The notes under the pieces were generated by a model that worked only from the letters and a program-made list of their open reading frames with translations, was not told the DNA's origin and did no database searches. A DNA stretch of 37,674 bases from Minisyncoccota bacterium (GTDB lineage: Bacteria; Patescibacteriota; Minisyncoccia; Phycocordibacterales; PALSA-1337). Positions 1-37,674 of this stretch are shown piece by piece. The position numbers and the translations under genes were made by a program. Each line of letters begins with the position of its first letter. Position 1 is the first letter of the stretch. Where the stretch lies: contig JAGOVB010000005.1 in NCBI GenBank assembly GCA_018060945.1, positions 1 through 37,674 on the forward strand. Direction: 5' to 3'.

Positions 1-784
1 TTACGGCTACTGGCGTAGCTGAAATCAAAGTTGGTGTTAGTGTTGGGGTTGGAGCTAGGGTGACAGGTGCGCTAGCGGTATTATTAAACAATGAGGTGAT
101 CTCATTGCTAGTTAAAACACGATTATACAAACGAGTTTCATCTATCATCCCCTTAAACATATGATATGTACCCTCTGGTACGTTTACTCCGATATGTCTT
201 TTAATGTTACTTGCCATTAAATTTTTGTATGGGATAGACCCTTTTGCTGAATTATCTACAACAGCAGTTAGATTTGTACCGTCATATGTCACTACGATAT
301 GATGCCATCCAGGATTGTTTGCAAAATCATATGTGGCAATCTTTGTTGTATACATATATACCCCACCTTTTTGAATACCGAGCATCTGTCCCCCTGGATC
401 TGTGGAAAAGAAGGCAATGAGACCGTTATATGGGGCCCCGAGAGGTAATGGGAATTCTGGATTGACCCACGTAGAAACCGACCATTGAGGAGACGTAAAT
501 GTTTTACTTGTAGTCATGTACTGATTTCGTACATTTTCGTCAAACTTCATTGCTTGGCCAAATTTTCCAGCTACAAAACGAGTTGTTGTACCGAGGGTCC
601 CCGTATTATTATTTGTAGAGGTGTCTGCTGTGGTAAATGTTGTAGTATTTATTGCATCAAACTTCCAATGACCGACGAGTCCATTTGTAAGAGTGTCGGT
701 AGTCTGTGTGTACCCAACATGATAGAGAGCAGTAAAAACAAAAAAGGTGAATACTGCGATGACGATATTTTTTCTAATACTCAT
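1..784 (-). CDS. LamG-like (concanavalin-type) surface protein, 3' part cut by window edge
   Basis: The frame is open from ATG at 784 to the left edge, giving 261 codons without a stop, so the C-terminus lies outside the window. An N-terminal hydrophobic segment (about residues 6-22) is a signal peptide or anchor. Residues about 35-235 resemble a LamG/jellyroll domain: LVGHWKFD near the start, WSVSTWVNP in the middle, then GWHHIVVTYDG and GMIDETRLYNRVLT near the end, all hallmark LamG strands. A Thr/Pro/Ala-rich linker follows and runs off the edge, suggesting further domains. The likely role is carbohydrate or protein binding at the cell surface; the ligand is unknown. Confidence 0.8.
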   Translation of the reverse strand, partial: MSIRKNIVIAVFTFFVFTALYHVGYTQTTDTLTNGLVGHWKFDAINTTTFTTADTSTNNNTGTLGTTTRFVAGKFGQAMKFDENVRNQYMTTSKTFTSPQWSVSTWVNPEFPLPLGAPYNGLIAFFSTDPGGQMLGIQKGGVYMYTTKIATYDFANNPGWHHIVVTYDGTNLTAVVDNSAKGSIPYKNLMASNIKRHIGVNVPEGTYHMFKGMIDETRLYNRVLTSNEITSLFNNTASAPVTLAPTPTLTPTLISATPVAV

Positions 785-800
785 ATTGCCTATTATTATA

Positions 801-1328
801 CTACACTCCTTGCTCGATTCCTTCGTAAATACCCTTTTCGACGTGGATAAACTCAACCGAGCGCAGTACATCCATAAATTCAGTAAACTTTGGGTCTTTT
901 GTAGAGTTGTATTCTGGATTTGTCCAATCTACACCACTCCATACATACCTAACTGGGATAATAAAATTATCTTTTACAAGGTATCCATCATAACTAACCA
1001 CTCCTTCAAACTGACTAGTCTGAATATAATAGACGGTGGTATGTTGGGTAATTTCTTTTACGAATTCACTTGGTTTCGGATTCAGACCTGAAGGATCAAG
1101 AAAAGTTGTACTTGCCATAGTGTCGATCGGTCGAGCACCTGGTGGAATGATCACAGGATCGCCGATAGTCAGTGGTGCGCCCTCCAAATGTTTTAGAGTA
1201 AAGCCTAACTCATCGTCAGTATAGGTGACGAGCGTAGGCGTGACTTGTACAGTGGAATTAACATGCAGACGATAGCCGATACCCACAATTGCAAACAAAG
1301 TAAGAAAGACAATGAAGAATTTTGACAT
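801..1328 (-). CDS. Hypothetical single-pass membrane or secreted protein
   Basis: 175 aa. I chose the ATG at 1328 because the hydrophobic segment (MSKFFIVFLTLFAIVGIGY) begins there and the ATG follows the stop of the upstream DoxX-like gene by one base; the longer frame from 1367 would overlap that gene. After the signal or anchor the protein is a soluble extracytoplasmic domain with no motif I recognise, including a central segment with TTVYYIQTS and YVWSGVDWTNPEY. It is probably the last gene of the three-gene operon 2561-801. Confidence 0.65.
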   Translation of the reverse strand: MSKFFIVFLTLFAIVGIGYRLHVNSTVQVTPTLVTYTDDELGFTLKHLEGAPLTIGDPVIIPPGARPIDTMASTTFLDPSGLNPKPSEFVKEITQHTTVYYIQTSQFEGVVSYDGYLVKDNFIIPVRYVWSGVDWTNPEYNSTKDPKFTEFMDVLRSVEFIHVEKGIYEGIEQGV

Positions 1329-1329
1329 A

Positions 1330-1695
1330 TTAGCGTTGTTTATATATACCCCATGCGACCGCGACAATGAGGATGTTCTTAATTATATACTGTCCCTCTA
1401 AGGTAGGTATAAACAGCCCAGACCATGTCATGTTTGGAAGTAGAATCAATGGTGCGGTTGTAGTGATCAGGTGTAACCCGACAAGGACGAGTGCAATCTT
1501 TGTAAATTTTGGAAAGAGAAAAAGAATACCGATGAGCATTTCAAACACTGCAAACAGTTTCATAAATAATGCAGGTTCTATAAAAGGTAGTGTTTTGCCC
1601 AAAAGTGCCAAAACTAAAGCACTTGCAGGACTGACTCCAAGCAGTTTTAGTACCCCAAACCAAAAGAATACGACAAATAGTGCAAATCGGGCCAT
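1330..1695 (-). CDS. DoxX/YkgB-like small integral membrane protein
   Basis: 121 aa, four predicted transmembrane segments. The pattern of an N-terminal FFWFGVLKLLG, a second helix ending FPKFTKIAL and a third with VGLHLITT resembles DoxX or YkgB-type four-helix proteins, often linked to redox or thiol stress, though the function is uncertain. Its ATG overlaps the stop of the upstream membrane protein by one base (TAATG), which indicates translational coupling. Confidence 0.6.
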   Translation of the reverse strand: MARFALFVVFFWFGVLKLLGVSPASALVLALLGKTLPFIEPALFMKLFAVFEMLIGILFLFPKFTKIALVLVGLHLITTTAPLILLPNMTWSGLFIPTLEGQYIIKNILIVAVAWGIYKQR

Positions 1696-2561
1696 TACAT
1701 TGTTGGTGCTAGCACTGAAGATACTAATATTAGTGTAAAGATGATAAATCCTATCACCACAAAGACAGAAAACATCTTTTCTTTCTTTACCTTAAACGTA
1801 TGATCTATATCACGAGCTTTTGATTGTATTTCTTTGTATAGAATATACTTTGGGATGGCTGAAAAAGGTATAACGATAAACAAAATAAATAGAAAGTTAG
1901 CAACCAGGATCGGGGCGATGAATATAACTTTCATGGTCATTGTTTGAAATACGACGATCGATGTAGCTATAAGTACCCCTGACAAAACCATCGATCCGAT
2001 CATCACCGCAAACACAAACAGTCCAGTAACAACCAAGATCCAAAATACTTTTAGTTTATTGCCATATGTCTGCCAGTAACTTGTTACCAATGCTGACATA
2101 CCTCTTTTTCCATCGATTGCAGCGATAAAAGGATACAACACCATACCTATCGCAAATATAATACCTGGGACAATGAGTGCTACTGAACCTCCGTATACAA
2201 GCGATATTACCAATATCGTAGTTGCAAAATATTCCAAGAAGTGTTTTGAGACAAAAGCAAAAGTCTCGTATACTGCAGGCTTTTTACCCTGATCGAGGTC
2301 ATGGATAAACTTTGGTACAGCAAAAGTAGAAAATGTCGCCAAACAAAGACCGACAATCTGTTGGACGATTACCCCAAGGCCAGCAGGAATGAGAAAAGAC
2401 AAAGGTGCAAAGACGCCTGTTATACCCAACCCGATCAAAATGGCAAGAATATAAAGCCCGATGATACCGAGCATCAACCGGATGAGATCTTCCCAATGTT
2501 TTTTATAAAAATGTAGGCTCTTTGTTAAAATCTTACCCGCTGAATCTATTGTTGTATGCAT
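1695..2561 (-). CDS. Hypothetical polytopic membrane protein
   Basis: 288 aa with about six hydrophobic segments, including two Gly-rich helices early in the protein and one at the C-terminus (VFVVIGFIIFTLILVSSVL). The general look resembles the GPDPase_memb or DUF975-like multi-pass group, but I see no diagnostic motif. It starts a small operon just after groEL. An extended -10 (TGCTATAAT) 9 nt upstream of the ATG suggests its own nearly leaderless transcript rather than read-through from groEL alone. Confidence 0.65.
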   Translation of the reverse strand: MHTTIDSAGKILTKSLHFYKKHWEDLIRLMLGIIGLYILAILIGLGITGVFAPLSFLIPAGLGVIVQQIVGLCLATFSTFAVPKFIHDLDQGKKPAVYETFAFVSKHFLEYFATTILVISLVYGGSVALIVPGIIFAIGMVLYPFIAAIDGKRGMSALVTSYWQTYGNKLKVFWILVVTGLFVFAVMIGSMVLSGVLIATSIVVFQTMTMKVIFIAPILVANFLFILFIVIPFSAIPKYILYKEIQSKARDIDHTFKVKKEKMFSVFVVIGFIIFTLILVSSVLAPTM

Positions 2562-2570
2562 AATACAACT

Positions 2571-2579
2571 ATTATAGCA
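2571..2579 (-). promoter_or_regulatory. Extended -10 (TGCTATAAT) for the 2561 membrane-protein operon
   Basis: On the minus strand TGCTATAAT ends 9 nt before the ATG at 2561. It lies in the 20-bp gap after the groEL stop. No good -35 is visible, as expected of an extended -10 promoter. Transcription would start about two bases before the ATG. Confidence 0.55.
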
Positions 2580-2581
2580 CT

Positions 2582-4195
<1,614 letters not shown>

Positions 4196-4483
4196 TTATT
4201 TTTGAATGGTAGCGATTAATTCTGTTTCTTTTACAATAAAATATTCGACTCCTTCAATCGTGATTTTGTCTCCCCAAGAAAATATAACTGTATCACCTAT
4301 TTTCACCTCTGCTTCCACCTTTTTTCCGATACCAACAACCTCACCTCGCTTAGTTCCTTTATCTTCATTTTGAGCTAATAAAATAATACCTGACTTAGTT
4401 TTAGTTTCGGCATCTTTTACGAGAATTTCCTTGACCAAAACTCGATCAGACAGTGGCTTGATGGTTACTTTTTGGTTCTTCAT
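4196..4483 (-). CDS. groES: Co-chaperonin GroES (Hsp10)
   Basis: 95 aa, full length. Starts with the conserved IKPLSDRVLVKEI, contains the mobile loop (about residues 18-35, ETKTKSGIILL), VVGIGKK and the C-terminal VEYFIVKETELIATI. Forms the heptameric lid of GroEL. It is the first gene of the groESL operon. The roughly 120-bp upstream gap, shared with the divergent toxin gene, has no CIRCE inverted repeat, so HrcA control through that site is not supported. A TATGAT hexamer lies 11 nt before the ATG. Confidence 0.97.
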   Translation of the reverse strand: MKNQKVTIKPLSDRVLVKEILVKDAETKTKSGIILLAQNEDKGTKRGEVVGIGKKVEAEVKIGDTVIFSWGDKITIEGVEYFIVKETELIATIQK

Positions 4484-4603
4484 GAGTGAAGCGTATCATA
4501 CTCAATTTAGGCTGCAAGTTTGTTATCTATTATCCCCATTTTATTAACAAAAATATCAACATATTTTCTAGAGAAATCAGACATTACTTGTTAGCATGTA
4601 TTT

Positions 4604-4993
4604 GTGGAGTATACAAAGAATTTTAATTATTGGAACAAGTTCAAACAAGCCCTTGATAAATCAAAGGTTATTTTTTATGCACATTCGAGAGAAATTTGGT
4701 GGTGCTCGTTGGGCGTAAATATTGGTGCTGAGATTGACGGAAAAGAATTTAATTTTGAGCGACCCGTTATCATATTAAAAGTTTACAATAAAGAAACTAT
4801 TCTTACCCTGCCTGCCGTATCAAAAGAAAGAAACGATAAGTTTCATTTTACACTCAAATCATTCCAAATACCGATGCATATACGACTAACTCAGCCACGG
4901 GTTCTGAGCAGCAAAAGACTAATTAGAAAAATAGCTACCCTAGAGGAGAAAGAATTTAAGAGTCTTTTGAGTGCGTTCAAAGACTTTATATAA
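4604..4993 (+). CDS. PemK/MazF-family toxin, no antitoxin visible
   Basis: 129 aa from a GTG start; an in-frame TAG at 4592 excludes a longer protein. REIWWCSLGVNIGAEIDGK followed by RPVIILKV matches the N-terminal core strands of PemK/MazF mRNA interferases, and the C-terminal LTQPRVLSSKRLIRKIATL matches the CPR variety of this family. Known members cleave RNA and are normally neutralised by a small upstream antitoxin. Neither side here has one: groES is divergent and secG follows. It could be a solitary or domesticated toxin, or one with an unlinked antitoxin. Confidence 0.8.
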   Translation: MEYTKNFNYWNKFKQALDKSKVIFYAHSREIWWCSLGVNIGAEIDGKEFNFERPVIILKVYNKETILTLPAVSKERNDKFHFTLKSFQIPMHIRLTQPRVLSSKRLIRKIATLEEKEFKSLLSAFKDFI

Positions 4994-5000
4994 AACGAAA

Positions 5001-5016
5001 CACCCCTTTCGGGGTG
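5001..5016. other. Hairpin after the toxin gene
   Basis: CACCCC-TTTC-GGGGTG forms a 6-bp GC-rich stem 8 bp after the toxin stop codon. On the plus strand it is not followed by a T run, so it is not a classical intrinsic terminator. On the minus strand a T-rich stretch follows, but no minus-strand gene ends here. It may be an RNA 3'-end stabiliser. Confidence 0.5.
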
Positions 5017-5093
5017 AATCTCGGAGGCCAAAGCCATAATGAATAAAGTATAGCAGTATACAGATATTGCGCAATACCGACTTTTACCCCAGT

Positions 5094-5122
5094 TTGACCC
5101 ACCTCCCCACCCATGCTATAGT
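5094..5122 (+). promoter_or_regulatory. Sigma-70-type promoter of secG
   Basis: TTGACC (5094-5099) and TATAGT (5117-5122) are separated by exactly 17 bp, with an extended TG at 5114-5115. The A of the secG ATG (5130) falls 8 bases after the -10 hexamer, so the predicted transcript is leaderless or nearly so. Confidence 0.8.
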
Positions 5123-5129
5123 ACTCCCA

Positions 5130-5363
5130 ATGAACGCTATTTCAGCAATTCTACCGTATATCCAGATTGTATTGGCCGTCCTAATGATCGCCTCAATACT
5201 TCTCCAAAGATCAGGTGCCGCTATCGGTGGCGCTTTCGGTGGTAGTGATAATATGAGTACAGCATTTCATACACGACGTGGCTTGGAAAAGACACTATTT
5301 ACCAGCACTATTGTGATTGCTGTTCTTTTTGCTGTTTCTGCGCTCATCGCCCTCATCTACTAA
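5130..5363 (+). CDS. secG: Preprotein translocase subunit SecG
   Basis: 77 aa. The ATG at 5130 is chosen because the promoter lies directly upstream; the longer frame from TTG 5067 would include the promoter. Two transmembrane helices (about residues 5-23 and 54-75) flank the conserved cytoplasmic loop LLQRSGAAIGGAFGGSDNMSTAF-like region with the Gly-rich GGAFGG typical of SecG. An accessory subunit of the SecYEG channel. It begins a plus-strand run with the solute-binding protein and RNase J. Confidence 0.93.
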   Translation: MNAISAILPYIQIVLAVLMIASILLQRSGAAIGGAFGGSDNMSTAFHTRRGLEKTLFTSTIVIAVLFAVSALIALIY

Positions 5364-5373
5364 ATCTAATCAA

Positions 5374-7080
5374 ATGAAAGAATTCCGTTTCCCAAAAAGC
5401 GAAAAGCTCATGGGACTAATTCGCAAGTTTAGCCCTACTGAAAACGTATTGTTTGCTGTTTTTGCTATTCTTTTTATATTTACCGGGATTTCTCTCACCT
5501 GGAGACTCAATACCTACTTTATGACTGAAGTCCCCGCACGCGGAGGTGCACTCAACGAGGGTGTTATCGGCATCGCTCGTTTTGTAAACCCGGTCCTCGC
5601 TCAGACAGATGTTGATCGCGATCTCACCTCTCTTATATATGCAGGCCTTATGCGCAATGTAAACGGTGTACTAGTCCCTGATATTGCTGAAAGCTACACC
5701 GTTTCAGACGACGGTCTCGTATATGATTTTAAAATAAAAGAAAAAGCCTTTTTCCATGATGGAGTTCGCGTCACTGCCGAGGATGTGGCTTTTACTATTG
5801 AAAAAGCACAGGACAATATTATAAAAAGCCCTCGCCGTGCAATTTGGAACGAAGTAGTAACCGAAGTAGTAAACAGTCGAGAAATAAAATTTACACTCAA
5901 ACATCCATTTGCACCATTTGTATACAATACCACCTTTGGTATTCTTCCAAAACATTTATGGAAAGATATTTCTCCAGAAAGCTTTGTATTCACTGATTTA
6001 AACAGTAACCCGATCGGTGCTGGGCCGTACAAGCTGGATTCGATCGATCATGATGACCGCGGTTTGCCAACTCGATATGTTCTGAAGTCATACAGTAAAT
6101 ACACATTGGGCAGACCATATATAAGTACAATCAATTTTTCATTTTTCCCAAATGAGACCAACCTCCTTGAAGCGTATTACGAAGGAGTGATCACCAGCCT
6201 ACACAGCATAAATGCAAGTGAGGCGCTAAAAGTAAATAAAAGCCACTCAAACATCCTCCACACATCGCTCCCTCGAACATTTGCAGTATTTTTTAATCAA
6301 AATCAAAATCCAGCCCTCGCACTGCCCGAAGTCCGCCAAGCACTAGATATTGGTACCGATAAAAAAGCCCTTATCGACGACGTCCTCAAAGGATATGGTG
6401 TCGAAAGCGACGGACCTCTCCCACTCCACGAAGGTACCAGCACTACCGCTGACATCGATAAAGCACGGGACATCCTCACCAAAGCTGGCTGGGTACAAAA
6501 TGCTGATGGTATTTTTGAAAAGAAAACTAAGGCTGCTACAATCCCTCTTTCATTTTCACTCACAACTACAAATGTAAGCGAATTAAAAAAAGCTGCAGAG
6601 CTCATCAAACAACAGTGGGAAAAGATCGGTGCATCAGTCACTCTGAAGATTTATGAAAATGGCGACCTCCAGCAAAATATCATCCGCCCTCGAAAATATG
6701 AGGCGCTTCTTTTTGGAGAAGTAGTCGGTCACGACCTCGATCTCTATGCATATTGGCACTCATCACAGAGAAATGATCCCGGCCTCAACATTGTCCTCTA
6801 TGCAAACAGTAAAGTAGACCGCCTCATCGAAGACATGCGAGCCACCGAAGACAGCGTCCTCCACCTTGAAAAAGCAAAAGAAGCCGAGGAACTCATCATC
6901 AACGACAACCCCGCAGTCTTTCTTTATTCCCCAGATTTAATCTATATCACCTCACCAAAAACACATATTCCAAATCTGCAAAATATTACGACACCTACAG
7001 ACCGCTTCGGAAACATAATGAAATGGTACGTAAATACAGATCATGTATGGAATATATTTGTAAAAAATAATAATAAATAA
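5374..7080 (+). CDS. Membrane-anchored family 5 solute-binding protein (DppA/OppA-like)
   Basis: 568 aa. Start at ATG 5374, 10 bp after the secG stop; the longer frame would overlap secG. A short basic cytoplasmic tail and one transmembrane helix (about residues 24-43) replace the usual lipoprotein signal. The body is SBP_bac_5: ESYTVSDDGLVYDFKIKEKA, FHDGVRVTAEDVAFTIEKA, and later ALDIGTDKKALIDDVLKGYG. Such proteins bind oligopeptides or similar ligands outside the membrane and deliver them to an ABC permease. No permease or ATPase gene is in the window, so the partner is unknown. Confidence 0.88.
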   Translation: MKEFRFPKSEKLMGLIRKFSPTENVLFAVFAILFIFTGISLTWRLNTYFMTEVPARGGALNEGVIGIARFVNPVLAQTDVDRDLTSLIYAGLMRNVNGVLVPDIAESYTVSDDGLVYDFKIKEKAFFHDGVRVTAEDVAFTIEKAQDNIIKSPRRAIWNEVVTEVVNSREIKFTLKHPFAPFVYNTTFGILPKHLWKDISPESFVFTDLNSNPIGAGPYKLDSIDHDDRGLPTRYVLKSYSKYTLGRPYISTINFSFFPNETNLLEAYYEGVITSLHSINASEALKVNKSHSNILHTSLPRTFAVFFNQNQNPALALPEVRQALDIGTDKKALIDDVLKGYGVESDGPLPLHEGTSTTADIDKARDILTKAGWVQNADGIFEKKTKAATIPLSFSLTTTNVSELKKAAELIKQQWEKIGASVTLKIYENGDLQQNIIRPRKYEALLFGEVVGHDLDLYAYWHSSQRNDPGLNIVLYANSKVDRLIEDMRATEDSVLHLEKAKEAEELIINDNPAVFLYSPDLIYITSPKTHIPNLQNITTPTDRFGNIMKWYVNTDHVWNIFVKNNNK

Positions 7081-7081
7081 A

Positions 7082-8914
7082 ATGAACCCACAACCAACAA
7101 CACCAGCAGCAACACCAGCGCCTCGGACAAGCCGACCGCCGCAGAGAAAAGATAACCGTCGACACAGTGCACCACGACGTGCGCCATCTGAAACACAGGT
7201 ACATAAAAAGATAGAGGACACCGTACCAGCACTCACTGAAGGAAATATCCGCATCATTCCATTGGGTGGAGTAGAAGAGATCGGAAAAAACATGACCGCA
7301 ATCGAATATGGCAATGACGTTGTCGTGATCGATATTGGTTTTCAATTTAAAGATGAAAATACACCCGGTATCGACTACATTCTCCCAAACACAAAATACC
7401 TCGAAGAACGAGTCGGAAAAGTAAAAGCAGTGATCATCACTCACGGACACCTCGACCATATCGGAGGTATCCCCTATGTCATGCCACGTATCGGTAACCC
7501 ACCACTCTATACACGTCTTTTGACTTCAGTCATGGTCAAAAAACGCCAGGAAGAGTTTCCGCATCTAGCCCCACTCGATATTAAGATCGTCGAAAAAGAC
7601 GAGACTATTCGAGTTGGAAATCTAAAAATAAAATTCTTTGCTGTAACCCACACCATTCCAGATGCGATGGGAGTGATCGTTGAAACACCTGTTGGATCTA
7701 TCGTCCACACTGGTGACCTTAAGCTTGATCATAACGATGGTATCCCTACTGAGGAAGAAGAAAATGAATATAATAAAAAATTCAAAGACGAAAATGTTCT
7801 CCTTTTGATGGCAGACTCTACAAACGTAGAAAACCCAGGCTTCTCTACTCCAGAAAAACTCGTGCACAAGAATATCGAGAATATCATCAAAAATGCTGAG
7901 GGTCGCCTCATCATCGCAACCTTCGCCTCTCTTCTCGAACGAATGCTCAAAATCATCCACTACTCAGAACTCTACGGAAAGAAAGTGGTGGTTGAGGGTC
8001 GCTCAATGAAAACAAACATTGAGATCTGTAAGCACCTTGGTCTTTTGAAACCTAAAAAAGATACACTGATCCCAGTAGAAGATATTGAAAAATATCCACC
8101 AGAGCGAATCGTCGTCCTCGCAACAGGTGCGCAAGGAGACGAATTCGCAGCTATGATGCGAATGTCAAACAAGACACATAAATATATTAAAATAAATAAG
8201 CGAGACACTATTCTCCTTTCTTCTTCTATCGTTCCTGGAAACGAACGTTCTGTGCAGAAATTGAAAGATAACCTTTCTCGACAAGGAGCACACATCATCC
8301 ACTACAAGATTGCAGATGTACACTCTTCAGGACATGCAAACCGTGATGAAACAGCGTGGATCCACAAGAAAATCCATCCAAAGTTCTTTATGCCTGTTCA
8401 TGGATACCACTATATGCTCCGCGTACACGGTGACATCGCTCGTGAAGCAAACAAGCTTCCAGAAGACAATGTTATTATTCCAGATAACGGCTCAATCATC
8501 GAAATCCAAGATGGTGGTTCAAAGATCGTCAAACTAAAAGAAAAGGCTCCATCAGGTATCGTAATGGTAGATGGATTCTCTATTGGAGATATCCAGGAAG
8601 TAGTTATTCGTGACCGACAAATGCTCGCACAAGATGGAATTTTTATCGTCTTTGCAATCATAAATGGTCAGACAGGAAAATTAAAGAAGTCTCCTGATAT
8701 TATCTCTCGAGGGTTTGTCTATCTCCGTGAATCACAGGAACTTCTCCACGGAGCGCGTATCATCATCAAAAACTCAATCGAGGATAGCACCAAAGGACAA
8801 AATCCGATCAACATCGACTACGTAAAAGAAAACCTTACCGAGACAGTAGGCAAATACCTCTTCCAAAAGACTGCAAAGCATCCTATCGTCATTCCGGTTA
8901 TCCTTAGCATATAG
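7082..8914 (+). CDS. rnj: Ribonuclease J (beta-CASP metallo-beta-lactamase RNase)
   Basis: 610 aa, slightly longer than typical RNase J (about 555) because of a 50-residue Pro/Arg-rich disordered N-terminal tail that may bind RNA. The core opens with IRIIPLGGVEEIGKNM. The zinc-site motif HGHLDH covers residues 121-126, followed by HTGDLKLDH, the beta-CASP region with MADSTN, and LLSSSIVPGNE, and the C-terminal HVSGHA-like HSSGHANRDE and FMPVHG. It acts as a 5'-3' exonuclease and endonuclease in mRNA decay and rRNA maturation. It begins one base after the solute-binding protein stop. Confidence 0.96.
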   Translation: MNPQPTTPAATPAPRTSRPPQRKDNRRHSAPRRAPSETQVHKKIEDTVPALTEGNIRIIPLGGVEEIGKNMTAIEYGNDVVVIDIGFQFKDENTPGIDYILPNTKYLEERVGKVKAVIITHGHLDHIGGIPYVMPRIGNPPLYTRLLTSVMVKKRQEEFPHLAPLDIKIVEKDETIRVGNLKIKFFAVTHTIPDAMGVIVETPVGSIVHTGDLKLDHNDGIPTEEEENEYNKKFKDENVLLLMADSTNVENPGFSTPEKLVHKNIENIIKNAEGRLIIATFASLLERMLKIIHYSELYGKKVVVEGRSMKTNIEICKHLGLLKPKKDTLIPVEDIEKYPPERIVVLATGAQGDEFAAMMRMSNKTHKYIKINKRDTILLSSSIVPGNERSVQKLKDNLSRQGAHIIHYKIADVHSSGHANRDETAWIHKKIHPKFFMPVHGYHYMLRVHGDIAREANKLPEDNVIIPDNGSIIEIQDGGSKIVKLKEKAPSGIVMVDGFSIGDIQEVVIRDRQMLAQDGIFIVFAIINGQTGKLKKSPDIISRGFVYLRESQELLHGARIIIKNSIEDSTKGQNPINIDYVKENLTETVGKYLFQKTAKHPIVIPVILSI

Positions 8915-8929
8915 TACAATAGTGTATAT

Positions 8930-10111
8930 ATGCGTCATCATCATGCGCTGAAGATACGTTCTTCGCACCACCTCTACACATTCTGTCTTGCTGGGTTTAT
9001 CTTTAACCTACATATATCACTTTCAGCATATATAAACTCAACCTTCTTAAACGGATTTGTATCCGAAGATGTCGTGAGTATTCTATATATGACATCTTCG
9101 GTCTTGACTATTTTTGCTTTTCTAGGCTTTCACCATATCCTCAACCGTCTAGGAAACTACAAGGCTACGATATTTCTGATTGTAGTACAGATGGCACTAC
9201 TATTTGCAATGGCATTTGGCCAAACTTCACTCTCTGTCATCCCTGCTTTTATTGGCATGCTCGTTTTCGCAAGTATACTGGGCCTCAATATCGACACCTT
9301 CCTTGAGGATGAAACCGCAACAAGAAATACCGGTGGAACGAGAGGAATATTTCTGACTGCTGTAAATGCTGCTTGGGTCATCTCACCACTCCTTACTGGA
9401 CTATTACTTGACGGTACAACAAATTACCGTTTTGTGTATATTAGTGCACTTATTTTGACTGTTCCTTTTGCCTACTTGATCAGAAAAAACTTTTCAAATT
9501 TCAAAGACCCTCACTATTCACACGCCACTGTAAAAGCAACCGCACACAAAGTTTTCCATAGCCATGATTTAAAAAAGATTTTTATTGCAAACCTGATTCT
9601 CCAATCTTTCTACGCGTGGATGGTGATCTACACTCCTGTATATTTGTATAAATATATAGGCTTTGGTTGGGATGATATCGGACTCATGTTTACCATCATG
9701 CTCCTACCCTTTATTTTAGTAGACTACCCGCTTGGAAAATTGGCAGATAAAAAATATGGTGAAACAGAAATCATGTCGATTGGTTTTTTGATACTAGGAC
9801 TTTCGACGATAACCCTCGCATATATAAATAACAACAACATATTCCTCTGGACCGGTATCCTATTCCTCACTCGTGTCGGAGCTGCTTCAGTTGAGATGAT
9901 GATCGAAACATATTTCTTTAAAAAAGTACCAGAAAAAGACCTCGATGTACTTGGATTTTTTCGTATCACTCGTCCTGCCGCCTATATCATCGCGCCACTT
10001 ATTGCAACCCTTGCCCTAGGTATCATGGGTCACCAAGCAATGTTTATTGTCCTCGGAGTGATGTGCCTGTGTGGGCTATACTTTAGTCTCACTATTCGGG
10101 ACACAAACTAG
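8930..10111 (+). CDS. Major facilitator superfamily (MFS) transporter
   Basis: 393 aa with about 12 predicted transmembrane helices in two halves separated by a basic loop (about residues 190-215), the usual MFS layout and size. The cytoplasmic loop LNRLGNYKA after TM2 resembles the MFS motif A region and GKLADKKYGE between TM8 and TM9 its second copy. The substrate cannot be inferred. A TACAAT hexamer 9 nt upstream of the ATG suggests a separate, nearly leaderless transcript. The 3' end overlaps the convergent methyltransferase by 36 bp. Confidence 0.85.
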   Translation: MRHHHALKIRSSHHLYTFCLAGFIFNLHISLSAYINSTFLNGFVSEDVVSILYMTSSVLTIFAFLGFHHILNRLGNYKATIFLIVVQMALLFAMAFGQTSLSVIPAFIGMLVFASILGLNIDTFLEDETATRNTGGTRGIFLTAVNAAWVISPLLTGLLLDGTTNYRFVYISALILTVPFAYLIRKNFSNFKDPHYSHATVKATAHKVFHSHDLKKIFIANLILQSFYAWMVIYTPVYLYKYIGFGWDDIGLMFTIMLLPFILVDYPLGKLADKKYGETEIMSIGFLILGLSTITLAYINNNNIFLWTGILFLTRVGAASVEMMIETYFFKKVPEKDLDVLGFFRITRPAAYIIAPLIATLALGIMGHQAMFIVLGVMCLCGLYFSLTIRDTN

Positions 10112-10828
10112 GCACATAAACATCGGTATTTCTTTTCGCATTCGATCTTCTTCTGCTTTTTTTGGTCCATCTTGGCTTACTTTATGAGAAATCCACTCTT
10201 CGAGTTTTGCCACCGCAAATCCTGCTTTATTGAGTGCCTTAAAATACACCTGTAATGGTCGATGGAATGAAACTGTATTTATTTTATCCTCTTCTTTTCC
10301 AGGAGTCATATCTATCTCAGTGCTTGATTCTGACATATATGCGTCTACTCGTCGGTACTGAGCTTCTCCGTCCCACCCCCAAGATGTTTTCTTTGGGATA
10401 CGAAATGCAGGATGGTTGAGAACGATGATAAACCTACCGTTTTTGACCAGCTTCTTTTTGACCTCAGCCACTGTTTCATTTAATTTTTCAATATTTTGAA
10501 GTGCGAGCACGCAGATCGCTACATCTACTGTCTCATCTTTTACCATATCAAGCTTGTGCGACGGACTGGTAAAAAAATGCCCTTTTACATTTTTCTTTGC
10601 AATATTGATGAGTTCCCCTCCGATATCTACACCGACAACATTTGCTACTTCCATTGCTTTAGAGAAAAACCCCTGCCCGCATGCCACATCGAGAATATTC
10701 TGCCCTTTATGCGGAGCTACCAGTCGCATCATATGCGGCAAAATCACCTGAGACTGAAACGAGTCAGTATCGTTGACCACATCATCGTACCACTCACTTA
10801 CCTTTCCCCATGAAGTATCTTTTGACAT
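10076..10828 (-). CDS. Class I SAM-dependent methyltransferase
   Basis: 250 aa. SAM-binding motif I is ILDVACGQGFFS (about residues 44-55) and the acidic end of beta 2 is VVGVDIGGEL; VDVAICVLALQNI fits motif II/IV and NGRFIIVLNHPAF the post-motif strand. This is the Methyltransf_11/25 type, seen with small molecules, quinones or lipids; the substrate is not evident. Extra residues 150-200 form a variable insert common in CPR homologues. Convergent with the MFS gene with a 36-bp overlap of coding ends. Confidence 0.85.
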   Translation of the reverse strand: MSKDTSWGKVSEWYDDVVNDTDSFQSQVILPHMMRLVAPHKGQNILDVACGQGFFSKAMEVANVVGVDIGGELINIAKKNVKGHFFTSPSHKLDMVKDETVDVAICVLALQNIEKLNETVAEVKKKLVKNGRFIIVLNHPAFRIPKKTSWGWDGEAQYRRVDAYMSESSTEIDMTPGKEEDKINTVSFHRPLQVYFKALNKAGFAVAKLEEWISHKVSQDGPKKAEEDRMRKEIPMFMCLVCVPNSETKV

Positions 10829-10856
10829 ATAAATAGACTAACACAGAGTGACGAAA

Positions 10857-10895
10857 TATAAAAAAGAAAACCCCGGCCACATTGCTGTGCCGGGG
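10857..10895 (-). terminator. Rho-independent terminator of cassette 1
   Basis: Read on the minus strand, CCCCGGCAC and GTGGCCGGGG pair around a short AGCAAT loop (one bulged base) and are followed by TTTTCTTTTTT. It lies 22 bp after the stop codon. A second smaller hairpin (GACGG/CCGTC, 10905-10919) overlaps the stop codon. Confidence 0.88.
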
Positions 10896-10917
10896 GCTTC
10901 GTGCGACGGTCTTGCCG

Positions 10918-11868
10918 TCATTGATTTTGTTGGACCCGGTAGAACCTGGGGGGTTCGTAGACCGGTATAGTGGTTGGGGCATTCTGCCGCACCACCGCCT
11001 TCTCAGATTCGGGGAACCAGGTGCCGTTGAGGTCCGTGGTGCTCTCAATTATGAGTTGCTGCCCCGGACGACCACCCATGATATCGAGCTTTCCATCCCT
11101 ACGGATGAACAGCTGATAGGTGGTCTCGATGAGGTCACCATTGCCGTTGTAGCGGCGAACCGCCCCATCGACAAACGTGAACTCAAAGAACACGTCCCAA
11201 GGGCCATTTGGGCCCCCGTTGATCAGGTATTGCTCCTGAATCCGGACATCTCCGTCCGTTCCCGAACCTAGGTAGATCCGGTCATCGGTCGGAGATACGT
11301 CGGTGTCGACGTATCGATAGAACAGAGGTCCCGAAAAGTTGGGATTGTACCTGTTCCGGTCGAGAACCTCGAGCCGAGCGCGCACCACATTGGTGGCGAA
11401 CTTCAGGGGAAACCCTGTCCGAGGAAACTGGAGCTTGATTCCAGCGAGGTCATTTTCAGACCCAACCCCGTAAAGGACTGGGACAAAGTAAACCTGGATC
11501 TCACCCTCGAAATCAACATACACTTCCTGATGTGTGAGCGAGAAGTTTACTTCGACTGGTAGCATCGGATCGTACAAGGTGTGGGTTTTTGCACCCGCCA
11601 CCACATTCGTGAGATAGCCCTTAAGCTTGTTGCTGAAAGCATCGAATGTCTTATACCTTTCACCGCGCTTTGCGAAGACCCAGAGCCAATTTTCTCCGTT
11701 CTCATTGTCAGCCGGCTGAGTGCCGTTGATGACAAGTCCGTTTCCGTTGGTGATAGCGTTATGCAGCAAGGCTGCCTCACTACCGATGTCCAACTTCTTG
11801 AAATCCATACCTTCCGCGAGAAAGGCTGTGGATAGCGCACAAAGCGCCGTGAGGATGAATTTCTTCAT
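10918..11868 (-). CDS. Secreted protein with PVC-type 'RFYRV' C-terminus, GC-richer than its surroundings
   Basis: 316 aa. A clear signal peptide (residues 1-20, MKKFILTALCALSTAFLAEG). The body contains beta-rich extracytoplasmic sequence with no motif I recognise. The last 60 residues run GRPGQQLIIESTTDLNGTW ... PPRFYRV, which matches the short C-terminal beta module frequent in Verrucomicrobia and Planctomycetes secreted proteins. GC and codon choice are visibly higher than in neighbouring genes. It has its own promoter, an AGAAAGG Shine-Dalgarno 8 nt before the ATG, a roughly 75-nt leader and its own terminator. I infer acquisition from outside; function unknown. Confidence 0.78.
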   Translation of the reverse strand: MKKFILTALCALSTAFLAEGMDFKKLDIGSEAALLHNAITNGNGLVINGTQPADNENGENWLWVFAKRGERYKTFDAFSNKLKGYLTNVVAGAKTHTLYDPMLPVEVNFSLTHQEVYVDFEGEIQVYFVPVLYGVGSENDLAGIKLQFPRTGFPLKFATNVVRARLEVLDRNRYNPNFSGPLFYRYVDTDVSPTDDRIYLGSGTDGDVRIQEQYLINGGPNGPWDVFFEFTFVDGAVRRYNGNGDLIETTYQLFIRRDGKLDIMGGRPGQQLIIESTTDLNGTWFPESEKAVVRQNAPTTIPVYEPPRFYRVQQNQ

Positions 11869-11902
11869 CGTTTTTACCTTTCTACGTTAGGTGTTTCAAT
11901 TG

Positions 11903-11922
11903 CAGCCACCCGTGGGTTGCTG
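11903..11922 (-). other. 5'-UTR hairpin of cassette 1
   Basis: CAGC/GCTG and ACCC/GGGT arms with one mismatch form a stem-loop in the leader about 35 nt upstream of the cassette 1 start codon. It does not cover the Shine-Dalgarno, so it may stabilise the RNA or bind a regulator; it could also be incidental. Confidence 0.4.
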
Positions 11923-11951
11923 AGAAGGATGTCAATATCCAATCTACTACT

Positions 11952-11981
11952 ATTATAGCATGATTTATACACAAAAGTCAA
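11952..11981 (-). promoter_or_regulatory. Promoter of cassette 1
   Basis: On the minus strand TTGACT (11981-11976) and TATAAT (11957-11952) are 18 bp apart, with an extended TGC before the -10. The predicted start lies about 75-80 nt upstream of the ATG. Confidence 0.85.
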
Positions 11982-11992
11982 ATGTGTATAAA
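11964..11992. promoter_or_regulatory. Perfect inverted repeat around the -35 of cassette 1 (operator candidate)
   Basis: TTTATACACA and TGTGTATAAA form a perfect 10-bp inverted repeat with a 9-bp centre that contains the -35 hexamer. No T run follows on either strand, so it does not look like a terminator. A dimeric repressor or activator could bind here. Confidence 0.55.
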
Positions 11993-12006
11993 ATGCTTAT
12001 TTTAGG

Positions 12007-13512
12007 CTATATTTCCTCGAGTTTCGTATTTCTTTTTATCGTTATATTTGCAGATGCTTTAGGCTGTTTGCCTCCAGTGGTCTTGTCACAATCAAAAACC
12101 TCTAACGCATATACTCCGGGTGTTTGATTTGTATTTAATTGCTTATTAACAAGTTGCTCTGGGAAACCATTCGCAACACCACTTAATAATATGAGGTCAG
12201 TACTCAACTTACAGCTACTTGAAACTATCTGATCATAATCCACAAACGAATACACTGTAGCTCCCTGCTCCACTACTAGTGAGTCCTTTCCCTCCTCCAA
12301 ACTTCCCATTTCTTTTATATTTACTTTCAATCCCAATGTTGGATTTGCACTTACTGCACTCTCACAAACTCTTGTTGACCTATACCCCGCATCATCTTCT
12401 ACGGTTACTGTCGGTCCGGCAAAACTACCTCCATTTGGTATAGCTTCATTACTTTCATATGCTCCACCAGTTGAACTTGTGACTGCGTAACCAGTATATG
12501 TCGAACTCATAGGGAGAGCCCATGTATAGTCCACTTGCCCTATCGCACCAGAAGCAATTGCTTCCCATCGAGCACGGTTTCCTGTGGTTGTCTTTGCTGT
12601 ACAATATACTGATATACTATTTCCACCTGATGTGCTTCTCATTTGAGGACAGTCTGCTGTCCGAGTCTCACTTGAAATACTACTACTTACAACAACTTTT
12701 GGACCTGGCCATGTCGCATTTCCAATCATACTGACGTTACTAGTGAATTTTTCTGGAGTTGCGACAGTAGACGTACCCGCGCGGCCCCATGTCCATGTGT
12801 ATGTGAATTTTGGTACCTCACCTGAAGGACTATTTTCCTGACTAGCTGTCGCTGTCCATCGTGGTTTTTTGGTACCAGGTACAAATGAAGGATTTCCACA
12901 ACTTACGTTGAAAGAAATATCATCTAGAAATACATCCGTTGAGAGATAGAATTTTGTCCACCCTACGTTTTCTGACCCCCACGCAAATCCTGAAAAGATT
13001 CCTACCGTTGATGGCGGAGTCGGCTCTTTATATGTTACCCCAAGTAGTCCTGTAGATCGAGGTGACCTAAAATATACTTGATCTGAAAGTTTGATCCACC
13101 CATCCCACCCATCCGTACGGCTTGCACCGTTACAGTCTTTGGTTACCGTTCCAGAACATGCACGAGCCCAGCCTGTGACAGCTCCCCTTTCTAGTGCCGG
13201 CCCTGCGAGCACTACACGAGGAGCAGTACAAGCACCTCCGTCTGGACAACCACTGACATTGCTATCAAATTTTATCCACCCAATATTTGATGACCAAGCA
13301 TACCCGGAAAGACCGCCCGTATCGTCCATGATAACCTTGTAATTTCCACCCCCACTTAAGTCATTTGCACTGTTAAAAGAAATCCATCCGATAGTCGATG
13401 ACCACGCCCAACCAAATAAATCCTGTCCACCAGCAGCTTGAGCACTATAAGCTCCCACGAGAAGTGAGGCGATGAGAGCGAGGGACAATAATGTTTGCTT
13501 AAAATAGTTCAT
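12007..13512 (-). CDS. Secreted surface protein with AWS-x-x-IGWI repeats
   Basis: 501 aa. Signal peptide residues 1-27 (ending AYSAQA). Repeats: GWAWSSTIGWISFNS (34-48), GYAWSSNIGWIKFDS (70-84), a degenerate GWDGWIKLS near 135 and GFAWGSENVGWTKFY (175-189). This repeat family is typical of Paceibacteria surface proteins, often near pilus genes; its function is not known. The C-terminal two thirds is beta-rich and Ser/Thr-rich with paired cysteines (VSCGNP, VYCTAKT, RVCESAV), suggesting Ig-like domains. Last gene of the 14929-12007 operon. Confidence 0.85.
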   Translation of the reverse strand: MNYFKQTLLSLALIASLLVGAYSAQAAGGQDLFGWAWSSTIGWISFNSANDLSGGGNYKVIMDDTGGLSGYAWSSNIGWIKFDSNVSGCPDGGACTAPRVVLAGPALERGAVTGWARACSGTVTKDCNGASRTDGWDGWIKLSDQVYFRSPRSTGLLGVTYKEPTPPSTVGIFSGFAWGSENVGWTKFYLSTDVFLDDISFNVSCGNPSFVPGTKKPRWTATASQENSPSGEVPKFTYTWTWGRAGTSTVATPEKFTSNVSMIGNATWPGPKVVVSSSISSETRTADCPQMRSTSGGNSISVYCTAKTTTGNRARWEAIASGAIGQVDYTWALPMSSTYTGYAVTSSTGGAYESNEAIPNGGSFAGPTVTVEDDAGYRSTRVCESAVSANPTLGLKVNIKEMGSLEEGKDSLVVEQGATVYSFVDYDQIVSSSCKLSTDLILLSGVANGFPEQLVNKQLNTNQTPGVYALEVFDCDKTTGGKQPKASANITIKRNTKLEEI

Positions 13513-13518
13513 TTAGAA

Positions 13519-14208
13519 TTATCTAACTTTTATACCATTCTGGCCACTCTGTTCATGTCTTGGAGTGTGATATGCATCTTTTGACGTTCCGTCTGTACTA
13601 CAGAAAAAATAATTGTACCCTCTCCATCCGTACCCATCAGTTACATGAGCGATCCTCTTTCTTCCAGCGGCATCAGTAGTAGCACCAGAACTTAAGTTTC
13701 CTGAAGAACTACAAACTAGATTATCAGCACTTCGAATATTTACTCGCCAAGGGCAATTTTCTCCTGAAAGACAGAACCGCGCCACACCCTTACGACAGTA
13801 AACTTCGAGATCATCATCTTCCCGACTATTACCACTATCACTTACCGTACCGTCATTTGACACCCAGATCAAACCTTCCCCAACACACTCCACAGGATTG
13901 AGCTCTTCAGGAGATGTCCACGTAGCTAGCCCGTCTGCGTCTGAAACGAGAATCTTTCCATCGCCCTGACTACCATTGATGAGATAGAGACCCCCATTTA
14001 TCACTGCACCTCCCATAGTGAGAGCTCCTATCTTTACTTGATTAGCAGGACCTACGTTGATCGGCGCATCTACGTTATCTCCTGGTGGGTTTGCTGTAGG
14101 TGCCTTCCAATCACCTGCAGCTCCAGCGATGCTGAGACCTGTAGCGATAAATATTCCGGCTACTAGGAATGTAAGCTGAGCGATGTATTTTTTAAAAGTT
14201 TTTTTCAT
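13519..14208 (-). CDS. Secreted surface protein, copy B of a duplicated N-terminal module
   Basis: 229 aa. I chose ATG 14208, which gives the same start (MK-x-TFKKY) as its paralogue; the frame from 14256 would overlap the paralogue. Residues 1-74 are nearly identical to those of the 14711 gene: signal/anchor helix (about 11-30), then KAPTANPPGDNVDAPINVG. A second shared stretch is ILVSDADGLA (86-95). The remaining 130 residues are unrelated, Cys-rich (for example VYCRKGVARFCLSGENCPW) and may form a disulfide-stabilised binding domain. The pattern suggests a constant export/attachment leader with an exchangeable tip. Confidence 0.82.
   Translation of the reverse strand: MKKTFKKYIAQLTFLVAGIFIATGLSIAGAAGDWKAPTANPPGDNVDAPINVGPANQVKIGALTMGGAVINGGLYLINGSQGDGKILVSDADGLATWTSPEELNPVECVGEGLIWVSNDGTVSDSGNSREDDDLEVYCRKGVARFCLSGENCPWRVNIRSADNLVCSSSGNLSSGATTDAAGRKRIAHVTDGYGWRGYNYFFCSTDGTSKDAYHTPRHEQSGQNGIKVR
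13988..14208. repeat. Direct repeat, copy B of 5' gene duplication
   Basis: Identical over 13988-14181 to 14491-14684 (offset 503 bp), then differing by a few bases up to the start codon. The identity is at DNA level, so the duplication or gene conversion is recent. Confidence 0.93.
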
Positions 14209-14225
14209 ATTGATTAAATTATGGA

Positions 14226-14711
14226 TTATTGAAATGTATAAGGCAGTTCTGTACATCTTACATGACTAACTCTAACGTAACGATCACTGCCCTCGATTGA
14301 TTGATTACTTATACCTGATACATATGAACCTGCAGGACAATCAAAATCTTGGTCTAAGCCAATCCAGTATCTAATTGTGCGTGGCTGATTGTTTTCAGGG
14401 AAAAAATCATCGAAATCTTTCCAAGACGCCAAACCATCTGCATCTGAGACGAGAATCCTTCTCTCAGCCTGTTGCCCATTGCGTAGTATGAGACCCCCAT
14501 TTATCACTGCACCTCCCATAGTGAGAGCTCCTATCTTTACTTGATTAGCAGGACCTACGTTGATCGGCGCATCTACGTTATCTCCTGGTGGGTTTGCTGT
14601 AGGTGCCTTCCAATCACCTGCAGCTCCAGCGATGCTGAGACCTGTAGCGATAAATATTCCGGCTACTAGGAATGTAAGCTGAGCAACGTATTTTTTAAAA
14701 GTCTGTTTCAT
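14226..14711 (-). CDS. Secreted surface protein, copy A of a duplicated N-terminal module
   Basis: 161 aa, shorter paralogue of the next gene. Residues 1-74 are shared, including the hydrophobic segment and DAPINVG motif; ILVSDADGLASW follows. The C-terminal 65 residues differ, with a Cys pair (DFDCPAGSYVSG, HVRCTELPY). 17 bp separate its stop from the next ATG, so the two are co-transcribed. The substrate or partner is unknown. Confidence 0.82.
   Translation of the reverse strand: MKQTFKKYVAQLTFLVAGIFIATGLSIAGAAGDWKAPTANPPGDNVDAPINVGPANQVKIGALTMGGAVINGGLILRNGQQAERRILVSDADGLASWKDFDDFFPENNQPRTIRYWIGLDQDFDCPAGSYVSGISNQSIEGSDRYVRVSHVRCTELPYTFQ
14491..14711. repeat. Direct repeat, copy A of 5' gene duplication
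   Basis: Partner of 13988-14208 at 503 bp offset. The shared block covers codons 1 to about 74; both sequences diverge completely outside it. Confidence 0.93.
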
Positions 14712-14719
14712 ATAATTTA

Positions 14720-14929
14720 TTATTGTCCTTTATTAGATACCTTTGCCATCAAACGCAAAGCCTCTTCTTTTGTAAGAACTTTTGAACTTTGATGTACTTT
14801 TTCCATACGCATTGCATTTATCTCATCCTGACTAACAACGTCCAGAGAATTCATTTTATTGTAGTAGACATATATGCCAACAAGGGCAACAATTGCAATA
14901 CACACTAACGTAACAATTAAATGCTTCAT
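14720..14929 (-). CDS. Small single-pass membrane protein
   Basis: 69 aa. A hydrophobic helix (about residues 4-23) is followed by a charged helical tail (VSQDEINAMRMEKVHQ, KEEALRLMAKV). It begins the surface-protein operon. A TACAAT hexamer ends 6 nt before the ATG, suggesting a leaderless start. It is not a family I recognise; it could help anchor or export the surface proteins that follow. Confidence 0.6.
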   Translation of the reverse strand: MKHLIVTLVCIAIVALVGIYVYYNKMNSLDVVSQDEINAMRMEKVHQSSKVLTKEEALRLMAKVSNKGQ

Positions 14930-14935
14930 GACAAT

Positions 14936-16271
<1,336 letters not shown>

Positions 16272-16281
16272 CAAACAAAAA

Positions 16282-16306
16282 AACCGCTGATCAGGCGGTT
16301 TTTTTG
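16282..16306. terminator. Bidirectional Rho-independent terminator after enolase
   Basis: AACCGC and GCGGTT arms around a TGATCAG loop, followed by a T run on the plus strand and preceded by an A run, so it can work in both directions. On the minus strand it lies 6 bp after the short ORF ending at 16312. Confidence 0.92.
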
Positions 16307-16311
16307 TTCCA

Positions 16312-16368
16312 CTATGCCTTTGGAGCTGCAGGCTGTTGTGGCTTTGGTGCTGTTGGCTGTTCTGACAT
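16312..16368 (-). CDS. Possible 18-residue Pro/Gln/Ala-rich peptide
   Basis: ATG at 16368 opens MSEQPTAPKPQQPAAPKA and a TAG stop, 6 bp before the bidirectional terminator. The composition resembles a flexible tail or short secreted peptide and is unlike random sequence at this GC. No good Shine-Dalgarno precedes it; TACAAT about 50 nt upstream is a weak -10. It may be a remnant of a longer gene. No other gene lies in 16272-16557. Confidence 0.3.
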   Translation of the reverse strand: MSEQPTAPKPQQPAAPKA

Positions 16369-16455
16369 TTGTTTTTGGTATATGGGATCTTAAAGGCCAT
16401 ATACGTGTACATATTGTAGCGTCCTTTCAAGTACCAATTCATAACTATCATTTAG

Positions 16456-16494
16456 TTTGACAGCTAGTCAAAAAACATGAGCCAATGCATGGCT
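16456..16494. other. Two adjacent inverted repeats upstream of gpmI
   Basis: TTTGAC-AGCTA-GTCAAA (16456-16472) and AGCCA-ATGCA-TGGCT (16480-16494) lie 65-100 bp before the gpmI ATG. Each has a 5-bp centre. They could be operators or stem-loops in a leader; neither is followed by a T run. Confidence 0.4.
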
Positions 16495-16557
16495 TATTTG
16501 AGGCATTCTGCTAAAATATAGAAACTGTGATGTAGTTTTCATAATATATATAAAAAA

Positions 16558-18063
16558 ATGTCAATGAACCCTGTAGTACTAATTGTTCTCGATGGCTGGG
16601 GCTATCGAGAAGACACAAAAGACAATGCGATTTTAGCTTCAAAAAAACCTTACTTTGATTCATTGTGGGCAAAATACCCACACGCATTGCTTGAGGCATC
16701 TGGTCTTGCTGTCGGCCTTCCTGTCGGTCAGATGGGTAATAGCGAGATTGGTCACATGACGATCGGTGCAGGAAAAGTGATTCACACTGAACTTGTCCGC
16801 ATCGACAAGTCGATTGAGACTGGCGAGTTCGATTCGAATCCAGCTTTTGTCGCTCTATTTGACCACGTAAAGAAAAACAATTCCGTACTCCATGTGCAAG
16901 GACTACTTTCACCTGGTGGAGTACATAGCCACGAAGAGCATCTCTATGCATTTCTCAGAGCTGCACAAAAAGTACAGGTTAAGAAAGTGGCAATACACGT
17001 ATTTACTGACGGTCGTGACACTCCCCCACAGAGCGCGAGCGAGTCACTAAAAAGACTCGAGGCCGTCGCTGCCCAGGTAGGTAATGCATTCATCGCATCG
17101 ATATCAGGACGCTACTATGCGATGGACCGCGATAGCAACTGGGATCGTCTTGCAAAAACAGAACAGGCGATCTTTGAATGCAAGGGAAACGTATGTACCA
17201 TCAAGCCCTCTGACTATGTCACGAATCTATACAAAGAAGACAAAAAAGATGAATATCTAGAGCCGATTGTATGTATTGGAGAAGATGGTAAAGGCTGTGC
17301 AATAGAAAAAAATGATGCGATTCTATTCTTTAACTTTAGAGCTGACCGTGCTCGAATGCTCTCTACAAAGATTCTCGAAAAACAAGAGGAGTACAATATC
17401 TGTTTCGCTACACTGACCGAGTACAATCCAGAATACAAATGTCTCGTCGCCTTCCCTCCCGCACCCATCGAGACAACATTAGCAAAAGAGATCTCACAAG
17501 CAGGCCTCACCCAGGCACATATTGCTGAGACTGAGAAATATCCCCACGCAACATACTTTTTGAATGGTGGAGTAGAAAAAGTCTACCCAGGTGAATCACA
17601 CATCATGCTCGAGAGCAGAAAGGACGTAAAAACACACGATATGGCTCCGAAAATGCGTGCTGAAGGAATCGCCGACAAAGCGCTTGAAGAAATAGAAAAA
17701 GGAACAGACTTTATATTTATAAACTTTGCAAATCCAGACATGGTCGGCCACACTGCAAATGTACCTGCAATTATCGAAGCGATCGAAGAAGTAGACTTGC
17801 AACTCTCACGCGTCATCACCGCAGTGGAAAAAAAAGGTGGTGTTGCCTTTATCACTGCAGACCACGGAAACGCTGAGACAAATATGGATAACGGTCTACC
17901 TCACACATCACACACAATAAACAAAGTTCCTGCAATTCTAACTAGTAGCAAGTTTTCTCTTTCTGACGGTGGGCTTGCGGACATTGCGCCGAGTATACTT
18001 TCGCTTTTGGGGCTTGTGCAACCCAAAGAGATGACGGGCAGCATCCTTATCAAAGAGCGATAG
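16558..18063 (+). CDS. gpmI: 2,3-bisphosphoglycerate-independent phosphoglycerate mutase
   Basis: 501 aa, typical length. Manganese-dependent enzyme converting 3-phosphoglycerate to 2-phosphoglycerate. Alkaline phosphatase-fold motifs: VLIVLDGWGYRE with the first metal Asp (D12), GQMGNSEIGH with the phosphorylated Ser62, HVFTDGRDTPP, ISGRYYAMDRDSNW, FFNFRADRARM, and the C-terminal FANPDMVGHT and FITADHGNAE metal ligands. Two possible ATGs (16558 and 16564) differ by two residues. The 3' end overlaps the convergent PAP2 gene by 126 bp. Confidence 0.97.
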   Translation: MSMNPVVLIVLDGWGYREDTKDNAILASKKPYFDSLWAKYPHALLEASGLAVGLPVGQMGNSEIGHMTIGAGKVIHTELVRIDKSIETGEFDSNPAFVALFDHVKKNNSVLHVQGLLSPGGVHSHEEHLYAFLRAAQKVQVKKVAIHVFTDGRDTPPQSASESLKRLEAVAAQVGNAFIASISGRYYAMDRDSNWDRLAKTEQAIFECKGNVCTIKPSDYVTNLYKEDKKDEYLEPIVCIGEDGKGCAIEKNDAILFFNFRADRARMLSTKILEKQEEYNICFATLTEYNPEYKCLVAFPPAPIETTLAKEISQAGLTQAHIAETEKYPHATYFLNGGVEKVYPGESHIMLESRKDVKTHDMAPKMRAEGIADKALEEIEKGTDFIFINFANPDMVGHTANVPAIIEAIEEVDLQLSRVITAVEKKGGVAFITADHGNAETNMDNGLPHTSHTINKVPAILTSSKFSLSDGGLADIAPSILSLLGLVQPKEMTGSILIKER

Positions 18064-18507
18064 GAAGACGTAGAACACAATCACTCCCAAGAAATATCCG
18101 GCGAGTACATCGCTGGGATAGTGTACATTTAGCTCGATTCGACTGATACCGATGAGCACAATCATAACAAAAGAAAAGACACAGGTCGCCAAATACCAGT
18201 AGCGATGATAATGCTTGTATGCAATGTAGACGATCAAAAAGAAAAAGATTGTAGCGAACGCAGCGTGTCCACTAGGGAAACTGTAGTCAGAGAGTTGTAC
18301 CAAGGCGTCCATCGGTCGCTCACGCTGCACTAACGATTTTATAAAACCAACCAAGAGAAGACCTGTCGCTGAGGTAAGTAAAAGAAACATACCCATGTGA
18401 TACTGAGTCTTTGAAAAACAGTACAGTATGTAGACAGCTAGAATACATCCAAGAGTATATGGACTAGCTATGTCGCTTATAAATAACCAAATTACCTCAC
18501 TGAGCAT
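17938..18507 (-). CDS. PAP2-family membrane phosphatase
   Basis: 189 aa with about five transmembrane helices. The three PAP2 motifs are present: KSLVQRERP (about 57-65), SFPSGHA (76-82) and SRIELNVHYPSD (121-132) with the two catalytic His. The family removes phosphate from lipid substrates such as undecaprenyl pyrophosphate or phosphatidic acid. A basic tail (KPQKRKYTRRNVRKP) lies in the 126-bp region overlapping gpmI on the other strand. TGCTATACT (18524-18516) 8 nt upstream of the ATG is a good extended -10. Confidence 0.92.
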   Translation of the reverse strand: MLSEVIWLFISDIASPYTLGCILAVYILYCFSKTQYHMGMFLLLTSATGLLLVGFIKSLVQRERPMDALVQLSDYSFPSGHAAFATIFFFLIVYIAYKHYHRYWYLATCVFSFVMIVLIGISRIELNVHYPSDVLAGYFLGVIVFYVFLSLFDKDAARHLFGLHKPQKRKYTRRNVRKPTVRKRKLATS

Positions 18508-18515
18508 ACCCTAAA

Positions 18516-18524
18516 AGTATAGCA
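18516..18524 (-). promoter_or_regulatory. Extended -10 (TGCTATACT) of the PAP2 gene
   Basis: Minus-strand TGCTATACT ends 8 nt before the ATG at 18507, so the predicted leader is one or two bases. The -35 region is weak. Confidence 0.55.
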
Positions 18525-18530
18525 CGGAAA

Positions 18531-18705
18531 TTAAGCGGCCTTCGAAGACTTCTTCACTTTTATCGGCACATCATAACTAATTTTAGTCCTGTCTAGCTTC
18601 TCAAAACCGATATTCATATCTTTTCTTAATGAATCTATTCTTATCCACAGTCTTCGTCAACTTCTGAATTGAAACTTCAAGCGATGGAAATGTCGTTTTA
18701 TTCAT
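18531..18705 (-). pseudogene. Frameshifted small coiled-coil protein ORF
   Basis: ATG at 18705 opens MNKTTFPSLEVSIQKLTKTV and stops early in frame 1. The +1 frame from the same stretch continues RIDSLRKDMNIGFEKLD and ends SYDVPIKVKKSSKAA before a TAA at 18531. Removing one A near the GATAAG of codons 21-22 joins them into a 57-residue protein with heptad-like Leu/Ile spacing and a basic tail. So this is a single-base indel in a small gene, a sequencing or assembly error, or recoding. It fills most of the otherwise empty 18508-18856 gap. Confidence 0.5.
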
Positions 18706-18822
18706 ATATTTGGCTATATTTTAATACACATCTCTACTAATAGACACCGGTATACAAAACCGAAATAAAATCCGTATGGAGAAAAAATAAATTAAATTTT
18801 ATTTTGGCCGGTGCTTTTGATA

Positions 18823-18850
18823 TTGCCTTCTATCTTTCAAATTTTATAAT
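18823..18850 (+). promoter_or_regulatory. Promoter of the response regulator gene
   Basis: TTGCCT (18823-18828) and TATAAT (18845-18850) are 16 bp apart. The ATG at 18857 is 6 nt after the -10, so transcription should start at the ATG itself. Confidence 0.75.
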
Positions 18851-18856
18851 ATATAA

Positions 18857-19531
18857 ATGAGGATTTTGATTATTGAAGACAATATTGACACGCGAGATCT
18901 CATCAAGCTTTCTTTAGAAAGTGAGGGTTTTCTAGTTGAAGCTACCTCGGATGGTGAGCGAGGACTATATCTCGCAAAAGCATCTCCTTTTGATCTTGTT
19001 ATTTTAGATCTATCATTGCCTCGGAGAAATGGTATCAGTATATGCAAAGAACTACGGGCAATTGGGGACCATGTACCTATTTTAGTGATATCAGTGACCA
19101 CAGAGCTCCCCGCAAAAATACTGATGCTTGATTCTGGTGCCGACGACTATGTGACAAAACCTTTTGAATATGGAGAATTGCTCTCACGAGTACGAGCCCT
19201 TTTGCGTAGACCAAAATCGATCGATGAGCCGATTATCATGATTGATGATCTTATATTAAACATCACCTCAAACAGAGTCTCCCGAGGAGAGCGCGTGATA
19301 TACCTGACCAAAAAAGAGCTGAATCTACTGCAATATCTGATGAAACACAAAGGCAAAGTCCTTTCACGTGGTTCGATCCTGGAACATGTGTGGAATGCAA
19401 ATAACGATCCGTATTCAAATACGGTTGAAGCACATATTTTAAACCTAAGAAAAAAGATTGGTCGTGATGGAGAGCGAGAGCTCATCCACAATGTCCCAGG
19501 CCGAGGGTACAAGATCGATGTTCAAAAATAA
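18857..19531 (+). CDS. OmpR/PhoB-family response regulator, no linked histidine kinase
   Basis: 224 aa. Receiver domain residues 1-115: acidic pair IIEDN (7-9), phosphoacceptor D51 in VILDLSLP, Ser79 at the Thr/Ser switch, K101 in DDYVTKPF. The winged-helix DNA-binding domain (about 130-222) shows LTKKELNLLQYLMKHKGKVLSR, EHVWN, TVEAHILNLRKKIG and VPGRGYKI, all typical of Trans_reg_C. No sensor kinase is next to it in the window, so the input is unknown. The 3' end meets the convergent nuclease gene with no gap. Confidence 0.95.
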   Translation: MRILIIEDNIDTRDLIKLSLESEGFLVEATSDGERGLYLAKASPFDLVILDLSLPRRNGISICKELRAIGDHVPILVISVTTELPAKILMLDSGADDYVTKPFEYGELLSRVRALLRRPKSIDEPIIMIDDLILNITSNRVSRGERVIYLTKKELNLLQYLMKHKGKVLSRGSILEHVWNANNDPYSNTVEAHILNLRKKIGRDGERELIHNVPGRGYKIDVQK

Positions 19532-20359
19532 TTATCGATATATGTATAGATCTTGATTGTACTCCCCTACGCCCACGTACTCTGCTTCACCACTCAAAAT
19601 CGCTTCGAATGGACGACACGTCATGCAACCACCTTTTGGGCATTCAAATATTTTACTGTCACGAGCCTTTTTCACCTGTAATGCGACTTCGTATACGCGC
19701 CTGTACGCCTCTTCGAGGTCTGGAAGATCTACCATCTTTGGCGCATCATCGCGATCAACATACCAATAACTTGCTCCACTGACTTTTCTTTTTTGGCAAT
19801 TATGGACAAGGAGATGATATATCGGTAGCTGTAGCGAATCTCCTTTTTCTTCGTTTTTTCCAGTCTTAAAATCGAGAATATGGACACTGTCATCCTCAGG
19901 GACATACTGCATCCAATCTACCTTCCCACAAAGAATAATATTGTCTTTTTCAGAAAGATAGTACCAAGGTAAATCCTCTTTCATGCGCAGTGCCTTTTGA
20001 ATTAGTGGTTCTGGATGTGCTAGGATCCGTTTGATCATGTTTGCACCACGTTCTTTGGCCTCAGACTCTTCGTCTGCAGTCAAAAAACCTCCCTTTTTAC
20101 CACTTACTTTTTTCCACTCTTTTTCATATATATCAAAAAGGGGTTGAGAACTACGCTCCTCAGCTTTTACCTTTGCCAATGGCTCGATCACCGCATGCAC
20201 CGCAATACCGAGTGACATCGCTGGACTAGTGATGTTTACCTTACGACCATTTTTATTTTTATATACATTGTGGAGAAAATACGCACGAGGGCATTTTATA
20301 AAATCCCCCATTGAGGAATGTGACACCCAGACTGCCGTAAATTTATTACTCGACGGCAA
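19532..20359 (-). CDS. RecB/Cas4-like PD-(D/E)XK nuclease with four-cysteine cluster
   Basis: 275 aa from a TTG start at 20359 that overlaps the cyclophilin gene by 14 bp; a GTG at 20326 is an alternative. Later ATG 20311 would cut the conserved SHSS start of the fold. PDDEXK_1 features: H55, D148 in GKVDWMQ, D163-x-K165 in ILDFKTGK, and LQLPIY (QxxxY). C23 with C240, C245 and C248 (C-x4-C-x2-C) recall the iron-sulfur clamp of Cas4 and AddB. There are no CRISPR or helicase genes nearby, so a housekeeping repair or processing role is more likely. Confidence 0.85.
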   Translation of the reverse strand: MPSSNKFTAVWVSHSSMGDFIKCPRAYFLHNVYKNKNGRKVNITSPAMSLGIAVHAVIEPLAKVKAEERSSQPLFDIYEKEWKKVSGKKGGFLTADEESEAKERGANMIKRILAHPEPLIQKALRMKEDLPWYYLSEKDNIILCGKVDWMQYVPEDDSVHILDFKTGKNEEKGDSLQLPIYHLLVHNCQKRKVSGASYWYVDRDDAPKMVDLPDLEEAYRRVYEVALQVKKARDSKIFECPKGGCMTCRPFEAILSGEAEYVGVGEYNQDLYIYR

Positions 20360-20933
20360 CTTTTTGCATGATTATATCTTGTAATGGCTTATCATTTACA
20401 TCAGTAGGAGAATTCGCAATCATATCGACGATTTCGAGTCCTTTTGTAACACGTCCAAAAATAGTGTAGTTATGTGGTAACGGATAATCAGCATGCATAA
20501 TAAAGAACTGGCTACCGTTTGTATTTGGACCAGCATTTGCCATGGCGACTGTACCGCGAACATATCCTGCTTTGTATGATTCAGCTGCTGGATTTAGCTC
20601 GTCAGCAAATGTGTATCCTGGACCTCCACGACCTGTACCTGTAGGATCTCCTCCTTGGATCATAAAGCCCTTTATCACTCGGTGAAAGATCACTCCATCA
20701 TAGAAATTCTTTTTTGCGAGTGTGGTAAAATTTTCAACTGTTTTTGGAGCGTCTGTCGGAAAAAGCTCGATTTCGATAACTCCTTTGTTTGTTTGTATGG
20801 TTACTTTTGGCATGGTATTTGTTTGAATTGGGTTAACGGTAACAGGAACTTGTATATTCTCCTTTTTCTTTGGAGAATACAAAACTCCGATGATGACTAA
20901 TATAATAACTATTGCTGCGAATACATATTTCAT
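20346..20933 (-). CDS. Membrane-anchored cyclophilin-type peptidyl-prolyl isomerase
   Basis: 195 aa. N-terminal helix (about residues 3-20) anchors the enzyme outside the membrane; a linker with QVPVTVNPIQT follows. The cyclophilin domain (about 42-195) has FHRVIKGFMIQGGDPTGTG, the catalytic Arg in FHRV, TVAMANAGPNTNGSQFFI and FGRVTKGLEIVD. It would assist folding of secreted proteins. TATACT (20945-20940) lies 6 nt before the ATG, with the TAA stop of the upstream gene between them. Confidence 0.93.
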   Translation of the reverse strand: MKYVFAAIVIILVIIGVLYSPKKKENIQVPVTVNPIQTNTMPKVTIQTNKGVIEIELFPTDAPKTVENFTTLAKKNFYDGVIFHRVIKGFMIQGGDPTGTGRGGPGYTFADELNPAAESYKAGYVRGTVAMANAGPNTNGSQFFIMHADYPLPHNYTIFGRVTKGLEIVDMIANSPTDVNDKPLQDIIMQKVAVE

Positions 20934-21911
20934 TTATTTAGTATACTGATTTATAAGAGAAAGTACACGGGTTTTTGCATCTTGCATACTGCCCAAAAAC
21001 AAAGCCCCAGCAGCGGCTCTATGCCCACCTCCACCTAGTTCTTTAGCAATCTTTGAAACATCATATATGTCCGGGTTGTTTGTCCTAAAACTACATTTTA
21101 CTTTACCTACTTCATCTTCAACAAGACAAACTGCTGCATCAAAACCCCCGACACTTCTCAATATACCGGAAATGAGCGAAGCAGAAGCGGCCTCTATGGC
21201 AATATTTTCTTTTTGAATATCTTCGAGAGAGATAGCGCAGACTGCAAATGTTTTTACTGTCTCCACTTTTCGATATGCCAAACTTTCAAAACGGAGTGTG
21301 TCGAAAGATTTTGTGTAGATTTTTTGCAGGTCTGTAGTAAATTCTGGAGCTAACTTTCGCAGCTCAACTGCAGCCAGCAAGGCCTCTTCAGTCACATTTG
21401 CATGCGTAAAGTTCCCCGTATCAGTGTATATGCCCAGCAAAAGGTTGCGGGCTATCGCATTGGTAAAAGGAATCCCCCATTTTTTAAATAATCTAAATAG
21501 GATAAGCGCCGTAGCTGGTACAGTCGGGTCGATGAGGTCGAGCTTGGCAAAACCATCATTTGTCACATGGTGATCGATGATGATCGTCGTAAGATGTCCA
21601 GTAAATTCGAACGGAGCAAGATTTGTAATTCTGTTTTTTGAACCTGCATCCAAAATCAAGAACAGATCAAATTCTTTTTGGTCTATTTCCAAAAAGTTCT
21701 TTGGCACTATTTTATCTGCCCCTGGCATATGGGCCATGTTTGGGTCGATATCACTATCTCCTTTTATAACAGTTACCTTTTTACCGAGACCTGTGAGTGC
21801 ATGATACATGGCAAGAGCGCTTCCCTGACTGTCTGGATCAGGACTTGGGTGTAAATGGAGTAAAATTGACTGTGCTTTTTGTATTTCTTCGAAAATTTGA
21901 TCTTCTATCAT
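20934..21911 (-). CDS. DHH/DHHA1 phosphoesterase, NrnA-like
   Basis: 325 aa from ATG 21911, or 327 from GTG 21917. A TATCAT hexamer ending 6 nt before the ATG favours the ATG. DHH motifs: HPSPDPDSQGS, LILDAGS, IIDHHVTN (the DHH triad) and GIYTDTGNF; DHHA1 ends with GGGGHRAAAG. Family members degrade nanoRNA and may dephosphorylate pAp. Fits an RNA-turnover role with the nearby DEAD-box helicase and RNase J. Confidence 0.92.
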   Translation of the reverse strand: MIEDQIFEEIQKAQSILLHLHPSPDPDSQGSALAMYHALTGLGKKVTVIKGDSDIDPNMAHMPGADKIVPKNFLEIDQKEFDLFLILDAGSKNRITNLAPFEFTGHLTTIIIDHHVTNDGFAKLDLIDPTVPATALILFRLFKKWGIPFTNAIARNLLLGIYTDTGNFTHANVTEEALLAAVELRKLAPEFTTDLQKIYTKSFDTLRFESLAYRKVETVKTFAVCAISLEDIQKENIAIEAASASLISGILRSVGGFDAAVCLVEDEVGKVKCSFRTNNPDIYDVSKIAKELGGGGHRAAAGALFLGSMQDAKTRVLSLINQYTK

Positions 21912-21928
21912 GAGCACATGATACCAGA

Positions 21929-23083
21929 CTATTCGATAAATGTAAGTGCACGCCCAGTCTTTCCAGCTCGTCCTGTTCGGCCGATTCGGTGTACGTAATC
22001 TTCGTAGGTTGCAGGGAGCTCATAGTTGATCACATGGCTTACACCAGCAATATCGAGTCCTCGTGCAGCAACATCAGTTGCCACTAGGATCTTTGCGTGG
22101 CTTTCTTTAAAGAGTTTCAATGCTTTTTGTCGCTGTCCGTGATTTTTGTTTCCATGGATGGACTCTGCTGAAAATCCTTTCCCTTTCAAAAGGGTAGTGA
22201 GTTTTTCTACTCCATGTTTTGTCCGTCCGAAGATAAGTACTTTATCGAAACCAGTTTGCTTCAAAAGATCGATGAGGGTGTCGATTTTTGTTTTTGCTCC
22301 AGTCACTCGTACAACATCCTGATCAACACTCTTTGAGGTGTCTCCTGTTTTTACTGAAATTGAAGTTGGGTTTTTGAGGAATTCACCAATGAGGTTTTTG
22401 ATCTCCGTAGACATAGTCGCGGAGAAGAAAAGTGTCTGGTGTACAGCGGGAAGTTTTGAAACCATAAAACGAATATCAGCGATAAATCCCATATCAAGCA
22501 TACGATCTGCCTCGTCGAGGACGACTGCTGAGTATCGATCTAAATGAATATATTTTTGCTCCATCAAATCCTTGAGTCGTCCTGGGGTACCGATGAGTAC
22601 ATGGTGCAATCGTCGTAGTTCAGAGATCTGTCGATATATAGGAGCTCCTCCAACACAACATACAGAAAAGAGTGAAAGCTTTGGAACAAATGCTCGAAAC
22701 TCTTGGTCGATCTGGATTGCGAGCTCTCGTGTAGGCACGACAATAAGCACCTTCTGATTTGGATTCTTTAGAATCTTATCGATAAGAGGGATGAGAAAAG
22801 CGGCTGTCTTTCCAGTACCAGTATTTGCAATACCCACCACATCTTCTCCTTTTAATATATGAGGAATAGACCGATCCTGGATAGGGGTCGGATTAATGTA
22901 TCCTTTTGTAATGATATTTGCCTTGAGTCGCTCATCGATTTGGAAATCGGTAAACTTATGCTCCGGGGTAAATACTGCTACTTCTTCGGTGATAACTGCT
23001 TTGTTTATGAATCGTGAGACGTCTATACGGTGGCCAAATGACCGGCGTTGTGGAGGTCGACGAGAATATGTTTTTTTATACAT
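21929..23083 (-). CDS. DEAD-box ATP-dependent RNA helicase
   Basis: 384 aa, core only. A basic N-terminal tail (KKTYSRRPPQRRSFG) precedes the RecA-like domains. Motifs: NPTPIQDRSIP (Q), ANTGTGKT (I), PTRELAIQ (Ia), GTPGRL (Ib), DEAD (II), SAT (III), ATDVAARGLDI (V), HRIGRTGRAG (VI). The protein ends soon after motif VI, without the long C-terminal extension of RhlE or CsdA. A TATTAT hexamer lies 6 nt before the ATG. 17 bp separate it from the DHH gene. Confidence 0.95.
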   Translation of the reverse strand: MYKKTYSRRPPQRRSFGHRIDVSRFINKAVITEEVAVFTPEHKFTDFQIDERLKANIITKGYINPTPIQDRSIPHILKGEDVVGIANTGTGKTAAFLIPLIDKILKNPNQKVLIVVPTRELAIQIDQEFRAFVPKLSLFSVCCVGGAPIYRQISELRRLHHVLIGTPGRLKDLMEQKYIHLDRYSAVVLDEADRMLDMGFIADIRFMVSKLPAVHQTLFFSATMSTEIKNLIGEFLKNPTSISVKTGDTSKSVDQDVVRVTGAKTKIDTLIDLLKQTGFDKVLIFGRTKHGVEKLTTLLKGKGFSAESIHGNKNHGQRQKALKLFKESHAKILVATDVAARGLDIAGVSHVINYELPATYEDYVHRIGRTGRAGKTGRALTFIE

Positions 23084-23104
23084 CGGTTGATAATACAGTA
23101 TAAA

Positions 23105-24010
23105 TCAATATAAGTCAAATTCTTTTGAGGTCGGCCCGTCGTCTGGCAAAGTAACAACGACCACATGCTTCCCTTTTTTATCCATATACTTTTTGCCCGC
23201 AGGATATGGAACAAAAGTTGTAATGATAGTTTCTCCAGGATTTATAACTTTGGCGTACGTGGTTGTAGCCAGAGGACGCTCATCATATTGAATAGTAAAC
23301 ACAGTCGGACCAACAGTCGGGAGATCACTTGTGTTTGTCAGTGAAATCAATACTTTTGTCTTTACATCATTGACCTTTGGTGGCAATGGAGTCACCCTAA
23401 TCCCAGTCACGCGTACTTTAGGGACTGAGGTCACGGGAGTAGAACTCGCTGTAAAACGTGCCTCTGTCTTTTGTTCATCCAACTTCCAGTTTTCTTGAAT
23501 TTTCGAATAGTAAAAATCTTTTGGGCTTGTACTACCGAATTCATTTGTAATAATACCGGAAACAATCATATCGACACCGCTATGAATCGCTCGAATATAC
23601 ACTACGTCTTTGAAATCTTTTTCAAATTGAGTGCGCACTGAAGTGATATCGTCAGGAACTACTGGTTCAGAAATTTCTTTTGTTTCCTGCGGCGCTGGTT
23701 CGGTGAAATCAGGGAACGTGATAGGTACTGGTTTCTGTTCCGGGATCAATGGAACTTTTTTACCCATGAGTGTAAGTGTGATGTACGTTCCTCCTAGGAT
23801 CAATACAATTCCGAATAGAATAAATAAAAATTTCTTAAAAGCTTTTCCACGAGCTGTCCTCTTTTTTTCTCGCTGTTCAATATAGAGAAGTGCAGCATCG
23901 ATATCTGCATCAGTCCATTCACCTGTCATCAAATCACTCCGTATCTTTTCGATATGAGCACCGATCCTTCTTTGCACGACGATAAAATCAATGAGTGACT
24001 TGTCCGGCAT
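23105..24010 (-). CDS. Single-pass membrane protein with extracytoplasmic beta domain
   Basis: 301 aa. Cytoplasmic residues 1-60 hold a helical segment (MTGEWTDADIDAALLYIEQ) resembling the short SHOCT-like helices common in CPR proteins, then a transmembrane helix (61-82) and a Pro-rich linker. The extracytoplasmic part (120-301) ends in a CARDB-like fold (VLISLTNTSDLPTVG, NPGETIITTFVPY). Its role is unknown. It begins 2 bp after the upstream acidic protein stop and is probably co-transcribed with it. Confidence 0.7.
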   Translation of the reverse strand: MPDKSLIDFIVVQRRIGAHIEKIRSDLMTGEWTDADIDAALLYIEQREKKRTARGKAFKKFLFILFGIVLILGGTYITLTLMGKKVPLIPEQKPVPITFPDFTEPAPQETKEISEPVVPDDITSVRTQFEKDFKDVVYIRAIHSGVDMIVSGIITNEFGSTSPKDFYYSKIQENWKLDEQKTEARFTASSTPVTSVPKVRVTGIRVTPLPPKVNDVKTKVLISLTNTSDLPTVGPTVFTIQYDERPLATTTYAKVINPGETIITTFVPYPAGKKYMDKKGKHVVVVTLPDDGPTSKEFDLY

Positions 24011-24012
24011 AA

Positions 24013-25212
24013 TTAGAGCTCATCTTCAGCGTCGTTTGCAAGATCAACTGCCTCCTCAGCGTAATCTATTGCATCATCATATTCTTCGTCATCATACGCG
24101 TCGTTTGCCTTGTTGAGTTTATTTCTCGCATCGTCTAGTAGGTCCTCGGCATCGTCGGTATTGTCTCCATCGTCTTCTGCCTCATCGATAGCGTCTTGCA
24201 CATCATCAATTGCATTTTCAGCATCATCGATAGCATCTTTTGCATCACTCTTATCTGAACCATTATCATCGTCACCGATAGCATCGATTGCATCATCGGC
24301 CAAATCTTCTGCATCTTCTGCAAGATCTATTGCTTTTTCGTATTCTTCGTCATCATATGCATCGTTTGCTTCATCAAGCTTATCTTCTGACTCATCTAAA
24401 AGATCCTCGGCTTTATCAGTATCTTCGTCATCGATCCGTGCCTGCTTTATCTTTGCATCTGCTGAGTTGATCACGTCTTCTGCATCCTCTATCGCCTGAT
24501 CAGCTTCATCATCCTCAGATTCCCCACCTGCTTCATCAAATGCGTCTTCTGCATTGTCATATGCATTGTCTGCAGACTCACGCGCCTCTGTGTAGTCGCC
24601 CTTAAAGAAATGTAGAACTGAATCAAAGAGATCGTCCTTTGCATCCTCAATGTCTTTTTCAGCACCACCGATAGCATCCCCATCATCCTGTGCGTCATCG
24701 ATCTGATCCTCAGCGTCTTTTATCATCTCAATTGCGCGTTTGATCATCTCTTTTGCTTCGCCTTCTGAACCTACGCTCGCGGTACTTCGAGGTGCTTCTG
24801 TAGTAGCTCTACCTTTTAATGCCTCGAGCTGCGCCATATGAGCTGCAAGCTGCTGCTTTAGTGCGTCTACATTTGTAGTTGCTGCTGGTACCGGAGTACC
24901 TCCTTCTTCAATCTTTCTCCGAGAAAGAGCACCAAAATATCCTGTCGACGGTGACAGTCCATTTGATTTTTGCCATCGAGCGACAGCCTCCTTTGTTTTT
25001 TCTTTAAAGATAGAGGTTTCATTTCCAGGTGATCCTATACCTGACTCTGAGACAATAAATCCATTTTTATTTAAATACTTTTGCAGACAACGCACGTCCT
25101 CGCCCTCGGCTCCGAGGTCGAGATCACGAGTAAAATTACACCCTGAAGCCGCACTCACAGCAAAAGGCAAAGAAAGAAGCGCTGCGAGGGCTATTATTTT
25201 AAATGATTTCAT
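24013..25212 (-). CDS. Secreted peptidoglycan-binding-like protein with long acidic repeat tail
   Basis: 399 aa. Signal peptide 1-21. Residues about 30-102 resemble PG_binding_1 (LDLGAEGEDVRCLQKYLNKNG, FKEKTKEAVARWQKSNGL). From about 150 to the end the sequence is Asp/Glu/Ala-rich and helical, with a repeated unit containing EDLLD, ANDAYDDEEY and AIDLAEDA; the unit near residue 275 recurs near residue 350. The pI must be very low. I infer a wall-bound rod or a metal-binding tail. The -10 TATAAT of this gene overlaps the stop codon of the upstream oxidase. Confidence 0.78.
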   Translation of the reverse strand: MKSFKIIALAALLSLPFAVSAASGCNFTRDLDLGAEGEDVRCLQKYLNKNGFIVSESGIGSPGNETSIFKEKTKEAVARWQKSNGLSPSTGYFGALSRRKIEEGGTPVPAATTNVDALKQQLAAHMAQLEALKGRATTEAPRSTASVGSEGEAKEMIKRAIEMIKDAEDQIDDAQDDGDAIGGAEKDIEDAKDDLFDSVLHFFKGDYTEARESADNAYDNAEDAFDEAGGESEDDEADQAIEDAEDVINSADAKIKQARIDDEDTDKAEDLLDESEDKLDEANDAYDDEEYEKAIDLAEDAEDLADDAIDAIGDDDNGSDKSDAKDAIDDAENAIDDVQDAIDEAEDDGDNTDDAEDLLDDARNKLNKANDAYDDEEYDDAIDYAEEAVDLANDAEDEL

Positions 25213-25218
25213 CCCTCT

Positions 25219-25224
25219 ATTATA
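25219..25224 (-). promoter_or_regulatory. -10 hexamer overlapping a stop codon (acidic protein gene)
   Basis: Minus-strand TATAAT with the flavin oxidase TAA stop at its third to fifth bases. It lies 6 nt from the ATG at 25212, predicting a leaderless transcript. The -35 is weak. Confidence 0.55.
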
Positions 25225-26665
25225 CTATATATTTTTTAATGTGTTCTTCGGTTCCCCCTACCTTTTTATGTGGATTAAATACCGATTGTGAATCGAAAAT
25301 GCGCTTTATCTCTTCAAAAACACCGTATAGTACAGGACCGTAAAACTCCTTTAGAAAAGGTGTGCGGATGATACCGTCGCTATGATCTGAACTCATATTG
25401 CCTCCGAGGTTTTTAATGAGAGCGATCACATCGTGGGTAAAAGCGATGATTTTGTCTGCTACTTTTGGATCAGTGAAATCAAAGACTGGGATGATGCGCA
25501 GTGCCCCATCTGCTATATGCCCATGATATGCATATTCAATATGGTGCTTTTCGATACAGTGTACGAGACCTTCTACAAATGCATCAAAACGGTCTATCGG
25601 AACGATCGCATCCTCGACACACGGCACTGCTCGCTTTCCTTTTTCATTATGATCGCGAACAAGAGAGTACGATGAACGGCGGATTTTCCATGCAGCATCC
25701 ACCACAACTGGATCAGTGACTTTCTCTATACCGATATCTACCTCTGTATCAAACTGAGCTAAGATGATACCCGTAGTTTCTTTTGAGAAATATTTTTCGA
25801 TATGCACCGCCGTGTCTTTCATATGTAGTCGAGCGCGCTCAAATGTATGCACATCAAACGTCTCAACACTTTCTGGATTACGCTCGAGTACATTTTTCAA
25901 AATATGTGGCAATTCTTTTATGGAATTGATCGGAATTAAATACAAAACAGTATTTTTTGGAATAGGCACCAGTTTCAAAACAGCTTTGGTGATGATACCA
26001 AGCGTGCCCTGTGTGCCGACAAAAAGTGGAGTCAAATCTATTTTGTCACCGTTCATAATCCGATCAAGACGATAGCCCGATGCAACTTTTTTTACATTAC
26101 CTTGTGCATGGCGGAGGCGTTCTGCATATGTGGTGTGTAATTCAAAAAGCTTTTTTTCTTTTTCTGTCTCGACTTTTTTTGGTTTTGTTTGGATCACTTC
26201 CCCGTCTGACAAAACAACCTCGAGAGAAAGAACATTGTCGATCGTGGCGCCAAATCGCATGCTTTTTTCTCCTGATGCGTTGTTTCCGATCATTCCTCCA
26301 ATTCCTGCAATGAGATGCGATGATGGATACGGAGCAAACATCAGACCGTGCTTTTTTGCAGCTTCTTCTATATCTCGAAAATAGGCGCCGGTCTCAACTG
26401 TAGCAGTTTTTTTGACTGGATCTATCTCCACCTTATTCATATACTTTGTCATATTCAAAATATATCCTTCGGTGAGTGATCCGCCGGTCATACAGGTGCC
26501 TCCGGCACGGACAGATACAGATGAATGTTCTGAATTCACCTTTTTTACAATTTCGACAACTTCAGCTACGTTTTTAGGAAAAAAGATCCCCTTTGGAGTA
26601 ACTTTAAAAATACTAGCGTCAGTCGAATGCTCCAAAATTACTTTTTCATCTTGAGTGTATTCCAT
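25220..26665 (-). CDS. FAD-linked oxidase, GlcD / D-lactate dehydrogenase type
   Basis: 481 aa. FAD_binding_4 domain (about 25-200): STDASIFKVTPKGIFFPKN, SVRAGGTCMTGGS for flavin phosphate contact, and GIGGMIGNNASGEKSMRFGAT. FAD-oxidase_C: HGHIADGALRI near residue 390 and the end DSQSVFNPHKKVG. The family oxidises 2-hydroxy acids and passes electrons to quinones or partners. No respiratory genes lie in the window, so the acceptor is unclear. One base separates it from the upstream ybjQ-like stop, which indicates an operon. Confidence 0.9.
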   Translation of the reverse strand: MEYTQDEKVILEHSTDASIFKVTPKGIFFPKNVAEVVEIVKKVNSEHSSVSVRAGGTCMTGGSLTEGYILNMTKYMNKVEIDPVKKTATVETGAYFRDIEEAAKKHGLMFAPYPSSHLIAGIGGMIGNNASGEKSMRFGATIDNVLSLEVVLSDGEVIQTKPKKVETEKEKKLFELHTTYAERLRHAQGNVKKVASGYRLDRIMNGDKIDLTPLFVGTQGTLGIITKAVLKLVPIPKNTVLYLIPINSIKELPHILKNVLERNPESVETFDVHTFERARLHMKDTAVHIEKYFSKETTGIILAQFDTEVDIGIEKVTDPVVVDAAWKIRRSSYSLVRDHNEKGKRAVPCVEDAIVPIDRFDAFVEGLVHCIEKHHIEYAYHGHIADGALRIIPVFDFTDPKVADKIIAFTHDVIALIKNLGGNMSSDHSDGIIRTPFLKEFYGPVLYGVFEEIKRIFDSQSVFNPHKKVGGTEEHIKKYIV

Positions 26666-26666
26666 A

Positions 26667-26987
26667 TTACTCCAATGTGACTGCTGTTCCTGATACGTTT
26701 ACCATGAGCATTCCTCCACGTGCACCGACTGTCTCGTAATCAAAATCGATGCCGACAATAGCATGTGCACCGAGTTTCTCTGCTTGCTTCTTCATTTCCT
26801 CGAGAGAAATATTTTTAGCTTTGATCAATTCTTCTTCATATGCCATCGATCGCCCCCCGATAATATCGGTAATACCCGCAAAGAAATCTCGCACAATATT
26901 TGCACCCAAAATAGTGTCACCGTGCACGAGGCCTAAATAATTAGTAATCTTCTTCCCCTCAACAGATGGTGTGGTTGTAATTATCAT
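26667..26987 (-). CDS. YbjQ / UPF0145-family protein
   Basis: 106 aa, full length for the family (about 105). Motifs: [42 protein letters not shown] and [16 protein letters not shown], which match YbjQ/heavy-metal-binding-like small proteins that form pentamers in known structures. The function is not established. It is divergent from the DUF4105 gene with only 14 bp between start codons. Confidence 0.92.
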
Positions 26988-27004
26988 ACTATAATTATAC
27001 TATG
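26985..27004. promoter_or_regulatory. Divergent, face-to-face overlapping -10 elements
   Basis: CATACTATAATTATACTATG is symmetric in 18 of 20 bases. Its ends are the two ATG codons (26987 minus, 27002 plus). Its centre TATAATTATA carries a TATAAT on each strand (26990-26995 plus; 26999-26994 minus), each 6 nt from its ATG. Both transcripts would be leaderless and compete for the same DNA. Confidence 0.6.
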
Positions 27005-27805
27005 TCTTTCACAAAAATATCAGCGACAGTCGTCGTCGCCTTTATTGCCTTCAAACTCTTGATGGTGCCGTCAAATGATCGCGTTTGGAATGTTGACCAA
27101 GAAGTACTACCCTATGCAACAATCAATCAAAACTTGGTCTTAGTCTACAATATCCGTGATTTTACCTATGCTTCTACTACCAGTTTTACTCCACGCTACT
27201 ATGACAAGACTTTTGATGTGAACAAAATCACTCGAGCTTGGTATGTTGTCGAGCCTTTTTCTGGTATCCCTGGTTCAGCACACACGTTCCTCAGTTTTGA
27301 ATTTGAAAAAGATGTCTTTGTTTCTATATCCGTAGAAATTAGAAAAGAAAAAGGAGAAAGTTTTCATCCAGTCAAAGGACTTTTTGATCAATACGAATTG
27401 ATGTATGTGATCGGTGATGAAAAAGATTTGATCAAGCTGCGTGCCAACTACCGAAAAGACAAAGTATTTTTGTATCCAATAAAAGCAGAGGTTGAAGACG
27501 TTCGTGCACTATTTCTTGATATGATCGAGCGAACAAACAAACTCAAGGACCAACCAGAGTTTTACAATACACTCACAAACACGTGCACTACCAATATAGT
27601 GAGTCATGTGAACAAGCTCCGTAACGAAGACATATTCCTCCTCAATCCAAAGATCCTTTTCCCTGAATACTCTGACGCGCTCGCCTTCAAGCTAGGCCTC
27701 ATCGATACCGATCTTTCATTTGAACAGGCCCGCCGAAAATATCTCATCAATGAAAAAGCGTTGAAATATGCAGACTCACCAGATTTCTCAAGAAAGATAA
27801 GATAG
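27002..27805 (+). CDS. DUF4105 (Lnb N-terminal-like) protein with N-terminal anchor
   Basis: 267 aa. Hydrophobic N-terminus (about 5-22) as signal or anchor. The body contains the DUF4105 pattern: VEPFSGIPGSAHTFLSFEF, SISVEIRKEKGESF, DLIKLRANYRKDKVFLYP and FYNTLTNTCTTNI with a conserved Cys, as in a Cys-His type hydrolase-like fold. The extracytoplasmic role is unknown. Confidence 0.85.
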   Translation: MSFTKISATVVVAFIAFKLLMVPSNDRVWNVDQEVLPYATINQNLVLVYNIRDFTYASTTSFTPRYYDKTFDVNKITRAWYVVEPFSGIPGSAHTFLSFEFEKDVFVSISVEIRKEKGESFHPVKGLFDQYELMYVIGDEKDLIKLRANYRKDKVFLYPIKAEVEDVRALFLDMIERTNKLKDQPEFYNTLTNTCTTNIVSHVNKLRNEDIFLLNPKILFPEYSDALAFKLGLIDTDLSFEQARRKYLINEKALKYADSPDFSRKIR

Positions 27806-27857
27806 CTAAAGTAGCGTATACTTGGTATAGGAAGTCATTACTAACTAATACCCGCAC

Positions 27858-28202
27858 ATGAAAAAGAAAAACAATACCGCAAAAACTATCGTAGCCCTCA
27901 GTGCCGGTGCAGTTGCTATCGCCGCAAGCTCATATTACTTCTTTGGCCCAGCTGGCAAGGTCCACCAGAAAAAAGCACTTGGTTGGATGATAAAGATGAA
28001 GGGTGAGATCATCGAAAAGATTCAAGATGGAGGAGAGATAACAGAAAAAGCATACCACGCCATAGTTGACTCAGTACTTGCCTCATATGTTGCAAGCGGC
28101 AAAGTAGCGACCCCAGAGCTACAGGCATTTGCTAAAACAATAAAAGGACACTGGAAGAGCATCCTCAAGTCACTTCCAAAGAAAAAGATTGCAAAAAAAT
28201 AA
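27858..28202 (+). CDS. Small membrane-anchored hypothetical protein
   Basis: 114 aa. A Lys-rich start, one transmembrane helix (about 10-28, ending SSYYFFG) and a helical basic domain with GWMIKMKGEIIEKIQDGGEI and a Lys-rich C-terminus (LPKKKIAKK). I do not recognise the family, though similar small basic proteins occur in CPR genomes. TAATAC lies 6 nt before the ATG as a candidate -10. Confidence 0.65.
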   Translation: MKKKNNTAKTIVALSAGAVAIAASSYYFFGPAGKVHQKKALGWMIKMKGEIIEKIQDGGEITEKAYHAIVDSVLASYVASGKVATPELQAFAKTIKGHWKSILKSLPKKKIAKK

Positions 28203-28206
28203 ATAG

Positions 28207-28215
28207 TGCTATACT
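28207..28215 (+). promoter_or_regulatory. Extended -10 (TGCTATACT) of the 28222 gene
   Basis: TGCTATACT is 6 nt from the ATG. TTGCAA (28189-28194) is a possible -35 at a short 15-bp spacing inside the end of the upstream gene. The transcript would be leaderless. Confidence 0.6.
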
Positions 28216-28221
28216 GAGGGT

Positions 28222-28449
28222 ATGAATAATCGCTATATTGCTATACTCGTTATTATCCTTGCCATCATCGCTTGTGTCTTTTTCTTTTCTTATAAAAAAG
28301 ATGCTCCGATCGTTACCCCTGCGCCAGTAGACACAACACCTACTTCTACCCCAGTAGTAACCACCCCAGTCGCCACAACCACAGCAACGACAACCGCCAC
28401 AACCACAAAGCCAGTAGTAAGACCCACATCGACTCCACTCCTACAGTAA
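28222..28449 (+). CDS. Small membrane protein with Thr/Pro-rich tail
   Basis: 75 aa. One transmembrane helix (about residues 5-23), then a Thr/Pro/Val-rich low-complexity stretch (TTTATTTATTTKPVV), suggesting an extended surface stalk or a truncated surface protein. No domain is visible. Confidence 0.6.
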   Translation: MNNRYIAILVIILAIIACVFFFSYKKDAPIVTPAPVDTTPTSTPVVTTPVATTTATTTATTTKPVVRPTSTPLLQ

Positions 28450-28485
28450 TCACTTACACATTTCATTGCTGATCTCGCAAAGTAA

Positions 28486-29271
28486 CTACTTCAATGTCTG
28501 CTTTAAAAATATGAGTGTCTTCTCCCACGCATCTTTTGTTTGCTCGGGTGCATAGTTCATACCTGATGGATTTGCAAAGGCATGTCCAACATCGGCATAT
28601 ATATGTATCTCATTGGTGATACCGAGTGTGTTTAGTGATGTCTCAAAATCTTTGACCATTGTTACAGGTATCACCTGATCTTTATCTCCAAAGATTCCAA
28701 GCACCGGCCATCGTATCGGAGCGAGTCGTTCGGTCGTAGTAGCCATACCACCTCCATAGTAGACAACGGTAGCATCGAGCTGTTCTCCAGACATAGCAAG
28801 CTCTAGTGATTGCCGTCCACCAAAACACCAGCCCAAGCTAGCCATCTTTTGTGCACCTTTTGAACGTAGATACGTGGTCGCCGCTTTCATATTTTCTACT
28901 CCTGTCTTTTGTACAAATTTTGAAGTAAGCACTTTAGCACCATCCTGATCCTCTGCCACGCCACCCAATAGATCTACTGCGAGTACCATATATCCTTCTT
29001 TCGCAAGCTGTTCTGCAGCCTGTTTGGTTTCAGGTCGAAGTCCTCTATTTTCATGGATCATCACCACGCCTGGATATACCGCTTCAGTTGCAGGTCGTAC
29101 AAAATATCCTTTTGCTCCAGAGAAATATTCTACATTTTCTTCGATGATTACAGGAGTGTTGTTTTTGGTTGCTAAGGCATCGACGTTTTTAATGGTTGTG
29201 TCTTTTTTTATAAAAAAGAAGCCAATAGCGACGATAACAATTGTGATGAGTGCTAAATATTTTTTTTGCAT
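28486..29271 (-). CDS. Membrane-anchored dienelactone hydrolase-like alpha/beta hydrolase
   Basis: 261 aa from ATG 29271; the frame upstream to 29439 has no hydrophobic start and runs through promoter sequences, so I reject it. Anchor helix about residues 5-21. DLH core: GVVMIHENRGLRPETKQAA, nucleophile elbow SLGWCFGG with Cys as in DLH, FGDKDQVIP with the catalytic Asp and DVGHAF with the His. Likely hydrolyses small esters or lactones outside the membrane. TATACT (29285-29280) lies 8 nt before the ATG. Confidence 0.88.
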   Translation of the reverse strand: MQKKYLALITIVIVAIGFFFIKKDTTIKNVDALATKNNTPVIIEENVEYFSGAKGYFVRPATEAVYPGVVMIHENRGLRPETKQAAEQLAKEGYMVLAVDLLGGVAEDQDGAKVLTSKFVQKTGVENMKAATTYLRSKGAQKMASLGWCFGGRQSLELAMSGEQLDATVVYYGGGMATTTERLAPIRWPVLGIFGDKDQVIPVTMVKDFETSLNTLGITNEIHIYADVGHAFANPSGMNYAPEQTKDAWEKTLIFLKQTLK

Positions 29272-29314
29272 ATACAAACAGTATACAACATCTATGACGA
29301 ACAAAGCGCGGTGA

Positions 29315-29465
29315 TATACTGTACACTGTCCAATTATGGTGTCCTGGCATCGTACAAGACTGGAGACTTGGTGAAATAAACTATTGCTGCGAGTCTTAGA
29401 CGACGTTAGAACCTCCTTAATAAGCATTTCTGACCTCAACTGGTTCAGGATTGTGAATACCTGGT
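29315..29465 (+). ncRNA. Possible structured ncRNA locus with anti-SD-like motif
   Basis: A 198-bp gap (29272-29469) between two minus-strand genes holds no convincing ORF. On the plus strand TATACT (29315-29320) could start an RNA near 29327. It contains complementary AAGACT and AGTCTT, TCCTG and CAGGA, a CTGACC/GGTTCAG hairpin (29430-29448), and AACCTCCTTA (29410-29419), the same as the usual 16S 3' tail. No T-run terminator is visible. Alternatively the minus-strand AAGGAGGT is an unused ribosome-binding site. Confidence 0.3.
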
Positions 29466-29469
29466 AAGT

Positions 29470-30210
29470 CTATATGTTGGTAGTCTCAGGAACTTTATTG
29501 ATTTCGCTTGTGTTGAATTGCTTCCCATAGTGTTTAGAAGCCCAGATAAAGATAGGTAGGTTTACCACAAGGTTAAATAAGATGAGGTAAGAAAAGGCCA
29601 TATCATTGAGGCTAGGGTAAATCATTGCTATAGTAGCGAAGGATACTGAAAATATTGGAAAGCAAATAAATGCGGCAGTTTGGTAATTTCTCATCAATTT
29701 GCCTGCAAAGTTGCTTTTTTCAAACCTCTGCATAATTTGCGCATTAGACATTATTTGTCCATTTGCAATCTCGTTAAACATTTGCCCTAAGTGTTGGAGG
29801 CTTAACCTTTTATATATTTCGCCATTTAATTTTGAGACAAGCTTTTTTCTTGCTCCTGGTACCGTTCGTCCTGACCACTCATCATCAGATTTAGCTATTG
29901 AGGGCTTATATCCCAAACCTAAAGTCATCTGGATTAGGGTAATGTCATTAAAATCAATGGACATATCCTTTATTTTTCCAGAAATAAAATTTCTTTCTGA
30001 CGCATCTAGGCTCAGCCACCCTGATTTCCAGCCTTTTTTTGCTCGTAGAAAAGTAAGTCCGTTCTTTTTGGCTAGTCGCTGTAAGCTTAGACTCCTGAAC
30101 CATTCAGGAATCTCGAATAGGAGTGCTATGCCCACATAAACGGCGGTACCCAGGGGAATAACCACACCTAGAAAAATACCGAGTGCTTTAGCATATTCGA
30201 GAGCAGTCAT
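29470..30210 (-). CDS. Hypothetical multi-pass membrane protein
   Basis: 246 aa. One N-terminal helix (about 8-32), a large basic cytoplasmic part (33-175, including RKKLVSKLNGEIYKRLS), and two C-terminal helices (about 180-230). No family recognised. It begins 5 bp after the upstream small membrane protein stop, so the two form a unit and may act together. Confidence 0.65.
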   Translation of the reverse strand: MTALEYAKALGIFLGVVIPLGTAVYVGIALLFEIPEWFRSLSLQRLAKKNGLTFLRAKKGWKSGWLSLDASERNFISGKIKDMSIDFNDITLIQMTLGLGYKPSIAKSDDEWSGRTVPGARKKLVSKLNGEIYKRLSLQHLGQMFNEIANGQIMSNAQIMQRFEKSNFAGKLMRNYQTAAFICFPIFSVSFATIAMIYPSLNDMAFSYLILFNLVVNLPIFIWASKHYGKQFNTSEINKVPETTNI

Positions 30211-30215
30211 AGCTA

Positions 30216-30515
30216 TTAAGCCTCTGTGCTACCAAAGTAAATAAAACCAGCGACAAATATCAATATCCAGATGAAGAATGCCAAAAGAGAAATTTGGTTT
30301 GCCTTTTTTGCCTTATTTGGAAGAATATTTTTCCATCCATAATACAATATCGCTCCACATAGAATGGGATTGAGGAGTGATAGAACCCATACCATGCCTT
30401 TCTCACTTCTGATGAGACCTTCTTGCGATGTCTGACCTTTCTGTACCTTTCCTCGTCGGTTAATCATCAAAGCGATACTACAAACCAAAGCTATCAACCA
30501 AATAATTTTGAACAT
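30216..30515 (-). CDS. Small three-helix membrane protein
   Basis: 99 aa, helices at about 3-18, 43-60 and 76-96, with a basic loop (RRGKVQKGQTSQEG) between the first two. No family recognised. Upstream TATAAT elements lie within the 70 bp between this gene and the tRNA. Confidence 0.62.
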   Translation of the reverse strand: MFKIIWLIALVCSIALMINRRGKVQKGQTSQEGLIRSEKGMVWVLSLLNPILCGAILYYGWKNILPNKAKKANQISLLAFFIWILIFVAGFIYFGSTEA

Positions 30516-30586
30516 AAAATTTTAATATAATAAACTTAGAAACATTATACAACACAACTTATATTCAACCTAAGCAACTTATTTTG

Positions 30587-30657
30587 CTGCGGGACTTGGA
30601 ATCGAACCAAAATTTTCGCTTTCAGAGAGCGACGTCCTACCTTTAGACGATCCCGCA
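30587..30657 (-). tRNA. trnQ: tRNA-Gln (anticodon CUG)
   Basis: 71 nt cloverleaf without encoded CCA. Acceptor TGCGGGA pairs with TCCCGCA, with discriminator G. D arm GTCT/GGAC, anticodon stem TCGCT/AGCGA with loop CTCTGAA giving CTG, a 4-nt variable loop, and TTTGG/CCAAG with TTCGATT in the T arm. The weak U1-A72 pair is a known glutamine identity feature. It reads the CAG codon. Confidence 0.93.
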
Positions 30658-30676
30658 ATATACGCACAGTTCATAT

Positions 30677-30705
30677 AAAATACCTTAAAAACGGTATATA
30701 TTCAA
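30677..30705 (-). promoter_or_regulatory. Promoter of tRNA-Gln
   Basis: Minus-strand TTGAAT (30705-30700) and TATTTT (30682-30677) are 17 bp apart; the tRNA 5' end is about 20 nt downstream. It lies back to back with the cassette 2 promoter. Confidence 0.6.
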
Positions 30706-30710
30706 GGAAC

Positions 30711-30740
30711 TTGTATTCGTGGTCTTTATTATGCTATAAA
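30711..30740 (+). promoter_or_regulatory. Promoter of cassette 2
   Basis: TTGTAT (30711-30716) and TATAAA (30735-30740) are 18 bp apart with an extended TGC before the -10. The leader is about 27 nt. Confidence 0.72.
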
Positions 30741-30773
30741 GTGCCTAGTAGCAACGCAAACACAAGGAACACA

Positions 30774-31352
30774 ATGAACCTGCCAGATAGACTGGATTTG
30801 ATCAAACGACTATTCGATGAAGTCATCCTCGACGAAGAATTCGCTGAGGTGCTCAGGACAGAGCCCTTGAGAGAATGGAAAATACCCCAAGGATCCCATG
30901 TCTTCTTGAATAAGTTGACCGCCACCTGTCGCGACAACGGTTATCGCGTGCCCGACATCAGCTCTTACATGAGTGGTCAGCACCTTTTCCTCCTTATTGC
31001 AGGAATCATGCACAATGTTGACCCGCTCAATTACGGCCCGCGGCCGGCAAAGCCAAGCGGGCTGCTTTCACCCCAGCAGTTACTCGATGAAATCGAGACG
31101 CTGTGGAATCAAGGAAAGTTGCTTTTGGGCTATGACATCAGAGAGAAGACAGTCAAGACTTTCCCTCTCACTGATGAGGCAAGGCCTCTCGTCCGACAAG
31201 CAGTACAGTTCTGCCTAGACCACGGTATCGCACCGTCTAGCAGTGTGAGTGGCGAAGACGGCATCTGCGATGCGAATATCACTAGTCTCTCAGCAGCAAC
31301 CTACGCTGACCTCATCGAGAAGATAGGCCTAGCAATCGAAAGAGCCGACTGA
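30774..31352 (+). CDS. Unrecognised cytoplasmic protein, GC-richer one-gene cassette
   Basis: 192 aa. ATG 30774 is chosen because AAGGA lies 5 nt before it and the promoter directly upstream; the longer frame from 30711 would start in the promoter. No signal peptide or membrane helix. Largely helical and acidic at the start (DLIKRLFDEVILDEEFAEVL). I recognise no family. Codon choice (many CTC, GCC, CGC) and GC are above those of the neighbours. Its own promoter, Shine-Dalgarno and terminator make it self-contained, like cassette 1. Confidence 0.75.
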   Translation: MNLPDRLDLIKRLFDEVILDEEFAEVLRTEPLREWKIPQGSHVFLNKLTATCRDNGYRVPDISSYMSGQHLFLLIAGIMHNVDPLNYGPRPAKPSGLLSPQQLLDEIETLWNQGKLLLGYDIREKTVKTFPLTDEARPLVRQAVQFCLDHGIAPSSSVSGEDGICDANITSLSAATYADLIEKIGLAIERAD

Positions 31353-31376
31353 TCTACGTGATCAACCTGCCACCAA

Positions 31377-31400
31377 CTCCGCCCGACAAGGCGGGGTTTT
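31377..31400 (+). terminator. Rho-independent terminator of cassette 2
   Basis: CTCCGCC and GGCGGGG pair around a 6-nt loop and TTTTGTTATTT follows. It ends just before the stop codon of the convergent pyrG (31402). Confidence 0.9.
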
Positions 31401-31401
31401 G

Positions 31402-33039
31402 TTATTTCTTTGCTGCTTTTATAAACTCAGTAAATAGTGGGTGCGGTCGTAGTGGTCGAGCGAGGAATTCTGGATGGAACTGTGTACCCAAAAAGAATGG
31501 GTGTACCGATCGTGGGAGCTCAGCAATCTCCATTAGATGTCCGTTTGGAGATTTTCCAGAAAAGACAAGTCCTGCTTTTTCAATATTTTCTATATACTCA
31601 GGATTCACTTCATAGCGATGTCGGTGTCGCTCGAGGATAGTGTCAGTGCCATATGCCGCATGCGCAATAGTCCCACGCTTAAGGATAGCTTCATACTGAC
31701 CGAGACGCATACTTGCACCATACTGTCCTTCGGAAAGTTTCTTCTTTTGATCAGGCATAATGTCGATCACCACTTCTTTTGCTTTTGGATTTATTTCAGC
31801 GGTGTTCGCATCTGTAAGTCCCAAAACATTTCGAGCATACTCTATAGTCATGAGCTGCATGCCATAACAGAGTCCAAAATATGGAATTTTTTTCTCACGC
31901 GCATAACGGATCACATTGAGCTTTCCTTCGATCCCCGTCTCACCAAAGCCACCAGGAACCAAGATACCATCATATTGATTGAGTACTTTATAGTCTGGAT
32001 TTTTAACTTCAAAATCACGAGCGTTTACAGTATGAATAACTGGTTTTAGTTTTTGATTGTATGCAGAATATTTTATCGCCTCTAATACAGAAACATAGGA
32101 ATCTGTGAGAATAAAGTCTCCTGTATTAAAATATTTTCCGACAATAGCAATGTGCACTTCTTTGCTAGAATTTTTTACACTATTAGCAAACTTTTCCCAG
32201 TCTCCCAGGCCTTTGCCGCTTTTCTTTTTTAGCTTGAGACGCTTTGCGAGTATGTCACCCAATTTATCTTTTTCAAAATTGAGCGGCACATCATATACAG
32301 ATTCGATATCAGGAGCTGAGATGACATTTTCTACTGGGATATTACAAGCAATACCGATTTTTTCTTTTCTTTTTTTATCCAAAGGAACTTCGGCACGGGC
32401 GATGATCACATCGGTTGCTACACCATACGATGCGAGCTGATGTACTGCATTTTGAGTTGGTCGAGTTTTCATCTCTCCGATCTTTTGAGGAATCGGGAGA
32501 TAGCTCACCATAACAAACACCACATCATCTGGATGCTTTATCTTGAGTACACGTGCCGCTTCGATAAACATGATATTTTGATAGTCGCCGACTGTACCTC
32601 CGATCTCGATCACTGATATCTCTGATTTATTTAGCTTTGCTGCATGCTCGTAGCGGCGAACAATCTCGTCACGGATGTCAGGAATCGCTTCGACACATTT
32701 CCCTTTGTAGCCCAGCGCGCGCTCTTTGTCGATCACATACTTGTAGACCATCCCCGAGGTCATATAGTCTTCGTGCAATAAATCTCGATTTAGAAATCGT
32801 TCGTAGTTTCCCATATCCTGGTCAGTTTCAAGTCCAGAATTCAAAACAAAAACCTCACCGTGTTCAGTGGGGTTCATTGTTCCAGCGTCGACGTTTAAAT
32901 AAGGGTCGACTTTAGCTAGATTGACGACGTATCCTTTGCCTTGTAAGAGAGTTCCGATAGATGAAGTTGCGATGCCTTTTCCCACTCCTGACATCACTCC
33001 TCCAACTACGAAAATGTATTTATGTCGTTTATCAGCCAT
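31402..33039 (-). CDS. pyrG: CTP synthase
   Basis: 545 aa, full length. Makes CTP from UTP using glutamine. Synthetase domain (1-265): YIFVVGGVMSGVGKGI, KVDPYLNVDAGTMNPTEHGEVF and IEIGGTVGD. Class I glutamine amidotransferase domain (about 295-540): GGFGETGIEGK, catalytic C391 in YFGLCYGMQ, and the His/Glu pair in GTQFHPEF. TAAAAT (33051-33046) lies 6 nt before the ATG. Convergent with cassette 2. Confidence 0.98.
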   Translation of the reverse strand: MADKRHKYIFVVGGVMSGVGKGIATSSIGTLLQGKGYVVNLAKVDPYLNVDAGTMNPTEHGEVFVLNSGLETDQDMGNYERFLNRDLLHEDYMTSGMVYKYVIDKERALGYKGKCVEAIPDIRDEIVRRYEHAAKLNKSEISVIEIGGTVGDYQNIMFIEAARVLKIKHPDDVVFVMVSYLPIPQKIGEMKTRPTQNAVHQLASYGVATDVIIARAEVPLDKKRKEKIGIACNIPVENVISAPDIESVYDVPLNFEKDKLGDILAKRLKLKKKSGKGLGDWEKFANSVKNSSKEVHIAIVGKYFNTGDFILTDSYVSVLEAIKYSAYNQKLKPVIHTVNARDFEVKNPDYKVLNQYDGILVPGGFGETGIEGKLNVIRYAREKKIPYFGLCYGMQLMTIEYARNVLGLTDANTAEINPKAKEVVIDIMPDQKKKLSEGQYGASMRLGQYEAILKRGTIAHAAYGTDTILERHRHRYEVNPEYIENIEKAGLVFSGKSPNGHLMEIAELPRSVHPFFLGTQFHPEFLARPLRPHPLFTEFIKAAKK

Positions 33040-33091
33040 GATGAAATTTTAGTGTATAGCCCTATTGTAGCAAAGTGAGAAACAGCGTCTA

Positions 33092-34021
33092 CTAGACATT
33101 TAGATATCTTCGTACTGCCATATAGCTTGAGACCGCACCGAGTATAATACCAGACCCCATAATGACTGAAAATATTGTTCTGAAGTTACCTACGTAATAA
33201 GAAAAGAGGATGTGTCGGATCTCGCTGATATCTCCTGGATATGCGTGGAGGAAGCGGATATAGAGTGCGTCCATATAGTATGCAAAGAGTCCGAGGATGA
33301 TGATAGCGAGTATAGCTGAGGCAATGCCGTACATGACTCCAGATACCACAAACGGACCACGAACATACATGTTACTTGCACCCACAAGCTTCATCACCGC
33401 GATCTCATCACGAGATGAGAATATGATCACGCGGATCGTGTTGAAGGTGACGATCACCGCCATAACCACGAGGACCATGATGATGACTGAGACAGTCTTT
33501 TCTACAAGCGGGATAATGCGTGAAAGACGATCGATGATGACTTTGTTACGGCTATAGTTTATGTCATCAATAAATGTTTTGTCAGCAAGAGATTTTGTAA
33601 TAGACTCGTACTGAGATGGGTCTTTTGCTTTTATTGTGAGCACTGCTGGCAATGGATTGTCGCCGACTTCCTCAAGACCTTGTAGGATCAGCGTATTGTC
33701 CTGATGTTTTTCTTTAAATCGTTTCAATGATTCTTCGCGAGAGATATACTCGGTAGTAGAAACTTCTGGCATTTTTTCTAGTGTCTTTTTGAGATCCAAT
33801 ATATCTATCTCATTTGCATTGAGGGCAAAGTATACATTTATATCTACCTTTTCTCGAACTACATTTAGAAAGCTTTCGCTCAGTGTACTAAAGAATATCA
33901 AGCCCCCAAACACTAGAAGCGCTATCGAGAGTACAAGGATTGAAGAAAGAGAAAGAAATCCATTTCTCCAAAAATTTACAAAGCCTGATCTGACTACTCG
34001 TCGAATTTTAGTAAAAATCAT
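33092..34021 (-). CDS. ftsX: Cell division protein FtsX
   Basis: 309 aa. Four transmembrane helices (about 20-45, 180-200, 225-255, 275-300) with a large extracytoplasmic loop after the first, the FtsX layout. SRDEIAVMKLVGASNMYVRGPF is the conserved cytoplasmic coupling segment. With FtsE it transmits signals to peptidoglycan hydrolases at the septum. It follows ftsE by 9 bp; TATAAT overlapping the ftsE stop codon may give an extra start. Confidence 0.95.
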   Translation of the reverse strand: MIFTKIRRVVRSGFVNFWRNGFLSLSSILVLSIALLVFGGLIFFSTLSESFLNVVREKVDINVYFALNANEIDILDLKKTLEKMPEVSTTEYISREESLKRFKEKHQDNTLILQGLEEVGDNPLPAVLTIKAKDPSQYESITKSLADKTFIDDINYSRNKVIIDRLSRIIPLVEKTVSVIIMVLVVMAVIVTFNTIRVIIFSSRDEIAVMKLVGASNMYVRGPFVVSGVMYGIASAILAIIILGLFAYYMDALYIRFLHAYPGDISEIRHILFSYYVGNFRTIFSVIMGSGIILGAVSSYMAVRRYLNV

Positions 34022-34029
34022 ATGTATAT

Positions 34030-34035
34030 ATTATA
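34030..34035 (-). promoter_or_regulatory. -10 hexamer overlapping the ftsE stop codon
   Basis: Minus-strand TATAAT contains the ftsE TAA. It is 8 nt from the ftsX ATG. ACGACA at an 18-bp spacing is a possible -35. Confidence 0.5.
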
Positions 34036-34711
34036 GCGCGTACTTTCCCTTTTTGTCGTCTCGCACGAGCCTCCCCTTTTCCATAGTGATAACTCGGCCT
34101 TTTATCTCATCTACTACTCCGCGATTGTGTGTAGTCAGCAAAACGGTAGTACCTAGGTCGTTAATCTTTTTGAGGATTTTGATAATTTCGAAAGTGTTGA
34201 TTGGATCGAGATTTCCTGTCGGCTCATCAGCAATGACAATATCTGGCTGATTGACGATGGCACGAGCGATAGCGATACGCTGTTTCTCTCCTCCAGAGAG
34301 CTCATGAGGAAATGCATATATCTTGTGATGTAGGTCTACAAGCTCGAGTACATATGGCACATCGGAAGCGATCTCTGCATCAGTGCGTCCTGCAGCTTCC
34401 ATAGCAAAGGCAATATTTTCGTATGCAGTTTTGTTTGGTATGAGACGGAAATCCTGGAATATTGTTCCTATACGACGACGGAGCTGGCTCACAGCACTCT
34501 TTCCTAATTTGTGAATATTTGAGGATTCAAAGAAAACGCTTCCTTTTGTAGGTCTGTCTTCGGCAATAAGCATTTTTAAAAGGGTCGATTTTCCAGCTCC
34601 AGAATGCCCCACAATAGTAACAAATTCCTTTGGTTCTACAGTAAATGAGACTGCATCGAGAGCGAGAGTGTCGTCGGGGTAAACTTTCGTTACTTTATCA
34701 AAATAAATCAT
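34031..34711 (-). CDS. ftsE: Cell division ATP-binding protein FtsE
   Basis: 226 aa. ABC ATPase: Walker A GHSGAGKSTLL, Q-loop FQDFRLIPNKTAYEN typical of FtsE, signature LSGGEKQR, Walker B IVIADEPTGNLD, and the switch His in LLTTHNRGVV. Powers FtsX. It follows prfB by 9 bp. Confidence 0.97.
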   Translation of the reverse strand: MIYFDKVTKVYPDDTLALDAVSFTVEPKEFVTIVGHSGAGKSTLLKMLIAEDRPTKGSVFFESSNIHKLGKSAVSQLRRRIGTIFQDFRLIPNKTAYENIAFAMEAAGRTDAEIASDVPYVLELVDLHHKIYAFPHELSGGEKQRIAIARAIVNQPDIVIADEPTGNLDPINTFEIIKILKKINDLGTTVLLTTHNRGVVDEIKGRVITMEKGRLVRDDKKGKYAL

Positions 34712-34719
34712 TACCGATC

Positions 34720-34725
34720 ATTATA
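34720..34725 (-). promoter_or_regulatory. -10 hexamer overlapping the prfB stop codon
   Basis: Minus-strand TATAAT contains the prfB TAA; it is 8 nt from the ftsE ATG. The -35 is weak. Confidence 0.5.
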
Positions 34726-35596
34726 ACATTTTTTCTGCTTCGAGAAATAGATCGATTTCGCCTTCTAAAACCTCATCTATTTGAGATGTCTCCACATCGG
34801 TACGATGATCCTTTACCATTTTGTATGGATGCATGACATATGAGCGGATCTGATTGCCCCACTCAATATCGGTGGTTTTTGAAATGTACATACCCTTTTC
34901 GCGAGCAATACGTTCCTCTTCTTGACGTTTGTAGAGTTTTGCTTTGATGATGTCGAGTGCTCGTTCTTTGTTCTGGGCTTGTGAGCGCTCGGTTGTCACA
35001 TGTACTGAGATACCAGTAGGAACATGGACCATGCGCACCGCTGTCTCTCGTTTGTTTACATTTTGCCCTCCTGGGCCACCAGCTTTGGCAATAGAAATAT
35101 CGAGGTCTTTGTCAGGGATAGCGATCTCTGTATTTTTTTCAAATTTTGGAATAACTTCGACAAGTGAAAAAGAAGTGTGACGCTGTTGTTTAGAGTTAAA
35201 AGGAGAGATGCGTACGAGACGGTGTACCCCTGACTCATTTTTCAAAGTCCCGTATACATTTTTCCCAGAAATCTCGACGGTGATATTGCGGTAGCCGCCG
35301 TGGTCGTTGTCATTTTGGTGGATAACAGAAATCCCCCAACCTTTTGTATCACAATACTTTTTGTACATACGCATGAGTATTCCAGAAAAGTCTTCTGCAT
35401 CATCTCCCCCTGCTCCAGAAAATATGGTCATGATGGCAGCCCCAGAGTCGTACTTACTACCACCCTCGGCCTGGATCTTGAGCTCACCGAGTTCGCGAAT
35501 CATCGCCTGAGCTTTGTCCTTGTCAGCCCAAAAATCCGCTCCAGCCATAGCGGTTTCTATTTCATCAATACGGAGTTGGATTTTTTCTTTAGACAT
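34721..35596 (-). CDS. prfB: Peptide chain release factor 2, short N-terminal domain
   Basis: 291 aa against about 365 in most bacteria. Recognises UAA and UGA stops. SPF tripeptide at 131-133 (ISPFNSKQQRHTSF) defines RF2; GGQ at 176-178 (AGGPGGQNVNK) catalyses release. Domain 1 is cut to about 45 residues: IDEIETAMAGADFWADKDKAQ is followed almost directly by KYDSGAAIMTI. There is no in-frame stop or frameshift site before it. The start overlaps the upstream cohesin-like gene by 8 bp. Presence of RF2 supports UGA as a stop. Confidence 0.95.
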   Translation of the reverse strand: MSKEKIQLRIDEIETAMAGADFWADKDKAQAMIRELGELKIQAEGGSKYDSGAAIMTIFSGAGGDDAEDFSGILMRMYKKYCDTKGWGISVIHQNDNDHGGYRNITVEISGKNVYGTLKNESGVHRLVRISPFNSKQQRHTSFSLVEVIPKFEKNTEIAIPDKDLDISIAKAGGPGGQNVNKRETAVRMVHVPTGISVHVTTERSQAQNKERALDIIKAKLYKRQEEERIAREKGMYISKTTDIEWGNQIRSYVMHPYKMVKDHRTDVETSQIDEVLEGEIDLFLEAEKML

Positions 35597-36869
35597 TTGC
35601 TGGGGGTTGCGGAATCTGTGGTGGAGCTTGTGGTGGTTGTTCTTCTTTTTTAATCATGCTACGAAACTTCTGTATATTTCGGATGATGTGATGCCCCACC
35701 ATATAATGCGTCACGAGGACGACAATACCCAAAAGGATAATAGCTAGTAGTATATACACTAAATAATCTTTTACAAATTGGTTGATAAAGAAAGGTGCTT
35801 TTACATCTACTGATACATCTCTCGTATTTCCTGCTTTATCCACTGCACGTACGATGACTTCGAGACTACCGTCTTTTGAGAGAGGTACTTGAAATGGGCT
35901 CTCAGCCTGCACAAATACTGGTGATGTAGTGATTGGCTGTTTTTTGTCTATGATACCCACCTCATATCGATCGATGCCTGATAGATTATCTGTCGTAAAG
36001 AATGAGATGAGCGTACGCTCCACGAGAACCGCTGCGGCGACAAGATAGTTTACTTGAGGTTTAAAGGCTGCGGGTGGTGTTGTGTCAATTCGTATCAAGA
36101 AGTGACCGGTATTGCCCCACACTCCTTTTTTATTTGCTTTGATATGGAAATACCACAGTCCGTCTTTTAATTTTTCAAAAGATGTTGAGGTGTCTTCTGT
36201 ATCAGCGATACTATCAGGGATAGTCGTAGGGTTATTATCCAGCTCAAAGCTAAATCCTTCCATACCTGGATCACGCTCCCAAGACAGAACAGGGCTATCA
36301 TTTTTATACCACAACCCTTGATCAGAGTGTGTCTCAGAATACACTCGGACACCTTCTGGTGCTTTTGGGATGACTGAGTACTCTGCTCTACCAAGGTCGA
36401 CTACCGCCTCACTTCCTAATCCATCATTGAACAATACTTTTGAAGTAGAATTTACACTGATCGTCCCACTCCCTGTTTTCAATGCCTTAAAGGTCATTGT
36501 ACCGATGAGTCCAGAACTAGTGGTGATACCCCCAGGGATCACACCGACGTAGCTCGCCGTCCCTTTTGTATTGTCATATTTTGGTGGCTCTACCCATACA
36601 CCGATGATCGATACGCCTCCCGATGGACGGACTATGGCAAACTTTTCTTTATCGAATTGTATACGTATTTCAACTCCATTGATCGAGGACCCACGTGTGT
36701 CGATGAGGATAGGTACATCAAATGTAGTACCCTCGACAAAAGAACCTGTACGCGGTGACAAGGTTACCCCAACTCTTTTTACAAGAGTGTTTGCATTTAG
36801 GGTTTGTGCATTTGCTACTCCAAGAGAAGCAGCACATATGAAAAGTGCTAATAGTATTTTTTTCATCAT
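35589..36869 (-). CDS. Cohesin-like domain surface protein with C-terminal membrane anchor
   Basis: 426 aa. Signal peptide 1-21. Residues about 33-167 look like a cohesin/CBM-type beta sandwich (VTLSPRTGSFVEGTTFDVPILID, NGVEIRIQFDKEKF, GLIGTMTFKALKTGSGTISV). The middle has Ig-like parts (APEGVRVYSETH, RIDTTPPAAFKP, VRAVDKAGNTRDV). Transmembrane helix about 366-392, then a Pro/Gln-rich cytoplasmic tail. A second ATG lies at 36866. ATGA overlap with the upstream gene implies coupling. The partner is unknown. Confidence 0.8.
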   Translation of the reverse strand: MMKKILLALFICAASLGVANAQTLNANTLVKRVGVTLSPRTGSFVEGTTFDVPILIDTRGSSINGVEIRIQFDKEKFAIVRPSGGVSIIGVWVEPPKYDNTKGTASYVGVIPGGITTSSGLIGTMTFKALKTGSGTISVNSTSKVLFNDGLGSEAVVDLGRAEYSVIPKAPEGVRVYSETHSDQGLWYKNDSPVLSWERDPGMEGFSFELDNNPTTIPDSIADTEDTSTSFEKLKDGLWYFHIKANKKGVWGNTGHFLIRIDTTPPAAFKPQVNYLVAAAVLVERTLISFFTTDNLSGIDRYEVGIIDKKQPITTSPVFVQAESPFQVPLSKDGSLEVIVRAVDKAGNTRDVSVDVKAPFFINQFVKDYLVYILLAIILLGIVVLVTHYMVGHHIIRNIQKFRSMIKKEEQPPQAPPQIPQPPANV

Positions 36870-37674
36870 ATCGAGCTGATATCTTTTATTTCTTTGTCGA
36901 TCACTTTTTCTGCATCATTTAGATCTTGTTTTAGATCTTTGATAGAATTGTTTTTGACATCTTGGTCGAGGACCTTAAATGATTTCTTTACAATTTCTCT
37001 AGCACTCTTCTTCCCTTTTCTAATATGCGCTCCACTCCTGAGCAAGAGTCCGAGGATAAATAAGAACAATGCTGACGTTGCAGCCGCTACCCACATGCTC
37101 GCATTTGAAAACGGATTTCCTATTTTGATCTCAAGCTCATTTGAGCGGATTGAATTACTCATGTCTGGCTTGATCGCGACTACCGTCACTTTGTAAGTAC
37201 CGGCCCTTAAGCTCTGTGGGACAAGGGTGTAGAAATCCCCTTTTTCATCAATGGTACTGGTGATAAATACTTTGTATCCACTTGCATCTATAAAGGTGAT
37301 GAGCGCCTGTGCTTTTGGATATTCGGTATTTCCGGCTATTGCTTGCTCACCGAACTTTTTGACCAACATGATCTCTGGTGCATTTAATTCGGGTTTCTTT
37401 TGCGGTTGTTCTGATTCAGTTGGTACCTCGATTTTGATTTCTTCTATCTTCTTTGCGGGAGTTTCAACTGGTTTGATTTCTTTTAGAGGGGCTGGATTTA
37501 TAGTAAAGATACCGCTTCGTAGGGCACCGGTAATGTTTGTACCCTGGCCATCATTTGCAAGTATTTGCGCAGAGCCTATAGAGACTGTTCCGTTACCAGG
37601 CTGAATAGCGCGCAGATTTAACGTCACGATATCTGCACTTCCACCAGGATGTCCTCCGAGAGAGACTCCTTCAA
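36866..37674 (-). CDS. Cohesin-like surface protein, 5' part cut by window edge
   Basis: The frame is open to the right edge, upstream of an internal GTG at 37627, so the start lies outside. The visible part opens with the end of a cohesin-like domain (GGHPGGSADIVTLNLRAI, SAQILANDGQGTNI), then a Lys/Pro/Glu-rich linker, a beta domain (ITSTIDEKGDFYTLVPQ, AGTYKVTVVAI), a transmembrane helix (WVAAATSALFLFILGLLL) and a charged coiled tail. Paralogue-like to the following gene, with which it shares an ATGA overlap. Confidence 0.78.
   Translation of the reverse strand, partial: EGVSLGGHPGGSADIVTLNLRAIQPGNGTVSIGSAQILANDGQGTNITGALRSGIFTINPAPLKEIKPVETPAKKIEEIKIEVPTESEQPQKKPELNAPEIMLVKKFGEQAIAGNTEYPKAQALITFIDASGYKVFITSTIDEKGDFYTLVPQSLRAGTYKVTVVAIKPDMSNSIRSNELEIKIGNPFSNASMWVAAATSALFLFILGLLLRSGAHIRKGKKSAREIVKKSFKVLDQDVKNNSIKDLKQDLNDAEKVIDKEIKDISSI

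Follow-up and report, generated by a model that had tools for sequence, protein, structure and literature searches.

The window, a contig of 37.7 kb, comes from an uncultured, tiny bacterium and carries on its minus strand a gene ('cassette 1'; 10918-11868) that runs from an ATG start to a TGA stop and encodes 316 amino acids. The product begins with a 20-aa signal peptide called by eye (MKKFILTALCALSTAFLAEG; 11809-11868, minus strand, cleavage between AEG and M), from which we infer that it is secreted. The gene has its own promoter, TTGACT-18-TATAAT with an extended -10 element (TG before the -10; 11952-11981, minus strand), followed by a leader of about 76 nt, a Shine-Dalgarno sequence, AGAAAGG (11877-11883, minus strand), and a strong intrinsic terminator (10861-10895, minus strand) made of a stem-loop (10895-10871) and a U-tract, with a predicted energy of -18 kcal/mol. 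The promoter is the sole site in the window, on either strand, with at least 11 of 12 matches; of 3000 dinucleotide-shuffled versions of the 138 bp upstream, 16 reach its score. A perfect 10-nt inverted repeat, TTTATACACA-N9-TGTGTATAAA (11964-11992), flanks the -35 box; it was matched in 13 of 3000 shuffles, neither arm recurs in the 284 kb of this genome that were examined, and its operator-like placement suggests a candidate operator through which the gene may be repressed. Repeats around the gene are few and short. Upstream lies surf501 (12007-13512), a conserved surface-protein gene with a 'GWAWSSTIGWISFNS' motif and homologues in relatives, then a gene for a 'DAPINVG' protein (13519-14256), to which similar genes adjoin surf501 homologues in G005, G012 and G031, and a paralogue of that gene (14226-14711), all on the minus strand. 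A first-pass annotation had described the gene as a self-contained unit with this promoter, a 75-nt leader, a Shine-Dalgarno sequence, a terminator and a signal peptide, placed between a methyltransferase and a surface-protein operon; each element was present, the signal peptide as judged by eye, and the operon has three genes.

The gene had also been described as lying above both neighbours in GC and codon choice, and its foreign composition was borne out. Its GC content is 0.532 and its GC3 0.644, against 0.416 ± 0.025 and 0.372 ± 0.040 for the 37 other genes of the window (z 6.7 for GC3), and its codon log-likelihood is the lowest among 39 genes. It is extreme, yet not alone, as about 5% of genes in 284 kb of its own genome have a GC3 above 0.55. 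Within the window, high GC is not unique to it either, since a gene at 30774-31352 (plus strand; 192 aa, GC3 0.585, z 5.3) is similarly GC-rich; that gene has no family match, has promoter- and terminator-like sequence of its own and adjoins tRNA-Gln (30586-30657). The highest GC3 in the 284 kb examined, 0.75, belongs to a Gfo/Idh/MocA oxidoreductase (L240, 18620-19735, plus strand).

The C-terminal approximately 55 amino acids of the protein (GRPGQQLIIESTTDLNGTW...RFYRV; 10924-11085, minus strand) form a domain that ends four residues before the stop, and the earlier suggestion that this end resembles secreted proteins of Verrucomicrobia or Planctomycetes found support as regards Verrucomicrobia. 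A degenerate motif pattern matched 18 loci across 85k species genomes, and ten of these are in Verrucomicrobia, mostly Limisphaerales and subdivision 3; in seven loci, all of them verrucomicrobial, the motif stood at the very end of the protein, 35-38 residues before the stop, and the non-verrucomicrobial matches were internal, in other proteins. A profile built from verrucomicrobial C-termini only matched the window protein with E 4e-9 (single target; none of 20000 shuffles scored as high), a test that is partly circular because its seeds had been picked by a motif derived from the query. With the query left out of the profile, the window protein was matched in its own whole genome at E 1e-6. 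Among 310 genes (45% of that genome) the window gene, which lies in the slot described below, was the only domain match. The domain is sporadic in the order (26 of 246 relatives with the same query-free profile), where 19 of the carriers, the window's own genome counted, fall within the 53 genomes of its family; among 59 Verrucomicrobia it occurs in 14, and one Limisphaerales-type genome has 51 copies. AlphaFold, given 54 alignment rows, predicted a six-stranded Ig/FN3-like beta sandwich (pLDDT 87). Fold searches with this model returned the common Ig/FN3-like arrangement only (best Z 6.7), and Foldseek gave no match with E < 0.001. The domain (STDLxxW...RFYR) has no Pfam entry; it is an undescribed family common to two phyla, and the tail of the window protein is predicted to be an Ig/FN3-like domain of a kind common in Verrucomicrobia. 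The same domain ends large secreted proteins of 800-1011 aa spread through the order (L204, L206, L207, L208, L209, L210, L212), with N-termini that look by eye repeat- or sulfatase-modifying-factor-like; the one in G007 (L212) has a host-like GC3, so some domain proteins are old residents. G002 encodes three secreted domain proteins (L203, 1072-2547 and 3255-4202; L220, 4480-5430), two of which are paralogues with 51% identity.

For the protein as a whole, searches of Pfam, NCBIfam, PHROGs, PADLOC and PDB sequences gave nothing significant. Close relatives were absent from 100 order and family relatives, 287 Patescibacteria and 387 Verrucomicrobia, homologues were absent from phage, plasmid and IMG/VR virus collections, and an 8-mer scan of the 85k species genomes found no homologue; weak matches in G053, G011, G380 and G109 were dismissed as chance from their alignments and stops. 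AlphaFold of the whole protein alone was unusable (pLDDT 34). No full-length relative was seen in the 387 Verrucomicrobia, although distant or unsampled donors are possible. Of the proposed origin in the PVC group, the resemblance of the C-terminus to a type that abounds in Verrucomicrobia is supported; an origin of the whole gene there is not, its body having no relative in those 387 genomes. The label 'moron-like' does not fit, as no phage genes were found around the gene and no phage homologues of its product.

The wider setting is a variable junction. A methyltransferase gene (10076-10828, minus strand) and an enolase gene (14988-16271, plus strand), which flank the gene and operon in the window, lie head-to-head and 77 bp to 2.7 kb apart in at least 16 genomes of the same family; in G001 the spacing is 149 bp, with nine more shared genes around. 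The segment of 4.2 kb between them (10829-14987) is missing from this junction in relatives and is therefore an insert comprising the window gene and the surface operon. The empty site that had been looked for thus exists for the whole segment and could not be demonstrated for the window gene by itself. In G026, of another genus, the junction holds a gene for a GloVer-repeat protein (L098, 3343-4830, minus strand; 52% GC, E 4e-39), a type present in 4 of 197 relatives. The methyltransferase-enolase junction was considered as a hotspot in its own right, given its varying gap and the GloVer gene in G026, and set aside because the association with surf501 is stronger.

Homologues of surf501 occur elsewhere in relatives, often adjoining putative valS or nusA genes (named from sequence), and the position just downstream of surf501 is a recurrent slot. 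At 15 of 28 testable loci in the family, the window included, it is occupied by a secreted-protein gene of the window gene's style; eleven of the 15, again with the window gene, end in a domain of the STDLxxW...FYR style, and four end in a PEP-CTERM or PEP-CTERM-like tail, two of these passing Pfam's cut-off. Other neighbourhoods gave one weak match among 362 genes. The test for enrichment in the slot is descriptive, its profiles A and B having slot genes as their training set. Held-out evidence comes from the Verrucomicrobia-only profile, which had already matched slot genes in G027 and G036 when the slot was recognised. Most slot genes are convergent with surf501 across a gap of 44-75 bp; unlike these, the window gene runs in the same direction as surf501, 139 bp away from it, and lies immediately downstream of it as slot members of family A do. 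We found no report of such a slot in the literature. The first-pass annotation had held that close homologues at the same locus in most sisters, with no PVC relatives, would speak against a transfer, and the outcome lies halfway: distant homologues sit just downstream of surf501 at roughly one in two of the sister loci that can be compared, but they too are Verrucomicrobia-like, and many have a foreign composition.

Two alternative classes of protein fill the slot, each homologous within itself. Class A comprises six slot proteins (from G036, G038, G037 and G027, and two from G016) that are clearly homologous from end to end, with 20-30% identity, and whose mature N-terminus follows the pattern SLPIGDxxTVREWAVTN; a protein each from G008 and G017, both outside the slot, also belong to it. 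The four PEP-CTERM slot proteins are homologous to one another and make up a second family, class B. Against class A, the window protein aligns over its full length (hhalign probability 91.7, E 8e-7, about 20% identity), with matched landmarks in the order LDIGSEAALLHNAITNGNG, RRYNGNGDLIE and the C-terminal domain. When the signal peptide and the domain were removed, the middle part scored 21.0 against 12.7 ± 2.1 for shuffles (maximum 16.7 in 30 shuffles), while hhalign gave this part a probability of only 2%. On these alignments the window protein is likely, though not proven, to be a diverged member of class A. It has no PEP-CTERM tail by Pfam or NCBIfam match. The body of class A was not found in the 387 Verrucomicrobia, in a search that covered this phylum and had no positive control. 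A weak class A match in G012 lies away from surf501 (L091, 1016-2053, minus strand).

The composition of the slot genes is independent of the host. Their GC3 lies between 0.45 and 0.68 whatever the host and shows no trend against that of the neighbours (slope 0.006, r 0.01, n=15), host GC3 at these loci being estimated from few neighbouring genes in a slot sample of 28 loci. The GC3 of surf501 itself tracks that of the host (slope 1.0, r 0.80), as does that of ordinary genes in the same downstream position (slope 1.17, r 0.96 against neighbours, n=14). Long-resident genes should drift to host composition. The slot genes show no such drift, and this points to a shared pool that has supplied them repeatedly, with codon selection as the competing explanation. 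Exosortase is absent from all 53 family genomes, so that genes with PEP-CTERM signals point to organisms that have the system. With the domain and the GloVer repeats, these signals make Verrucomicrobia our best guess, from sequence, for the pool; the bodies of class A and of the window protein have no relative in the 387 Verrucomicrobia, so that the whole gene is not shown to come from a verrucomicrobial donor.

On balance we think it probable, by a modest measure, that the recurrent slot serves for surface proteins of Verrucomicrobia style that can be exchanged. The window gene would encode a secreted cell-surface protein with a small C-terminal Ig/FN3-like domain, and the slot just downstream of the conserved Paceibacterial gene surf501 holds secreted proteins of this style that differ greatly from one genome to the next. 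Slot genes may enter and be replaced when DNA of a Verrucomicrobia-style gene pool is taken up and recombined; pili and competence genes are described as general in Patescibacteria in PMC12455944, and it is from this generality that natural uptake suggests itself as the route. A surface location is suggested by the divergence of the proteins, by their Ig/FN3-like domain and by the surface operon next to the gene, and there the slot proteins would probably contact partner or host cells. The slot also illustrates a way in which streamlined genomes may diversify their surface. A recurrent locus whose surface proteins ignore the host's composition and have tails of verrucomicrobial type offers a concrete, testable lead to the partners of Paceibacteria. 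It could even be that the family lives in contact with Verrucomicrobia and that the dedicated surf501 slot repeatedly installs exchangeable recognition or mimicry modules derived from the partner, each allele recording the partner, but this we regard as speculative and unlikely.

Another explanation for the data is that the slot genes are a vertically inherited, fast-evolving Paceibacterial family, acquired once in the distant past, that has stayed beside surf501 by descent, diverges fast owing to its surface exposure and has its high GC3 from codon selection and not from recent transfer. The internal homology of class A and of class B would fit, as would the position of the slot genes, mostly in one place and convergent to surf501, and the absence of a relative of the class A body from the Verrucomicrobia searched. 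A family of this kind is hard to reconcile with a GC3 that ignores the host while that of surf501, which is also fast-evolving and secreted, follows it, with the alternation of two unrelated classes in one slot, or with PEP-CTERM tails that persist without exosortase; we consider it possible but somewhat improbable. The earlier reading, a one-off transfer of a single verrucomicrobial gene as a moron-like cassette, draws on the GC3 z of 6.7, the gene's own promoter and terminator, its Verrucomicrobia-type C-terminus and the lack of a close homologue in the phylum relatives searched. Given the recurrence of the slot, the similarity to class A, and the absence of both a phage context and a full-length verrucomicrobial relative, we now find this reading decidedly improbable. 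An assembly chimera or misbinning, in which a verrucomicrobial fragment was joined into a Paceibacterial contig, might be suspected from the high GC and the lack of close relatives in the family; but the 37.7-kb contig extends to either side of the gene with flanks that match, other assemblies show the same arrangement, and a chimera is unlikely to consist of one complete gene with its promoter and terminator, which together leave very little room for artefact.

The preferred reading, an exchangeable slot, has partial parallels in known systems. Like the window gene, PEP-CTERM/exosortase substrates (PF07589, PF09721) are secreted proteins that have a C-terminal module and are encoded in single-gene transcription units; Verrucomicrobium spinosum has 65 of them (Haft et al., PMC1569441); class B slot genes carry the signal, but the window protein has no PEP-CTERM and the family no exosortase. 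GloVer tandem-repeat proteins (TIGR03803, Gloeobacter/Verrucomicrobia) are likewise Verrucomicrobia-type, secreted and sporadic in the family; the window protein has no such repeats and its own genome no GloVer match. Secreted proteins of Limisphaerales and other Verrucomicrobia share with the window protein the tail profile, its C-terminal position and the predicted beta fold, but their bodies are unrelated at the sensitivity used. Single-gene transfer into Patescibacteria is documented, mostly from other Patescibacteria, in the transfer accounts of PMC12455944 and PMC10031880; the donor table of the former does not include Verrucomicrobiota, and these accounts, as far as they go, mention no fixed slot adjoining the gene of a surface protein. 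Phage morons resemble the window gene as autonomous genes with their own promoter and terminator and an atypical GC, but the window gene lies outside any prophage and has no phage homologues. Elsewhere in the same genome, a prepilin-like protein with LLPALGRAKHAARSAGCLNNQKQ (L238, 7402-8112, plus strand), in which the N-methylation motif is the only Pfam match above the cut-off, presumably resembles the DUF1559 type of the PVC group.
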